Source: Legionella hackeliae (lineage in GTDB: Bacteria > Pseudomonadota > Gammaproteobacteria > Legionellales > Legionellaceae). Taken from it: a stretch of 64,000 nucleotides of DNA. Positions 1-64,000 of this stretch are shown piece by piece. A program made the translations under genes and the position numbers. The notes under the pieces are model-generated. The model had not been told where the DNA came from. It saw only the letters and a list, made by a program, of their open reading frames with translations, and did not search any database. Numbering within the stretch: position 1 is the stretch's first letter; each line of letters begins with the position of its first letter. The DNA lies in contig NZ_LN681225.1 in the NCBI RefSeq assembly GCF_000953655.1, positions 760,001-824,000 on the forward strand. The letters are read 5' to 3'.

Positions 1-577
1 CTGACATTCGAGCCAGTTCGTTATCACCTTGTAGACATTGTGCATAATATTTTGGAAGAGCATTGTGTTCAGATTCAGGTACCACGCTAATAAAATCTTG
101 CCAGTAATCTGGGAAAATAAGGTTGGCTCCTTCCTTATAAAACCAGTCGATGTCCTTTTTGCGCCCAAGAAAAACTTGATGCAATAATAACGCACCAATC
201 TGATGTGGAAACTGTTGAGCATACAGTAGTGCTAGCAATGTACCCCAACCGCTACCAAATAACACAAATCGGTTTATTCCTAAATAATCGCGAATGGCAT
301 CAATATCATCTAGTAATTCTTGTGTGGTATTGTTTTTCAATTCCCCATGGGGGGTAGAACGGCCACAACCTCTTTGATCAAATAAAATTATGTGATAAAG
401 CTCGGGGTCAAAAAAACGTCGAAAACATTCATTTCCTCCAGCCCCAGGCCCTGAATGTAAGACGATAACAGGTTTTCCTTTGGGATTGCCGATTTCTTCT
501 ATGTAAAGGGCATGAGGATCACTGACTGGTAACTCATGGCGCTGATAAGGCTTGATAGCAGGGTAAAGGGAATGCAT
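1..577 (-). CDS. Proline iminopeptidase-like alpha/beta hydrolase, C-terminus beyond window
   Basis: The first 192 residues are visible and the rest lies beyond base 1. The layout is that of the S33 proline iminopeptidase family, which removes N-terminal proline from peptides: an oxyanion-loop HSGPG at residues 41-45, then FDQRGCGRSTPH near 66-76 and the strand and helix of the nucleophile elbow. The elbow is unusual. At residues 108-112 it reads GSGWG, whereas the family normally has GGSWG, so the position of the catalytic serine holds glycine; the usual HGGPG is also HSGPG. The protein may be inactive, or serine 109 may have taken over. ATG at 577 is the natural start because MHSLYP begins directly at the family N-terminus. 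The gene is divergent from uvrD. Confidence 0.8.
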   Translation of the reverse strand, partial: MHSLYPAIKPYQRHELPVSDPHALYIEEIGNPKGKPVIVLHSGPGAGGNECFRRFFDPELYHIILFDQRGCGRSTPHGELKNNTTQELLDDIDAIRDYLGINRFVLFGSGWGTLLALLYAQQFPHQIGALLLHQVFLGRKKDIDWFYKEGANLIFPDYWQDFISVVPESEHNALPKYYAQCLQGDNELARMS

Positions 578-794
578 AAATTTCTCGTTTTTGTCTTCAT
601 ATTATACCGTCAATTACAAGATGCAAAGAGAGAATGTATAGACGGGCTTCATTAACGACTATTTTTCTTAAGTATAGATAATCGTGTAATTTTTTTATAT
701 TCCTTCATGGAAATGGAGTATTGTTATTGAAGCTTTGTTTTTCACTGCTAAATTTAAGATAATGAGTTTTATTTTGATTGATTAGGTTTAAAGC

Positions 795-2969
795 ATGACA
801 GCACTGCTTAAAGAATTAAACGAAAAACAACGCGAAGCGGTGAGCGCACCGTTAGGACATACACTGGTTTTAGCCGGCGCTGGTAGTGGCAAAACTCGCG
901 TGTTAGTTAGTCGCATTGCTTGGCTAATTGAGCAGGAACACATTTCTCCGCACGCAATATTGGCGGTAACGTTTACCAATAAAGCGGCTGGAGAAATGAA
1001 AACTCGTTTAAATAGCATGCTTGAAACTCCCTTGGTGGGGTTGTGGGTTGGAACCTTTCATGGTTTATGTCATCGTTTGTTGCGTCGTCATTATGAAGCG
1101 GCAAAATTACCTGAGCAATTTCATATTCTAGATAGCGAAGACCAGGCTAGAGTGATAAAGCGCGTATTGACCGCATTGAATCTTGATGAAGATCAGTGGC
1201 CTGTTAAGCAGGCACAATCCTTCATTAATGGCCAAAAAGACGAAGGTTTAAGGCCGGAGCATGTCCATATTTTGCCTTATGGACCCACTCGCACATTAGT
1301 ACAAATTTATAAGGCTTATGAGCAGGCATGCCATACAGCAGGTGTTATTGATTTTGCTGAGCTATTACTTCGTACGCACGAACTATTAAGGGACAATCCA
1401 GACATTCTGGCGCATTATCGTCACCGTTTTCAAGCCATTCTGGTCGATGAGTTTCAGGATACGAATACCATTCAATATGCCTGGATTCGCTTGTTAGCGG
1501 GTGAGCATGCCGCTGTGATGGCAGTTGGTGATGATGATCAATCGATTTACGGTTGGCGCGGTGCAAAAATTGAGAACATCCAGCGTTTTTCTCATGATTT
1601 TAACAATACACAGCTTATTCGCCTTGAGCAAAATTATCGCTCTACCTCCACAATATTGGATGCAGCAAATGCATTAATTACTAATAATAATTCAAGGATG
1701 GGTAAGAATTTATGGACTGCAGGTTCTGCGGGTGAAAAAATTATCGTTTATAGTGCTTTTAATGAGTTAGATGAAGCTCGCTTTCTTAGCGAACGAATTG
1801 CAATGGAAATTAATACAGGTCGTAGTGCGGATGAAATTGCCATTCTTTATCGTTCAAATGCTCAGTCAAGGGTTATTGAAGAAGCATTATTGCGGGCAGG
1901 TATCGCTTATCGTATTTACGGCGGCCTTCGTTTCTTCGAACGAGCCGAAATCAAAGATACCCTGGCTTATTTACGATTGATTGCCAATCCTTATGACGAC
2001 ACGGCATTTGAGCGCATTGTTAATTTCCCAACTCGGGGGATTGGTGAAAAAACCTTGGATGAATTGCGTCATTTAGCGCGGTCTGAAGATATTTCACTGT
2101 GGCAGGCTACAAAAACAGTATTGCAAGCGCAGCAACTACCTCAGCGTGCTGCCACGTCTCTTGCAAAATTCGTAGAACTTATCGAAACTCTGCAAGCTGA
2201 AACTACTCATCAAGAATTGGATGAACAAATAAACACAGTCATTGAAAACAGTGGCTTATATGCTCATTTTGCAAAAGTGAAAGGTGATAAAGCAGAATCC
2301 AGACTTGATAACCTCCAAGAGCTTGTGAATGCCGCGAAACAGTTCCGCTATGAACAAGAGGTTGAAGAGGATTTACCGTTGTTAGTTGCTTTTCTTGCCC
2401 ATGCCTCTTTGGAAGCTGGAGAAATGCAAGCACAAGAGCATGAGCGCTCAGTACATTTGATGACACTTCATGCGGCTAAAGGATTAGAATTCCCATTAGT
2501 CTTTTTGGTCGGTATGGAAGAGGGGGTGTTTCCAGGCAAACAAAGTTTGGAAGAACCTGGTCGACTGGAAGAGGAACGCAGACTTTGCTATGTTGGAATG
2601 ACGCGAGCAATGGAAAAGCTGGTGATATCTCATGCTGAAGTTCGTCGACAATATGGCCGTGAAGAGTACCATCGTCCCTCTCGTTTCTTACGAGAGCTAC
2701 CTGAGGAATTATTAGACGAGGTACGAGTGAAGGCGCGTTTTCAAGCCCCACTTTCTCCGAAAAATCTGTCAACTGTTGCCGCCGAAGAAGTTGGGTTGAA
2801 ACTTGGGCAAAATGTTAGTCATCCTAAATTTGGTCAAGGTGTCGTCTTAGCTGTTGAAGGAAGTGGTGCCCACACAAGAGTGCAAGTAAAATTTGCTGAT
2901 CACGGTTCCAAATGGCTGGTATTAGCCTACGCTAATTTAACACCTGTTGAGGATTACGCACCTTTTTAA
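795..2969 (+). CDS. uvrD: DNA helicase II UvrD (superfamily 1, 3'-5')
   Basis: ATP-dependent 3'-5' DNA helicase of nucleotide excision repair and methyl-directed mismatch repair. The 724 residues match the family length. Visible motifs in order: Walker A GAGSGKT at residues 28-34, TFTNKAA (Ia), VDEFQDTN (motif II, Walker B), GDDDQSIYGWRGA (III), QNYRST (IV), TLHAAKGLEFP (V) and YVGMTRA (VI). The C-terminal 60 residues (LGQNVSHPKFGQGVV onward) form the Tudor-like domain that binds RNA polymerase in UvrD/PcrA. It stands alone, divergent from the iminopeptidase gene, with 217 bp upstream that hold its promoter. Confidence 0.97.
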   Translation: MTALLKELNEKQREAVSAPLGHTLVLAGAGSGKTRVLVSRIAWLIEQEHISPHAILAVTFTNKAAGEMKTRLNSMLETPLVGLWVGTFHGLCHRLLRRHYEAAKLPEQFHILDSEDQARVIKRVLTALNLDEDQWPVKQAQSFINGQKDEGLRPEHVHILPYGPTRTLVQIYKAYEQACHTAGVIDFAELLLRTHELLRDNPDILAHYRHRFQAILVDEFQDTNTIQYAWIRLLAGEHAAVMAVGDDDQSIYGWRGAKIENIQRFSHDFNNTQLIRLEQNYRSTSTILDAANALITNNNSRMGKNLWTAGSAGEKIIVYSAFNELDEARFLSERIAMEINTGRSADEIAILYRSNAQSRVIEEALLRAGIAYRIYGGLRFFERAEIKDTLAYLRLIANPYDDTAFERIVNFPTRGIGEKTLDELRHLARSEDISLWQATKTVLQAQQLPQRAATSLAKFVELIETLQAETTHQELDEQINTVIENSGLYAHFAKVKGDKAESRLDNLQELVNAAKQFRYEQEVEEDLPLLVAFLAHASLEAGEMQAQEHERSVHLMTLHAAKGLEFPLVFLVGMEEGVFPGKQSLEEPGRLEEERRLCYVGMTRAMEKLVISHAEVRRQYGREEYHRPSRFLRELPEELLDEVRVKARFQAPLSPKNLSTVAAEEVGLKLGQNVSHPKFGQGVVLAVEGSGAHTRVQVKFADHGSKWLVLAYANLTPVEDYAPF

Positions 2970-3131
2970 GTAATTACTGCGTCTAAATATTGAATTTAGT
3001 ACACGCAGGTGCTACGTTTCTGTGTGCGAAAATTTTAGGGTCTTTAGACCATTTTATAAACGCTGTAAATAAAGGACAGATCCAGCAATGGTTCGTTAAA
3101 TATGATGTTAATTTATAACAAGGGGAAGGGT

Positions 3132-3932
3132 GTGAAATTTACAAATCTGTTAACAGCTGGGGTTTTGGCAACAGTTATGACATCACCACTAGCTATTGCT
3201 GCTGGTGCAGCAGACACTACTAAATCAGATTCAATGTCTGCAACACAAAAAAAAGAAATCGAAAAAATCATTCATGATTATCTGGTGAATAACCCAGAAG
3301 TCTTACTGGAAGCTTCTCAAGCCTTACAACAAAAACAACAACAAGCCATGCAAGAGCAAGCTCAGGCTGCCATTAAAGATAATGCTAACCAATTGCTCAA
3401 TGACGACCTGACTGTACTCGGTAACCCAAAAGGTAATGTTACTTTAGTGGAGTTTTTTGATTACCAGTGTATTCATTGCAAAAAAATGGCACCTGTTATC
3501 AGCGAATTAATTAAAAAAGATAACAACTTAAGAGTGGTATTTAAAGAGTTTCCTATTTTCGGTAAAAGTTCTGATATGGCTTCTCGTGCCGCGCTTGCCG
3601 CAGCTATGCAAGGTAAGTATAAAGAAATGCATGACGCTTTAATTAAGCAAGATCAGCGTCTCAATGAAAAAATTATCATGGACACCGCAAAATCTATTGG
3701 TTTGGACACAACAAAACTAAAAACCGATATGGAAAGCAAAAAAGTGACTGATGCTTTGAATGCAAATCGAGAATTGGCGGAAAAACTACACTTAATGGGT
3801 ACTCCTGCCTTTATCGTTGCAGCTACACCTGCTGGACATTTAAAAGAGGGTAGTACACCTTCATTTATTCCAGGTGCTGCAAGTGAAGAATCATTGCAAG
3901 AGCTTATTAAAAAGGCGTCTACTAGCAATTAA
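3132..3932 (+). CDS. DsbA2/Com1-type periplasmic thiol:disulfide oxidoreductase
   Basis: Periplasmic DsbA-like protein of the Com1 type found in Legionella and Coxiella, thought to form or isomerise disulfides in exported proteins. I chose GTG at 3132 over the ATG at 3102: AAGGGGAAGG lies just before it, and the product then begins with a clean signal peptide (MKFTNLLTAGVLATVM, cleavage near AIAAGA). From that start the protein has 266 residues. A helical, Gln-rich N-terminal segment (about 35-90), which in this family drives dimer formation, precedes a thioredoxin fold with active site CIHC at 113-116 and the cis-proline TPA at 224-226. The gene is monocistronic and a stem-loop follows it. 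Confidence 0.88.
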   Translation: MKFTNLLTAGVLATVMTSPLAIAAGAADTTKSDSMSATQKKEIEKIIHDYLVNNPEVLLEASQALQQKQQQAMQEQAQAAIKDNANQLLNDDLTVLGNPKGNVTLVEFFDYQCIHCKKMAPVISELIKKDNNLRVVFKEFPIFGKSSDMASRAALAAAMQGKYKEMHDALIKQDQRLNEKIIMDTAKSIGLDTTKLKTDMESKKVTDALNANRELAEKLHLMGTPAFIVAATPAGHLKEGSTPSFIPGAASEESLQELIKKASTSN

Positions 3933-3940
3933 ATAGTCAT

Positions 3941-3973
3941 CAAGCAGGTGATCCGATTTGGATTACCTGCTTG
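3941..3973 (+). terminator. Stem-loop after the dsbA2-like gene
   Basis: A 14-bp stem (one G-T wobble) begins CAAGCAGGT, encloses a five-base loop and ends ACCTGCTTG. It starts nine bases after the stop codon. No U-tract follows, so it is either a weak terminator or a 3' stabilising hairpin. Confidence 0.5.
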
Positions 3974-4146
3974 TCACTGATGTATAGTTCCTTCCGAGTT
4001 AATGTCACTTCGTTCTCGTCATGCTATTGCAATAAAAGATACAGGCCTGGCGCCATACGGGTTATACTGTATAGAAATAATATTTTTCCTCTTTAACTAC
4101 GCCAAAAAAATGTTACTATCGGGCATCTGGCAGTATTGAGATTACT

Positions 4147-5052
4147 ATGACAAAACCAAGCACGTTTCAAGAAATTATTTTAACATTGCAGCAGTTTTGG
4201 GCTGACCAGGGTTGTGTAGTGCTGCAGCCTTTGGATATGGAAGTAGGCGCGGGAACATTTCACCCTGCTACATTTTTGCGAGCGATCGGTCCTGAACCTT
4301 GGTCTGCTGCCTATGTGCAACCTTCTCGTCGCCCTACAGATGGTCGTTACGGTGAGAATCCAAATCGCGTCCAACATTATTATCAATTCCAGGTTGTATT
4401 AAAGCCCTCTCCCTTGGATATTCAGGAAAAATATCTTGATTCGTTGCGTGCCTTAGGCGTCGACCCGCTGGCTGATGACATCCGTTTTGTTGAAGACAAC
4501 TGGGAGTCACCCACACTTGGTGCCTGGGGATTAGGATGGGAAGTTTGGCAAAATGGGATGGAAGTATCTCAATTTACCTATTTCCAACAAGTTGGTGGAT
4601 TAACTTGTAAGCCAGTTACTGGTGAATTGACCTATGGTCTTGAGCGTATCTCAATGTATGTTTTAGGCGTTGATAATTTGTTTGAATTGCCCTGGAGTAA
4701 AACGGCTAATGGCATTGTCACTTATGGCGATGTATTTCACCAAAACGAAGTTGAAATGTCTGCTTACAATTTTGAACATGCCAATGTCGATGCCTTATTT
4801 AAGCAATTTGATTATTATGAGGTAGAGGCGCAAAAATTAGTGGCACTTAACCTGCCTTTGCCGGCTTATGAAATGGTTATGAAAGCTTCACATGCGTTTA
4901 ATTTGTTAGATGCAAGACGCGCTATTTCCGTCACCGAACGTCAACGCTATATTCTTAGAGTACGTCATTTATCAAGATCGGTGGCTCAGGCTTATTATGA
5001 TGCGCGTGAAGCGCTGGGTTTTCCTATGCTAAAGGTGTGCAATGGTCAATGA
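4147..5052 (+). CDS. glyQ: Glycyl-tRNA synthetase alpha subunit
   Basis: Catalytic subunit of the bacterial alpha2beta2 glycyl-tRNA synthetase, which charges tRNA-Gly. The 301 residues match the usual length of about 300. The family N-terminus ([18 protein letters not shown]) and the motifs around [20 protein letters not shown] and [14 protein letters not shown] are present. The 3' end overlaps glyS by 11 bases, so the two subunits are translationally coupled. It is the first gene of glyQ-glyS-gmhB-rsmJ. Confidence 0.98.
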
Positions 5053-7117
5053 TTTTTTATTTGAACTAGGATGTGAAGAACTTCCTTCAGGTGCTGTTTG
5101 GCCCCTAACAGAGGCTTTGACGGCCAATCTTCTTCAAGCGCTTGAAAAGGCCCAAATTAGCTATGGGAAAGTGCACTCTTTTGCTACCCCAAGACGATTA
5201 GCTGTGCTAATTACACAATTGCAAGAAGAGCAACCAAGTCAGACTGTATCTCGACGCGGGCCCGCTGTAGCTGCGGCTTATGCCCCCGATGGACAACCTA
5301 CACCTGCTTTACTTGGATTTGCAAAATCTTGTGGGGTGGAGGTGGAAGCGCTTTCAGTCAGTAAAACTGATAAAGGCGAATGGTTGGCGTATGAATCTAC
5401 CAGCGAAGGCGCGAAAACGAAAGATCTGATGCCGGAATTGGTTCATCAGGCCATTGCTAATTTACCTATCCCAAAACCTATGCGTTGGGGGGATGGTGAT
5501 GCTGAATTTGCTCGACCAGTACACTGGGCAGTATTGTTATACGGTAATGAAGTTATCAAAACCAATATTCTGGGAGTAGAAACAGGACGTAAGACCTACG
5601 GTCATCGTTTTCATCATCCGCAAGCAATTGAAATAACGGCACCTAAAGACTATGAGTCGTTACTGCAACAAGCCTTTGTGATTACTGATTTTGCAGCGCG
5701 TAGAGCTATGATTGTAAAACAAGTGCAACAACTTGCAGAAAATTACAGCGCAAAGGCTGTGATGCCAGAAAGTTTACTGGATGAAGTAACGTCTATTGTT
5801 GAATGGCCACAAGCTCTTCTTGCTGATTTTGAGAAAGAATTTCTCAAGGTGCCGTCGGAAGCATTAATAGCCTCGATGCAATCCCATCAGAAATGCTTTG
5901 CCTTACAGGATAAATCAGGACAACTATTACCTCACTTTATTACGGTAGCAAATATTTCAAGCTCTCAACCGTCACAAGTGGTATTAGGAAATGAGAAGGT
6001 TATGCGGGCACGTTTAAGTGATGCAGCATTCTTCTTCCATCAAGATCAGAAAGAACCATTAAGTCAGCGTATTGCAGCTACTGAAAAAGTTGTCTTCCAG
6101 GCTAAATTAGGTACGTTACGTGAAAAAGCGGCACGCATTGAAGAATTAATGAAAGTGCTCAGTGATTCACTTCATTTGGACAAACAACAAGCAACTCGTG
6201 CCGCTCAATTATCGAAATGCGATTTAATGACTGGCATGGTAGGTGAGTTCCCGGAGCTACAAGGTCTCATGGGCTATTATTATGCGCGTCATGATGGGGA
6301 AGCGAATGAAGTTGCGGTTGCTTTAAATGAGCAATATATGCCGCGTTTCGCAGCGGATAATTTGCCTTCGTCGCCTTTAGGTGTCGCAATATCTTTAGCA
6401 GACAGATTAGATACTCTGGTTGGTATTTTTGCGATTGGACAGAAGCCTTCTGGTGTTAAAGATCCTTTTAAATTACGCCGTCATGCCCTGGCTATTGCCC
6501 GTCTTTTAATTTCAACACCAGCAAAACTTAATCTTGCAATGTTGATCGCAGAAACGGTTAAAATTTATGGCAATAAAGTATCAATAGATGCAGCTTCTAT
6601 TGCTGAGATTCAACCGTTTATTTTGGAGCGCATGCAATCTCACTACCATAGTCAAAATATAAGTGTGGATTTATTCCATGCAGTACGTGCACGACAAGAG
6701 AATTGGCTTTTTGATTTTGACAAACGTATTGTGGCATTAGCAGAGTTTGTTGTATTACCAGAGGCCACGGTGCTTTCTGCTGCTTGTAAGCGAGTTAATA
6801 ATTTGTTGCAACAAGCAGATCAATCACTAGCTATGTCCATTGATGAAAACCTATTGGAAGAAGGCGCTGAGAGGTCACTTTTTACACATTTGCGCGATAT
6901 GGAGAAGAGAGTAGAGCCACTTTATATTGCTGCAGATTATAAAAATATACTGACCCAACTTGCTAGTTTGCGAGAACCCGTTGACGCATTTTTTGAGCAC
7001 GTCATGGTCATGGTTGAAAATCAAGCTATCAAAAAAAATCGGTTACAGTTGTTAGCTCGGTTACAAGCTTTGTTGCAGGGAGTTGCTGATATTTCTTTGT
7101 TGCAGTTGAATCCATGA
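5042..7117 (+). CDS. glyS: Glycyl-tRNA synthetase beta subunit
   Basis: Beta subunit of the heterotetrameric GlyRS, carrying the HD-like, editing-like and anticodon-binding regions. It has 691 residues, close to the usual 690. The N-terminus [13 protein letters not shown] and the segment [19 protein letters not shown] are hallmarks of the family. It starts inside glyQ, and its last four bases (ATGA) contain the start codon of gmhB. Confidence 0.98.
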
Positions 7118-7650
7118 ATAAAGTCATTCTTCTAGATAGGGATGGAGTAATTAATCAGGACTCACTGCATTATATCAAATCAGCCGAAGAATTTATCTTT
7201 TTGCCAGGCAGCATTGATGCGATTGCTCGACTAACTAGAGCAGGTTATCGTATTGGTGTCGCGACCAATCAATCAGGGGTTTCTCGCGGTTATTATACTG
7301 AAGAAGAATTAGCAATTATTCATCATAAATTAATCCAGGAGGTGCAGGCTGATGGGGGAGAAATCGCTGCAATAGAATACTGTATTCATATGCCTAATGC
7401 AGGATGTGTTTGTCGCAAACCGCAACCTGGGATGCTAAAGGCACTTGCGCGGCGTTTGAATTGTTCCTTAAGTGATGTTCCTTTTGTAGGTGACAGGGTT
7501 TCTGATATTCAAGCCGCTGAAGCGGCAGGGGCAACTCCTATAATGGTGCTTTCCCCGATGACTGATCGTGTTGGCTTGCAAGATTATGCCCATGTACCGG
7601 TGTATTCCTCATTGATTGAATATGTAGATTTTTTATTGGCTAAAACATGA
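7114..7650 (+). CDS. gmhB: D-glycero-D-manno-heptose-1,7-bisphosphate 7-phosphatase
   Basis: HAD-family phosphatase that removes the 7-phosphate of heptose bisphosphate on the route to ADP-heptose for the LPS inner core. The 178 residues carry DRDGVIN (nucleophile D8, acid/base D10), TNQSG, and the zinc-binding set C90, H92, C98 and C100, followed by RKPQPGM and VGDRVSDI. The zinc loop is shorter than that of E. coli GmhB, which may bear on anomer preference. The start overlaps the glyS stop (ATGA) and the stop overlaps the start of rsmJ. Such coupling to glyQS is common in gamma-proteobacteria. Confidence 0.92.
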   Translation: MNKVILLDRDGVINQDSLHYIKSAEEFIFLPGSIDAIARLTRAGYRIGVATNQSGVSRGYYTEEELAIIHHKLIQEVQADGGEIAAIEYCIHMPNAGCVCRKPQPGMLKALARRLNCSLSDVPFVGDRVSDIQAAEAAGATPIMVLSPMTDRVGLQDYAHVPVYSSLIEYVDFLLAKT

Positions 7651-8372
7651 CGAATGAAATTGCAATTGGTTATGAAGGCGAGGAGCAAAGAATCCAAGCA
7701 GAGGAACTTGCCCAATCGTTGCAGTTAAAAATTAATAATCAAGCCGAACAACAATTGGTTGTTACCGCCGATAAACTTGTTTTAAAAATGGGTGATTTCT
7801 TACCTTTAAACGCTGACTTTACTGCCTCAACCTGGCAGAAGCGTCGTGATGCAGGGAAAAAGCAGGGATTAATTCGTGCTTGTAAACCTGGACCTGGTGT
7901 TCGCATTATCGATGCTACAGCAGGATGGGGGCGTGATGCAGCAGTGCTAGCCAGTTTTGGAGCGCGGGTAATCATGTTAGAGCGTCAGCCTATTTTAGCG
8001 GCGTTATTGAATGACGCTTTAATGCGTCGTGATGCGCATACCAGAAAAATTTTGCAACTTAAATTGTATCATGTCGATGCATTCAATTATCTGCATGAGT
8101 TATCACAACAAGATTACCCCGATGTGATTTATATCGATCCGATGCATCCTGAACGACAAAAATCTGCGTTGGTAAAAAAAGACATGCAGGTATTGCAGCA
8201 ATTGATTGCGCGAGACGATAAGACCGAAGAATTAATTCAATTGGCCAAGACTAGAGTAATGAAAAGAGTTGTTGTCAAATGGCCACAACATTCACCAGCG
8301 TTAGAAAAACCTGACACGACTATAGCGGGCAAAACAGTACGCTTTGATATTTACTTTCCTGGTAGAGATTAA
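7647..8372 (+). CDS. rsmJ: 16S rRNA (guanine1516-N2)-methyltransferase
   Basis: Class I SAM-dependent methyltransferase of the RsmJ family, which modifies G1516 in helix 45 of 16S rRNA. In the 241 residues, the SAM-binding motif DATAGWGRDAA lies near residues 90-100. It is followed by MLERQP (acidic end of the second strand) and the catalytic-type IDPMHPERQKSALVKKDMQ, which is very typical of RsmJ. It is the last gene of the glyQS operon; the non-coding repeat element begins seven bases after its stop. Confidence 0.92.
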   Translation: MTNEIAIGYEGEEQRIQAEELAQSLQLKINNQAEQQLVVTADKLVLKMGDFLPLNADFTASTWQKRRDAGKKQGLIRACKPGPGVRIIDATAGWGRDAAVLASFGARVIMLERQPILAALLNDALMRRDAHTRKILQLKLYHVDAFNYLHELSQQDYPDVIYIDPMHPERQKSALVKKDMQVLQQLIARDDKTEELIQLAKTRVMKRVVVKWPQHSPALEKPDTTIAGKTVRFDIYFPGRD

Positions 8373-8379
8373 TCTGGAT

Positions 8380-8407
8380 GCCTCGGACAAGCCGAGGCAC
8401 GTAGAGA
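8380..8407. repeat. Left terminal inverted repeat of the 415-bp element
   Basis: This 28-bp sequence beginning GCCTCGGACAAGCCGAGG is the exact reverse complement of 8767-8794. Its outer 18 bases can fold into a six-pair hairpin on their own, which may also end transcription from the rsmJ operon. Confidence 0.85.
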
Positions 8408-8766
8408 GGAGGAGGTTTAGTTTAGGTCAAATTTTCCAATCTAGGTAATGAGTGAGCTAGAAGGTAGAGTCCCATTCCCTATGTTCCGTTTGTCCTGTTA
8501 AAAATGTGTCAATTGCTGTGGTTAAACGCAGAAACTAAGTCCCCATTCTCTACATGTCCGGGTTTTTTTGGTTCAGAAGTATAGCGATTGCGGCGGGTAA
8601 ATGCAGAGGTTAGAGGTCCATTCACTAGGTCCCGATTGTCCTGGTAAAAAATATAGCAAGTGCTGCAGTTAAACGGAGAAACTAGAGTCCCATTCTCTAC
8701 GTACCTGGCTTTGTTTAGTTCAAAAGTATAGCGATTGCGGCGGGTAAGCAGAGATTAGAGGCCTAT

Positions 8767-8794
8767 TCTCTACGTGCCTCGGCTTGTCCGAGGC
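8767..8794. repeat. Right terminal inverted repeat of the 415-bp element
   Basis: Exact reverse complement of 8380-8407. It ends GGCTTGTCCGAGGC and lies 34 bp from the stop codon of the small minus-strand gene that follows. Confidence 0.85.
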
Positions 8795-8827
8795 TCCAGG
8801 AGAAAGGGGTAATCCAGTTCTCGATGA

Positions 8828-8998
8828 TTAAATAAAATCAAACTCATTCAATTCATCACGAAGACGCTTTTCTTCAAAAAGCTCTTCAATTCGTCTGCGG
8901 CGTTCAAGTTTTGTAGTTAACCCCGATTCGGTAATGTCTTGTGAGGCGATAGTTTCTTCCATGTCCGTGTCGAAATCATCAAAGCGTTGTATGGTCAT
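8828..8998 (-). CDS. Small acidic/basic PA3496-like protein of unknown function
   Basis: Predicted protein of 56 residues. The start is ATG at 8998, because GGAGGAATTGCA precedes it with ideal spacing; an upstream in-frame ATG lacks a ribosome site. The C-terminal half, ERRRRIEELFEEKRLRDEL, resembles the short conserved gamma-proteobacterial family typified by Pseudomonas PA3496 (an Arg/Glu helix ending in an Asp-rich tail). The N-terminal part is acidic (FDDFDTDMEE). No function can be assigned from sequence. The strong ribosome site and family-like helix argue that it is a real gene. Confidence 0.65.
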   Translation of the reverse strand: MTIQRFDDFDTDMEETIASQDITESGLTTKLERRRRIEELFEEKRLRDELNEFDFI

Positions 8999-9103
8999 TG
9001 CAATTCCTCCTTGCAGCAAGTTAATCCGTGATCATATGACCCTTTATAGAAAAATAACAGAATTCCAATGTTAAAAACAGTGGAATTCTGGCAAGTTGCT
9101 TTT

Positions 9104-10573
9104 TTAGGGAGGGGTGTGTTGTGGTTGAGCATCGGGTTCTGGGATATCAGGTATGGGTGTTTCACGTAATGTATTCAATTCTTTTTTATACTTTGCAAGA
9201 TCTGTAGTTGCAGGAGCTTTGGCGCTTTCTTCTCGTTCTGCCTTCAAATTTTTTGCGATTCTTTCTGTTCGTTGAAGACGAGTAGGGTCTTTATCAAACA
9301 ATCCACCAGGCTCACCTTCTTTGTGACTGGAACTAGTCAATTTTCTGTCGGCACCGTTGACTTTGATGGATATTTTGTCAGGTTCAAAACCAGCATTGAT
9401 GCAGGCTTCATACATTTTTCTTGCGTATTCTTCTGCTTCTAAAGGGTCTTTTTCATAATTAACATTAATAGTAACGGTATCATGACCACAGGCTCTTACG
9501 GCTTCTGCGAGACTTTGAAGATCATAATCTACCTGTTGATGGCGACTGTTGTAATAAATGAAACCGAATTTAGGAAGTTGCACATTAAAACTACCGTCTG
9601 GGGCTTTAACAATGTCTCTTCCTGTAATTGTTTTTAGTACAGATAGATCCTCAACACGCATATTTTTTAAGTTAACGCTACCGGTGTCAGGATTACTGCT
9701 CATTATTACGCCGGGTTGCTTTATACCCATTTTCTTCAAGTTTTGGGTAGCAAGTTCATCAATAGCTTTCTGAAACTCTTTGTTATTGAGGGTGCGCATA
9801 GCACCAATATAGGCAATACGATCATGCTCGCGTTGTATTGCTTGATGAGTCATTGAAATACTATCGTTAACACCGCTTTCAAATTCTTTCAGTTTTGCAG
9901 CATGTGATTTATCGGATGCGTCAATCAGTTCATCAATTGCATTATCAATTTCGTCGTCACCAGTTAAACCCATTACATTTTGTAGATGAGTTCTAAAATT
10001 CACATCGGTTTTTAAGTCCATCAAATTTTGCTTGGCTTCAGCTTGATGAGCCTTAATGGCATCCATTGCTTCTACCTTGGAGGCATGAAGTATTCCCGGG
10101 AGATTCTTAATTAATTTATTGTATTCCTGAATTTCCTGAGGAGTGCCTGTGACAGGAGGATTTTTTAGCCTTTGGTTGAGCATCTCCATGTCGTTATTAA
10201 AACGCTCAAGTGCTGTTGTCAGTGTGGGCGTATCTTGCAATGCCGTTTTAATTGCATTTTTAACATCAGGTGTATTGGCATGGTTGCTCTCTTGCAATCT
10301 CTTCCAGTTATCCCCTAGAGCAGGTGCTGTAATCGGTTGTTTTTTATCGTCTTTCTTACCGGTATCTACCTGAAATTTAAGAAGATCAGTTAACCCTTTA
10401 TCACGTGTTTTCTGATAGGTATTAAAACTCTCAGTCCCTGAGACACCTTGAGAAAGGTGAATACTTTGCAAATACTGCTCAATAAATTCTTTTCGTTTGG
10501 AAGGACTGAAATATTTATCGAGGTCTTTGGTGGTACTAAGAAGTCTAAATAGTGGATAGTTAAAAAGCCCCAT
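9104..10573 (-). CDS. Orphan protein, candidate Dot/Icm effector
   Basis: I do not recognise this 489-residue protein. It is helical and charged, with no signal peptide and no clear membrane segment. A long coiled-coil-like region covers roughly residues 100-290. A compact alpha/beta stretch (about 320-410, with GFIYYNSRHQQVDYD, DTVTINVNY and PDKISIKVNG) loosely resembles LPD7-type domains, but that is a weak guess. The C-terminus combines a Glu-rich segment (KAEREESAKAP) with a proline tail, as in many translocated Legionella proteins. AGGA precedes the ATG, and a PmrA-box-like promoter lies at 10606-10637. Effector status is inferred from promoter, composition and lack of housekeeping homology. 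Confidence 0.6.
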   Translation of the reverse strand: MGLFNYPLFRLLSTTKDLDKYFSPSKRKEFIEQYLQSIHLSQGVSGTESFNTYQKTRDKGLTDLLKFQVDTGKKDDKKQPITAPALGDNWKRLQESNHANTPDVKNAIKTALQDTPTLTTALERFNNDMEMLNQRLKNPPVTGTPQEIQEYNKLIKNLPGILHASKVEAMDAIKAHQAEAKQNLMDLKTDVNFRTHLQNVMGLTGDDEIDNAIDELIDASDKSHAAKLKEFESGVNDSISMTHQAIQREHDRIAYIGAMRTLNNKEFQKAIDELATQNLKKMGIKQPGVIMSSNPDTGSVNLKNMRVEDLSVLKTITGRDIVKAPDGSFNVQLPKFGFIYYNSRHQQVDYDLQSLAEAVRACGHDTVTINVNYEKDPLEAEEYARKMYEACINAGFEPDKISIKVNGADRKLTSSSHKEGEPGGLFDKDPTRLQRTERIAKNLKAEREESAKAPATTDLAKYKKELNTLRETPIPDIPEPDAQPQHTPP

Positions 10574-10605
10574 GTTAATTCCTGTAAGAACTTCTAATAA
10601 AAACA

Positions 10606-10637
10606 GTATAACATTAATTTCTTAACTTAGAATTAAG
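10606..10637 (-). promoter_or_regulatory. PmrA-box-like promoter of the 489-residue orphan
   Basis: Read on the minus strand: CTTAAT, five bases, GTTAAG, ten bases, TATACT. This fits the PmrA recognition pattern YTTAAK-N5-YTTAAK (one mismatch) placed over the -35 region of a sigma-70 promoter. The arrangement matches those at 13436-13468 and 33815-33847. Confidence 0.55.
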
Positions 10638-10682
10638 CTTTTTAAGTCTTTAAGCCAGTGTTTTTTTGCAGGAAATGTTCTG

Positions 10683-10723
10683 AAAAAAACCCGGATGCAA
10701 ACCAAGCAGACTTCCGGGTTTTT
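10683..10723 (-). terminator. Rho-independent terminator of metNIQ
   Basis: An inverted repeat AAAACCCGGA ... TCCGGGTTTT begins eleven bases beyond the metQ stop codon. On the minus strand it ends in a run of seven T. An A-run on the other side makes it potentially bidirectional. Confidence 0.75.
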
Positions 10724-10733
10724 GGCGTTTAAA

Positions 10734-11513
10734 TTACTGCCAGGCTGGAAGGGCTGCATCCCCAAAAAGCTCTTTTGCTTTTGCTTTTACTTCAGGTGAG
10801 TTCATTGCTTTAACAAATTGTTCAAGCTGAGGCTTTTTAATGCTATCTCGGCGAATTACAATTAAGTTTGCATAGGGGGAGTCTTTACCTTCTTTATAAA
10901 TCGCATCTCGAGAAGGGCTAAGTCCTGCAGGAATTGCAAAAGTCGTGTTGATGACTGCTGCATCAACATCCGTTAAAACTCGAGGCAATTGCGCGGCATC
11001 AAGCTCTTTAATGACCAGTTGTTTAGGGTTGGTCGCGATATCGGACACTGATGTCGTGTCAGCTTTTTTTAGAGTAATCAATCCTGCTTTTTGCAAGAGT
11101 AATAGGGCACGTGCCTCATTACTGGGATCATTTGGGATTGCAATAATTGCTTTATTCTTCAATTGTTTTAACGATTTAACCTTGTTCGAATAAATACCCG
11201 CTGGATAAACAAAGGTCTTTCCTATTACTTCCAAATTATAACCATGTGCTTTCATAGCAGCTTGTAGATAAGGTAGATGCTGATAAACATTGGCATCGAG
11301 ACTACCATCGTCTAACGCTTCATTCGGTAAATTATAATCATTAAATTCAACAATTTTGATTTCAAGATCAAACTCTTTTAAAGCAACATCCTTGGCAACT
11401 TCTACTAATTCAGTTTCAGGACCTGCTATGGTGCCAATGTTTAATGCATTCGGGGAGGGTTTATTGCAGGCAACTAAACCAACTATCAAGACGAACAGGC
11501 TTAAAATACGCAT
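10734..11513 (-). CDS. metQ: Methionine ABC transporter substrate-binding lipoprotein
   Basis: Captures methionine in the periplasm for the MetNI importer. The 259 residues start with a lipoprotein signal, lipobox LVAC with cysteine at residue 16, followed by the NlpA/MetQ fold (IGTIAGPETELVEVAKD, then YNLPNEALDDGSLDANVYQHLPYL). It is the last gene of metN-metI-metQ, 39 bp after metI, and is followed by a clear terminator. Expression should follow the SAM-II-like element ahead of metN. Confidence 0.94.
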   Translation of the reverse strand: MRILSLFVLIVGLVACNKPSPNALNIGTIAGPETELVEVAKDVALKEFDLEIKIVEFNDYNLPNEALDDGSLDANVYQHLPYLQAAMKAHGYNLEVIGKTFVYPAGIYSNKVKSLKQLKNKAIIAIPNDPSNEARALLLLQKAGLITLKKADTTSVSDIATNPKQLVIKELDAAQLPRVLTDVDAAVINTTFAIPAGLSPSRDAIYKEGKDSPYANLIVIRRDSIKKPQLEQFVKAMNSPEVKAKAKELFGDAALPAWQ

Positions 11514-11552
11514 TAACTCTTTCTCCTCGTAATCAATTTACTTCAAAATGAC

Positions 11553-12200
11553 TTAATTATGCGAAAAGCGCCGTGCCAAACGGTCGCCTCCCATTTGCAA
11601 CAATTGCACAATGACAACCAATATCACGACAGTGGCTAGCATGATTCCAATATTGAAGCGCTGATAGCCATAGCGAATTGCTAAATCGCCCAAGCCTCCG
11701 CCACCGACTGTACCTGCCATTGCCGAATAATTTACCAGTGTAATTGCTGTAACTGTAGTCGCCTGAATTAACGCAGGGAAAGCTTCAGGGAATAAAATAA
11801 AGCGAATCATTTGCCAGGTATTTGTACCCATTGAGAAGCCGGCTTCAATTAATCCATTGGGCACATTTTGATAAATGTTATCTACTAACCGGGCAAAAAA
11901 AGGGGTGGCTCCTAATGTTAGTGGCACCATGGCCGCATGTATACCGATGGATGTTCCCACTAATAACCGGGTAAATGGAATTAGTGCAACCAAGAGGATG
12001 ATAAAAGGAATAGAACGGCTGAAATTAATAAATCCTGAAATAAAACGATTTAAAAAGGCATGCGGCTTAATTTTAGTACTACTAAAAAGAAGAGTTCCTA
12101 ATGGTAAGCCCAGCAAAACAGCGAAGAAGGTGCTGACGAGCACCATGTATAGAGTTTCGCCACTGGCTATTAATAAATCATAAAGCATTGTCAGTGACAT
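11553..12200 (-). CDS. metI: Methionine ABC transporter permease
   Basis: Inner-membrane permease of the MetNIQ importer. The 215 residues contain five hydrophobic spans and the BPD-transporter EAA loop ([22 protein letters not shown]), which docks on the MetN ATPase. The start overlaps the end of metN by 23 bases, which implies coupled translation. The gene is of normal length and intact. Confidence 0.95.
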
Positions 12201-13203
12201 ACCCTAAAATCTCCACAGTTAAATTGGACGCTTCGCAGCGCTTGATAAATAAATCTAATAAGTTTTTATCCGCAATTAATTCAACGACTAAGACACCGCA
12301 AGTGACCCTATCAAAACGATCAATATTGGCCAATAAAATATTAATGTCCAGATTTAATTCGCGGCTGGTTTGGCTAATGAATGGCACAGTAGCGTTATCT
12401 CCCTGGAAAAATAAACGTAACAAGGGTTTATTGTTCGGGGTATTGGACAGGGAATTACGTAGACATACCGGAAGCTCAGGACTTAATTGTGCGTAAAGCA
12501 TACTGCGAGCTTGACTATCTTTGTTATTGAATACACTTGCTAATGCAGTTGTTTCAATGATGGCTCCTGCCTCCATCACTGCCAGACGATGGCAAATACG
12601 TTTTACGACTTCCATTTCATGGGTAATCAAAACAATCGTTATCCCATAGAGGCTATTGATTTTTTTCAAGAGTTCTAAAATGGAGTTTGTTGTTTCGGGG
12701 TCTAGTGCAGACGTGGCCTCATCACAAAGCAAAATTTTAGGGGAACAACTAAGCGCTCGCGCGATAGCCACCCGTTGTTTTTGACCACCGCTTAGTTGAT
12801 CAGGATAAAAATTTATTTTTTCTTCAAGTTCCACTAAAGGTAAAAGTTCCTCAATCCTGCTTTTAATAACTGCTTCGGACATTCCTTGAATCCGCATTGG
12901 GAGCGCAATATTTTCGTAAACGGTTTTTGAACTCAAGAGGTTAAAATGCTGAAAAATCATCGCCATCTTATGGCGTGCAATTCGCAATTGCCTGGCAGAG
13001 AGGGTGGTTAAGTCTTCGTTATCAATAACAACTTCACCACTGTCTGGTTGTTCTAATAAATTGACAGAGCGTAGCAAGGTGGATTTACCCGCTCCACTTC
13101 TACCAATAATGCCAAAAATCTCGCCTTCTTGCACAAATAAGTTAACGTTGCGCAAAGCAATAGTATTCGCATAGGATTTATTTAATCCATTTAATTCAAT
13201 CAT
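12178..13203 (-). CDS. metN: Methionine ABC transporter ATP-binding protein
   Basis: ATPase of the methionine importer, 341 residues. Walker [10 protein letters not shown] lies near residues 34-42, followed by the Q-loop FQHFNLL, signature [14 protein letters not shown] and Walker [13 protein letters not shown]. The C-terminal NIL domain (about 265-341) senses methionine and inhibits transport in homologues. First gene of metNIQ; CAGGT lies a few bases ahead of the ATG. A SAM-II-like riboswitch lies 47 bases upstream, which supports methionine as the substrate. Confidence 0.95.
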
Positions 13204-13249
13204 GATTTTACCTGACAGTTACAGCGTGCAGGGTAAAGAAGGAAGAGAA

Positions 13250-13320
13250 CCCGCTTTAGCCGTATTTACAATAGAGTTGCTATTGAGCGCCCGCAAGCTG
13301 AATTTCAAATCGGCGCAGGG
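13250..13320 (-). ncRNA. SAM-II-like riboswitch in the metNIQ leader
   Basis: Read on the minus strand, GCGCC (13316-13312) pairs with GGCGC (13291-13287) to form P1. The enclosed loop has GATTTG at its 5' side and CAGCTTGC at its 3' side, both hallmarks of SAM-II aptamers. Downstream comes TAAATACGGCTAAAGCGG with the conserved GCTAAAG. AAGC can pair with GCTT of the P1 loop, giving the H-type pseudoknot of this class. Unlike the minimal aptamer, a six-pair hairpin (CAATAG/CTATTG, 13285-13269) is inserted between P1 and the 3' strand. The methionine transporter genes directly downstream fit the ligand. The ribosome site is about 35 bases beyond the aptamer. Confidence 0.68.
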
Positions 13321-13435
13321 TACATGATACACGAACTTTCGATTGAAGAAAACTCTTAGCTTAAATTTTTAGTTCGATTATTTTTTACATTTAGACAGTG
13401 TGTGAGCAATCAATCTTTGCATAAAACTCACAGTC

Positions 13436-13468
13436 CTTAATCTTCACTTAATAAAGTAGTGATATATT
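13436..13468 (+). promoter_or_regulatory. PmrA-box-like promoter of the 515-residue orphan
   Basis: CTTAAT, five bases, CTTAAT, ten bases, TATATT. Both half-sites match the YTTAAK-N5-YTTAAK PmrA box perfectly and the -10 is near consensus. It lies 60 bp ahead of the start codon. The spacing is identical to the sites before the orphans at 10573 and 33784. Confidence 0.62.
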
Positions 13469-13527
13469 TTCCAATTAGAGATATATTTTATCAAAATCCT
13501 CCCAGTTGAGATTGTAAGTGAGCCGTT

Positions 13528-15075
13528 ATGAGCCAAGAAGTTAAGCCTGTAAGTGCTTTTAAAACCTTAGAAGCCGAGTATGAAGCAAAAATCGCGCAAA
13601 TTCGTAAGGATTTTCGTGACATACTAAATAGGGTAAGAGCAATTAAAGAAATGAAAGATTTTCTAGAAGCTAGTAAATCTAGAGATGTTTCAAACAAAAA
13701 TGATCCAGCCCAAGGTTCAAACCCAGAAAGTTTACCTCCGGAAGGTTCACTGCCAAAGAGCTCTATGGAGAGTGGAGCGATAGTAATTGACCCTTTCACG
13801 AAGTATGAGCAAGATTTTAACAACAAGAAATCGGACCTCAAAAAAATAGTGTCATTTGGGGATGATAAAAAAATTCTCGTTGAGTTTGCTCAAAAAGTTT
13901 TTAATCCCCTAGTGGAATTAGAAACGAATGTTATAAAGTTAAACAAAGTTGGGAAAAAACTTCCTTCCTTTATTAAGCGACATCACCTTAAAGAGTTAGT
14001 GTCTATTGAACCTGAATTATTAAGTTTGTTCATAGGGCAAGATGCCTGGTTAAGTCGTTTAATTGGCACAGATACTGAAAAGGCTGCACAAGAGTCTAAA
14101 GAGCAATTCGAAAAACGGCTCCAACCCTTTAAAGATTCAATTACCAAATTATCTGAGCATAAAGCAAGCTATCTTCCACTCCTTAAGCGATTTGAAGAAG
14201 GAACACTCTCAGAATTTACTCATTTTAGTAGAGAAAAGCGTAGTGTAGAGAATATAATTCAATCGCTTCGTGTTTATGCTAGTCGTGCCACAGATGAGGG
14301 CCATTACAAAACAGAAATAGATGATGAGTATGGAAAATATAAAGATATTCCTTTGCATTATCTCAGTGACTCTCTTCGTAAAAAACAAGGGAAAGTGTTA
14401 GATAACATTTTGGGACAACTCGCAAGAATTGATAAGTTTCGCAAAAGTGATGCAGATATTTCGTCAGGTTATCAAGCACAAATCACTTTCCTTGAGAAAG
14501 TTTTGAAAAGCCAGCAGCCATGGGAAGTGGAATTGGAAGTGCAGCTTAAGCATAGGGCTAAATTAATTGCGAAAGAAGAAAAACGATTCAAAGAAGAGGA
14601 CAAAGATTATTTAGCAGCAGCCGATGATCAAAAGAAACAAAAACATTTATTACAAGCTCATTTGTCCGCCTTTCAAGGGAAATTGCCAGATATTGAGGAA
14701 GAACAGGCTGCTTATTTAGAGCAGCAAAAGGAATACGCTATTCTGTTTAAGAAAAATATTAATCCTTTCGGTCTCTCTAAAGATAGAGAGGAAGCAGATA
14801 CTTATGTTCTCACACAATTGACCAAACTTTATCGTACTTTTGTAGTGGCTGAATCAGCTCGAATTGTTCTAGCTGCCGCTGATGCTTCTGCAAAAGAAAA
14901 GCAAAATGTTAAAGTTGCATCTCCTAGTACGACAGAAAAGCAATCTAACGTTGCTGAGGACAATGACTCTTCCAGAAAATCGGGTTATGGACGAGATCGA
15001 TTTTTTACGGAAGGGAGTCATCCCTCATCAACCGACGAAGAATTGCAGATTACGTCAGAAAATACTCCAAAATAA
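13528..15075 (+). CDS. Orphan coiled-coil protein, candidate Dot/Icm effector
   Basis: I do not recognise this 515-residue protein. It is strongly charged (Lys/Glu-rich) and largely helical, with coiled-coil-like stretches near residues 1-50, 95-150 and 280-400. It has no signal peptide or transmembrane segment. The last 60 residues are polar and disordered-looking and end with an acidic stretch (SSTDEELQITSENTPK), compatible with a C-terminal translocation signal. The start is ATG at 13528 with a weak ribosome site. The promoter at 13436-13468 carries a perfect PmrA-type tandem box, the strongest reason to suspect an effector. A terminator shared with the convergent gene follows. Confidence 0.6.
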   Translation: MSQEVKPVSAFKTLEAEYEAKIAQIRKDFRDILNRVRAIKEMKDFLEASKSRDVSNKNDPAQGSNPESLPPEGSLPKSSMESGAIVIDPFTKYEQDFNNKKSDLKKIVSFGDDKKILVEFAQKVFNPLVELETNVIKLNKVGKKLPSFIKRHHLKELVSIEPELLSLFIGQDAWLSRLIGTDTEKAAQESKEQFEKRLQPFKDSITKLSEHKASYLPLLKRFEEGTLSEFTHFSREKRSVENIIQSLRVYASRATDEGHYKTEIDDEYGKYKDIPLHYLSDSLRKKQGKVLDNILGQLARIDKFRKSDADISSGYQAQITFLEKVLKSQQPWEVELEVQLKHRAKLIAKEEKRFKEEDKDYLAAADDQKKQKHLLQAHLSAFQGKLPDIEEEQAAYLEQQKEYAILFKKNINPFGLSKDREEADTYVLTQLTKLYRTFVVAESARIVLAAADASAKEKQNVKVASPSTTEKQSNVAEDNDSSRKSGYGRDRFFTEGSHPSSTDEELQITSENTPK

Positions 15076-15077
15076 AT

Positions 15078-15105
15078 AAAAAGGGCCAGATTATCTGGCC
15101 TTTTT
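15078..15105. terminator. Bidirectional terminator between two convergent orphans
   Basis: GGCCAGA-TTA-TCTGGCC hairpin with A-runs on the left and five T on the right. It lies between the stop codons of the genes ending at 15075 and 15107 and can serve both strands. Confidence 0.85.
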
Positions 15106-15106
15106 A

Positions 15107-16201
15107 TTAAACGCTTAGTTCTTTGACCGTTTCCGGTCCATTATCCTTCCTTTGTAGCAGTTCAGCGCGAGTATGCGCAAACAAATCAAAGCCAGTAAAC
15201 GCTGAATATTTTAATGATGAAGGTTGAAGAGTTACTGCACTGGAATGAATCTTCATACTAAAGAAACTATGCGAATTTTGAGCTTCTGTTGGGTATTGAA
15301 GTCGCTGTATAGCTAGAATAAATTTTACGAAATGATCATTTTGTTTGACGATATAAGGAAAGGGACTTAATTGCGATAATCTAAAAAACTGCATCATTTC
15401 CTGAATAAGTTGAGGGGATTGATGGCGTTTAATCACTTCCAATAAAAAGTTAAAATTAATTTCTGTCGAAAAACTTAATGCTTCTAATGTAAACCGCTCA
15501 AGTTGACTTATCTTCTTTTTGACCTGCTCGATATCTTGTTGAGAAAGCAATGGTATTCGTGTCTTATTAGTAACTTGTTTGAGAAGCACTTCAAGAGTTC
15601 TCAGCCTAAGTGGTGAACTGAAAAATTCATAAAAATCAGAGTTATCTATGCGGAATTCGTCTTGGGCGGATTTGCTATAAATTAGCCCAAGGCTGAACAA
15701 ATCTTGGGTAAAACTAGTAAAATTAACCGAGTTATCATCACAAGATTCATACTTGGCAAACATGTGCTGAACCAAACCTAGGACTAGCTCGAATGGGAGT
15801 GGGGCTCTGGCCTCATATTTATTATCCAGGATATTCTGAATAAACTTCGCACAATGAGGGCCTTTCTTCAGAAAGATTTCATTCATCATACTAGTAAACG
15901 ATGAAACTGTAAGAGGTTCTCGTCTTTTAAAATGAAAATCCAAAAGCTTGCAGACGGATTCTGTGGAAACCTTTTGCTTACTGCGAATACATCTATCGAT
16001 TAATTTATAGAGATCCTTTAAGAATGGTTGGGAACCTACCTGTTGTGGTTGATGAAGATTATCCAAATACTCAATGAACACTGTTAAAAATAGGTGGGTA
16101 TTGTGTCTTTCTTCATAATTAACCTTTGTTGTTAAAGATTTAAGAATTGTGTGATACCACATCATGTTCCTAGCATAAACGAGAGATTTGGAGTCTAACA
16201 T
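15107..16201 (-). CDS. Orphan protein of unknown function
   Basis: An unrecognised protein of 364 residues, all-helical in appearance, Leu/Phe/Gln-rich, with no signal peptide, membrane segment or catalytic motif I can name. It has a repeat-like feel of short amphipathic helices (for example LFLTVFIEYLDNL, EMMQFFRLSQLSPFPY). The ATG at 16201 has no clear ribosome site; the second of two adjacent in-frame ATGs, at 16162, is preceded by AGGA at a short distance and may be the true start. It is convergent with the preceding coiled-coil gene and divergent from the kinase-like gene. The location among orphan genes suggests an accessory, possibly secreted protein, but no promoter box supports this. 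Confidence 0.5.
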   Translation of the reverse strand: MLDSKSLVYARNMMWYHTILKSLTTKVNYEERHNTHLFLTVFIEYLDNLHQPQQVGSQPFLKDLYKLIDRCIRSKQKVSTESVCKLLDFHFKRREPLTVSSFTSMMNEIFLKKGPHCAKFIQNILDNKYEARAPLPFELVLGLVQHMFAKYESCDDNSVNFTSFTQDLFSLGLIYSKSAQDEFRIDNSDFYEFFSSPLRLRTLEVLLKQVTNKTRIPLLSQQDIEQVKKKISQLERFTLEALSFSTEINFNFLLEVIKRHQSPQLIQEMMQFFRLSQLSPFPYIVKQNDHFVKFILAIQRLQYPTEAQNSHSFFSMKIHSSAVTLQPSSLKYSAFTGFDLFAHTRAELLQRKDNGPETVKELSV

Positions 16202-16283
16202 AGATGTTTTAATAAAAAATTAAGGCATTAAAAATTTAGGCCTGGGGATTCAGTGAAATAAAGTTGTTGGTAACTTTTTGACC

Positions 16284-16311
16284 TTGACGATATTAAAAAT
16301 TTTGCTATGCT
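16284..16311 (+). promoter_or_regulatory. Sigma-70 promoter of the kinase-like gene
   Basis: TTGACG, 16-base spacer, TATGCT. The predicted transcript starts about 70 bases ahead of the TTG start codon at 16388. No PmrA-type box overlaps it. Confidence 0.55.
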
Positions 16312-16387
16312 GCGCGCCAAGCAAAAATGGCTAAAAATGGATAACTTTAAATGGAGTATTATTAATCTCTAACAATAAAGGTGAATC

Positions 16388-17737
16388 TTGTATTTTTTCA
16401 AAATATCTAAAAAAAACCCACAAAAGACAACGCTTTTTACCCGTGTTTCAGATGGACCTAAAGGTAATTCAGTTGTTTGTATAGCTAAAAAAGAGAATGG
16501 TACAAAAAGAGCACTGATAAAGGTAGGGGATGTTCTTGGTAATGAATCTTTCTATGAAAGCGTATACGCTGATGAAATTGAAGTTAATGAAGAATTATTC
16601 GCGATCTCAAGAGAGATGTTTTGTGGAGACTTAATACGTACTATTAATCCTGGTTGCACCTCCAAATATAATCGATACCATGGAAAAGATTTGAATGAAT
16701 TGTTCATTGGATCAGATTTTATGGAACATTTCAAAACCTGGAAGGCATCTTACAACCATAGTGCACAAACAATCCTGGGGTATAAAATTAATTCCGAAGG
16801 AGATGTGGTACTTCCGCAAGGAGCCACGAAACCCGTACGGGGACTCGGTGCATGCGCTGTTTTATTAACAGTTCTTGGTCGAGGAGATAGAGGATATACT
16901 AATTGGGGCGTGGTGGAATGTGATACACACCTTCAAATTACCTTAATTGATTTTGGCCAATGTCTTATTCAGTTTATACTTTTTGAAGATGAAGACTGCA
17001 AAGACGAATTAGAGGGCATTGCGAAAAACGCAGAGGATACAGGATATCTAGAAGATCCCAAGGATAAATGCATAGAGGAACAAAACACTGATAATCGAGG
17101 TCCAGATGTCGATTATCAAGATTTGGAAAGTTCAGTGCCCTCAAATTCAAAAACTAAAGAAGACAGTGATTGGCTAAATTTCAAAAATCCCTTTGATGTA
17201 ATTAATGCTGTCTTTCAACAATATAGTAGTTTAGCTAAACCAATTCTTGATAATCCTCAAGCTCAATATGTTGAACCGCCGCTCCCTGGACAGTTTCTAC
17301 AATCACAACATATAAAATGCGAAATTTTTGAAACGATTCATCAGCTTCATTCCATGCCTTTCTCGGATATTGTGAAAATAGCAAATGATAATTTCAAAGA
17401 GTTCCCTGGTTATAAAGCAGCAATGTTGCAGGATAAAAAACTCATCATTGAACATTTATATAATCAATTCAAAGATGATAAAGAATATGTTGCTGTTCAG
17501 TTTATTAATCGATGTTTTGTAAAATTAAATACAGGGTTTAAATTGAGTAATCTTGATGATAACAGCATCAATTATATCTTAAGCATTTATAGATTTGTTA
17601 ATCCGCAAAATGACAGTTATAAGGAAGCAATATTTTGCAAGCAGATACGAACTATGCTTAGACCTGAAGAGAGAATGGAAATGCAAAGCGATATTGAAGA
17701 GACACCTGTTGCGAGAATGGCTCCTCAATCCTCATAA
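16388..17737 (+). CDS. Kinase-like orphan, candidate translocated effector
   Basis: This 449-residue protein is unannotated to me, but its N-terminal 200 residues carry kinase-fold signals. RALIKVG has lysine 45 in the position of the beta-3 ATP-binding lysine, and the acidic helix near 60-70 could supply the pairing Glu. GRGDRGYTN (D167 to N172) has the D-x4-N spacing of a catalytic loop, and LIDFG (D188) is the metal-binding DFG. The GD-R-x3-N / IDFG pair is closer to phosphoinositide and atypical kinases than to classic Ser/Thr kinases. Residues 205-265 are acidic linker and the rest is helical. The start is TTG at 16388, with AAAGGTG just upstream; the next Met would lose the lysine motif. 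Confidence 0.6.
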   Translation: MYFFKISKKNPQKTTLFTRVSDGPKGNSVVCIAKKENGTKRALIKVGDVLGNESFYESVYADEIEVNEELFAISREMFCGDLIRTINPGCTSKYNRYHGKDLNELFIGSDFMEHFKTWKASYNHSAQTILGYKINSEGDVVLPQGATKPVRGLGACAVLLTVLGRGDRGYTNWGVVECDTHLQITLIDFGQCLIQFILFEDEDCKDELEGIAKNAEDTGYLEDPKDKCIEEQNTDNRGPDVDYQDLESSVPSNSKTKEDSDWLNFKNPFDVINAVFQQYSSLAKPILDNPQAQYVEPPLPGQFLQSQHIKCEIFETIHQLHSMPFSDIVKIANDNFKEFPGYKAAMLQDKKLIIEHLYNQFKDDKEYVAVQFINRCFVKLNTGFKLSNLDDNSINYILSIYRFVNPQNDSYKEAIFCKQIRTMLRPEERMEMQSDIEETPVARMAPQSS

Positions 17738-17753
17738 TCCTGCTCTTTATACT

Positions 17754-17782
17754 AGTTTGTTGGGTCGTTAACCCAACAAACT
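17754..17782. terminator. Hairpin between convergent genes
   Basis: A perfect 12-bp stem (AGTTTGTTGGGT / ACCCAACAAACT) with a five-base loop lies between the kinase-like gene and the aacS stop codon. There is no strong T-run, so it may be an imperfect bidirectional terminator. Confidence 0.55.
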
Positions 17783-17790
17783 AAGTTACA

Positions 17791-19731
17791 TTAATCATTG
17801 AGTTCGTGGCGATTTTTAAAAAAATCTAACGCTTCAGGATTAGCCAAAGATTGAATGTTATTTATCGTTTCACCATGTACAATCTGGCGTACTGCAATTT
17901 CGACAACTTTGCCACTAATCGTTCTTGGGATATCTGCGACTTGCAAAATCTTTGCTGGTACGTGACGTGGTGATGCATTGTGGCGAATAACTTTGCGAAT
18001 GTTATCTTCAATCGTTTCATCAAGCGCAATGCCTTCGCGCAACTTCACAAACAAGATAACGCGTACATCATCTTGCCAGTCTTGTCCAATAACAACACTA
18101 TCAAGAACCTCTGGAATTTTTTCTACTTGCCGATAAATTTCTGCTGTACCAATACGAACTCCTCCTGGATTTAGAACAGCATCAGAACGACCATAAATAA
18201 TCAGTCCATTGTGTCTTGTAATTTCAGCATAATCACCATGCGCCCAGATGTTATCAAAACGCTCAAAATAGGCATGCTTATATTTTTTCTTGTCAGCATC
18301 GTTCCAGAAGTAAACTGGCATCGATGGAAAGGGTTTTGTACACACAAGCTCACCTCGTTCCTCACGGATAGGTTCGCCTTGCTCATTAAACACATTCACA
18401 GCCATGCCAAGACCGAGGCATTGAAGCTCGCCTCGATAAACAGGAAGTATTGGATTGCCTAAAGCAAAGCAAGACACGATATCAGTACCCCCTGAAATAG
18501 AGCTTAGCTGCAAGTCTGGCTTAATTTGCTCATAAACAAAGTCATAATTTTTGGGCAGAAGAGGAGAGCCAGTTGACAAAATGGCTCGTAAACTTTTTAG
18601 CGAAAATTGATGGCGCGGGCTGGCTCCGGCTTTTTCTACACTAGAGATAAATTTTGCACTAGTGCCAAATACAGTTATTTTTTCATCATCAATTAGCTTA
18701 AATAATCGATTCGCATCGGGATGCGTGGGGGCGCCATCGTAAACTGTGAGTGTCGCGCCTAAAGCCAAAGTGGTGACCATCCAATTCCACATCATCCAGC
18801 CACAAGTCGTGTAGTAGAACAAATTATCATGTGGGCGAATATCGGTGTGTAAACCCAATTCTTTCAAGTGTTGTAATAAAGTCCCGCCAGCACCGTGCAC
18901 AATACATTTCGGTTTACCAGTTGTGCCCGAAGAAAACAAAATATAAATCGGATGTGCAAAAGGCACGCTTTTAAATTCGCAGCGTGTTCCAGGCCTTGCA
19001 AATTGCTGCCAAGTGGTTGCATGGGGTATGGTAGTTAAATTTTGTTTACTCTTAGTAATGGGGCAAATAACCACTTTCTTTAAAGTCGGTATTGCTTTGG
19101 CTACTTCAATCACTTTCGCTGCTGCATCATGTTGCTTACCCATATAAAAATGGCCATCGCATGCAAAAAGCACTTTGGGTTCAATTTGTCCAAGTCTATC
19201 AATCGCCGCTTGAGCACCAAAGTCAGGAGAGCAGGAGGACCAAATGGCGCCTAAGGAGGTTGTGGCAAGCATGGCAATGATGGTGAATGAGACATTGGGC
19301 ATAATGGCCGCAACTCGATCTCCTGCAACAATACCTGCTTCTTTCAATCCAGCGGCAACGGCCGCAACTTCCTGATGTAATTGCTTATAAGTAAGAACAT
19401 GTCGCTCACCATTCTCAAGCACACTTACTATGGCTGGGTGGTCATCGTGACGGCTTAACAGTTTTTCCGCAAAATTAAAGGTTGCCCCCGAAAACCAGTT
19501 GGCGTTGATCATAAGATCATAATTATTGAGTACTTCGGTCGCAGGTGTATCAAAAGTAACTTTAAAATACTCGCAAATTGTTTCCCAAAATTGTGCCGGT
19601 TCTTTGATTGACCAATCATAGAGTTGTTGATATTGAGTAAATGTTTGTTGATATTTTTCTCCTGCAAAATTCATAAATTCCCACATTCTTGTCAATTTGG
19701 GTTCATTAGGCTGCCATACCAGTGTGTCCAT
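17791..19731 (-). CDS. aacS: Acetoacetyl-CoA synthetase
   Basis: Acyl-AMP-forming ligase that activates acetoacetate to acetoacetyl-CoA with ATP. The 646 residues match the family (about 650). The N-terminal cap WEFMNFAGEKYQQTFTQYQQLYDWS, AMP-binding motif LFSSGTTGKPKCIVHG and C-terminal SDAVLNPGGVRIGTAEIYR are typical of acetoacetate ligases rather than acetyl-CoA synthetase. HMG-CoA lyase, encoded nearby on the same strand, yields acetoacetate, and the thiolase of this cluster splits acetoacetyl-CoA, so AacS closes the leucine pathway without a CoA-transferase. It lies 57 bp after aguA. Confidence 0.93.
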   Translation of the reverse strand: MDTLVWQPNEPKLTRMWEFMNFAGEKYQQTFTQYQQLYDWSIKEPAQFWETICEYFKVTFDTPATEVLNNYDLMINANWFSGATFNFAEKLLSRHDDHPAIVSVLENGERHVLTYKQLHQEVAAVAAGLKEAGIVAGDRVAAIMPNVSFTIIAMLATTSLGAIWSSCSPDFGAQAAIDRLGQIEPKVLFACDGHFYMGKQHDAAAKVIEVAKAIPTLKKVVICPITKSKQNLTTIPHATTWQQFARPGTRCEFKSVPFAHPIYILFSSGTTGKPKCIVHGAGGTLLQHLKELGLHTDIRPHDNLFYYTTCGWMMWNWMVTTLALGATLTVYDGAPTHPDANRLFKLIDDEKITVFGTSAKFISSVEKAGASPRHQFSLKSLRAILSTGSPLLPKNYDFVYEQIKPDLQLSSISGGTDIVSCFALGNPILPVYRGELQCLGLGMAVNVFNEQGEPIREERGELVCTKPFPSMPVYFWNDADKKKYKHAYFERFDNIWAHGDYAEITRHNGLIIYGRSDAVLNPGGVRIGTAEIYRQVEKIPEVLDSVVIGQDWQDDVRVILFVKLREGIALDETIEDNIRKVIRHNASPRHVPAKILQVADIPRTISGKVVEIAVRQIVHGETINNIQSLANPEALDFFKNRHELND

Positions 19732-19788
19732 CTTATTTTCCTTAAAAGCACGAATTTTAAATTAATCCAGGAGTCTTCAAATTTTAGT

Positions 19789-20808
19789 TTAAATCAAGGG
19801 TTGTTGCTGGGTAATACAGTGAATACCACCACCACCTGCAAAAACATCAATCGCATCGATTTGCGAAATATGATAGTTCGGGAAAAGTTTGATAAACAAA
19901 TCATACGCTGCTTTATCATATTTAGGGTGACCAAAAGCGGGCATGACGATTCCCTTATTCGCCAAATAAAAATTGATGTACGACAAGGTGAGCCTCTCGC
20001 CATCCATATAAGTCGCTGGAGGTTGTTCGACAGTAAATACTTCAAGCTTTCTGCCTTTGGCGTCTGTTGCTGTTTTTAATAGCTCGAGATTTTCATGCAA
20101 AGTTTCGTAGTTAGCATCTTCTTTATCATGCGTAATCAAAGCGAGTACTTTGCCTGGGGCGATGAAACAAGCGATTTCATCAATGTGCCCATCTGTTTCA
20201 TCACCGAGTAACCCTTTGTTTAACCAAATAACTTTTTCTGTGTTGAGATAATTATGAAGATAATTTTCAATCTCGACTTGGGATAACTGAGGATTACGAT
20301 TGACATTAAGTAAACATTCACGAGTGGTCAGCACAGTTCCTTCGCCATCCACATGAAAAGAGCCCCCTTCCATCACTAAAGGCGCTTTGAAATGGCGAGC
20401 ATGAGTTTTTTCAATCATGGCTGCGGCAATTTGATTATCTAAAGAACAATCCTCATAGTTACCACCCCAGGCATTATGAATCCAATCCACACCCGCTAAT
20501 TCCTGGCTATCGTTAATTAGAAAAGTACAACCGGTATCTCTTGTCCAAGAGTCATTGAGTGGCAAACTGACAATACGAATGTCTTCGCCACAATAGCGCT
20601 TTGCAGTATCTTCATCACCTCGATTTACCAGCATGATTACGGGTTCATATTTAGCAATGCTTTTTGCTACCAACGCGTAAGCGCGTCTGGCGCGTTCAAA
20701 CCCAATGGCTGCCCAGGTTTCTTGATGGCAAGGCCAAGCCATCCAACAGGCTGCATGAGAATGCCATTCAGCTGGCATTTTAAAACCCGCGTCTTTAGGT
20801 GTAATCAT
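19789..20808 (-). CDS. aguA: Agmatine deiminase
   Basis: Hydrolyses agmatine to N-carbamoylputrescine and ammonia. The 339 residues belong to the guanidine-modifying enzyme superfamily. [16 protein letters not shown] begins the family, followed by [12 protein letters not shown] (substrate-binding Asp), [22 protein letters not shown] (catalytic Glu and His) and the C-terminal nucleophile in [18 protein letters not shown] is placed correctly before the ATG. It is the third gene of aguB-speA-aguA. Confidence 0.95.
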
Positions 20809-20816
20809 AATTATCC

Positions 20817-22700
20817 TTATTTACTATCAAGATAAGTTAGTTGGCTGAAAATACTGCGTAGCTCATTGAGATAACTTTGAATTTTTTCGCTCGGCAAATC
20901 CGCATGAATTAATTGCTTTTCATAAGATAATAACAGCCTTTTTGTATCAAAATGAGCGAAATTTAATACGTTTGTAACCGTGTCACCACTGATAAGATCC
21001 GTTATCTCAAATTGACCATCGCCAAGTAATTTCACGTCTAGTGAATTAGTATCACCAAATAAATTATGTAAATTCCCCAAAATTTCCTGGTAAGCCCCTA
21101 CTAAAAAGAAAGCAATTGCATAGGGGGATTGTGGATTATAAGGAGGTAACATCAGAGTTGTATTGATGGCATCACTGCCGGTGTATTTTTTAATGGTACC
21201 GTCTGAATCACAGGTCAAATCCTGAAGAATACTATGCATGCTTGGTTTTTCATGAAGATGTGAAATAGGTGCCACTGGAAAAATCTGTTCAATAGCCCAG
21301 GCATCAGGAAGTGATTGAAAAAAAGATAAATTGCAGAATATTTTTGCCGCCATGCGCTCATTAATGGTATTTAATAATTCTTTATCTCCAGGATTGCTTT
21401 CATCCAACTGCTGTTCAATGACAAAACAAATGGCGGTAAAAAACTGCTCAACCTTGGCTTTTTCCTCAAGACTAATTGCACCATGCTTAAACATGGAATT
21501 TGATTCTTCCAACGCTAAAACCGCGTAGTTATAAATTTCACTGGGTGAATTTTCTGCCATTGTCTGGTAGGTATTCCAAATATCGCGAATCACGTGAGAG
21601 TCATTTGGTTGAATAGAAGGTAATTCGCGTGTTCGTTTTATAACTTCAACATCGGTAATGTTGGACACCAAAACGGCATGATGGGCCGTTAATGCACGGC
21701 CTGATTCAGAGATTAAATTAGGCTCAGGCAGATTTGCTTCTTCGCAAAGTGGGCGCAGGGCAAGCAAAATGTTAGTCGCATATTCTTTTATCGAATAGTT
21801 CATGGAACAGTCGGTAGAGGAATGGGTGCCTTCATAATCAACACCTAAGCCGCCCCCTACATCAATTGTAGTAATAGGCGCTTGCAAGCGACGTAATTCA
21901 ATATAGTACCGACCAACTTCTTGCATACAGCGGCGAATATCGCGAATATTTGCTATTTGCGAACCTAAATGGCAATGCATGAGTTGCAAACAATCTAACG
22001 AATTATGGGCTTTTAATTGATTAATCAAATCAAGTACTTGCTCAGCATTTAAACCAAATTTGGATTTAGCACCCCCTGTGTTTTCCCATTTCCCAGCCCC
22101 CTTGGTAACGAGGCGAATACGAACGCCAATCTTGGGTTTTATATTTAAACGCGCAGACTCTTTAAGAATAATCTCCAATTCGGAACGTTTTTCAATAACA
22201 ATAAAAACTTCGTGTCCCATCTGTTGAGCAATTAATGCGATGCGAATATAGGAGCTATCTTTATATCCATTGCAAACGATTGTAGAGGGGGTTTGTCCAA
22301 GCAAACCAATAACCGCCATGAGTTCAGGTTTACTTCCGGCTTCAAGGCCCACGGAATATTTAGGGGCTTTTAATAGTTCCCTGACAACACTCGATTCCTG
22401 GTTAACTTTAATGGGATAAACCAGCTTGTAAGTTCCACGGTAATCATTTTCTTCAATGGCTTCTTCAAAGGCTTGATTAAGTTTTACTACTCTATCGTGA
22501 AGAATATCTGTAAAACGAATTAACAGAGGTAACTGCAATCCAGCACGACTGGCTGCATTCACAATGGCTTGTAGTTCTACGCCGATGCTTTCTTTATTTT
22601 TGTGTACTTGAACATTGCCGCGAGAGTTAACTGTAAAATAATCCTCACCCCAGTGAGCAATATTGTATAAATTGTCTTCTGCCAATACTTTATTAATCAT
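20817..22700 (-). CDS. speA: Biosynthetic arginine decarboxylase
   Basis: PLP-dependent fold-III decarboxylase that converts arginine to agmatine. The 627 residues match SpeA. The PLP lysine lies in [12 protein letters not shown] near residue 95; [14 protein letters not shown], the HCHLGSQ motif and [15 protein letters not shown] bind the cofactor. The ATG overlaps the stop of aguB (TAATG), so translation is coupled. Agmatine feeds AguA directly downstream. Confidence 0.96.
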
Positions 22701-23569
22701 TAGGGAAATTCCAGGCTAGAGTTGTAAGGTTTTAAAAGCTCCTGATAAGTTTCAGGCTGGCGCTGTCTGGAAAATGGAAATAAACGACCCCAAAGGTCAC
22801 GGTGACTAAAATCCAGTTCAGCAACTAATACAGCAGGTTTATCGCGTGGTGCTTGCGCTAAAACTTCTCCCATGGGGCTACTGATAAAACTGCTCCCGTA
22901 AAATTCCAGATCGTCTTCGCAACCAATTCGATTTACTGCAACAACAAAGGTGTTACTCATAATACCTTGAGCAACCATTACTTTTTGCCACATAGGTTGA
23001 CTATCAAAACCTGGAGCAGTGGGCTCACCACCGATAGCCGTAGGATAAACAAGAATTTCAGTACCTTTTAAGCCATAAATTCGTGATAACTCTGGAAACC
23101 ACTGATCATAACAGGTTGGTAATCCAAATTTGTGACCTACTAAAGTGTGGACTGGGTAATCAGAATCTCCTGGTTTAAAATAATAATCTTCATGGTATTT
23201 TTCACCACTCGGGATATGCTGCTTGCGCGTGATTGCAATTAGTTTGCCTTGCTCATTAAATGCTACAGCGGTATTAAAACCTGCCTTTTCAAAAAGAGAC
23301 GCCGTGATAGTTACATTTGCCTTTTTTGCCATAGTTCCTACAAACTGTGCCGTAGGACCAGTTTGGATATCCTCTTGATAAGGAGTTCCATCGACATCAT
23401 GCCGCGTGCAAAAATAAGGGGACAAGGTCAGCTCTTGTAAACAAACGACTTGCGCACCCTGATTAGCAGCAGATAAGATTCCTGCAGCCAAGCGCTCTTG
23501 ATGCTCTTGAGGGTTCTCGCTCCATCTCTCTTGTACTAGTCCGATTTTTAATTTATTGGCGGTCATCAT
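22700..23569 (-). CDS. aguB: N-carbamoylputrescine amidase
   Basis: Nitrilase-superfamily hydrolase that releases putrescine, CO2 and ammonia from N-carbamoylputrescine. In its 289 residues the catalytic triad is visible as Glu in CLQELTLSPYF, Lys in SGEKYHEDYYF and Cys in PTCYDQWFPE. It is the first gene of the putrescine operon. Two adjacent ATG codons (MMTANK) make the exact start uncertain by one residue. Confidence 0.95.
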   Translation of the reverse strand: MMTANKLKIGLVQERWSENPQEHQERLAAGILSAANQGAQVVCLQELTLSPYFCTRHDVDGTPYQEDIQTGPTAQFVGTMAKKANVTITASLFEKAGFNTAVAFNEQGKLIAITRKQHIPSGEKYHEDYYFKPGDSDYPVHTLVGHKFGLPTCYDQWFPELSRIYGLKGTEILVYPTAIGGEPTAPGFDSQPMWQKVMVAQGIMSNTFVVAVNRIGCEDDLEFYGSSFISSPMGEVLAQAPRDKPAVLVAELDFSHRDLWGRLFPFSRQRQPETYQELLKPYNSSLEFP

Positions 23570-23702
23570 TTAATCCAGTAGAAAAAATGCGGTTAAGATA
23601 TCACTATTAACTACGATCAAAAATAGTCTATTGGGAGAAATATGGGGATAAATTTGCAATTTAAGCAAAAGTAACAGTTGATTACGGCATTGTTACGAAT
23701 AA

Positions 23703-24608
23703 TTAGTTTTGATTGGCCAATAATGCATTCGCTACTCGGGATTGATTCTTTTTACCTAAGGCTTTGCAAATCATGTCGCCTGCGGACACAATTTTAAAAA
23801 TATCAACACCTGTTTCTATGCCAAGACCATGCATTAAATACAATACATCTTCTGTGGCAACATTTCCTGTTGCACCACGAGCATAAGGACAGCCGCCTAA
23901 GCCTGCTACAGAGCTGTCGAAACGATCAACTCCACATTCGAGTGATGCAAAAATATTGGCAACAGCTTGGCCATAAGTATCATGAAAATGCATTGCCAGT
24001 TGGGAAAGGGGCATGAATTTTAATACTTCTTCAATAACTGCTTGGGTTTGCCGAGGAGTTCCTACACCAATGGTATCTCCCAAACAAATTTCATCGACTT
24101 CTAAGGCTAATAATTGCTGTGTTACTTGTGCAACTTGTTGAGGCGCAATTTGTCCCTCATAAGGACACCCAAGAACACAAGAAATGTAGGCTCTTACGCG
24201 AATATTATTTGTTTTTGCAATCTCAATCACCGGTTCAAAGCGAGTAATACTTTCAGCAATTGAACAATTAATATTTCGTTGATTAAAGGATTCACTGGCA
24301 GCGGTAAAAACAGCAATTTCTTTTACACCCAAATCTAGTGCTTTAAGCATACCGCGCTCATTGGGCACTAAGGCGGAAAAATGAATCGATTCTGGTTTTT
24401 CTATGGATAAAAATACAGTCTCACTGTCAGCTAATTGTGGAATCGCTTTTGCAGAAACAAAGCTGGTAACTTCAATGTGGCGTAAGCCACTTTGACTCAA
24501 TAAATTGACCAATTCAATTTTGGTCTCAGTAGGCACGAAAGACGATTCATTTTGTAATCCATCACGTGGTCCTACTTCAACTATAGTAACTTTTTTCGGA
24601 TACTTCAT
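23703..24608 (-). CDS. Hydroxymethylglutaryl-CoA lyase
   Basis: Cleaves HMG-CoA to acetyl-CoA and acetoacetate, the last carbon-splitting step of leucine breakdown. The 301 residues form the HMGL TIM barrel: VEVGPRDGLQNE supplies the metal-binding Asp, AMHFHDTYGQA supplies metal His residues, and SVAGLGGCPYARGATGN contains the signature active-site cysteine. It ends the cluster thiolase-MCC-hydratase-lyase and lies 12 bp after the carboxylase alpha gene. The equivalent gene is called liuE or mvaB elsewhere. Confidence 0.95.
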   Translation of the reverse strand: MKYPKKVTIVEVGPRDGLQNESSFVPTETKIELVNLLSQSGLRHIEVTSFVSAKAIPQLADSETVFLSIEKPESIHFSALVPNERGMLKALDLGVKEIAVFTAASESFNQRNINCSIAESITRFEPVIEIAKTNNIRVRAYISCVLGCPYEGQIAPQQVAQVTQQLLALEVDEICLGDTIGVGTPRQTQAVIEEVLKFMPLSQLAMHFHDTYGQAVANIFASLECGVDRFDSSVAGLGGCPYARGATGNVATEDVLYLMHGLGIETGVDIFKIVSAGDMICKALGKKNQSRVANALLANQN

Positions 24609-24620
24609 GGATGTCCCTGG

Positions 24621-26576
24621 TCAGTCTTTAAGAGCCAATAATTCAGCCCCTTCATTAACTTGTGAGCCAACGTCGTAAAATAGTTCTGCAAGCACTCCGT
24701 CACGTGGCGAATGAATGGTATGTTCCATTTTCATTGCCTCTAAAACTATTAAACTATCGCCTTCCTTCACCTTATCACCAATATTTTTTAAAATGGCGAC
24801 CACGGTTGCTGGCATGGGAGCCGTGAGTTGCCCTTTTTTGGCGGTCTGAGAATCGAGGCTTTGCCAACTGAAACGCTCGATTACGACGGGGCCTTCTTTA
24901 AAATAAAAACTAATAGTTTGCATTTGATCTTCAACCAAGGCAAGTCGTGTCTTTTGACCGTCATCAATAGCAATCTGCTGATTTCCAATTAATTTAGCAC
25001 GTATATTAAATTCTTTGTCCTGCAGGATTAATTGAAAAGACGATTCATCACGCGGGATAATTTTAATGTCTTCTTGCTTACCGTCAAGAAGATAACGGCG
25101 ATACCAATGACTGGATAAATGCATTTGCCAGGCAAAAGTTTCGTGAAGAACAGGATCATTTTCTTTTTGTGTTAATAATAAATAATCATAACTTGCAGCC
25201 ATTACGAGAGCCAATTCAGTATCTGGTGTTGGCAAATCGATGGTTTCCTGAGATAGAAAGTCCGTACTTAAATCAGCCTGCCTGAAGCGTGGATGTTGGC
25301 AAATAGCCTGCAAAAAGGAGAGATTGGTTTTTACACCACCAACAGCATATTTTTCTAATGCATTTTGTAAACGTTGCAAGGCTTGTTCACGATTTTCTCC
25401 CCATGCTATCAGTTTGGCGATCATGGGATCATAGTGCATGGTGATACTTGAGTTGACTGTGACGCCACTATCCACTCGGATGCCTTCACCCTGGGGTTCT
25501 TGTAAGAAATGCAGTTGACCAATCGATGGCATAAATCCCTGACGGGGATCTTCTGCATACACGCGACATTCAATGGCGTGTCCTTTTGCGGAAATATTCT
25601 CTTGGGAGCAGGGGAGGGACTCATTGGCAGCAATCTTTAATTGCCAGGCTACCAAATCAAAGCCGGTTATCATTTCTGTGACGGGATGTTCGACTTGCAA
25701 ACGCGTATTCATTTCCATGAAATAAAAATGCGTATCGCCATCGACCAGAAATTCAACTGTGCCTGCTCCTCGATAATGAATTGAACGTGCAACTTCACAG
25801 GCTGCTTCGGCAAGTCCTTGACGTAAGGTGTCTGACAAGTTCGGGGCGGGGGCTTCTTCAATAATTTTTTGATGACGACGCTGAATGGAACAATCGCGTT
25901 CAAACAGATGAACGACTTGATCATGATTATCCGCCATAATTTGTACTTCAACGTGGCGTGGATTTAAAATAAGTTTTTCAATGAGCATGGTGTCATCAGC
26001 AAAACTTGCCATCGCTTCTCGCCGTGCACCGGCTAAAGCTTGGGTAAACTCACTTTCTTGATGAACTGCGCGCATGCCTTTTCCGCCACCGCCGCTGGCA
26101 GCCTTTAATAGCACAGGGAAACCAATGCGACGCGCTTCAATGAGTAAACGTTCATCAGTTTGTTCACTGCCATGATAACCTGGTGTTAACGGTACTGCTG
26201 TTTTTTCGAGTAATTGTTTAGCAAGTTGCTTTGAGGCCATGGCTTCCATCGCAGGGATAGAGGGTCCAATAAAAACGAGACCTGCTTTTTCACATGCTTT
26301 TGCAAACAAAGGGTTTTCAGACAAAAAACCGTATCCCGGATGAATCGCTTCTGCACCACTGGTAATGGCAACTTTAATGATGGCATCAATATTGAGATAG
26401 CTTGCTTTAGCGGGTGCTTCACCTACACAAAAAGCATTATCTGCAAGCATAACATGACGACTGTCTTTATCAGCAGTCGAATAAATGGCAACCGTATGAA
26501 TCCCCATCTTTTGGCAGGTTCTAATGATTCGACAAGCGATTTCACCACGATTGGCGATAAGAATCTTATTAAACAT
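24621..26576 (-). CDS. 3-methylcrotonyl-CoA carboxylase, biotin-containing alpha subunit
   Basis: Biotin carboxylase and biotin carrier of methylcrotonyl-CoA carboxylase. In its 651 residues, the biotin-carboxylase domain (1-450) has [13 protein letters not shown], the ATP-grasp glycine loop [11 protein letters not shown] and [18 protein letters not shown] linker follows, then the biotinyl domain with EAMKMEH, biotinylated lysine 616. The neighbouring beta subunit and hydratase show the substrate is methylcrotonyl-CoA rather than acetyl- or propionyl-CoA. It lies eight bp after the hydratase gene. Confidence 0.93.
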
Positions 26577-26584
26577 CGAAGGTC

Positions 26585-27364
26585 CTAGTTCCAGTTAGGT
26601 GTTTCTTTATTCAAAAAGGCATGCAAGCCTTGTTGTCCCTCTGCGGAAACACGTTTTTTTGCAATTAAACTTGCTGTATAGTTTAGTAGTTCCTCGTTCA
26701 ATATTTTATTCGCTACATTATCAACAAGGTGTTTACAGTCAGTGACGGCCTGTGGCGCAAGTTTGGTCATTTGTTCTGCAAAATTAAAACTAAAATTCCA
26801 TAATTCACTGTCTGCAACAGTATAATGAACAAGCCCTAAATGCTGGGCTTTCTCTGCATCAAACGTCTCAGCGCTCATAAATAACCATTTAGCAGCACGC
26901 TCCCCAATCGCTTTGACAACATAGGGACTTATAACCGCTGGAATTAAACCCAACTTAACTTCTGAGAAGCAAAAGCGGGCTGATGAGGCAGCAATGGTAA
27001 TATCGCAAGCGGCAGCAAGTCCTGCGCCTCCACCAAAAGCAGCACCTTGAACAACCGCAATCGTTGGTTTGGGACTATTGTGCAATGTGTGCATAACACG
27101 TGCTAGAACTTTAGCATCACGAAGATTTTCTTCTTCATTAAATTGGGCCATGCGTTGCATCCAGGATAAATCGGCGCCTGCAGAAAAATGCCGACCGTTG
27201 GCTCTTAATACAATAATGCGCACGTCAGGACTACTAATGGCCTCATCAAGTTTCTTTTGCAATTCTGCTAATAAATTATCATCAAAAGCATTATGTTTGT
27301 CGGTGCGATTCAACGTTAGAATACAAATCCGCTGTTGTAATTCAGTTAACAACAAATCATTCAC
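26585..27364 (-). CDS. Methylglutaconyl-CoA hydratase (crotonase family)
   Basis: Crotonase-fold hydratase expected to turn 3-methylglutaconyl-CoA into HMG-CoA. In the 259 residues, [17 protein letters not shown] forms the first oxyanion half and [16 protein letters not shown] the second; [12 protein letters not shown] follows. The general crotonase family is broad, and the specific reaction is inferred from its place between the two carboxylase genes, as in liu operons. Confidence 0.9.
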
Positions 27365-27416
27365 GAGCCATCTCCTTTTGAGCTACTCTTCAGTCGCTTA
27401 ACAATGCAAAAGTTAA

Positions 27417-29024
27417 TTACATGCGAAAGACGCCAAATTGGGTTGATCCAATTGGTGCATTCAACGCTGCAGATAAACTTAAACCAAGAATTCTACGGGT
27501 GTCTTCTGGTGCGATTACCCCATCATCCCACAGTCTTGCACTTGCATAGTAGGGATTGCCTTGTGCTTCGTATTGAGCCCGTAATTCTGCTTTGAAAGCC
27601 TCTTCTTCTTCAATAGGCCAGGATGTACCTTGCTTGCTATATTTATCACGATTAACCTGAGCCAATACATTAGCAGCTTGTTCACCACCCATGACTGAAA
27701 TACGTGCATTAGGCCATGTCCATAAAAAGCGCGGGCCATAAGCGCGACCACACATCGCATAATTGCCTGCCCCAAAACTGCCACCCACAATCACTGTAAA
27801 TTTAGGGACGTTGGCATTAGCTACAGCAGTCACCATTTTTGCACCATGTTTTGCGATACCCGCTGCTTCATATTTGCTACCCACCATAAAACCAGTAATA
27901 TTTTGCAGGAATAGCAATGGAATTTTCCGCTGAGTGCAAAGCTCAATAAAATGAGCGCCTTTAAGTGCGCTTTCTCCGAATAGAATACCATTGTTAGCAA
28001 TAATACCAATGGGATAGCCAAAAAGATGAGCAAAGCCACAAATCAGTGTGGTGCCATAAAGTGCTTTAAATTCATCTAATTCGGAAGCATCAACGAGACG
28101 TGCAATCACTTCACGAATATCATAAGGCTTGCGGGGATCTGCTGGGACTATGCCATTTAACTCTTTTGGATCATAAGCAGGTTCGCGACTAGGGATGCGA
28201 CAGAGTGACTCAGGTTTTATACGATTTAAATGACTTACCGCAACCCGGGCCAAATGCAATGCATGCGCATCATTTTCTGCATAGTGATCTGCAACGCCAG
28301 AGTGGCGACAATGGACATCGGCACCGCCTAATTCTTCAGCAGAAATCACCTCGCCTGTTGCTGCCTTGACTAAAGGAGGGCCTCCTAAAAAAATTGTGGC
28401 TTGATTTTGTACCATAATGGATTCATCTGCCATGGCTGGCACATAAGCACCACCCGCAGTACAAGACCCCATAACCACTGCGATTTGCGGAATATTGGCG
28501 GCAGATAATGTAGCCTGATTATAAAAAATTCGTCCAAAATGATCGCGATCGGGGAAAACTTCATCCTGTTGTGGTAAAAAAGCTCCCCCTGAATCGACTA
28601 AATAGATGCAAGGCAGATGATTTGCCTTGGCAATTTCCTGAGCACGTAAATGTTTTTTGACGGTTAAAGGGTAATAGGTTCCACCTTTCACAGTGGCATC
28701 ATTAACGACTATCATGCATTCAGTGCCTGCGACATAGCCAATACCCGCAATAATCCCCGCTGCAGGTACGTAATCGTCATAAACTTGATAGGCTGCCAAT
28801 TGTGACAGCTCCAGGAAAGGACTACCCGGATCCAATAATTGCTGCAAGCGTTCTCGAGGTAATAATTTGCCGTGTTTTAAATGCCTTTGGCGCGCTTTCT
28901 CATCGCCACCTTGCGCAATTTTTTTGATGAGAGTTTGTAATTCCGTAACCAGGGACTGCATAGCGGCTTGATTGGCTTTGAATTCATTGCTGCCAGGATT
29001 TATCTGACTAATAATTTTGCTCAT
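27417..29024 (-). CDS. 3-methylcrotonyl-CoA carboxylase, carboxyltransferase beta subunit
   Basis: Transfers carboxyl from biotin to methylcrotonyl-CoA. The 535 residues make two crotonase-like halves. The N-terminal half has [18 protein letters not shown] and [19 protein letters not shown]; the C-terminal half has [24 protein letters not shown] and [22 protein letters not shown], all typical of MCC-beta. It lies 10 bp after a small membrane-protein gene and upstream of the hydratase gene. Confidence 0.95.
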
Positions 29025-29034
29025 AACTCATCCC

Positions 29035-29349
29035 TTAATGTATCAAAATATTACTGAGCACAATCACAAGCCATAAGCACCAGGTTAATTCAAGAAGATG
29101 AGGCATATCTTTACCTTTTACCAAGCGATAGGTAAGGGCAGGAATTGCCGCGATAATCACTGGAATAAAGACTAATAAAATTGTTTTTCTAATGGCTAGA
29201 CCTAAACCACTTTGACTAAAAATAGGGGTTAACTTAACATTGATGTATGCATATAGCATATCGATATAAACAATAAGCATATGGGCGAATTTGGCAAAAA
29301 CTACGACCAGAATGCTTAACACTAGGTAAATAAGACTCTGTCTAAGCAT
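29035..29349 (-). CDS. Small membrane protein inside the leucine-degradation cluster
   Basis: Unrecognised protein of about 104 residues with three hydrophobic spans (near residues 6-27, 55-75 and 85-104). I place the start at ATG 29349: AAAGG lies six bases before it, whereas an ATG two codons earlier abuts that site. It stands ten bp before the carboxylase beta gene on the same strand, so it is probably cotranscribed. A role in substrate uptake or anchoring is possible but unsupported. Confidence 0.55.
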   Translation of the reverse strand: MLRQSLIYLVLSILVVVFAKFAHMLIVYIDMLYAYINVKLTPIFSQSGLGLAIRKTILLVFIPVIIAAIPALTYRLVKGKDMPHLLELTWCLWLVIVLSNILIH

Positions 29350-29441
29350 GTACATCCTTTGTTAAGTTAATCACTGTGTAGGTAATATTTAACCCTAATG
29401 ATTTGTTAGAGCAGGGTTAAGAAGACTGATGACATTTGATT

Positions 29442-29473
29442 CTGTTATACCGCAGACAATTGCGGTATAACAG
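29442..29473. promoter_or_regulatory. Perfect 13-bp inverted repeat in the cluster
   Basis: CTGTTATACCGCA, six bases, then its exact complement TGCGGTATAACAG. It lies between the thiolase stop codon and the small membrane-protein gene. There is no T-tract in the reading direction, so it may be an mRNA-stabilising hairpin or an operator rather than a terminator. Confidence 0.5.
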
Positions 29474-29529
29474 TTCTTAATCAACAGATCGCGGTTACCT
29501 TTAATTAATGCGCAAGTATGCATATTTGC

Positions 29530-30714
29530 TTACAGCATTTCAATAGCAAGTGCTGTCGCTTCACCACCACCGATACATAGGGAAGCAACACCACGTGTTT
29601 TTTGACGCTGTTTTAAAGCATGCATTAAAGTAACGATAATGCGAGCACCAGAAGCACCAATTGGATGACCTAAAGCGCAGGCGCCGCCATGAACGTTAAC
29701 AAGCTCATCATCAAGTTCGAGTTGAGTAATAGCAGCCATAGTAACAACAGCAAAGGCCTCGTTGATTTCATATAAATCAACATCATTTGGACGCCAATTT
29801 GCTTTGTTTAAAACCTTACGGATGGCATCAACGGGTGCTGTTGTAAACCATTGTGGGGCTTGTGCATGACTAGCATGAGCAACAATGCGTGCCAAAGGTT
29901 TGATATTACGTTTTTTTGCATTCGCCGCAGTCATCAAAATAAGGCTGGCAGCACCGTCTGAAATCGAGCTTGAGTTTGCCGCAGTCACTGTGCCATCAGC
30001 CTTAAAGGCTGGTCGAAGCTGAGATACTTTTGCTAATTTACTTTCATCAGGTCCTTCATCTTTGTCAACAATAACATCGCCTTTACGACCTGCGATAGTG
30101 ACAGCTGCAATTTCTTCTATAAAAGAGCCTTCTTGTTGCGCTTTCAATGCACGGGTTAATGAGCGAATAGCAAACTCATCTTGTTGTTGACGGCTAAAGT
30201 TAAAGTGCTTGGCAGTTTCTTCAGCAAAACATCCCATGAGTTGACCGCGGTCATAGGCATCTTCCAAACCATCAAGAAACATATGATCTTTGATTTCACC
30301 ATGACCTAAGCGATACCCAGCGCGTGCTTTACTGAGCAGATAGGGTGCATTACTCATGCTTTCCATACCACTCGCTACTACGACATTTGCAGAACCAAGT
30401 TTAATTAAATCGTGTGCTAACATCACCGCTTTCATGCCAGAACCACACATCTTATTAATGGTTGTAGCACCTGCTGAATTGGGAATTCCTGCGTAAATCG
30501 CTGCTTGTCTGGCTGGAGCTTGTCCAATACCTGCTTGCAAGACACAACCGCTAATAACTTCATCAATATCGGCAGGGGAAACACCTGCTTGTTCTATTGC
30601 TGCACGGTGTGCAACGGCATTTAATTCGGGGGCAGATATACCTGAGAGTGAGCCCAGCATGGCGCCCATAGGTGTTCTTTTTGCGGCAACAATAACAATA
30701 TCATTCTGTTCCAT
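29530..30714 (-). CDS. Acetyl-CoA acetyltransferase (thiolase)
   Basis: Degradative/biosynthetic thiolase II that interconverts acetoacetyl-CoA plus CoA with two acetyl-CoA. In the 394 residues, nucleophile Cys90 lies in INKMCGSGMKAVM, the histidine in GGACALGHPIGASGARI and the second cysteine in SLCIGGGEATAL. It lies 12 bp after the isovaleryl-CoA dehydrogenase gene. Here it would split the acetoacetyl-CoA made by AacS; making acetoacetyl-CoA for polyhydroxybutyrate is the other possible use. Confidence 0.93.
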   Translation of the reverse strand: MEQNDIVIVAAKRTPMGAMLGSLSGISAPELNAVAHRAAIEQAGVSPADIDEVISGCVLQAGIGQAPARQAAIYAGIPNSAGATTINKMCGSGMKAVMLAHDLIKLGSANVVVASGMESMSNAPYLLSKARAGYRLGHGEIKDHMFLDGLEDAYDRGQLMGCFAEETAKHFNFSRQQQDEFAIRSLTRALKAQQEGSFIEEIAAVTIAGRKGDVIVDKDEGPDESKLAKVSQLRPAFKADGTVTAANSSSISDGAASLILMTAANAKKRNIKPLARIVAHASHAQAPQWFTTAPVDAIRKVLNKANWRPNDVDLYEINEAFAVVTMAAITQLELDDELVNVHGGACALGHPIGASGARIIVTLMHALKQRQKTRGVASLCIGGGEATALAIEML

Positions 30715-30726
30715 GTTTTCTTTTCC

Positions 30727-31887
30727 TTATGCAGTTTCATTAAAAAGTTCACGACCAATAAGCATACGTCTAATTTCAGAGGTACCGGCTCCAATTTCAT
30801 ACAACTTAGCATCACGTAACAAGCGGCCAGTAGGATATTCATTAATATATCCATTACCACCTAAAATCTGAATGGCTTGTAACGCCGTTTGTGTTGCTCT
30901 TTCCGCAGTGTACAAAATCACTCCAGCGGCATCTTTCCGACTCACCATACCCTGATCACAAGCGCGAGCAACTGTATAGAGATAGGCTCTGGACGCACTT
31001 AATTCTGTATACATATCAGCCAGTTTTCCCTGGATAAATTGGAACTCACCAATTGACTGATTAAATTGCTTACGTTCGTGGACGTAGGGAAGAACAATGT
31101 CCATACAGGCTTGCATGATACCAATTGGACCGGCTGCCAGCACAGTGCGCTCGTAATCTAGCCCACTCATCAATACCTTCACGCCTTTATTAAATTCACC
31201 CAAAACATTTTCTGCAGGCACTTCACACTCTTCAAATACGAGTTCACACGTATTTGAACCGCGCATACCCAGTTTATCAAGCTTTTGCGCGGTGCGAAAA
31301 CCTTTGAATCCTTTCTCGATAATAAAAGCGGTGATGCCTTTGCTGCCGGCTTGTCTGTCAGTTTTTGCATACACAACCAAAACATCTGCATCTGGACCAT
31401 TCGTTATCCACATTTTCGTGCCATTCAGAATGAATTTATTACCTTCTGCATGAGCATGTAATTGCATGCTAACGACATCCGAACCTGAGTTGGACTCACT
31501 CATGGCCAAAGCGCCGATGTGTTCTCCACTAATTAGTTTAGGCAAATAATATTGTTTTTGCCTACTGCTACCATTTAAATAAATCTGGTTAACACAAAGA
31601 TTTGAATGAGCACCATAACTTAAACCAACAGAAGCGGACGCTCGCGATATTTCTTCCATAGCAATGACATGGGCAAGATAGCCCATATTCGCGCCACCGT
31701 ATTCTTCGCTTACTGTAATTCCTAATAAGCCCATGTCTCCTAACTGACGCCATAAATGATTAGGAAACGCATTTTCCTCATCAATTTTGGCAGCCATTGG
31801 AGCAATTTCCTTGCTTGCAAACTGATAGACACTGTCCCGCAAGAGGTCATAGGTTTCACCAAGTTGGTATTGTAGGCCTTTAGACAT
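30727..31887 (-). CDS. Isovaleryl-CoA dehydrogenase
   Basis: FAD-dependent acyl-CoA dehydrogenase that oxidises isovaleryl-CoA to 3-methylcrotonyl-CoA and passes electrons to ETF. The 386 residues show [33 protein letters not shown] and the C-terminal [49 protein letters not shown] carries the Glu typical of the isovaleryl-CoA class, where the base is shifted from its usual C-terminal place. It is first in the cluster, with AGGAAG ahead of ATG and a promoter at 31923-31950. Named ivd or liuA elsewhere. Confidence 0.93.
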
Positions 31888-31922
31888 AGATTGACTTCCT
31901 GTTACTTAAGCAAATAGGCTAG

Positions 31923-31950
31923 ACTATACCCAATCAAATTCAAGTTGCAA
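31923..31950 (-). promoter_or_regulatory. Sigma-70 promoter of the leucine-degradation cluster
   Basis: On the minus strand TTGCAA, 16-base spacer, TATAGT, placed about 36 bp ahead of the ivd start. No regulator of the LiuR type is encoded next to it. Confidence 0.5.
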
Positions 31951-32042
31951 TAGAGTTCTTGTTAACAGTCATTGAAGACTGAATATAAAGAGGTCTACTT
32001 TATGAAATTTATTGCAGTTAAATAAAAAGGAAGGAGGTATTC

Positions 32043-32726
32043 ATGCGTAAACTTGTGCTTTGGGGACATCATGCTGATGAATACCAGGAAATGTTTTCCC
32101 TCGCAGATACGGATAAGAATGCCCGTATCTTAGAATATGGTTGTGGGCCTAGCGCGGTCAATGTAGAGCTTGGCAAAAAAGGACGGCAAATTATTAGTGC
32201 TGACCCATTGTTTACTCTCGATAAAGATACTTTATATAGCAAAGTGGAATTAGTCTTTGCAGATATGATTGCCCGAGTCATCAAGGATCAGGACAAATTC
32301 GATTTTAGTTTTTATGGCAGCCTTGATGCCTTAATTGAGAAAAGACGCAAAGGGATGAAGCAATTTTTTGCTGATTATGAAAGCGGGAAAAAGGAAAATC
32401 GTTATTATGGAGTGCAAAACTACACGCTTCCTTTTGATAATTTTTCTTTCGATTTTGCCTTAAGTTCACACTATTTATTTGCTGATTTGGATGATCAGGA
32501 TGTTGAGTTTCACTTGAAAGTTATCAAAGAGTTAGCACGAGTTGCAAGAGAGGTAAGAATTTTTCCACTTATCGATCGCCACAATCAACCTTCTCCATTT
32601 TTAGGTCCTGTCCTTTTAGGATTACAACAAGAAAACTATGGCGTAGAAGTCCGTGAAGTGACTTATCATTTGCAGCCTAGTGGCAATGCAATGCTACGGG
32701 TTTGGGCACAGCAATGTGAAATTTAA
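32043..32726 (+). CDS. SAM-dependent methyltransferase-like protein
   Basis: A 227-residue protein with a class I methyltransferase core. ILEYGCGPSAVNVEL (about residues 28-42) is the SAM-binding motif I, IISADPLF motif II, and LPFDNFSFDFALSSHYLF resembles motif IV. The target is unknown. A strong GGAAGGAGG ribosome site precedes the ATG. It is monocistronic, with a good terminator behind it. Confidence 0.75.
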   Translation: MRKLVLWGHHADEYQEMFSLADTDKNARILEYGCGPSAVNVELGKKGRQIISADPLFTLDKDTLYSKVELVFADMIARVIKDQDKFDFSFYGSLDALIEKRRKGMKQFFADYESGKKENRYYGVQNYTLPFDNFSFDFALSSHYLFADLDDQDVEFHLKVIKELARVAREVRIFPLIDRHNQPSPFLGPVLLGLQQENYGVEVREVTYHLQPSGNAMLRVWAQQCEI

Positions 32727-32730
32727 ATTC

Positions 32731-32769
32731 ATAATCACTCCTGCCTGTGTAGGAGTGATTATTTTTTTT
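32731..32769 (+). terminator. Rho-independent terminator
   Basis: A ten-bp stem (AATCACTCCT / AGGAGTGATT) with an eight-base loop is followed by A and eight T, directly after the methyltransferase gene. The stem also has A/T on the other side, so it may serve the convergent gene ending at 32777. Confidence 0.9.
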
Positions 32770-32776
32770 CAGAATG

Positions 32777-33784
32777 TTATGCACCAGGTGCAATTTGCGA
32801 TAGTTCTGAATCTAATTCATCTAGTTTTCGCGCCGATTGTGGCCTTAATAGCACAAAATGATCTGTAAAAAATAAATTGGCCAATCCTGCCGCAATATAA
32901 CCAACTCCCAGAGTGACTAAAGCAATAGCAAGATTAGCGAGTATAAGCTTTAGGCCGCGAAAATGTTCTAATTCAGTACGCGCCAGCTTGATAGCGTTCG
33001 AGGAGCTTGTTCTGAATGTGTCATTATCCATAGTACCATTGACTAAATTTTTAAGATTATCAGATAAAGTAGTATGCAGTGCGGATGCTTGCTCAAAAGC
33101 ATTTATTTGACCTCTTGTATGAAGATCGTTAACTTTTTCATTAAGTTCAAATAGCTGTAATAAAAATTGATATTGTTTAGCGTTTAAATCCCCGTTTATA
33201 TCCGCAATAAAAGCATCAACATATTCTTGAGTTTTATTACCGGATTTTGCTTGTGTATTTATTTTTTTACCAAAAATCTTACTGACTATTTCAGCATTTT
33301 GAGTTATTAACCATTCATTGACTGCATCCGGATCATTGACTATTTCGCTTTCAGCAGCAAGAGTTATTTTGTCTTGCGCTAAGGCAATTTCACTAGGGGT
33401 TAATCCAGCAGCAGTTAGAGCTTCTTCATCAGGAGAAGGGTTTAAGCGAGAAGAAATAATCAATGTTTTTTTTGTGGGAATTCGTCCATCAAACATGACT
33501 TGAGGCAGGTCGGTTTTTACCCAAGTAGTATCATATTTTATAATGTAATTTTCAGGAGAGTTATCGAATATATAACTTAAGTAAGTTGAGGATATCTCCG
33601 TTAAATCCTCGGGAATTGTAGGCTCTTTATTACCTCGGAGCGTTACGAAAGGAAACCAGGTATCGCGCGCGCCGGAATTTTTTCCAGTGGATTGATAAAA
33701 TGGTATGCCATCAACCACAATAATTTTTCTCTCATCACCAGAGCGTGGAGATTTGTAAATTATACTGGGGACAGGGTTTATCAT
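32777..33784 (-). CDS. Orphan with C-terminal FRG membrane module, candidate effector
   Basis: Unrecognised protein of 335 residues. The N-terminal 110 residues are beta-rich (IIYKSPRSGDERKIIVVDGIPFY) and the middle is helical. The last 85 residues form a module shared with the protein at 39371-40330: DxFRTxS, then LEHFRGLKL, a hydrophobic hairpin ending GYIAAGL, then SARKLDELDSEL. The hairpin (about 275-305) could insert into a membrane. A PmrA-box-like promoter at 33815-33847 precedes it and overlaps the end of the MFS gene. Effector status is an inference from promoter and orphan nature. Confidence 0.6.
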   Translation of the reverse strand: MINPVPSIIYKSPRSGDERKIIVVDGIPFYQSTGKNSGARDTWFPFVTLRGNKEPTIPEDLTEISSTYLSYIFDNSPENYIIKYDTTWVKTDLPQVMFDGRIPTKKTLIISSRLNPSPDEEALTAAGLTPSEIALAQDKITLAAESEIVNDPDAVNEWLITQNAEIVSKIFGKKINTQAKSGNKTQEYVDAFIADINGDLNAKQYQFLLQLFELNEKVNDLHTRGQINAFEQASALHTTLSDNLKNLVNGTMDNDTFRTSSSNAIKLARTELEHFRGLKLILANLAIALVTLGVGYIAAGLANLFFTDHFVLLRPQSARKLDELDSELSQIAPGA

Positions 33785-33814
33785 AAGAAGATTGCTAAAA
33801 TAACTTGTAGCATT

Positions 33815-33847
33815 ATTATACCTACAATTCCTTATGGGCAGATTAAG
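33815..33847 (-). promoter_or_regulatory. PmrA-box-like promoter of the 335-residue orphan
   Basis: On the minus strand: CTTAAT, five bases, CATAAG (one mismatch to YTTAAK), ten bases, TATAAT. The -10 is perfect consensus. It overlaps the stop codon of the MFS gene at 33843. Geometry is the same as at 10606-10637 and 13436-13468. Confidence 0.52.
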
Positions 33848-35345
33848 AATGCGTAAGTTTTTTAGGCGCTACGATATTGGGTTTTAAACGCATTGGAAAA
33901 TAAGTCAAAAATACAAGTATTGCTAAAAATACACTGATCCAGCCCATTAGATAGAAACAATCATCAAGTGCTAAAGCAGTAGCTTGCCGCGTGAGGAACA
34001 CGTTGAGTTGAGCGTAGGCCTTTTTCCCTTCAACATGAAATTGTTGTGCTCGGCTTAAAAAATCGATGGTTTTTTGTGAAAAATCAGTTAAATTTTCGCC
34101 TAAACGCTCGTAATAAAAAACTTGTCTTCGATGCCATAAAATAACAAATAGTGAAGCACCTAAGCCGCAGCTTATCAGTCGTACCACATGAAAAAAATTG
34201 CTCGATTCACTCAGTTTTTGCGGATACCTTTGTACGGAAAGCTGGAAAAGAGGTGGTAAAAAAAACATAAGGGCAATACCCGCTAAAAAACGAGAATAAG
34301 CGATGCGGTTAAAGTTAATTTCTACGTTAAAGTAGGTCGTATAAAAACAAGAAATAGCAAAAAATATCAAAGATACTATAAGCGGCAATCTCGGGTCGAA
34401 ACGTTTGTAATTTAAAAAAATGGGCACCCAGGCACCGAATCCCATGGTTCCGATGATAATTGCAATCCAGTTGGGGGTATAATTTACATAAAGTTTAAGC
34501 CACAAAGAAAGCAATACAACCATGCCAAAATAAATGGCAAAGAGTAAAGCGATCTGAATCATAGCAAATGAAAAATAAAAATTCTTAAGTAGTGAAAAAT
34601 CAATGATAGGATGAGAGGCTGAAAGACTATACAAGATAAAGAAAATTAGCGTCAAACTCCCAACGAATAACCAAAAAGTAATTAATGAAGAGCGAAACCA
34701 ATCAAGCTCTTGCCCCATTATTAATCCGCTTCCAATGAAGAGAATCCCAATAAAAAAAGAAAAATAACCAATAGAATCAAATAGTGGTTTTTCGGGCGGT
34801 CTATGAAACTCCTTAAACTTATAACTCATATAGAGTATGAGAAAGAGACATAAAGGAATGTTTGTAAGAAACAGTGCCCGCCAGTGATTCGCATAGGCAA
34901 TCCAACCACCCCAGCTTGCGCCTAAAACGGGTGTAAAGGAGAAAATAATGTATAAAAAGGGCAATAATTTTGCTTGTTTTTCTGGTGTAGAAATATAGGG
35001 TATTAATGAACCTGTAATGATTAAATACAAAGGCCCAGAAGCAAGTCCTTCTAAAAGTCGATAAACAACAAAATGGAAATAATCTTGAGAAGTAGCACAT
35101 TGCCACGAAAAAAAGAGCATAAGGCCCAAACAAATTAGATACAGTTGCACGGCACTAAGGCGAGTCATGCAAGGTTTGCCCAGAGGGACTGATAGCGCGT
35201 TACCAATACAATAAAAACTCACTCCATAAACACTAAGAAAGGTACTTCCACCCAAATCACCTACAATGTAGATGCCAGCCATAATCGGCAAAGTGAGATT
35301 AAAAATAACGGCAGCTAAGGACAGAAGCAAAATCGCCATAGTCAT
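33843..35345 (-). CDS. MFS drug efflux permease, EmrB/DHA2-like
   Basis: Proton-driven inner-membrane transporter of 500 residues with about 14 hydrophobic spans, the DHA2 arrangement. A motif resembling the loop 2-3 signature (GNALSVPLGKPCMTRLS) and the motif C-like FSFTPVLGASWGGWIAYANHW are visible. The start overlaps the stop codon of the adaptor gene (TAATG). With the adaptor and outer-membrane lipoprotein upstream it should form a tripartite pump; the substrate is unknown. Confidence 0.87.
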   Translation of the reverse strand: MTMAILLLSLAAVIFNLTLPIMAGIYIVGDLGGSTFLSVYGVSFYCIGNALSVPLGKPCMTRLSAVQLYLICLGLMLFFSWQCATSQDYFHFVVYRLLEGLASGPLYLIITGSLIPYISTPEKQAKLLPFLYIIFSFTPVLGASWGGWIAYANHWRALFLTNIPLCLFLILYMSYKFKEFHRPPEKPLFDSIGYFSFFIGILFIGSGLIMGQELDWFRSSLITFWLFVGSLTLIFFILYSLSASHPIIDFSLLKNFYFSFAMIQIALLFAIYFGMVVLLSLWLKLYVNYTPNWIAIIIGTMGFGAWVPIFLNYKRFDPRLPLIVSLIFFAISCFYTTYFNVEINFNRIAYSRFLAGIALMFFLPPLFQLSVQRYPQKLSESSNFFHVVRLISCGLGASLFVILWHRRQVFYYERLGENLTDFSQKTIDFLSRAQQFHVEGKKAYAQLNVFLTRQATALALDDCFYLMGWISVFLAILVFLTYFPMRLKPNIVAPKKLTHS

Positions 35346-36550
35346 TAGCGCGACACTCCTGCGATGGATATTTTTTTAAGTGGTAGTGGAGCATGGGCAT
35401 AAGCTTGTAAATTAGGATCTATATTGGCAGAAATAATAGCGGCGATGAGCTCCTTATCTCCTGTTTCTTCGCGATTAAAAATATCTGTTTTGTAAGAGGG
35501 ACCCATAAATGAATTAGGAACCAGTAATCCATCTTGCATAGAGATATCAGTCGTTGCTTCAAGAGACAAACCAATTCGAAGTGGATGTTGTTTCAATTCA
35601 TTGGCATCTAAAGCCACGCGTACAGGAAGTCTTTGGACGATCTTAATCCAGTTTCCTGATAAATTCTCTGGAGGTAGCAAAGCAAATGCATTCCCTGCTG
35701 CTCCTGGAAGACCCACTATCTTGCCATGAAAAACAACAGCTCTCCCATATAAATCAGAAGTGATATTAACATTTTGACCGATACGAATATGACTTAGCTG
35801 AGTTTCTTTGTAGTTGGCATTAACCCACATTTGTTCAAGTGGAATAACTGACATAAGCGGGCGATTGGGTTTGACCCACATACCAACCTGGATGGTGCGT
35901 TGAGCAACAAGTCCCTCCACTGGGGCATAGATTTTACAGCGATAAAGTTGAACCCAGGCATCTCTCACTTCCTGGGCGGCCTGTTGAACGGCAGGATGTT
36001 CAGTGATTGACGTTCCCTGTACAAAAGCGAGAATTTTTTGATAATTATCTTTGGTACTTCTTAGTGCAGCAAGACTGGCTTGTAAATCATCGGCAGCATT
36101 CTGATAATCTTCAAGTGAAATACCACGGGCTTTAATTACACCTGCGCGATGACGGTAATTTTGTTGTGCTTTCAAATGTTCTGCCCGTCTAACACCTATT
36201 TCAGCTTCAAGTCTAAAAACATCATGAAAGGCCTGACAAACTTCACGCACAGTCAGTGCTAATTTAGCCTTCGCTTTGTCTAGGGCAATTTTTGAATCTG
36301 TTTCATCCAGAGTAACAAGTAACTGTCCCTTTTTGACTAAGAAACTATCGTCAGTATAGATACCGGTAACAAAACCGCGCCGTAATGCATTAATGTTAAC
36401 CTGGTTACCCTGCACATAAGCATCATTGGTAAAGACCTGAAAACGCCAGAAAAATAGCCAATAAAAGAAAAGTAGTAACAGCAAAATTAAAACTGCGATA
36501 AAAAAATAGAAGGTAGGTTTTCTTTCGTTTGTCTGCCTTTTTTCGTTCAT
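35345..36550 (-). CDS. HlyD/EmrA-family membrane fusion protein
   Basis: Periplasmic adaptor linking the MFS permease to the outer-membrane channel. It has 401 residues: a single N-terminal membrane helix (residues 14-33), the lipoyl half QVNINALRRGFVTGIYTDDSFLVKKGQ, a helical hairpin (about 90-190) and the beta-barrel IYAPVEGLVAQRTIQVGMWVKP. The ATG overlaps the nodT stop codon by four bases (ATGA). It is the central gene of a three-gene operon. Confidence 0.9.
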   Translation of the reverse strand: MNEKRQTNERKPTFYFFIAVLILLLLLFFYWLFFWRFQVFTNDAYVQGNQVNINALRRGFVTGIYTDDSFLVKKGQLLVTLDETDSKIALDKAKAKLALTVREVCQAFHDVFRLEAEIGVRRAEHLKAQQNYRHRAGVIKARGISLEDYQNAADDLQASLAALRSTKDNYQKILAFVQGTSITEHPAVQQAAQEVRDAWVQLYRCKIYAPVEGLVAQRTIQVGMWVKPNRPLMSVIPLEQMWVNANYKETQLSHIRIGQNVNITSDLYGRAVVFHGKIVGLPGAAGNAFALLPPENLSGNWIKIVQRLPVRVALDANELKQHPLRIGLSLEATTDISMQDGLLVPNSFMGPSYKTDIFNREETGDKELIAAIISANIDPNLQAYAHAPLPLKKISIAGVSR

Positions 36551-38010
36551 GACTGCCTCACTAATGGAACATTAGGTTGACAGTAACCACCGCCTAACGC
36601 TTTAGTTAATTTGATAGACGCTAAATATTGATTATAAAGTAACGTTAAATTAACAAGTTTTTTTTCAATTAATTCTTCCTGGAGAGTGTAGATATCAAAT
36701 TCACTGTCTAAACCTTCTCTTTGCCGTAATTGGGTGAGTTTATAGCGCTTATCCGTATAATTCAAAATACCCATTTGCTCTTTCTTTTGCTGATAAATAC
36801 TTTGTGCAAATTCAAGCGTATCAAGAACTTCTTGAGCGCTACGTAATAGTAAATCATTGTAAGCAAAGATTGCGGCATCGAACTCTGCTTTGGTTGCTTT
36901 GATATTTGCTTTAATAGCGCCCGCTGTAAAAATGGGTAGATGTATGGCAGGTCTTAGTGCTGCAGTGAAACTTGAACCTCTTAAAAGCTTTTCCCAACGA
37001 GTACTTTCTAATCCTACCAAACCTATAAGGTTTACATCCGGATAATATTCAGCCATTGCTGCTCCGGTTCTAAACGCAAGTGCCTTAGCGCGCCATATTT
37101 GAGCCATCAAGTCAGGTCGACGTGCGATTAGATCGAGCGAAAGTGTTTTAGGGATCTCTAATCGTCGTGGAATATTAGGTAACTTAGGAGAAGTTGTCAG
37201 TGGGAATTCTGGATTACGCCCCGCTAAAATATTAACTAGATGTTTGTCGATGGCAATTTCTTCCTGGATGCTGCTGAGCAATTTTTTTGCTTCAATTAAA
37301 TTTTCTTGAGAAGAATAGGAGGGTAATTCTCCGGCAAGGCCTGTGTTGGCCATAAGAGCTTGTAAATGAGCAATATTGCTTCGTACCTTAACAAGCTGGT
37401 CGTAAAATTGTTTTTTAGTCAGGTTAACCTGATATGCAAAATACGCTTGCGCAAGGGCTGTAGTAATCAGCAGTCGAACTTCCGCTGCTTCGGCTTGTTG
37501 TGCTTTGATTTTACCAATTGCTTCATAGAAAAGGTTATGATTTTGTCCCCAAAAATCGAAATCATAAGTAAATGAGAGTGACAAATCCAAAAGATTGACA
37601 TCTAAAGGAATCGTATGATTTAAAGCACGATACAATCCATTTTTACTTAAATATTGTTTATTTTCCCTGGCATCGAAAAACAGCAATGGGAAAAGCGTGG
37701 ATCGGGTAACAATGGCCTCCTGTCTGGCCATTTGCACGCGACTTTTAATTTCTTGAATCGATGGATTTGCTGCTAAAGCATCGTGAATTAGACAGTTTAA
37801 TTCTGGTGAGTTGTAGGCAAGCCACCATTGCTCTTTCGGCCAGTCACCTACTGCAAAAATTTCTTTTTCTTTTAGCTTTGCGTTCACGGTATGGTTCATT
37901 TTAGGAGTTGCTTGTAAATGTTGCACTTGTTGGTGCGGAGGTAGGGCAATCCGACAGGACACTAAAAGACATAATCCGAAATATGTACCTATCTTAAGGA
38001 TACGTTGCAT
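36547..38010 (-). CDS. NodT-family outer-membrane efflux lipoprotein
   Basis: Outer-membrane TolC-like channel of the RND/MFS efflux family, 487 residues. The signal peptide ends in lipobox LVSC (cysteine near residue 19). The domain layout is that of OEP channels, with NPSIQEIKSRVQMARQEAI and RRPDLMAQIWRAKALAFRTGAAMAEYYPDV as typical segments. First gene of the pump operon. The 191 bp upstream also contain the pyrD promoter on the opposite strand. Confidence 0.88.
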   Translation of the reverse strand: MQRILKIGTYFGLCLLVSCRIALPPHQQVQHLQATPKMNHTVNAKLKEKEIFAVGDWPKEQWWLAYNSPELNCLIHDALAANPSIQEIKSRVQMARQEAIVTRSTLFPLLFFDARENKQYLSKNGLYRALNHTIPLDVNLLDLSLSFTYDFDFWGQNHNLFYEAIGKIKAQQAEAAEVRLLITTALAQAYFAYQVNLTKKQFYDQLVKVRSNIAHLQALMANTGLAGELPSYSSQENLIEAKKLLSSIQEEIAIDKHLVNILAGRNPEFPLTTSPKLPNIPRRLEIPKTLSLDLIARRPDLMAQIWRAKALAFRTGAAMAEYYPDVNLIGLVGLESTRWEKLLRGSSFTAALRPAIHLPIFTAGAIKANIKATKAEFDAAIFAYNDLLLRSAQEVLDTLEFAQSIYQQKKEQMGILNYTDKRYKLTQLRQREGLDSEFDIYTLQEELIEKKLVNLTLLYNQYLASIKLTKALGGGYCQPNVPLVRQS

Positions 38011-38201
38011 GCCCAGAATTCCATAGTTGTAAGCGCTTAAATTAAAACTAAAAATTTAACTTTAACCTAGAATAATGCGATTGACTACAAGTAAAAGGTA
38101 GTAATAAAGAAATATAACTTGTCTACAACTTAAGGTATGATGCACTGCTTTTTTAAATTGCTATCGCTGAATTTGCTTTTAGTTGATGATTGGAGTTAAG
38201 A

Positions 38202-39203
38202 ATGTATTCTCTCATTCGTCCCTTTCTTTTTCGTATGGACACTGAAAAAGCCCATCAATTGACGTTGTCGTTACTGGATTGGCTTCCTGCTTTTTGTTTT
38301 AAAAAAGAGCAAGGTCAGCCCATTGAAGCCCTAGGCTTGACGTTTCCCCATGCCATTGGACTCGCAGCTGGGTTGGACAAAAATGGAGATCATTTGCATG
38401 CCTTAAGTAAACTCGGATTTTCCTTTATAGAAATTGGTACCATTACTCCTCGTCCTCAAACGGGAAATCCCAAGCCACGCCTTTTTCGCCTGCCAAAGGC
38501 TCAGGCACTGATTAATCGCATGGGCTTTAATAACCAAGGGGTTGATGTGCTGGTTGCTAATGTAAAAAAGGCAAATTACAAAGGCATATTGGGAGTTAAT
38601 ATTGGGAAAAATAAGGAGACGCCATTAACCAGGGCAGGAGAGGACTATGTGCATTGTTTGCGTAAAGTTTATCCCTATGCTTCGTATGTGACGATCAATA
38701 TTTCATCACCGAATACACCGGATCTGAGGCTGTTACAGCAAGATAAATTTTTAGGTCAACTCTTGGATCAATTGGTGGAAGAACAGAAACGACTAGCCGA
38801 CGAATATCAACGGCTTGTACCTTTAGTGGTTAAGCTTTCCCCCGATGAATCGGATGAAACTTTAAAACACATGGCTGATGTTATTCTCCAAAAAAAGATC
38901 GCAGGGATTATTGCGACAAATACGACTTGCGCGCGGGAAGCGGTTAGTCATTTCCCTCATGGTGATGAACAAGGTGGTTTAAGTGGCAGTCCTCTTGCTA
39001 AACGTTCAACAAAATGTCTGCAATTGCTAAAAGAAATTGTCGGCAAAGAAGTCACTTTAATTGGTGTAGGCGGTATTGATAGGCCAGAAGTTGCCCAGAA
39101 CAAAATACAAGCCGGTGCATCTTTGTTACAAATTTATACAGGGTTGATTTACCAAGGTCCGCAATTAATTTCTTTGCTAATAAAAAATTTAAAAGAATCA
39201 TAA
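38202..39203 (+). CDS. pyrD: Dihydroorotate dehydrogenase (quinone), class 2
   Basis: Membrane-associated flavoenzyme oxidising dihydroorotate to orotate in pyrimidine synthesis. I start it at ATG 38202, preceded by GGAG with six-base spacing, rather than the in-frame TTG 12 bases earlier. It has 333 residues. The amphipathic N-terminus ([18 protein letters not shown]) is the quinone-site tunnel of class 2. FMN and substrate motifs include [19 protein letters not shown], the catalytic-serine loop NISSPNTP and IGVGGI. Confidence 0.96.
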
Positions 39204-39370
39204 GAGTAAGTAGATTCTGTTTATATTATTAATTCGACACTATGATCTTTAAGTGGACAAAGTTTCAAAATAAAGTTAAACTTTCTTAATTTTTTTTTTC
39301 ACCTTTTTGCGTGTCTGCCAATTTAGATGCAATAAAATCTGTTCAGAAATTTGTTACCAGGAGTAATTCA

Positions 39371-40330
39371 ATGACAAAAAAGACTGCCGCCGCCGCCGTT
39401 AAAGAGCAAGAGTATTTTAACAAGCTTCACTGGCCCAAAACTAATTTTAAAGATTTTCTTTTGAGTGATAATAGATGTACTTCTTTGCAGGAGTTGATTG
39501 ATGCTAAACGACTTTATGAACGAAATATGAGCGCGATCGTCAAAAAACCAAATATTAAACTTACACAGGCACATCAAGAAACATTAGAGAGCTTAGATAC
39601 ACAAATTTCTCAATTGACTAGGAAACGAATTCAAGAATTTAAAGTCGTTAGCAATGGCAATATAGAGAAGAAAAAATCTGAATTAAGTGGGGAAGCGATT
39701 ACAGAAGATATTTTAGGTGCCACCAAGGGTTCATCAATTTCTGCTGAAGAGAAGCCAGTTGTTGCTGAAGAGAAGCCAGTTGTTGTTGAAGGTAAACCAG
39801 TTGTTGCTGAAGGGAAACCAACTTTTTCAGGTGAGAATCCAAACGTTTCTAAAGAGAGTTCAACTACAGACCAATTAGCGGAGAAATCCACTAAGGTCGA
39901 GACAGCAATTCGTTCTCTACACCTAAGTAAGATAAATGCTCAGTTAGATCTCCTTGAAAAGAAAAAAGATCAACTGAAAAAATATCCGGATGCTTTCAAC
40001 GAATTGGATGCAATTATTTCCGGTATAAGAGAAGTTAATAAAAAGTATATTTCTACAGAGATGACTCCTGATGAATATCGTACACAATCTAAAGCTTATT
40101 TATCTAAAGAAAAAGTTGCTAAGTTAGAAGAATTTCGCGGGATTAAACTTAAGAAAGTCGGAGAAGTGCTTTTAAATTTACTGACTCTCATCGCAACAGC
40201 ATTTGTCGGTTACGGTATTGCTGCTGCAATTAAAGGCGATTTGACTTTATTTAGATTAAATACAGATTCTATTAATAAGGTTAATAAGCTGGGCACAGAA
40301 ATTGAAACAAGCTTTGCTCCGCCCGTTTAA
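39371..40330 (+). CDS. Orphan with tandem EKPVV repeats and the FRG membrane module
   Basis: Unrecognised protein. I choose ATG 39371 because AGGAG lies seven bases ahead; an in-frame GTG at 39311 has no ribosome site. The product has 319 residues. Four seven-residue repeats (EEKPVVA type, 39743-39826) sit in an acidic linker near residues 125-152. The helical C-terminal half ends in a module shared with the protein at 32777-33784: DEYRTQS, LEEFRGIKL, a hydrophobic stretch ending GYGIAAAI, then DSINKVNKLGTEIE. The gene is AT-rich like the other orphans. No PmrA-type box of the right geometry is upstream. Confidence 0.6.
   Translation: MTKKTAAAAVKEQEYFNKLHWPKTNFKDFLLSDNRCTSLQELIDAKRLYERNMSAIVKKPNIKLTQAHQETLESLDTQISQLTRKRIQEFKVVSNGNIEKKKSELSGEAITEDILGATKGSSISAEEKPVVAEEKPVVVEGKPVVAEGKPTFSGENPNVSKESSTTDQLAEKSTKVETAIRSLHLSKINAQLDLLEKKKDQLKKYPDAFNELDAIISGIREVNKKYISTEMTPDEYRTQSKAYLSKEKVAKLEEFRGIKLKKVGEVLLNLLTLIATAFVGYGIAAAIKGDLTLFRLNTDSINKVNKLGTEIETSFAPPV
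39743..39826 (+). repeat. Four 21-bp tandem repeats within the orphan gene
   Basis: Imperfect copies of GCTGAAGAGAAGCCAGTTGTT, encoding EEKPVVA-like heptads. The copies have diverged enough (GTTGAAGG, GCTGAAGGG) to show they are not very recent. Confidence 0.75.
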
Positions 40331-40339
40331 TTATCCTCT

Positions 40340-40378
40340 AAACTGATCTGAGCTTCAGTTCAGATCAGTTTATTTTAA
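40340..40378 (+). terminator. Rho-independent terminator
   Basis: A perfect 12-bp stem, AAACTGATCTGA / TCAGATCAGTTT, with an eight-base loop and then TATTTTAA, ten bases after the stop codon of the orphan gene. Confidence 0.75.
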
Positions 40379-40457
40379 CCCTACAAATTGTTCTAGTTGG
40401 CGTACCCAATATTTAAGAGTACAATTTGCTCTTTCCTATTCCAGCCTTTGCGTACTA

Positions 40458-42221
40458 ATGAAAAAAAAGCTTCACGGTAAAACAGGCCTCCTGTATAGAC
40501 GGTTGTTGTCTTATGTGAAACCCTTTTGGCCTATTTTATTGCTTGGTATTTTTGCGAACGTCTTGTATTCCACCATTGACGCCGGATTTACTTACATGAT
40601 GCGTCCTTTTTTAGATAAAGGCTTCATCGATGTTGATATGGCTTTTGTCCGCAAGATTCCTATGATTGTTCTTTTAGGGATTACCATTCGGGGCCTGGTA
40701 AGTTCTGCGGGTAGCTATTGTATGACTTGGGTGGCGCGCTCGGTTGTCAAAGTATTACGACAAGGAGTTTTTGCTCATATCATAAGACTCCCTGCTGACT
40801 ACTATGATGAGGCAACCTCAGGACAATTATTATCAAAAATTCTTTATGACGTTGAGCAGGTCGCTCAAGTGAGCGCTGATGCCTTGACGGATTTTGTGCA
40901 AAATACCTGTCTTGTCATTGGTTTGTTAATTGTGATGTTAGTCATTAACTGGCAATTATCGTTGATGTTTTTACTAACAATCCCTTTTGTCGGACTGATA
41001 GTCAACTATACGAACAAACGAGTTCGGCGCAGTAGTCATAAAGTGCAAAAATCTATGGGAGAAGTCACTGAAATTGCCGGTGAAGTGATTGACGGTTATC
41101 AAGTGGTTAGAATTTTTGGCGGTGCGCAATACGAGATTGAAAAGTTTAATAAGGCCACAGAAACCTCACGTAAAAATGATATGAAAGTTGCTGTAAGCAA
41201 GGCAATCAATGTGTCTGGTGTACAGTTTGTTATTGCTATTGGGATTGCAGCAATTATTCTTGCTGCTATTCAATTAGCCACAGTAATTACTATTACGGCT
41301 GGATCTTTTTTAGCCATTATTGCTGCAATGTTGCAATTGATTAAACCTATGAAAACCTTGACCACACTGAATGCAACAATCCAGCGAGGGCTGGCAGGGG
41401 CAGAAAGTGTATTTGAATTGCTGGATAAACCTATCGAAAATGAACAAGGGAAGCAACTTACTCAAAAAGCAAAGGGTGCAATTGAGTTTGATAAAGTCAG
41501 TTATGCTTATCGTAAAGGCCAAACAGTATTGCACGATGTAAGTTTTACCGTGGCGGAAGGAGAAACAGTGGCCTTAGTAGGGCATTCTGGCAGTGGGAAA
41601 ACTACTATTGCTAGCCTGTTACCTCGTTTCTATGAGCTTAATCAAGGTTGTATACGGCTGGACGGTGAATCCATTGCTAATTTATCACTCAGTAGTTTGC
41701 GAGCACAAATTGCTTTGGTCAGCCAGCATGTTACTTTATTTAATGATACTTTAGCCAACAACATTGCTTATGGATGCCCTAATGCATCGCGTGAGCAAAT
41801 AATTCATGCAGCTAAACTGGCGTTCGCCGATGAATTTATTCAACGCTTACCGTTAGGCTATGACACTAAAATTGGTGAAAATGGGGTATTGTTGTCAGGA
41901 GGACAACGCCAGCGGCTCGCTATTGCAAGAGCTATCTTAAAAGATGCACCTATTTTAATACTTGATGAAGCCACTTCTGCTTTAGATAGTGAGTCTGAAC
42001 GCTATATTCAAGCGGCATTAGAGCAAATAATGCGAAATCGTACTACTGTCGTAATTGCACACAGATTGTCCACTATCAAACGGGCTGACAAGATTATTGT
42101 CATGAATCAAGGGAAAATTGTTGAACAGGGTAATCACCAGACATTGCTTGCTTTGGATGGATATTATGCTCAACTATATGGTACCCAAAAATTCGGTATT
42201 GAACATGAAGTGCTTGCTTAA
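40458..42221 (+). CDS. msbA: Lipid A export ABC transporter MsbA
   Basis: ABC exporter that flips lipid A-core across the inner membrane; it is active as a homodimer. The 587 residues combine six membrane helices (1-310) with an ATPase domain: Walker A GHSGSGKTT, signature LSGGQRQRLAIARAI, Walker [13 protein letters not shown] and H-loop IAHRLSTI. The neighbouring lpxK, 26 bp downstream, is the classic msbA-lpxK pairing and settles the assignment against other exporters. Confidence 0.95.
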   Translation: MKKKLHGKTGLLYRRLLSYVKPFWPILLLGIFANVLYSTIDAGFTYMMRPFLDKGFIDVDMAFVRKIPMIVLLGITIRGLVSSAGSYCMTWVARSVVKVLRQGVFAHIIRLPADYYDEATSGQLLSKILYDVEQVAQVSADALTDFVQNTCLVIGLLIVMLVINWQLSLMFLLTIPFVGLIVNYTNKRVRRSSHKVQKSMGEVTEIAGEVIDGYQVVRIFGGAQYEIEKFNKATETSRKNDMKVAVSKAINVSGVQFVIAIGIAAIILAAIQLATVITITAGSFLAIIAAMLQLIKPMKTLTTLNATIQRGLAGAESVFELLDKPIENEQGKQLTQKAKGAIEFDKVSYAYRKGQTVLHDVSFTVAEGETVALVGHSGSGKTTIASLLPRFYELNQGCIRLDGESIANLSLSSLRAQIALVSQHVTLFNDTLANNIAYGCPNASREQIIHAAKLAFADEFIQRLPLGYDTKIGENGVLLSGGQRQRLAIARAILKDAPILILDEATSALDSESERYIQAALEQIMRNRTTVVIAHRLSTIKRADKIIVMNQGKIVEQGNHQTLLALDGYYAQLYGTQKFGIEHEVLA

Positions 42222-42247
42222 TATCACAGTAAATTTTGTGACTAAGT

Positions 42248-43237
42248 ATGAATAGTTCACAGTATTTCTCATTATCTATTGACGCGCTATGGTATAAAAA
42301 ACATCCAATACGTTGGTTACTGTGGCCAATAGCGCAATGTTATAAATTAATTACCTCTATTCGACGCTTCTATTTACTTCATTTTCGCCAACAACACTTT
42401 CCCGTACCCATTATTGTTGTTGGTAATTTAACGGTGGGAGGCGTTGGTAAAACGCCACTAGTTATTACTCTGGCAAAAAATATGTGTGCTAAAGGATTGC
42501 GAGTGGGAATAGTTAGTCGAGGTTATGGGGCAACGCTTAAGCAATTTCCCCATGAAGTATCTTCTTCTGACGACGCCTTATTGGTTGGGGATGAGCCTTT
42601 GTTGATAGCTCGGAAAACAAACTGTCCTGTTGTTATCGCTCCTAAACGAACCCAGGCCGTTCAGTATCTGCTTGATAAACATCAAAGCGAAATTATCATT
42701 AGCGATGACGGGTTACAACATTATGCGATGGGACGCGCAGTGGAGATTGTGGTTATCGATGGGGTACGAGGGCTTGGTAATGAATTGTGTTTACCTGCAG
42801 GCCCTTTACGTGAATCATCTAAGAGACTACAAAAAGCGGACTTCATTGTTATTAACGGTGATGAGCAGAAGCAAGGTTATTCTATGAGTCTTACACCTGG
42901 AAGTTTGACACACCTCTTAACAGGCCAGAAAATTAGCAAAGAGTCTCTTACTGCACCAGTTGCTGCTGTGGCAGCTATCGGTCATCCACAACGCTTTTTT
43001 ACAACCTTGCATAATCTTGGAATATCATTTAAAAAGTATCCATTTCCGGATCATCACCATTTTCAGCCACATGAGCTACAATTCAGGGAAAAGATAGTAG
43101 TGATGACAGAAAAAGATGCAGTCAAATGTCAATCTTTTGCCGCAAACTCCTGGTATTTTTTACCCGTTGAAGCAACGCTGAGCGAGTCATTTTGGCATGC
43201 ATTATGGTCACATAAACAATTACAAGGCTATATTTAA
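42248..43237 (+). CDS. lpxK: Tetraacyldisaccharide 4'-kinase
   Basis: Inner-membrane kinase that phosphorylates the 4' position of the lipid A disaccharide. The 329 residues include a hydrophobic N-terminal stretch, the Walker A-like loop NLTVGGVGKTP (about residues 61-71), VSRGYGA, the DDGLQHY motif with catalytic Asp, and GPLRES. The next gene starts one base after its stop codon. Confidence 0.96.
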   Translation: MNSSQYFSLSIDALWYKKHPIRWLLWPIAQCYKLITSIRRFYLLHFRQQHFPVPIIVVGNLTVGGVGKTPLVITLAKNMCAKGLRVGIVSRGYGATLKQFPHEVSSSDDALLVGDEPLLIARKTNCPVVIAPKRTQAVQYLLDKHQSEIIISDDGLQHYAMGRAVEIVVIDGVRGLGNELCLPAGPLRESSKRLQKADFIVINGDEQKQGYSMSLTPGSLTHLLTGQKISKESLTAPVAAVAAIGHPQRFFTTLHNLGISFKKYPFPDHHHFQPHELQFREKIVVMTEKDAVKCQSFAANSWYFLPVEATLSESFWHALWSHKQLQGYI

Positions 43238-43238
43238 G

Positions 43239-44210
43239 ATGAAAGTACGATGGCAGCTGTGGTTTCTATACTTTGTATTATTCGCCGGAAGCGTTAACAC
43301 CCTTGCAGCAACCGCAGAGCCTGAGGCTAGTCCGGTTGAAAATAAAATTCTTTCACTTAACGCTGTACAAGGAGATTGGGTATTCTCAGGCACCGTGAGC
43401 AATGAAAGTGGTGAGCGTTATAGTTACTATTTTCAAATGCATCGCAAGGATTCCCAATTTCATGCTGTTGCGGCTCTTATAGATAGTCAAACAAAAAGTC
43501 TTTTATTGTTTGAAGAGAATAATGCTGTTATTGAAAAACCTGACTTGAGCAACTGGCACGTCGGGCATGCCTTTTTACAATTCAATCCTATTAATAATAG
43601 TTGGGTCTTTGGTATAAAAACCAAAGATAAAAAAGGATTTAATTTTAAAGCCGATATGTTAAGAGCAGAACAAAACACACCCACCATCCAAGATCTTCGT
43701 TCTGGTGTGGAACTATTAGTTAGTCAAACAGGACGTTTAAATGGTCATTTGCACACCGGTGTGGATAGTTCAGAGCAATTTGTGACGGCACCTAAAGCTT
43801 GGTTTAGGCAAATTTGGGTAAGCAAGCCCCAAGACTCGTTACATCCTTTCACTGGTGTATTATGTCAGTTTAATGATGGCAGCGGCTTTTACGCTGTTAA
43901 TTTGCAGGAGACAGATGCATGGCGAGGTGCTGTGGCTGGATGGCGAAATGCTCAAGGCGTCCCCGTGTCGATGTCACAATTTGTAACCATTAAAGAAACA
44001 AAAGAAGGTCTGTGGAATATTCAGGTCGCCTCTCCAAAAGTAAACCTGCTATTACAGGATGTTCTTGCTAAAGAAAATGAACCCCATCATCTTATTGCAG
44101 GTGTTACCAATGATTTAATGCCAGGATTTTGTACGATTAGTAAAGATGAAATCGGACAGAAAATTTTGCCAGATGCTTTAAAGTTAGCTGTCATGGCGAA
44201 CGCACACTGA
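43239..44210 (+). CDS. Secreted protein cotranscribed with lpxK, possibly lipocalin-like
   Basis: A 323-residue exported protein that I do not recognise with certainty. From ATG 43239 it opens with a signal peptide (MKVRWQLWFLYFVLFAGSVNTLAAT). An in-frame ATG at 43197 would overlap lpxK and bury the signal. The mature part is rich in beta strands and aromatic residues (GDWVFSGTVSNESGERYSYYFQMHR, AWFRQIWV) and loosely recalls AttH/CrtC lipocalin-type domains; that is a weak guess. It lies one base after lpxK, so a link to the envelope or lipid A is plausible. Confidence 0.6.
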   Translation: MKVRWQLWFLYFVLFAGSVNTLAATAEPEASPVENKILSLNAVQGDWVFSGTVSNESGERYSYYFQMHRKDSQFHAVAALIDSQTKSLLLFEENNAVIEKPDLSNWHVGHAFLQFNPINNSWVFGIKTKDKKGFNFKADMLRAEQNTPTIQDLRSGVELLVSQTGRLNGHLHTGVDSSEQFVTAPKAWFRQIWVSKPQDSLHPFTGVLCQFNDGSGFYAVNLQETDAWRGAVAGWRNAQGVPVSMSQFVTIKETKEGLWNIQVASPKVNLLLQDVLAKENEPHHLIAGVTNDLMPGFCTISKDEIGQKILPDALKLAVMANAH

Positions 44211-44215
44211 ATCAG

Positions 44216-45430
44216 TTAGACAGTATTTTTCTCAGGTAGAAAAAGTGCCAAACTCGCTGCAATGAGGAGGCTGATAGGAACAACTAATAATGCAGCTTGA
44301 TAGGCTTCTAATGGTGTTTTTTGATTAAATTCATCCAGAAGAAAACCGACTAAAGGTTGCAACAAAGGTGCCGTAATCATTGCCAATGTATTAGTAAATC
44401 CGGTGCAAGTGGATAATGATTCACTGGGTGCTAATTCATTTGCGATGGAAAATGCAAGCATGTAGGCCCCACAACAAAGCCCGATCATGAGCATGAAGAA
44501 TCCAAGAATAAATGCATTCGGGAATGGTAAATAAAGTACTATCAAAATGAGTATTGCTGTAGAAAGACAAGAGCCAAGCATTAACGGTCGTCGTTTAAAT
44601 AAGACTGCTAGATAGCCAAAGAGAGGACAGCTCAGTGCTGCTCCGAGAAAAATCATCGAATCTATCGTGCTGGCAAGAATTAAATTACAAGAAAGTTTAA
44701 TTTGAATAAAAGGGACTGCCCACATCGCTCCAAAAACAGTAATCACAGTAAAGCTTAACCCTACAAATAATCCGTTAAGCCAGGCAAGACTACTCGTGAA
44801 AATTTGGCCGATTTGCTCACCAAACTTAACAGGGGAAGATGTTTTTGCATAATCGGGAATAGATTGCCAACTGCAAAAAGCAATACCAAGACCAACGAAG
44901 GTGGCTCCATTAAGAAAACTTCGCCAACCCCATTGAGAAACCATTGCTCCAATACTTATCATGCCAAACATGGTGGCAAGAAAACCGAGCGTTTCTGATA
45001 GGCCAATCATAAAACCAAATTGTCGTAATGGAAAATGCTGCCGCAATAAATGAGATAAACCAACAAAAGCAAAGGCTGAACCTGTGCCAATAATCATTCT
45101 TCCCAGAATCAAAAAAGGAAGGCTGTAACTGTGAGCAAAGAAAAAACAACCAAGACCACATAATGCAGCACTGGATGTTAATAATACACGGGTATTTTTG
45201 CTATCAAACAGTAGCCCCACCGGGATTTGCAAGCTAGTATATACATAGTAAAAGGAACTGCCTAAAATTCCAGCCATCAATGCAGAAAGATGCATTTCAT
45301 GCATGATGCTACCTATGATAACTCCAGAAGATAACTGCAGAAAAAACTGGAACAAAACAAAGGAAACACCTATTAACCAAATGCCGTAGCGCTCTACCGT
45401 TTTTACAAAGGGAATACTAGCAGGAGTCAT
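44216..45430 (-). CDS. MFS permease of unknown substrate
   Basis: A 404-residue major facilitator transporter with 12 hydrophobic spans. The loop 2-3 motif is GLLFDSKNTRVLL and motif B-like LILGRMIIGTGSAFAFVG follows. It belongs to the small-solute MFS group common in Legionella, but I cannot name the substrate. It is divergent from oxyR with 119 bp between them, and convergent with the lpxK operon, where only five bases separate the stops. Confidence 0.8.
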   Translation of the reverse strand: MTPASIPFVKTVERYGIWLIGVSFVLFQFFLQLSSGVIIGSIMHEMHLSALMAGILGSSFYYVYTSLQIPVGLLFDSKNTRVLLTSSAALCGLGCFFFAHSYSLPFLILGRMIIGTGSAFAFVGLSHLLRQHFPLRQFGFMIGLSETLGFLATMFGMISIGAMVSQWGWRSFLNGATFVGLGIAFCSWQSIPDYAKTSSPVKFGEQIGQIFTSSLAWLNGLFVGLSFTVITVFGAMWAVPFIQIKLSCNLILASTIDSMIFLGAALSCPLFGYLAVLFKRRPLMLGSCLSTAILILIVLYLPFPNAFILGFFMLMIGLCCGAYMLAFSIANELAPSESLSTCTGFTNTLAMITAPLLQPLVGFLLDEFNQKTPLEAYQAALLVVPISLLIAASLALFLPEKNTV

Positions 45431-45549
45431 TAATTATTACGATGTATTAAAAAAAGGCTGACTATACACAACTTTGATTGGATTGGGTATATCATAGAAA
45501 TATTAGATAATAATTATGCTATGCATATGCTTTATTATTGTGAGAAAGG

Positions 45550-46458
45550 ATGAATTTACGCGACCTGCATTATTTTGTTGTTTTGGCAGAGGTAATGCAT
45601 TTTGGCGAAGCTGCAAAGCGCTGCCATATAAGCCAACCTACTTTGAGTATGCAAATTAAAAAGCTAGAAGATGAGCTCGGTCTTTTACTTTTTGAACGCA
45701 ATAACAAACAAGTCATGCTTACAGAGGGTGGGCGAGCAATTCTTGGAAGAGTGCAACGAATACTCACCCAAGTTGCAGAGATGAAAGACGTTGCTCGTCA
45801 GGCGTCAGACCCTTTTAGTGGCGAATTGCATTTAGGGGTTATTCCAACGTTGGCTCCTTATTTACTTCCCCATGTAATGCCTGCTATTCAGAGTGCTTTT
45901 CCCAAATTGCGTGTTTGGCTTGTGGAGGAAAAAACGCATCGCTTAATTGAAAAATTAACCAGTGGCCAATTGGATGCAGCTCTCATGGCAACGCCTGTCA
46001 ATGAGGATTTTGCAAGTCAGGTTCTTTTTGATGAGCCCTTCTATTTTGCTTCCACAAATCGGACTGAAAATAAACAAAAAACGGAAATGCAGCTGAGCGA
46101 TTTGGTGAATCAGCAGGTTATGTTACTAGAAGAGGGACATTGTTTACGAGAGCAGGCTATTGCCGTTTGTAAATTAGCTAAAGCAGAGGGAAGAGCGGAT
46201 TTTACAGCCACTAGCTTGGAAACTTTACGCTTTATGGTGGAAACTGGAATGGGAGTAACACTATTGCCTGCATTAGCCGTTTATGAGAATAAGAGGGGGC
46301 TACAATTAAGGTCTTTTGCAAAACCCGCCCCTACTCGTACCATTGCGTTGCATTGGAGGCCTGGCACAGCAAAAAGAGATTGCCTGCAAGCAATTGCCAA
46401 GATCATAACCAGCACGGCCAACCAATTATTAAAGAAAGATACAGTTAATTTATCCTAA
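45550..46458 (+). CDS. oxyR: LysR-type peroxide sensor OxyR
   Basis: Transcription factor of 302 residues that activates peroxide defence when two cysteines form a disulfide. The N-terminal helix-turn-helix (HFGEAAKRCHISQPTLSMQIKKLE) opens as in OxyR. GHCLREQAIAVC holds C198 and C207 with the same spacing as C199/C208 of E. coli OxyR, followed by TSLETLRFMVETGMGVTLLPALAV. Both redox cysteines are thus present. The last nine bases overlap the 3' end of the convergent CsiV-like gene. AAAGG abuts the ATG. Confidence 0.92.
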   Translation: MNLRDLHYFVVLAEVMHFGEAAKRCHISQPTLSMQIKKLEDELGLLLFERNNKQVMLTEGGRAILGRVQRILTQVAEMKDVARQASDPFSGELHLGVIPTLAPYLLPHVMPAIQSAFPKLRVWLVEEKTHRLIEKLTSGQLDAALMATPVNEDFASQVLFDEPFYFASTNRTENKQKTEMQLSDLVNQQVMLLEEGHCLREQAIAVCKLAKAEGRADFTATSLETLRFMVETGMGVTLLPALAVYENKRGLQLRSFAKPAPTRTIALHWRPGTAKRDCLQAIAKIITSTANQLLKKDTVNLS

Positions 46459-46992
46459 TTGATGCACTTTAATAAGTATTCCTGCTTGTGGATGGTCGAG
46501 ATAATAAATATCTCCACCTTTTAAGCGTTGTTTTTGCGAAAAAACAAAGGCAGCGTTACTTGCAGTAGAAAATAACAAGTTTGTATCCAGCAAATAATAA
46601 TTCGAACGACGAACTCTTATTGTACCCTCGACATTCCAACCATCTCTACTAAGTTTTGGAAGTACTATTGCTTGTTGGCTATTAAAAGGTTGAAGCCAGC
46701 TGTAATGTAACAGTACGTGATATTGTGGCTTACGATTTAAGGCCCAGTATTCTTGCCGTAGCTTTGATGTTGAAGCAGGCATTAAATGATAGGGTGTAAT
46801 AGCAGAATTAATTTCTGTCCTTAGAGGGATGCCATGCAGACTGCGGGGAGTTGTCTCATTGAAATCACTAAGTAAAGATGAAGCATTTTGATGAGTAAAA
46901 ACAATTAAATCCACTTGATAAAGCGATGCATTTTTCCCTTGAGCCAGGCATGAAAACAGAATCATGGCTGTTAATATCACTATTCTAGACAT
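46450..46992 (-). CDS. CsiV-like periplasmic protein
   Basis: A 180-residue protein with a signal peptide (cleavage near CLAQGKNA). The mature N-terminus YQVDLIVFTHQ and the later GTIRVRRSNYYLLDTNLLF and KGGDIYYLDHPQAGILIKV are typical of the CsiV family, which in Shewanella and Vibrio is a periplasmic factor with peptidoglycan-binding and envelope roles. It is shorter than the CsiV of other genera. It converges on oxyR. Confidence 0.7.
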   Translation of the reverse strand: MSRIVILTAMILFSCLAQGKNASLYQVDLIVFTHQNASSLLSDFNETTPRSLHGIPLRTEINSAITPYHLMPASTSKLRQEYWALNRKPQYHVLLHYSWLQPFNSQQAIVLPKLSRDGWNVEGTIRVRRSNYYLLDTNLLFSTASNAAFVFSQKQRLKGGDIYYLDHPQAGILIKVHQLG

Positions 46993-47262
46993 GGTTTTTT
47001 TCTTATTTTGAAATTAAAATGAATTTCCTGTGTCAGGATGTTTTGGATTATACACAACTCATTCCAATCCTGTCACGATTTCGAGTTTTTATAAAGCGGT
47101 TACTTATTTTCTTTGCGAATAAACCAGGCAATCCCTCAAGTTTTTTAATCGTGTTCGGATATGGATCTGCTAAGCAAAATACGCAAGGCAAGAAAACACT
47201 AGTTGCCCTTTGGACTATCTCTTTGTTACATTGAGAAATTTTCCGGATATTGAAGTTATATC
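46993..47262. other. Intergenic region before the double-ATPase ABC gene
   Basis: The 270 bp between the CsiV-like gene start and the ABC gene hold no recognisable gene. A 71-codon open frame (47019-47234) has no ribosome site or family signature. The promoters of both flanking divergent genes must lie here. Confidence 0.5.
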
Positions 47263-49071
47263 ATGGCTAATTTGGCCGAAATAAAAAAACTTAGTGTCGC
47301 GTTTCAAACGTCAGAACAAACTATCACTGCTGTAGATAATCTGAGCTTTTCTCTTACGCCCGGGGAAACACTGGCCATGTTAGGTGAGTCAGGTTGCGGT
47401 AAATCATTAACTTCCTTAGCATTGATGCGATTATTACCCCCTCATGCTGTATATGGTAAAGTAAGCGAAGTAATCGTTCAGGGAGAGGATATACTCGCTA
47501 TACCTGAGTTTGTTATGCGTCGCCTGCGCGGAAAACGTCTGGCGATGGTTTTCCAAGAGCCCATGACCGCATTAAATCCGGTATTAACAATAAGTCAGCA
47601 ACTTATTGAAGCCTTGCCTCGAACTCCAAAAATGAATCGAGCACAAATAAAAGAGCGGTTAATTGCCTTGCTTCATGAAGTTGAAATTCCCAAACCGCAT
47701 TTGCGTCTAGATCAGTATCCTCATCAACTGTCAGGTGGGCAAAAGCAACGAATCGTTATTGCTATGGCTTTGGCAAGTAATCCGGAAATTTTAATCGCTG
47801 ATGAACCCACAACTGCTTTGGATGTCACGATTCAAGCCCAAATTTTGGCCTTGCTTAAAAAATTACAACGTCAGCATAATATGAGTATGCTGTTGATTAC
47901 GCATGATTTGGGCGTTGTCAAAGAAGCTGCTGATCGTGTTTGTGTTATGTATGCAGGACAAGTGGTTGAACAAGCCACTGTTGAAGAGTTTTTTACACAG
48001 GTCAAACATCCTTATTCTCAACAATTGATGGCTTCAGTACCTAATTTTAATAAACGAGGTCAACGCTTACAAACCATCGCTGGAGCTGTACCTACGCTTG
48101 ATGACCTACCTTTAGGATGTCGTTTTCATCCTCGTTGTGCTCATGCATTTTCCCCCTGCAATCATGTAGAGCCGCAGTTGCAAAACATTGGCGAGCGAAC
48201 AGTACGTTGCCATCTTTATCCTCAGTTAACCGAACCCCCTTCTTTGGAAATACAAAGAAAATCATTGGCACCAGAAATGGGGGCAGTTTCGAATCAGCCT
48301 ATACTCTCTGCCAAAGATTTATCGGTTTATTTTTATATTAAAAAGGGGTTGTTTAAAGGGAGTGAGGAAATTAAAGCAGTGGATGGTCTATCCTTGGAGC
48401 TCTATTCAGGGAAAACCCTGGCGCTGGTTGGTGAGTCTGGTTGTGGTAAAACAACTGCCAGTCGTGCTTTGCTCCGATTACAACCCATTAGTGGGGGAGC
48501 AGTGATTTATCGCGGTGAAGATGTTAGATGCTTAAAGAGAGAGCGATTACGTAACTATCGAAAAAAAGTGCAAATTATTTTTCAGGATCCGTTCTCTTCT
48601 ATGAACCCACGCATGACGGTGGCTGAAATTTTAGCGGAAGGGATGCTTGCCCAAGGCGCGTCGACACAGTTAATCAAGAAAAAACAGCACACTTTACTTG
48701 AGCAGGTAAATTTGCCACGAAATAGTCTTCATCGCTACCCTCATCAATTTTCAGGCGGCCAACGGCAACGCATTTGCATTGCCCGTGCATTAGCTACTGA
48801 GCCTGAGTTACTTATTTGTGATGAACCTACCAGTGCTTTGGACATCTCTGTACAGGCACAAATTTTAAATTTACTTAAAGAACTTCAACAGGAAAAAGGG
48901 TTGGCTTATTTGTTCATTACCCATAACATGGCTGTGGTGTCTTATATAGCCGATGATGTGCTTGTCATGCGACACGGACAAGTCGTTGAGCATGGCAGCT
49001 GTGAGCAAATTCTAAAATATCCAAAACACCCCTATACTCAACAATTACTGGCCAGTGTTTTGCAAGTTTAA
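47263..49071 (+). CDS. Double-ATPase oligopeptide ABC transporter protein, YejF-like
   Basis: A 602-residue fusion of two ATP-binding subunits of the Dpp/Opp type. The first half has Walker A GESGCGKSL, signature [15 protein letters not shown] and DEPTTALDVTIQAQI, then the oligopeptide C-terminal motif GCRFHPRCAHAFSPC with its cysteine cluster. The second half has GESGCGKTT, FSGGQRQRICIARAL and DEPTSALDISVQAQ. This matches YejF, the ATPase of the YejABEF peptide importer. No permease or binding-protein genes lie beside it, so its partners must be elsewhere. Confidence 0.9.
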   Translation: MANLAEIKKLSVAFQTSEQTITAVDNLSFSLTPGETLAMLGESGCGKSLTSLALMRLLPPHAVYGKVSEVIVQGEDILAIPEFVMRRLRGKRLAMVFQEPMTALNPVLTISQQLIEALPRTPKMNRAQIKERLIALLHEVEIPKPHLRLDQYPHQLSGGQKQRIVIAMALASNPEILIADEPTTALDVTIQAQILALLKKLQRQHNMSMLLITHDLGVVKEAADRVCVMYAGQVVEQATVEEFFTQVKHPYSQQLMASVPNFNKRGQRLQTIAGAVPTLDDLPLGCRFHPRCAHAFSPCNHVEPQLQNIGERTVRCHLYPQLTEPPSLEIQRKSLAPEMGAVSNQPILSAKDLSVYFYIKKGLFKGSEEIKAVDGLSLELYSGKTLALVGESGCGKTTASRALLRLQPISGGAVIYRGEDVRCLKRERLRNYRKKVQIIFQDPFSSMNPRMTVAEILAEGMLAQGASTQLIKKKQHTLLEQVNLPRNSLHRYPHQFSGGQRQRICIARALATEPELLICDEPTSALDISVQAQILNLLKELQQEKGLAYLFITHNMAVVSYIADDVLVMRHGQVVEHGSCEQILKYPKHPYTQQLLASVLQV

Positions 49072-49077
49072 TCTGTT

Positions 49078-49467
49078 TTATACTAACGCTTTTTTCTGGG
49101 CTAACTCTTCGGTTAATGCGCGGTATCCCTCACTTAAAGCAGCAATAACCCCCTCGGGATGCGCTTCTTCGAGAGCCTTATCCAATTGTTCATTCTCTTG
49201 TCTTAATTCACCTAATTCAATTGCCAAAGCTCGAGTTGGTTTAGCTTCATATTGCGCTAGCTTGTAATCATATAGCGCATGCCTTTCCTCTGAGAGGATG
49301 AGAATTTCATTTAACTTATCCATTCGTCTATCAATTTCCTGCTTCAAACGCTGCAGTGCTTCTTCAGCGTGAGCTATGCGTATTTTGCGTGACTCGTGCT
49401 CATTCTGATCGAGCACTTTCTTGTAGGTGGAAAAACCACCCTTTGTGTCAAAAAATACATTGGTCAT
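49078..49467 (-). CDS. Short coiled-coil orphan
   Basis: A 129-residue helical protein with heptad-like spacing over residues 20-125 (for example EEALQRLKQEIDRRMDKLNEIL). I do not recognise it. It lies 14 bp downstream of the larger orphan on the same strand, so they are probably one operon. A partner or adaptor of the larger protein is plausible. Confidence 0.55.
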   Translation of the reverse strand: MTNVFFDTKGGFSTYKKVLDQNEHESRKIRIAHAEEALQRLKQEIDRRMDKLNEILILSEERHALYDYKLAQYEAKPTRALAIELGELRQENEQLDKALEEAHPEGVIAALSEGYRALTEELAQKKALV

Positions 49468-49481
49468 ATTTTCTGCTCCAA

Positions 49482-51311
49482 TTAGATCTTGGGATCAACA
49501 TCTGATATTGCCGGAACAGCTTGCTGCTCTTCATTCGCTGTCTTAACTATTGTTGTTGTTGAGGGTAAGGATATGCTATCCACCAAAATTTCAGCGCGAT
49601 TATACTCAGGAGAGGAGGCTGTTATTTCTTCAAGTTTAGTAAGTGCATCCGATAAATCTTTTGATTCAGCGTGATGAGGCTCTTGAGTGTTTTCTAATAT
49701 CCTGCTTAAGAAGTCGCAGCTTGAAGTTATTCCATTCTCAATAAGATGGGCATACTCTTCAGTTAATCGTTTAGTGTGGTTCTCACGTTTCTGCACCTCT
49801 GTTTCGTAAGTTTGCATTTCATTAGCAAATTGTTTTTCCTGATACAAGATTGCTGAGCCGGCAGCTAACGCTGAAGTTCCGGCAAGTGCTGTTCCAACTA
49901 TTGCTAGTGTGGTATAGATTCCCACTTCAATTGCAATGCCAACCGGGGCGAGAACGCCAGTTAAGATTAAAATTAAAGAAATAGTAGTTAATACTGCCAG
50001 AGCTCCTACTATAAGCAATTCTTGGTTACGTTCCCCAAAATTTTGGTCGTGCTTCATTGGCGGTGAAATTTTTTTATTGTTATTTTTTTCAATTTCGCTA
50101 TCTCTAGTTTTTATTAAAGATGCTTTGTAAGCTTCGTTGGCCTCATCAACGGTGCTTTTCATCAATTCAGACAAGGATTTATTTTGATAATTTTTTGCCT
50201 GGTTAGATAGGTTATGACGTTCTTGACGAAATTGTCTGGCTTTTTCTAAAAAAGAGGAGCGTACATGCTCGGGTATGTACTCCTCATCTTTCTGAGCTTG
50301 TACCGAAAGCTCAAATTGTATAGCAAAAAAAGTTAATTGATTCTTGTAAATTAAGTCAGCTTTCTCGGGGCCTTCATTAAGTTGAGAGATAGAAAAATTG
50401 ACGGTATCATAAATTTCTTTCAAAGTTGTTGAGTAATTCTCATCCTTAAAGAAATTAATATCTTCTACAGAATTCTTTTCAATATCTTCAATAATTTTCA
50501 ATAACTGGTCGTTAGAGAAATTTTCTCTGATAAATTTAAAATAATCTAACAATTGCTGCTTCTTCAAATCACGATTATCAATATTTTGGTTAGAAATAAT
50601 ACGTAAGTTGAGTGCATTGAGTTCTGGAACCGAAACTTCGCCATTTTTTTGAAGTATTGAGGATATTAACTGATAGACTTTTGGGGAGCCTAAGTCTGCT
50701 TTAATTTGTTCCTGCAGCTCTTCTAGCTGAACTGCTGATGCTGATGGTGAAGTAATAAAATTTTCATGGGCAAAGAAGCTTGTCGTTCTCTGTTCAAGAG
50801 GGTCGGTGCCATTTTTAGAAATTTGTAGTGTCCAGTGATTGGGGACTTTTGTATTTGCCATAAAACCTAAGGCACATAATTGCCCTTTTTCATCTCGATA
50901 AGCGAAGCGCAGCACTACATGATTACTTTGGTTGAACCATAGTGAAAGTTGTTTTTCGATATCCTCGTCAAATTTTTTTCTTGCATCACTATTTACAGGA
51001 TATTGTTTTGCTTGCTTCTCTAAAGCATCAATGTGTTCCGCGGCATAACTTTTAAAGAGGTCAATAGCCAGCCCCCCGTCTAAATTTCCTTGTAAATATT
51101 GTTGTTTATACATGTCCTCAGAACTACAAACTTTGGCAAATTCAGCAAAAGTGGAAGTAAAGTCAACAAGAGACATTCTAGGAATATCTTTTTCTAGCGT
51201 TGATTTATTTTCTTCATAGCTTCTTATTTTAAAGTATTTATCTTGCTCAGACTGGATAGTCCACAATGCTTTAAAAACATCAATCACCGAACCACTTAAT
51301 TTTTTAAACAT
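49482..51311 (-). CDS. Large orphan with a two-helix membrane hairpin
   Basis: Unrecognised protein of 609 residues. The N-terminal 420 residues are helical and polar; a beta-rich patch (VVLRFAYRDEKGQLCALGF) sits near 125-175. About residues 430-495 contain two long hydrophobic helices (LLIVGALAVLTTISLILILTG and IYTTLAIVGTALAGTSALAAG) followed by a coiled coil. The C-terminus is Glu/Ser-rich and ends acidic. This soluble-plus-hairpin design is frequent in Legionella effectors that insert into host membranes. Its upstream region has a CTTAAT but no second half-site. Confidence 0.55.
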   Translation of the reverse strand: MFKKLSGSVIDVFKALWTIQSEQDKYFKIRSYEENKSTLEKDIPRMSLVDFTSTFAEFAKVCSSEDMYKQQYLQGNLDGGLAIDLFKSYAAEHIDALEKQAKQYPVNSDARKKFDEDIEKQLSLWFNQSNHVVLRFAYRDEKGQLCALGFMANTKVPNHWTLQISKNGTDPLEQRTTSFFAHENFITSPSASAVQLEELQEQIKADLGSPKVYQLISSILQKNGEVSVPELNALNLRIISNQNIDNRDLKKQQLLDYFKFIRENFSNDQLLKIIEDIEKNSVEDINFFKDENYSTTLKEIYDTVNFSISQLNEGPEKADLIYKNQLTFFAIQFELSVQAQKDEEYIPEHVRSSFLEKARQFRQERHNLSNQAKNYQNKSLSELMKSTVDEANEAYKASLIKTRDSEIEKNNNKKISPPMKHDQNFGERNQELLIVGALAVLTTISLILILTGVLAPVGIAIEVGIYTTLAIVGTALAGTSALAAGSAILYQEKQFANEMQTYETEVQKRENHTKRLTEEYAHLIENGITSSCDFLSRILENTQEPHHAESKDLSDALTKLEEITASSPEYNRAEILVDSISLPSTTTIVKTANEEQQAVPAISDVDPKI

Positions 51312-51456
51312 TTTTAAACTTCACTATATCTATATACTATTAACTAAGAGTGTATCTATTTTAGATTAAGAAAATATTACGTTCATAATGAAAATATGAG
51401 TAGCACTCTAAAAGGAAATAATTTCTTATAAGGAATAGTCGTAAGTGAGAGGAGCA

Positions 51457-51478
51457 GGTTGGGTCATATGACCCAACC
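51457..51478. terminator. Perfect 22-bp palindrome after proS
   Basis: GGTTGGGTCATATGACCCAACC, fully self-complementary, lies 14 bp downstream of the proS stop codon. The core GTTGGGTC/ACCCAAC also occurs in the hairpin at 17754-17782. There is no T-tract on the minus strand, so it is an imperfect terminator or a dyad operator. Confidence 0.5.
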
Positions 51479-51491
51479 AAATTGAGAAGCA

Positions 51492-53195
51492 TCAGAATAA
51501 ACCGGCAGTAAAGGTCTTCAACTCTGCCAGGGGAATAAGTTTTACTTCATCACTGTTGCGTGCTTTATATTCCACCACATTTTGTTCCAGATTCCGTTCA
51601 CCAATGACCAGACGATGGGGAATACCAATGAGATCACTATCAGCAAACAACACGCCCGGACGTTCATTACGATCATCAAGGAGTACATCAATTCCAAGTG
51701 CTGTGAATTGTTGATAAAGTGACTCAGCCATCTCTTTAACAGTAGCTGAGCGATGTCCATTGATGGGAATTATTACCAATTGGAAGGGTGCTATGCTTTG
51801 TGGCCAGATGATACCGTTTGCATCATGGTGTTGTTCGATAGCAGCGGCAACCACACGACTGATACCCAAGCCGTAACAGCCCATGATCATTGTTTGCAAT
51901 TGACCGTGTTCATTAATCACGGCGGCTTTCATGGCTTTAGCGTATTTATCACCTAGCTGGAAAACATGGCCCACTTCAATTCCTCGACAGGAATATAATT
52001 TTCCTTTACCGTCAGGACTTGGATCACCTTCTTTAACATTGCGTAAATCATAAGCATCTTGATAAGTAGCATCACGACCCCACGCTGCATGGGCATAATG
52101 TTTATCCGCTTGATTAGCGCCACAAACAAAAGCTGTCATTGCCAGAGCTTGATGGTCAACAATAACAGGGATATCAAGACCAACAGGGCCAATAGAACCA
52201 ACAGGGACCTTTAATCTTTGTACGATAGTTTGATCATCAACAAATTGTAAGGGGGCTTTTACAAGAGGATGTTTTATGGCTTTTACTTCATTCAGCTCAT
52301 CATCACCACGCAATACCAAAGCTACAAGAGGATGAGCTTCACCAACAACAATCAACGTTTTGACCATGTCTTTTGCATCAATCTTTAAAAAATCAGCGAC
52401 TTCAGTAATCGTTTTTTGTCCTGGTGTATTAACAATAGTCATTGTCTCTTTAGGATGAGTATTTGCTTTTTTAGGAGATAGGGAGGTAGCTTGTTCGATA
52501 TTGGCCGCATAACTACTTTCATCACTATAGAAAATTAAATCTTCGCCGGAATCAGCTAACACCTGAAACTCATGAGAGGCGGAACCACCAATGGCGCCTG
52601 TATCTGCTTCTACAGCGCGATAACGTAAGCCCAATCGATCAAAAATGCGACAATAGGCTTGGTACATGGCATCATAAGTTTCTTGCAACGATTCCTGGCT
52701 TAAATGAAAGGAATAAGCATCTTTCATAATGAATTCACGGGCGCGCATTACACCAAAGCGAGGACGAATCTCATCACGGAACTTAGTCTGAATCTGATAA
52801 AAATTCGCAGGTAATTGCTTATAAGATTGTAATTCACTTCGCATCAAGTCAGTAATCACTTCTTCATGCGTAGGACCAAAACAATAATCACGGTCATTAC
52901 TATCCTTCATTGTCAATAATTGACCGCCAAAGGTTTCCCACCGTCCTGTTTCTTGCCATAACTCAGCAGGCTGAACTGCAGGCATCAGCAATTCCATAGC
53001 ATGCGTGCGATTCATTTCTTCACGAACAATGTACTCGACTTTACGTAACACCTTGAGTCCAAGAGGTAACCAGGTATATAGGCCTGAGCCGAGTTTGCGA
53101 ATCATTCCGGCTCTTAGCATGAGTTGATGCGAAACAATTTCTGCATCATTTGGGGTCTCTTTGAGAGTAGCCAATAACCATTGCGATGTGCGCAT
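51492..53195 (-). CDS. proS: Prolyl-tRNA synthetase (bacterial type)
   Basis: Charges tRNA-Pro. The 567 residues include class II motif 1 ([19 protein letters not shown]), motif 2 ([26 protein letters not shown]), the insertion domain that hydrolyses Ala-tRNA-Pro (about 225-380), motif 3 ([17 protein letters not shown]) and the anticodon-binding C-terminus. Length and order match the bacterial editing form. Confidence 0.97.
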
Positions 53196-53268
53196 GCTTG
53201 CTCCTGCTGATAATACAAAAGCAAGTATTATATACTGCGGTGATTAACAAACAAGAGTGATACTGAAC

Positions 53269-54150
53269 GTGAATACCCTTGCTCTTATTCAAACCTTCTG
53301 TAAGGTCGTGCAATGTCGAAGTTTCACTGCAGCCGCAAAGCAATTAACCATTTCGCCTGCAGCAGTTAGCAAACAAATTAACTTACTCGAGGCTGAGCTA
53401 GGAGTAATGTTGCTTGAACGTACCACACGTAAAGTCTCTCTAACTTCAATTGGTGAGAGTTATTTTCAAGAGGTACAAGCTGTTTTGCACGCTCTAGAGC
53501 AGGCAAAAACAGTGGTCATTGCTTCACAAGCAGAACCTAAAGGTGTTCTACGGGTCAAAAGTTCCCGCTTTTTTGCCGAAACAATAATCTTACCGCGTAT
53601 GCCTGCTTTAATTGCCCAATATCCACAACTTGTTTTGGATTTGCAAATCGCCGAAGAAGTCCCGCATTTACTGGAAGAGGAGCTTGATGTCGTTTACGGC
53701 ATGTCGATGCAAGTCGCCTCAAATTCGATACAGAAAAAAATAACGACCACTCGTTACGTATTTTGTGCCGCACCGACCTACCTTGAGTCTCATGGATATC
53801 CCAGGCGAGCGCTTGATTTACAAGCTCACAGTTATTTAACCCACAGTATGCGTTCCCCTAATGATAGTTGGGTATTTCCTTCAGGAGAGATTATTCAACT
53901 GCAACCAAAGATGTATCTTAATGATGCTGCTGCTTTGGCTGATTGTGCCATTCGTGGGCTCGGTATAGTAGCTTTGCATCACTATCAAGTGGCGGACTCT
54001 CTAAATCGTGGAGAATTGATAGAGTTATTTCCTGAATTCAAGATGCCTGTCATTCCAGTTTTTCTTTTTTACCATCCTGCAAGGTTTTTACAACCCAAGA
54101 TACGAGTTTGGGTAGATGCCATGACAGCCAATTTAGCAACGTTTATGTAA
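53269..54150 (+). CDS. LysR-family transcriptional regulator
   Basis: DNA-binding helix-turn-helix (RSFTAAAKQLTISPAAVSKQINLLE) followed by a LysR substrate-binding domain; 293 residues from GTG at 53269. An in-frame GTG 12 bases earlier (53257) would add four residues; neither has a perfect ribosome site, and I prefer 53269 because the NTLALIQTF opening fits the family start. It is divergent from proS with 73 bp between. Its targets are unknown. Confidence 0.8.
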   Translation: MNTLALIQTFCKVVQCRSFTAAAKQLTISPAAVSKQINLLEAELGVMLLERTTRKVSLTSIGESYFQEVQAVLHALEQAKTVVIASQAEPKGVLRVKSSRFFAETIILPRMPALIAQYPQLVLDLQIAEEVPHLLEEELDVVYGMSMQVASNSIQKKITTTRYVFCAAPTYLESHGYPRRALDLQAHSYLTHSMRSPNDSWVFPSGEIIQLQPKMYLNDAAALADCAIRGLGIVALHHYQVADSLNRGELIELFPEFKMPVIPVFLFYHPARFLQPKIRVWVDAMTANLATFM

Positions 54151-54198
54151 ACTTGCTAAGTGAAAGTTACTGGTAAAATTAAGTTTCTAACAGCTTGA

Positions 54199-54270
54199 TA
54201 TGGATTGCTTGGCTATGTCCATAATGACGATGTCCAGTTTTTCAATACGAGCAGCGCGAAGCAATCCATA
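54199..54270. repeat. Intergenic palindromic repeat, ERIC/REP-like remnant
   Basis: TATGGATTGCTT (54199-54210) and its exact complement AAGCAATCCATA (54259-54270) bracket 48 bases. The GGATTGCTT ... GCGAAGCAATCC ends and the internal AATGACG resemble dispersed intergenic palindromes known in several bacterial genomes. It lies between convergent genes and may also end transcription. Confidence 0.5.
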
Positions 54271-54290
54271 GGGATGGCTCTAAGACAGTG

Positions 54291-56618
54291 TTAGACTATC
54301 TGAAATGTTGAGGGATTTTTTTCAGCATCTTCAAGCACTTTTTTACTTTTTTCATATAACGGGAGAACTACCTTGTCATTTTCTTCCGTTGCATTCATTC
54401 TAAAATCGTTAAAATCAACTTTTCCAGTAGTTACGTCATAAATTGCACCAACTATACCAATAGATTCTTGATTAATCATTTGCCTTAAAATTTCACTCTC
54501 TTCATAGATTTGTCGCAAGGTATTGGCAACATTCAATTCAGTTACATGTTTGACGAACTGATTGTTTTTACTGCTTCTATTGGTTTTCGTTTCAGTTTCA
54601 GCCTGTACTGCCGGTTGAATTTTTTCTAATAACTCGGAGATATGCCCTTTTTTTACACCATCGCAAGCAGCTTGAATTGCTCCACAGCGAGTATGGCCTA
54701 AAACTACGATTAATTTTGCTCCAACTACATTACAGGCATACTCAATACTCGCCAGCACATCATTGTTAACGACATTTCCTGCAACTCTCGCGATAAATAA
54801 ATCACCAAAACTCATATCAAAAATAGTTTCAACGGGAACGCGAGAATCAATACAACCTAAAACAACCGCCATTGGATGCTGAGTTTCAGAGGTGTATTTA
54901 ATGTCAATTTTGGAACTTCTGTGGATTCTATGGTCTTGCAAGAAACGCTGGTTTCCTTCACGCAGCAAGCTTAATACTTGATAAGGTTTTAGGGTTGCCA
55001 ATACATCATAGGTTGTGACATTGATAAAATCGATATAATTATGAATGTCATATTGATCCTGGAATCCTATAAGGTTTAGTGCAATTTGTTTCAACGGCGC
55101 TTGTTCATCCTTGAATTCCTTAATTAATTCAATAATTTCCTTATCAACGTAATCTGAATAGCGGGCATCAATAATTAATTGAGAGTTCCTTGGAATAGAG
55201 TCAAGCTCAGCTATAAGAGATGCTTTATTTAAAAAAGTAATCTGCTGCGGCAGAATTAACCGGTTGGTAACACCATTGGGATAATTTTCTTTGACAATGT
55301 CCAATCGAGCCTTGCTGTTTGATTTTAAAATGTAAAAGAGACTAATACCCAAACCAATCAGAATACCTGCAAGTAAGTTAAAAGCAACAATACTAATCAC
55401 AGTAGCAATGAACGGAATAAATCGATCCATCCCTTGATTATAGACGTTGGTATAAATTGAGGGTTTAGTTAATTTATACCCTGTGAAAATCAAAATAACT
55501 GCTAGTGAGGATAATGGTATTTTATTAAGCCAATTAGCCATCAGCAAAACAGCGAGAAGAATAAAAAACCCATGTAAGACAGCAGCCATCTTCGTTCGGG
55601 CACCAGATTGAATATTAACCGAGGTGCGAACAATCACTGAGGTAATGGGAATACCACCCACTAAGCCGGCTGCAAGGTTACCGCAACCTTGCGCAATTAA
55701 TTCTCTATCCTTTGAACAACGACGTCGTTTTTTATCCAATTTTTCACTGGCTTTGACATTGAGCAAACTTTCCAGGGAGGCTACTATCGCAATAATGAGG
55801 GCGTACATATAGACCTTGGGATTCGTCCAGGCTCCCCAATTGGGAAATGTTAATTGGCTTAAAAAATCGGAAAATCCATCATGACGAGGAATATTCACTA
55901 ACTGTGGGTTATTTTGTGCAAACAGGGAGTTTGTGAAGATAAAGAGTTCATTGACCAAGATGCCTGCAATAACCACCACGATCGGAGCAGGGATGTTTTG
56001 TGTCAATTTATTTTTTGCCTTGTCCCCATAAATCAAAATAGCAAAGGAAATCAATGAAATAATTACAGCTCCTCCATTGATATGATAGGACAAATCATAC
56101 AGAGGATTAAATGTGACACTTTCAGTAGATTCCAACAAATGAGCTTTTAAATCTTGTAAATCATCAGAAAAAGTAAATGCTAAAGGCAGCTGCTTGATTA
56201 TAAGAAGAATTCCTATAGCACATAATAAACCTTGCACCACGTTGGAAGGAACATAATCAGCAACAAAACCTGCACGCAGACTACCGACTACAATTTGTAG
56301 CACGCCAGCTAAAACCAAGGCCAGCAAGAACACATTAAAGTCGCCTAACTGACTGATGGTGGCGAGTACTACGGCTGCCATCCCTGCGGCAGGACCGCTG
56401 ACACTGACCTGAGAACCGCTAATGGCACCAACAACAATACCACCAATGATGCCGCTTAAAATTCCGGAGAATAAAGGTGCTCCAGAAGCTAAGGCAATGC
56501 CTAGACATAATGGAATCGCAACAAGAAAAACTACGATAGCTGCAATGAAATCAAATTTAAAAGAGCGGTGTTTGTATACACGAAACCTACGAAGATTTGT
56601 TGTTAATGCTTCACGCAT
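54291..56618 (-). CDS. SulP transporter fused to STAS-like and beta-carbonic anhydrase domains
   Basis: A 775-residue fusion. Residues 20-432 are a SulP/SLC26 anion transporter (FDFIAAIVVFLVAIPLCLGIALASG and the SGSQVSVSGPAAGM loop); 450-535 resemble a STAS domain. Residues 545-775 are a beta-carbonic anhydrase with zinc ligands C589, H642 and C645 and the D591/R593 dyad (GCIDSRVP, GHTRCGAI). Such fusions are thought to import bicarbonate or exchange it with hydration of CO2. A sigma-70-like promoter lies at 56649-56677. The gene is intact. Confidence 0.92.
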   Translation of the reverse strand: MREALTTNLRRFRVYKHRSFKFDFIAAIVVFLVAIPLCLGIALASGAPLFSGILSGIIGGIVVGAISGSQVSVSGPAAGMAAVVLATISQLGDFNVFLLALVLAGVLQIVVGSLRAGFVADYVPSNVVQGLLCAIGILLIIKQLPLAFTFSDDLQDLKAHLLESTESVTFNPLYDLSYHINGGAVIISLISFAILIYGDKAKNKLTQNIPAPIVVVIAGILVNELFIFTNSLFAQNNPQLVNIPRHDGFSDFLSQLTFPNWGAWTNPKVYMYALIIAIVASLESLLNVKASEKLDKKRRRCSKDRELIAQGCGNLAAGLVGGIPITSVIVRTSVNIQSGARTKMAAVLHGFFILLAVLLMANWLNKIPLSSLAVILIFTGYKLTKPSIYTNVYNQGMDRFIPFIATVISIVAFNLLAGILIGLGISLFYILKSNSKARLDIVKENYPNGVTNRLILPQQITFLNKASLIAELDSIPRNSQLIIDARYSDYVDKEIIELIKEFKDEQAPLKQIALNLIGFQDQYDIHNYIDFINVTTYDVLATLKPYQVLSLLREGNQRFLQDHRIHRSSKIDIKYTSETQHPMAVVLGCIDSRVPVETIFDMSFGDLFIARVAGNVVNNDVLASIEYACNVVGAKLIVVLGHTRCGAIQAACDGVKKGHISELLEKIQPAVQAETETKTNRSSKNNQFVKHVTELNVANTLRQIYEESEILRQMINQESIGIVGAIYDVTTGKVDFNDFRMNATEENDKVVLPLYEKSKKVLEDAEKNPSTFQIV

Positions 56619-57045
56619 GATTAGTTATACCCTGATTTAGCCAACACAATACTAACGCAGTTTGTTTATTTTGTGAACCTATTTCTTTACAGAAAAGAAA
56701 AATTTCTTAACATTGACAGGTAAATTCAATAAAAATTCGTCATTTATTATTCAATGCAAAAGTTGAAACCGAATAACATCTTATTTATTTTCAACCTAGA
56801 TTACAATTATTCTCTTTGACAGAGTGTTAATAAAGCGGGTTGATAGATTAAGGTGCATGTAGCCTGAAGAAACTCCTCAGAATTTTGAAGAGAATAAAAT
56901 ATTCTTATTTAACTTATAATATCATTACGACTGCAGGGACCTGAAATTATACGAAGTATCGATTTCGGATCGTTGCGTTTTATAATGGCGGTTGTGGGGA
57001 CTCCTCAGGGATGAAGCGCGGAAGGGATTTAAGAATTACTACGAA
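56619..57045. other. Intergenic region upstream of the SulP-carbonic anhydrase gene
   Basis: The 427 bp hold the proposed promoter near the start codon of the fusion gene. The rest is AT-rich, with no ORF, tRNA or clear repeat. A TTGACA at about 56816 on the plus strand lacks a good -10. Confidence 0.5.
56649..56677 (-). promoter_or_regulatory. Putative sigma-70 promoter of the SulP-CA gene
   Basis: On the minus strand TTCACA, 17-base spacer, TAGTAT, about 31 bp ahead of the start codon. Confidence 0.4.
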
Positions 57046-57894
57046 TTATTCTTCCTCTAAGGGTTGTAATTCTTCATCGGAAAAAACGGCTTCTTGATCA
57101 ATCATCGAAGGTGCTATTAATTGATTTTCCAGATTTTTAAATTGCCAAAGATCTTGATCCATGAGTTGACTTGGCTTAATGCTTTGTAATGCATGGAGAA
57201 TATTACTAGGTACTTTAGGGTTTTCTTCCGCTAATTGGTCAATTAGTTTTCCAACACGTTTACGCATCAAATTTTCTTGAGAACCGCACAAATTACAAGG
57301 AATAATAGGATAAGCTTGTTCCTGAGCAAAATTGATGATGTCTTTTTCCTGGACATAACAAAGAGGTCGAATAACGATGTGCTTTCTGTTATCGCTCAAT
57401 AATTTGGGGGGCATAGAGCGAACATCACCATTATAAAGAATAGACATCATGAGTGTGCGGATAAGATCATCACGGTGATGGCCTAGGGCTATTTTTGTAT
57501 AACCTTGCTCTTCAGCATAACGGTAAATTATACCTCTGCGCAATCTTGAGCATAATGAGCAGTAAGTTTTACCTTCGGGAATTTTTTCTTTGACAATGCT
57601 GTAGGTATCTCGTGTTAAAATTTCATGAGGAATATTGCGTTCAGCCAACCATTGACGCAATTTGCTATCATCCCAACCGGGTTGCGCTTGATCTAATGTA
57701 AACGCAAAAATATCAAATTTGTTGTTTGAACGGCGTCTTAAAGTGTGGAGAAGAGTTAATAAAGTAAAGGAATCCTTGCCTCCGGATAAGCAAACCATAA
57801 CCCGGTCCCCTCGCTGAATCATATTAAAATCAGCAATGGCTTTGCCGGTATAATGTAAAAGTTTCTTTTCAACAAATGAAGGAGTAGAAGACAT
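57046..57894 (-). CDS. ttcA: tRNA 2-thiocytidine(32) synthetase
   Basis: PP-loop ATPase that thiolates C32 in a subset of tRNAs. The start is ATG 57894, because AGG lies six bases ahead, rather than the in-frame TTG two codons earlier; this gives 282 residues. [10 protein letters not shown] is the PP-loop. [11 protein letters not shown] and [15 protein letters not shown] supply the cysteines for the Fe-S cluster, and LGHHRDDLI is typical. Confidence 0.95.
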
Positions 57895-58007
57895 ATACAA
57901 CCTAAAACTAACGATTCAAAACGCTAAGTTTATCGCAAATTGCAGAGGGTTGACTATAAAAGCTTTTAATTGATGTGAAATTGATGATTAATATGTTACA
58001 TCGACGT

Positions 58008-58040
58008 AAAAACATTCCCGCTTGTACGGGAATGTTTTAT
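58008..58040 (-). terminator. Rho-independent terminator of pcm-tolC
   Basis: A nine-bp stem (ACATTCCCG / CGGGAATGT) with a six-base loop, and T-runs on both sides, ends one base before the tolC stop codon region. On the minus strand the stem is followed by TTTTT. Confidence 0.85.
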
Positions 58041-59702
58041 TTATTCGCCATATGTATCTGCGGTCTTTTCTGGCACAGTTTTTTCTTGCACTGCATTTTC
58101 TAAAACAGCCTTTTCTTGTGCGGCATTTTCTAGCACTTCATTTTCTGGCATGACTGTTTCTGGCACGGTTTTTTCTTGCACTGCATTCTCTAAAACAGCT
58201 TTTTCTTGCGCGGCATTTTCCAACACTTCTTTTTCTGGCATGGTTTTGTCGGGAACGGTTTTTTCAGACGCGGTTTTTACCCTCGACTTGTTAACAATGG
58301 CTTTCTTCACTAATGGCTTAACAATAACCGCCTTAGCGACTCCTTTACAGGTTTTTTGAGGGGGGAATGCACTGATGCGTGTTGTGTCTAACCAGGAATT
58401 AACTTCTTCAAGGTCATTGACGTTTAGTGTTCCTGCCAGGTATTTTAAGTTTAATATGGCGTTGATGAAATTATATTGATCACGTGCTAACTGTTCTTGC
58501 GCTTCGAATAGACGTTGTTGAGCATTCACTACATCCACCATCGTGCGCGTACCAACCTGAAATTGTGCTTCAGTACTTTCTAACGAGTTTCGTTGAGAAA
58601 CGATGGTTTGCCTGTCTGCTTTCACTTTGCTAATACCGTCAACAATAGTGTTAAAAGCAATCCGGCTATTAACAACCACATCTCGATAAGTTTGCTCCAT
58701 TTGTTGACTAGATGTTTGAAAGTCAAATTGGGCTTGTCTTGTTTGAGACTGCACTAAGCCGCCCTGAAAGACAGGGAAATTTAGCGCTATAGCCACACTT
58801 GCGGTACTTTGCTTTGTTGGGATAAAAAATGAAGAGCCCGAGGATTGATTATGAGTTTGAAGGGCATTCCCTTGAATCGCAAGAGTAGGCCAGGCGCCTG
58901 CAGCTTGAACTTTGATTTTTTCTCGAGCAGCTTCAAGGCTATATTTGGCCGAGAAAAGTTTATAGTTTTGCAATAGTCCTGTGTTTACCCATTCATCCAC
59001 ATTATCAGGTTCGGGTTTAAGGAGTGGTATTTCACTATTGCGTAGTGGCGATAAATTCTCATAAATATGATTTGTTAATTTACGTAAATCTTCATTTCTA
59101 TTAATTTGATTATTTCTTGCTGAAATAACCTCGGCTACCGATTGATCATAAGCCGCCTTTGCTTCATAAACAGAAGTAATGGCATCTAATCCTACTTTAA
59201 ATCGTTGTTCAGCTTGCTCGAATTGGCGTTTGTTAGCCCGTTTTTTTGCTTCTGCAAAATTAAGAGTATCTCTTGCTAGCAAAACGTCAAAATAGGCCTT
59301 GGCTGTTCGCAGAATAAGATCTTGTGCCGCATCGTTGAAGGTTGCTTGCGCAGCCTTAACGGAGGCTTTGGCTTGTTGTACTTGTGCCCAGGCCTGGTAG
59401 TTAAAAACAGCCTGTGAGGTGGTAACCTGCCATTGATTACTATTGTATGTGGCTTCGACAGAAGAACCTCCGGCACTTACATTCTCAATGTTACGAGCAG
59501 CCTGAGTATTGACTGTTAATTGCGGGTACAAGGCTGCACGGGCTTGCGGGATAGCCTCTGTGTTAGACATGTAAGTGCTATAAGCTTGTTTGAATTCTGG
59601 GTCATTCTCCAATGCTTGTTGATAAATATCCATCAAATCCGTGGCATGAGACAGAGAAGAAAAGCCAATAGTCAATGTCAAGCATAACAGCGTTTTTTTC
59701 AT
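58041..59702 (-). CDS. tolC: TolC outer-membrane efflux channel with repeat-rich tail
   Basis: Trimeric outer-membrane exit duct for type I secretion and drug efflux. The 553 residues exceed the usual 450-490. A signal peptide ends near SLSHA. Two OEP repeats follow (DLMDIYQQALENDPEF, and the coiled-coil hairpins with FQVGTRTMVDVVNAQQRLFEAQEQLARDQYN). After about residue 450 comes a Lys-rich stretch, then two near-identical 30-residue repeats (VLENAAQEKAVLENAVQEKTVPE type) encoded by 90-bp tandem copies. The tail would be periplasmic; its role is unknown. It lies 11 bp after pcm. Confidence 0.92.
   Translation of the reverse strand: MKKTLLCLTLTIGFSSLSHATDLMDIYQQALENDPEFKQAYSTYMSNTEAIPQARAALYPQLTVNTQAARNIENVSAGGSSVEATYNSNQWQVTTSQAVFNYQAWAQVQQAKASVKAAQATFNDAAQDLILRTAKAYFDVLLARDTLNFAEAKKRANKRQFEQAEQRFKVGLDAITSVYEAKAAYDQSVAEVISARNNQINRNEDLRKLTNHIYENLSPLRNSEIPLLKPEPDNVDEWVNTGLLQNYKLFSAKYSLEAAREKIKVQAAGAWPTLAIQGNALQTHNQSSGSSFFIPTKQSTASVAIALNFPVFQGGLVQSQTRQAQFDFQTSSQQMEQTYRDVVVNSRIAFNTIVDGISKVKADRQTIVSQRNSLESTEAQFQVGTRTMVDVVNAQQRLFEAQEQLARDQYNFINAILNLKYLAGTLNVNDLEEVNSWLDTTRISAFPPQKTCKGVAKAVIVKPLVKKAIVNKSRVKTASEKTVPDKTMPEKEVLENAAQEKAVLENAVQEKTVPETVMPENEVLENAAQEKAVLENAVQEKTVPEKTADTYGE
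58071..58250 (-). repeat. Two 90-bp tandem repeats in the 3' end of tolC
   Basis: The segment starting TGGCACAGTT at 58071 recurs at 58161 with few changes, an offset of exactly 90 bases. The units encode VLENAAQEKAVLENAVQEK-type sequence; partial related copies extend to about 58265. Confidence 0.8.
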
Positions 59703-59713
59703 ACGAGCTTGTC

Positions 59714-60367
59714 CTAGAAAACAAATTCTTTCGGTTTTAATTTATCAATTAAAGGAGGAATATTGGTTTCAAAAAGTAATTTTGCATGCCATTTTCCGTC
59801 ATAACCTAGTTGATGTAATTGGCCTTGCATTACTGGCTCTTTGCCAATGATGGCAAATAATTTTCCACCTGGTAAGAGTTGCAGGCGGTGGGTTTCTTGA
59901 AGTTCTTCAATAGAACCTGTGAAAACCATAATATCGTATGGAGCCTGGTCAAGCCAACCTCGAGAAGCATCGCCAGTGATTAATTCAACATTCGTGCAAT
60001 GATATTCATGCATTTTGCGTCGAGCATGATTAGTAAAATCAGAGAAATAATCAACACTAATGACCTTTTTACTTAACCGACTCAATAAAGCGGTTAAAAA
60101 ACCTGTCCCGGTTCCGACTTCTAAAACGGTTTCATTCCCTTTGAGCTCTAACGTTTGTAATAATTTACCCTCTTCCAGAGGAGTCATCATTCTTTGTCCG
60201 TGTGCTAATGGGATTTGCATATCTGAGTAGGCAAAATGTTGTAGATTATGGGGCACAAATTCATGACGAGGAATCTCCTCATATAAAGAAAGAATGGTTT
60301 CATCAAGAACCTCGCCTGTGCGAAGCTGTTGCTTGACCATATTAACTCGCGCATTTTGACTAGTCAT
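59714..60367 (-). CDS. Protein-L-isoaspartate O-methyltransferase family protein
   Basis: PIMT-family enzyme that methylates isoaspartyl residues for repair. I take ATG 60367 (MTSQNARVNMVKQQLRTGEV) as start, giving 217 residues; the upstream in-frame extension to 60466 is unlike family members. HEFVPHNLQHFAYSDMQIPLAHGQ is the substrate-side signature. LEVGTGTGFLTALLS is the SAM loop and GDASRGWLDQAPYD the post-I motif. Some residues differ from canonical Pcm, so activity on isoaspartate is likely but not certain. It is the first gene of a pcm-tolC pair. Confidence 0.85.
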   Translation of the reverse strand: MTSQNARVNMVKQQLRTGEVLDETILSLYEEIPRHEFVPHNLQHFAYSDMQIPLAHGQRMMTPLEEGKLLQTLELKGNETVLEVGTGTGFLTALLSRLSKKVISVDYFSDFTNHARRKMHEYHCTNVELITGDASRGWLDQAPYDIMVFTGSIEELQETHRLQLLPGGKLFAIIGKEPVMQGQLHQLGYDGKWHAKLLFETNIPPLIDKLKPKEFVF

Positions 60368-60581
60368 TGGTAATTCACCGTTACTTTGAATATCTAGGTT
60401 AAAACGTTGCGGGCATTTTAGCAAGAATTGATAAAAGGTGCGATTCCTTAACGAGAGATTCAGCAATTTTTATATAATTTATTTAATGAGTGTTAGAGGT
60501 AGAGAAGAATTGCACGATTCCATAGTGGTGTTGTGTAAAATTTGTTATTATTTGCGGCTTTGTTGATTACAGGAGATTGAT

Positions 60582-61769
60582 GTGGTTGAGCGATTTACTG
60601 AATTTTTGCAGTCAGAGATAGACACACTCAAAAAAGAAGGGTTGTATAAAGGGGAGCGTGTTATTACTGGTCAACAGCAGGCTGCAGTGACAGTGAAAGA
60701 AGGAAAAGTTATTAATTTATGTGCAAACAACTACTTAGGTCTTGCTAATCATCCCACTTTAATTGCAGAAGGGCAGGCAGCGCTTGAAAAATATGGTTAT
60801 GGGATGGCCTCTGTACGCTTTATTTGTGGAACCCAAACTCCTCATAAGGACTTGGAAAAGAAAATAAGTCAATTTTTAGGAATGGAAGATACCATTCTTT
60901 ATTCTTCTTGCTTTGATGCAAATACCGGGTTGTTTGAGACTTTGTTGGGGCCAGAAGATGCCATCATTAGTGATGCCTTAAATCATGCCAGTATTATCGA
61001 TGGTATTCGTTTGTGTAAGGCAGCACGTTTTCGTTATGCAAATAATGATATGAAAGATTTGGAAGAGCAGCTTAAGGCTGCCAAAGATGCTCGCTTTCGT
61101 TTGATAGCGACGGACGGTGTCTTCTCAATGGATGGTATTATTGCCAATTTACCCGCCATTTGTGAATTAGCTGAGCGCTATGACGCAATGGTGATGGTTG
61201 ACGATTCTCATGCGGTTGGATTTATGGGGGAAACCGGACGTGGAACCCCCGAGTATTGTGGGGTCGCTGATAAAATCGACATTATCACTGGCACTCTTGG
61301 TAAAGCGTTAGGTGGTGCTTCAGGTGGATACACTGCTGCCCATGCAACAATAATCGATTGGTTGCGACAACGCTCAAGACCCTATCTTTTCTCAAATACA
61401 TTAGCGCCCATGATTGCTCATAGTTCTGTTGCAGTTCTCGACTTGCTTCAAAACAGTAATGAATTGGCTCAAAAGCTAAAGCGCAATAGTCAATATTTTA
61501 GAAATGGCATGACTAAACTTGGTTTTAATTTGGTTCCCGGCGAACACGCGATAATTCCAGTTATGCTGGGAGATGCTGCCTTAGCTGGAAAAATGGCAGC
61601 TCGTCTTCTTGAAGAAGGAATTTATGTTGTAGGATTTTCTTATCCTGTAGTCCCCAAAGGTAAAGCACGCATTCGCACTCAGATGTCTGCAGCTCATGAA
61701 TTGGAACATTTGGATAAAGCATTGGAAGCGTTTGCAAAAGTAGGTAGAGAACTAGGTGTAATCAATTAA
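60582..61769 (+). CDS. kbl: 2-amino-3-ketobutyrate CoA ligase (glycine C-acetyltransferase)
   Basis: PLP enzyme that cleaves 2-amino-3-ketobutyrate with CoA to glycine and acetyl-CoA. The 395 residues match the family, with [20 protein letters not shown] and the PLP lysine in [14 protein letters not shown]. The start is GTG 60582, because AGGAG lies six bases ahead; an ATG two bases earlier is out of frame. It is followed by tdh, 47 bp downstream, the typical threonine-degradation pair. Confidence 0.96.
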
Positions 61770-61816
61770 TTCGACAGTGAGATTAACCTGGGTAATTAAT
61801 TTTTTAGGGGAAATGC

Positions 61817-62842
61817 ATGAAGTCCTTAGTAAAAGCAAAACGTGAACCAGGAATATGGATGGAAGATGTTTCCGTACCAGAATATGGAGTGAATGACGTC
61901 CTTATTAAAATTCAGAAAACAGCTATCTGTGGTACAGATATTCATATTTATAAATGGGATGAATGGGCTCAAGCAACAATACCTGTGCCAATGACTGTCG
62001 GACATGAGTTTTATGGTGAAATCGTTGAAGTTGGGCGTGAAGTACAGGGTTTAAAGGTTGGTCAACGTGTCTCCGGTGAAGGTCACATTACTTGTGGTAT
62101 GTGCCGCAATTGCCGTGCTGGAAAGCGTCACTTATGTCGTAATACTCTAGGGGTTGGTGTTAATCGTCCTGGCTGCTTTGCAGAGTATTTATCATTACCG
62201 GCGAGTAATGTTTTGGTTCTACCTGACAATATTACTAGTGATCAAGCATCTATTCTTGATCCATTTGGCAATGCTACACACTGTGCCTTAGCTTTTGATA
62301 TGGTTGGCGAAGATGTTTTAATAACAGGTGCAGGGCCAATAGGGATAATGGCAGTTGCTATTGCCCGTCACGTTGGTGCACGTCATGTAGTCATTACTGA
62401 CGTTAATGAGTATCGCTTGGAATTAGCGCGGCAAATGGGCGCATCAAGAGCTGTTAATGTAAAATCCCAATCAATTAAAGAAGTCATGAGCGAATTAGGG
62501 ATGTTAGAAGGTTTTGATGTCGGTTTAGAAATGTCTGGAAATCCCGTGGCATTCAATGACATGGTGAAGACTATGAATCACGGGGGCCATATCGCTATGT
62601 TGGGTATTCCACCCCAAGAAACTGCTATTGATTGGAATCAGGTTATTTTTAAGGGATTAGTGATTAAAGGTATTTATGGCCGAGAAATGTTTGAAACCTG
62701 GTATAAAATGATAGCCATGTTACAAAGTGGTTTAAACTTAGAACCTGTTATCACGCATCATTTCCCTGTAGCTGATTATCAAAAAGGGTTTGAAATTATG
62801 GCCTCAGGACAATCTGGAAAAGTTATTCTTGATTGGACCTAG
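61817..62842 (+). CDS. tdh: L-threonine 3-dehydrogenase
   Basis: Zinc- and NAD-dependent medium-chain dehydrogenase that oxidises threonine to 2-amino-3-ketobutyrate, the substrate of Kbl. The 341 residues include the catalytic zinc loop ([14 protein letters not shown]), GHEFYGEI, the structural zinc cysteines ([15 protein letters not shown]) and [18 protein letters not shown] for NAD. Confidence 0.97.
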
Positions 62843-62859
62843 TGGAATTTAGTTCACAT

Positions 62860-62892
62860 CATTGATGAGGGTCGCAGACTCATCAATGACTT
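62860..62892 (+). terminator. Hairpin after tdh
   Basis: Stem CATTGATGAG / CTCATCAATG with a nine-base loop, then ACTTTT. It lies 18 bp after the tdh stop codon. Confidence 0.65.
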
Positions 62893-62971
62893 TTCTAAAG
62901 AGTTTCCCCTCTTGAGAAATTAAGCTGTTTGGTTTACTTTTCTGCGCTTGCTTTTGAAGATGGAGCACCTT

Positions 62972-64000
62972 ATGTCGTCGCAATATATTTTTACCATGAA
63001 TCGCGTTAGCAAAGTCGTTGATAATCAACGCTTTATATTAAAAGATATCTCGTTAAGTTTTTTTCCTGGAGCTAAAATTGGTGTTCTAGGTTTAAATGGT
63101 TCGGGTAAATCAACGTTATTGCGTATCATGGCCGGTGTTGATACACATTATGACGGCGAAGCAAGACCTCAGCCTGGAATAAAAATTGGTTATCTGGCGC
63201 AAGAACCGGAATTGGATTTAACCAAAACGGTGCGTGAGGTAGTAGAAGAGGGTGTCGCTGAAATTAAAGCTAAACTTACTCAGTTTGATGAAATCAGTAT
63301 GCGTTTCGCCGAACCAATGAGTGATGATGAAATGAATGCCTTGCTAACCAAACAAGGTGAGTTGCAAAATGATATTGAAGCCTGTGGCGGTTGGGAACTT
63401 GATCGACGCCTGGATGTAGCTGCCGATGCTTTGCGACTACCTGACTGGAACGCTATAGTAAGCCAGCTTTCAGGGGGAGAGCGTCGTCGAGTGGCACTGT
63501 GTCGACTATTATTATCTAACCCTGACATGTTATTGCTCGATGAGCCTACTAACCATCTTGATGCGGAGAGTGTTGCCTGGCTTGAGCGTTACCTTGAAGA
63601 ATTCCAAGGCACTGTGGTTGCAATTACCCACGATCGTTATTTCCTAGACAATGCAGCAGAATGGATTTTGGAACTGGATAGAGGCGAAGGTATTCCCTAC
63701 AAGGGCAATTACACATCCTGGCTGGAACAAAAAGAAGCTCGCTTAGAAATGGAAGATAAACAGCAGGCTGCTCATCAACGAGCGATTAAAGCAGAGTTGG
63801 AATGGGTACGCACCTCGCCAAAAGGTCGTCATGCTAAAAATAAAGCAAGACTGGCACGATTTGAAGAAATGAACTCCAAAGAATTCCAAAAACGTAATGA
63901 AACAAACGAACTCTATATTCCACCAGGTGAGCGCCTGGGAGATTTAGTGATTGAAGCGAAGAATTTGCGTAAATCATTTGGCGATCGATTATTGATAGAC
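62972..64000 (+). CDS. ettA: Energy-dependent translational throttle protein EttA, 5' part
   Basis: ABC-F ATPase that binds the ribosomal E-site and gates entry into elongation according to the ATP/ADP ratio. The frame is open for 343 codons to the window edge and lacks its C-terminal part (about 210 residues by family length). The start is ATG 62972, with GGAG seven bases upstream. YIFTMNRVSKVVDNQR and ILKDISLSFFPGAKIGVLGL are hallmarks. Walker A GLNGSGKST, signature LSGGERRRVALCRLL and Walker B LLLDEPTNHLD are visible. The P-site tRNA interaction motif (TSPKGRHAKNKARLARFEEM) identifies EttA. Confidence 0.95.
   Translation, partial: MSSQYIFTMNRVSKVVDNQRFILKDISLSFFPGAKIGVLGLNGSGKSTLLRIMAGVDTHYDGEARPQPGIKIGYLAQEPELDLTKTVREVVEEGVAEIKAKLTQFDEISMRFAEPMSDDEMNALLTKQGELQNDIEACGGWELDRRLDVAADALRLPDWNAIVSQLSGGERRRVALCRLLLSNPDMLLLDEPTNHLDAESVAWLERYLEEFQGTVVAITHDRYFLDNAAEWILELDRGEGIPYKGNYTSWLEQKEARLEMEDKQQAAHQRAIKAELEWVRTSPKGRHAKNKARLARFEEMNSKEFQKRNETNELYIPPGERLGDLVIEAKNLRKSFGDRLLID

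What the first reader, a model, noticed from the sequence alone, without database searches (positions are those of the whole stretch)
13250..13320. SAM-II-like riboswitch with an extra inserted hairpin ahead of metNIQ
The minus-strand leader of the methionine importer shows the SAM-II core: P1 (GCGCC/GGCGC), loop GATTTG ... CAGCTTGC, then TAAAT ... GCTAAAG, with GCTT/AAGC able to form the pseudoknot. SAM-II is best known from alpha-proteobacterial metA/metX/metZ leaders. Here it precedes a transporter in a probable Legionella and carries a six-pair hairpin inserted between P1 and the 3' strand. The ribosome site is not inside the pseudoknot, so the switching mechanism may differ from the standard design.
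Basis: partly seen in the sequence, partly recalled or inferred. Interest (0 to 1): 0.75.

Follow-up and report, generated by a model that had tools for sequence, protein, structure and literature searches.

The report
SAM-II riboswitch with extra hairpin
An RNA switch that very probably senses the methyl donor SAM sits at the start of a Legionella methionine-importer message, and it belongs to a widespread form of a known switch that carries an extra hairpin and seems to have been filed under other names.

Summary
The finding holds. The metN leader (window 13316-13250, minus strand) carries a complete SAM-II core: P1, GAUUUGA, the GCUU/AAGC pseudoknot and GCUAAAG. A hairpin (P3) sits between P1 and the A-rich strand. 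Rfam's SAM-II model misses the window (11.2 bits), but a Legionellaceae metN leader without the hairpin scores 29.5 bits (E 1.7e-5) and relatives across the class up to 48.5. The hairpin is in 49 of 50 collected Legionellaceae leaders, and its arms change together (0 of 5000 shuffles). It is not unique to Legionella: many Betaproteobacteria have a hairpin at the same site before metX, metZ or metH, which fits a separately described 'metXZ' element. The consensus of Rfam's 'Burkholderia sRNA' Bp2_287 is the reverse complement of this form. P3 stands where the related SAM-V riboswitch has its P3, although print says SAM-II lacks one. No intrinsic terminator was found in 47 P3-type metN leaders. 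Downstream sequence is complementary to the aptamer (30 of 41 leaders, p<0.05), so two exclusive folds are likely. The readout is unresolved: Rho-dependent termination is my first guess, translation or stability about as likely. SAM binding was not tested.

The parts
13324..13329 (-). TATCAT, likely -10 box, ending 7 nt before P1, so transcription probably starts at or next to P1
   Evidence: Best hexamer in the 22 nt before P1 matches TATAAT at 5 or 6 of 6 positions in 45 of 50 Legionellaceae leaders (20.8% of shuffles) and ends 6-9 nt before P1 in 39 of 50; the generic promoter scan did not list it
13312..13316 (-). P1 5' strand GCGCC
   Evidence: Pairs with 13287-13291; one pair changes C-G to U-A in 5 of 48 relatives
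13305..13311 (-). L1 / third strand GAUUUGA
   Evidence: Invariant in 48 aligned Legionellaceae aptamers, most of them collected with GATTTG fixed; matches the RF00521 consensus
13295..13300 (-). P2 pseudoknot 5' strand CAGCUU
   Evidence: Pairs with 13251-13256 (one A-G mismatch); 98.8% of cells paired but almost invariant
13287..13291 (-). P1 3' strand GGCGC
13269..13285 (-). P3, the inserted hairpin CAAUAG-CAACU-CUAUUG
   Evidence: 49 of 50 Legionellaceae leaders have it; arms 83.8% paired against 65.6% in shuffles, 0 of 5000; 6 of 7 pairs with change on both sides
13261..13268 (-). L3 UAAAUACG; A13266 and A13265 invariant; C13262 can pair with G13292 (P1a)
   Evidence: P1a closing pair G-C in 211 of 216 sites, plus one A-U, one U-A and three unpaired
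13250..13260 (-). P2 3' strand and conserved segment GCUAAAGCGGG
   Evidence: GCUAAA invariant in 48 aptamers
13222..13233 (-). Anti-aptamer strand CCCUGCACGCUG, complementary to CAGCUUGCGGG 13300-13290
   Evidence: 30 of 41 leaders p<0.05, mean z -2.67; four control motifs 0, 1, 0 and 1 of 41; forms in the predicted SAM-free fold
13201..13220 (-). Ribosome-binding region (AGG 13213-13211) and ATG 13203-13201 of metN
   Evidence: ORF
12178..13203 (-). metN, importer ATPase
   Evidence: Best NCBIfam hit TIGR02314, 370.7 bits, below its cut-off of 499.7; NIL domain PF09383 58.1 bits, over its cut-off of 24
11553..12200 (-). metI, permease
   Evidence: NF008049 231.8 bits, over its cut-off of 212
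10734..11513 (-). metQ, binding lipoprotein
   Evidence: TIGR00363 267.9 bits, over its cut-off of 228.85; PF03180

Best explanation
A SAM-II riboswitch of a P3-bearing form found in Legionellaceae and Betaproteobacteria. It sits at the 5' end of the metNIQ mRNA and turns the methionine importer down when SAM is plentiful. Shown by comparison: the SAM-II core, the P3 hairpin by covariation, the metN target, no intrinsic terminator found, and a downstream strand complementary to the aptamer. Inferred: SAM binding, from conservation of the core; the direction of control; and the two-state switch. In that model, without SAM the downstream CCC..GCUG strand pairs with CAGCUUGCGGG, closing a three-way junction with P3 and a second hairpin that captures UAAAG. 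With SAM the aptamer forms and this C-rich, G-poor linker is freed. My first guess for the readout is Rho-dependent termination on the freed linker (about 0.35, lowered from 0.4 after the window's own linker proved less extreme than the family mean). Reduced translation or altered mRNA stability together are about as likely (0.35). The confidence below is for the SAM-II identity and SAM-responsive control, not for the readout.
For: RF00521 scores 29.5 bits (E 1.7e-5) on L032, a Legionellaceae metN leader that lacks P3, and 22.0-40.8 bits on 13 of the 14 non-Legionellaceae loci L009-L022 (all but L017). It exceeds its cut-off in 30 of 369 class genomes, best 48.5 bits. P3 covaries. By a loose motif test the gene downstream is a methionine gene at 143 of 148 P3-type and 51 of 59 P3-less sites. 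My terminator script found one in 0 of 47 P3-type metN leaders and 0 of 3 P3-less metN leaders, against 64 of 103 other P3-type and 35 of 44 other P3-less sites. Anti-aptamer strand: 30 of 41. In folding, the core pairs downstream with P>0.4 in 28 of 41 leaders, and linker exposure rises by more than 0.1 in 23 of 41 and falls so in none; the latter partly follows from the constraint imposed. C exceeds G in the linker of all 41; over 55 to 15 nt before the start the excess is 0.19 per nt on average against 0.00 (sd 0.08) for 44 window ORFs. L. pneumophila is a methionine auxotroph (PMC3920079, passage), which fits an importer as target.
Against: The window has no significant Rfam hit, RF00521 does not list it in its own genome, none of the five P3-bearing Legionellaceae loci gave an RF00521 hit at E 10, and none of six beta or other P3-type loci did at E 0.1. 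The P2 pseudoknot is too conserved to covary. In one search the bare number of pairs with two-sided change (7) is reached by 51 of 500 shuffles, though the other measures are reached by 0 to 4. No biochemical evidence of SAM binding exists here. Predicted Shine-Dalgarno exposure does not change consistently between states across 42 leaders (mean difference 0.016; it falls on binding in 8 and rises in 6). No Rho site was tested, only composition, and the window's own value is 0.125, with three other window ORFs higher. Complementarity to GCUAAAGCGGG alone is weak (5 of 41).
Confidence: 0.82

Rival explanations
1. Same SAM-II aptamer, but a plain translational OFF switch: with SAM, UUUACCCUG (13237-13229) is freed and pairs with CAGGUAAA (13214-13207), masking the ribosome site; without SAM, CUUUA is held by UAAAG.
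For: In the window the predicted Shine-Dalgarno exposure falls from 0.44 to 0.12 when the pseudoknot strand is held.
Against: Not shared: among 42 Legionellaceae leaders the mean change is 0.016; exposure falls by more than 0.05 in 8 and rises so in 6. The near relatives L040 and L041 show no change.
Confidence: 0.2
2. The RNA is a SAM-II relative that has drifted to another ligand, or uses the aptamer only as a roadblock or stability element.
For: Low Rfam score in the window; P2 shows no covariation; no terminator found.
Against: The core letters shared with the SAM-II consensus are invariant in 48 aptamers (partly by collection) and the target genes are methionine genes.
Confidence: 0.07
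3. The conserved stretch is a DNA or protein-binding element, not a riboswitch; the hairpin is incidental.
For: The core is so conserved that base-pair exchange in P2 cannot be seen.
Against: Hairpin arms change together (0 of 5000 shuffles); P1 has a compensatory change; the element lies downstream of a conserved -10-like box and precedes terminators in relatives; the SAM-II covariance model recognises relatives.
Confidence: 0.03

Closest known systems
SAM-II (SAM_alpha, RF00521)
   Same: P1, GAUUUGA, GCUUGC, GCUAAAG, pseudoknot, P1a pair, methionine genes
   Different: P3 hairpin inserted after P1; P1 letters differ; metN target; anti-aptamer platform with no terminator found; the window scores under the Rfam cut-off
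SAM-V riboswitch (crystal structure paper PMC6061858; passages and section 19 read)
   Same: A stem-loop P3 directly at the 3' end of P1, then stacked adenines, then the ascending P2 strand; the paper calls its SAM-binding core nearly superimposable on SAM-II
   Different: P3 is 3 bp in SAM-V; the Shine-Dalgarno lies in P2a there; no SAM_V row. The correspondence is positional; homology of the two P3s was not tested
metXZ element of beta-proteobacteria (Leyn 2014, PMC4239095; passages read)
   Same: Before metX/metZ in betas, pseudoknot between conserved regions 1/4 and 2/6, terminators behind; one search finds P3-type SAM-II before metX/metZ in betas
   Different: Described as a novel element and, in the passages read, not linked to SAM-II (the term occurs twice, in the introduction and the reference-like part shown). 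The identity is my inference; their alignment (Figure S2) was not seen
Bp2_287, Burkholderia sRNA (RF02424; PMC3521395, passages read)
   Same: Reverse complement of its printed consensus reads GCGUCGAUUUGA..CAGCUUGCGGACGC-GGG..CCC-GAAACAGCUAAAGCG; located before metX/metZ
   Different: Filed as an sRNA on the opposite strand; its hits here are all below its cut-off of 70 bits; the paper does not contain 'SAM-II'
SAM-II long loops (RF01726)
   Same: SAM-II core; 24.3 bits on L032
   Different: In the printed model the extra pairing lies inside the P1 loop, not between P1 and the 3' strand

Membership tests
SAM-II riboswitch | Covariance-model match to RF00521 | tested here: inconclusive
   Window 11.2 bits, E 3.4; five P3-bearing Legionellaceae loci no hit; P3-less Legionellaceae leader L032 29.5 bits, E 1.7e-5; over cut-off in 30 of 369 class genomes
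SAM-II riboswitch | Conserved core letters GAUUUGA, GCUUGC, GCUAAA | tested here: met
   The window has all of them. Invariant in 48 Legionellaceae aptamers, but most were collected with these letters fixed. The model search, which did not fix them, also finds sites with GAUUGC in place of GCUUGC (L123, L127, L129)
SAM-II riboswitch | H-type pseudoknot P1 plus P2 | tested here: met
   P1 and P2 each 98.8% of cells paired; P1 has one two-sided change, P2 none, so P2 is compatible rather than proven
SAM-II riboswitch | P1a Watson-Crick pair predicted by Barrick and Breaker 2007 (PMC2258182, passage) | tested here: met
   G-C in 211 of 216, A-U 1, U-A 1, unpaired 3; many sites were collected with this G fixed
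SAM-II riboswitch | Upstream of methionine or SAM genes | tested here: met
   metN in the window; 143 of 148 P3-type sites by motif
SAM-II riboswitch | Binds SAM, rejects SAH | not testable with these tools
   needs probing or calorimetry
SAM-V riboswitch | Match to the SAM_V covariance model | tested here: not met
   No SAM_V row up to E 10
SAM-V riboswitch | P3 stem-loop at the 3' end of P1 | tested here: met
   SAM-V description in PMC6061858
SAM-V riboswitch | Shine-Dalgarno inside P2a | tested here: not met
   AGG lies about 40 nt downstream

The most novel reading that the evidence does not exclude
P3-bearing SAM-II is a structural bridge between SAM-II and SAM-V, spread over Legionellaceae and Betaproteobacteria. 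Legionellaceae rewired it from the terminator readout of its relatives to an anti-aptamer fold that exposes a Rho loading stretch when SAM binds, which would be a SAM-II switch working through Rho.
Probability: 0.28. Interest if true: 0.7.

Novelty: new variant of a known kind. Interest (0 to 1): 0.56.

Why it matters
It joins items held apart in print and databases: SAM-II, very probably the beta-proteobacterial metXZ element, and a Burkholderia 'sRNA' whose Rfam consensus is on the opposite strand. It shows that the SAM-II model misses much of a large class: over cut-off in 30 of 369 genomes, against 183 of the same 369 matched by a model built from gamma sequences. It contradicts the printed statement that SAM-II has no P3, which makes the evolutionary link to SAM-V testable. 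For Legionellaceae it gives a candidate direct SAM control of the methionine importer.

Tried and rejected
Direct Shine-Dalgarno masking as the general mechanism: not supported, no consistent change in 42 leaders. Pairing of the ribosome site with AUUUGA, seen in the window's predicted SAM-free fold: not a shared feature, because the motif CGCCGAUUUGA showed no enrichment (0 of 41). A hairpin unique to Legionella: rejected. An intrinsic terminator in the window: none found. SAM-V membership: no model hit. A second SAM-II site in the same genome: model R1 lists only this one at E 0.1. The 17 weak RF00521 hits in the own genome are chance level, since all 14 control genomes ring at that threshold.

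Limits of the counts. Patterns fixed the core letters, so core invariance in those sets is partly by construction. By record title 62 of the 80 are Betaproteobacteria, 10 Legionellaceae or Legionellales, 8 other (my count by eye). The 50 Legionellaceae leaders are those collected; three more found by model R1 (L120, L121, L122) also have an insert of that kind, and two further Legionellaceae sites not before metN (L123, L126) have none. Searches use 41 of the 45 leaders aligned (long leaders and the P3-less L032 left out); one search uses 42. One search uses 48 aptamers, one duplicate dropped. The terminator and gene-type counts come from my own simple scripts over the loci then held. In one search, counting by hand, 54 of 87 Legionellaceae genomes match at E 1e-6 or better; G009 and G016 of the same genus have no match at E 0.1, and I did not look at why.

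Print searches for prior naming: in open-licence PubMed Central papers only; papers were seen as listings or passages, with one section of PMC6061858 read whole. None of what I saw links metXZ or Bp2_287 to SAM-II, or reports SAM-II before Legionella metN. Subscription papers were not searched. Barrick and Breaker 2007 already report SAM-II in beta- and gamma-proteobacteria and may contain P3-type members in alignments I did not see.

Full report
What is there. On the minus strand, ahead of metN, the window holds GCGCC-GAUUUGA-AAUU-CAGCUUGC-G-GGCGC, then a hairpin CAAUAG-CAACU-CUAUUG, then UAAAUACG and GCUAAAGCGGG. The genes downstream are metN, metI and metQ (MetN is below the NCBIfam equivalog cut-off but carries the NIL domain). 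A TATCAT box ends 7 nt before P1. A hexamer matching TATAAT at 5 or 6 of 6 positions lies in the 22 nt before P1 in 45 of 50 Legionellaceae leaders, against 20.8% of shuffles. The mRNA therefore probably starts at the riboswitch, which is inference; the generic promoter scan did not list this box.

Is it SAM-II? The Rfam model fails on the window (11.2 bits, E 3.4, aligned to the P1 half only) and does not list it in its own genome. The link comes through relatives. The gapped core pattern is in 69 of 142 related genomes (backward control: one match). Of 20 loci scanned, 14 have an RF00521 hit: two over the cut-off of 36 bits (40.8 and 38.7) and twelve at 22.0 to 33.4. The six without are L017 and five P3-bearing Legionellaceae loci. 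L032, a metN leader from the same family that lacks the hairpin, scores 29.5 bits with E 1.7e-5 when scanned alone, and 24.3 bits with the long-loop SAM-II model. A model from 48 Legionellaceae aptamers (R1) finds hairpin-length and hairpin-less sites in many other families, several at E 1e-8 to 1e-15. P1a, a pair predicted for SAM-II by Barrick and Breaker 2007 (PMC2258182, passages), can form in 213 of 216 sites, many of them collected with one of its letters fixed. I therefore count it as SAM-II, with the model test recorded as inconclusive for the window itself.

Distribution. A model of the hairpin-less gamma form (R2, 19 sequences) matches 183 of 369 genomes sampled across the GTDB class at E 0.001; that GTDB class also takes in the Betaproteobacteria (recalled). 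RF00521 matches 135 of the same 369 at E 0.01 but passes its cut-off in only 30. Across the phylum R2 matches 77 of 398. Leyn 2014 (PMC4239095, passages) reported SAM_alpha only in Rhizobiales and Rhodobacterales. Barrick and Breaker 2007 and Meyer 2009 (PMC2704228, passages) report SAM-II in gamma- and beta-proteobacteria too. So the wide spread is partly known, and its extent appears underestimated.

The extra hairpin. 49 of 50 collected Legionellaceae leaders carry it. Using 6 positions from each arm in 36 distinct arm pairs, 83.8% of positions pair against 65.6% when arms are dealt out anew (0 of 5000). On the aligned set of 48, 6 of its 7 pairs show changes on both sides; over the whole structure 63 cells have such a change against 21.5 in shuffles, although the bare count of pairs with such a change (7) is reached by 51 of 500 shuffles. 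The same site holds a hairpin in Betaproteobacteria (Undibacterium, Derxia, Methyloversatilis and many metagenome bins) ahead of metX, metZ, metH and related genes. The 69 distinct beta and other inserts fold better than shuffles (mean z -2.54, 45 of 69 with p<0.05), as do 48 distinct Legionellaceae inserts (mean z -3.33, 35 of 48). In L117 (genome G115, another family, metN) the same site holds an insert of 147 nt, with an RBS-like GAGGA right after GCUAAA. The site between P1 and the A-rich strand therefore tolerates anything from a few to well over a hundred nucleotides.

Other names for the same thing. The metXZ element of beta-proteobacteria was described with conserved regions 1/4 and 2/6 forming a pseudoknot and a terminator behind. 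P3-type SAM-II before metX/metZ fits this, though I could not see that alignment. Rfam RF02424, Bp2_287, an 'sRNA' found upstream of metX and metZ (PMC3521395, passages), has a consensus whose reverse complement is this riboswitch, P3 included. In one search its hit lies on the strand opposite to the SAM_alpha hit in all eight loci that have both, and in G330, G218 and G425 opposite to the R1 hit. All its hits here are below its own cut-off of 70 bits. RF00521 itself gave no hit at E 0.1 on six P3-type loci from betas and their kin, where Bp2_287 hit five.

Relation to SAM-V. The SAM-V crystal paper (PMC6061858; passages, section 19) describes a stem-loop P3 leaving the 3' end of P1, followed by stacked adenines and then the ascending P2 strand, and states that P3 is absent in SAM-II. 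The hairpin found here is in that very position, in front of invariant adenines. This is a positional match; common descent was not tested.

How it may switch. In sites not before metN my script usually finds an intrinsic terminator (35 of 44 P3-less, 64 of 103 P3-type), and half or fewer carry a plain complement of GCUAAA nearby (22 of 44 and 41 of 103), the expected antiterminator. In P3-type metN leaders none was found (0 of 47), nor in the window. Instead, 30 of 41 Legionellaceae leaders carry a strand complementary to CAGCUUGCGGG, the joint of P2 and P1, beyond shuffles (mean z -2.67), while four control motifs gave 0, 1, 0 and 1 of 41. The predicted ligand-free fold of the window is a junction of that anti-aptamer helix, P3, and a hairpin that captures UAAAG (-27.3 kcal/mol; -19.9 with the aptamer core held, no credit for P2 or SAM). 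Over 41 leaders the core pairs downstream with mean probability 0.54, and P1 forms with 0.24. With the aptamer held, the linker is more exposed by over 0.1 in 23 of 41 leaders and less in none, which follows in part from the constraint. The linker is C-rich and G-poor (means C 0.38, G 0.13; C exceeds G in all 41). Over 55 to 15 nt before the start the excess averages 0.19 per nt against 0.00 (sd 0.08) for 44 window ORFs, but the window's own metN value is 0.125, fourth of the 44. This suggests, without showing, Rho loading when SAM is bound; riboswitches acting with Rho are known (search listing). A ribosome-masking model works in the window but not across the family. I rate Rho at about 0.35 (0.4) and translation or stability at about 0.35 together.

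Results against. No SAM binding data; the pseudoknot does not covary; the window's own Rfam score is chance level; a local fold of the leader is not better than shuffles; and not all Legionellaceae genomes have the element (54 of 87 at E 1e-6 or better, by my count; G009 and G016 of the genus have none at E 0.1).

Verdict. The novelty lies less in Legionella than in a widespread P3-bearing form of SAM-II that seems to have been filed under other names, and in the changed platform ahead of metN.

Noticed in passing
L032 1495-1570; L009, L011, L015, L016, L019, L021, L022: Rfam RF02424 (Bp2_287, 'Burkholderia sRNA') matches these SAM-II sites on the opposite strand, below its cut-off; its consensus is the reverse complement of a P3-type SAM-II, so the Rfam family looks mis-stranded.
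   Followed up: partly
L126 539-590, minus strand (genome G082, Legionellaceae): A second, P3-less SAM-II-like site upstream of a 130-aa frame (start MAKFNQILSLTS) with no recognised methionine motif.
   Followed up: no
L125 251-303 and 1488-1540; L124 240-295 (genome G134): Several SAM-II copies in one small genome, before what looks by eye like a homocysteine methyltransferase gene and Cys/Met PLP enzymes; G331 has ten matches.
   Followed up: no
L129 and L088: SAM-II sites ahead of metK (SAM synthetase) in relatives of the class.
   Followed up: partly
L177 5358-5423: A record titled Alistipes senegalensis holds a beta-type P3 SAM-II before metX; possibly a mis-binned contig.
   Followed up: no
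L117 (G115): A 147-nt insert between P1 and the A-rich strand of a SAM-II metN leader, with complementary ends UUAGAGCC/GGCUCUUA by eye.
   Followed up: partly
window 13528-15075 + and 9104-10573 -: Large ORFs flanking metNIQ with no Pfam or NCBIfam match at E 0.001.
   Followed up: no
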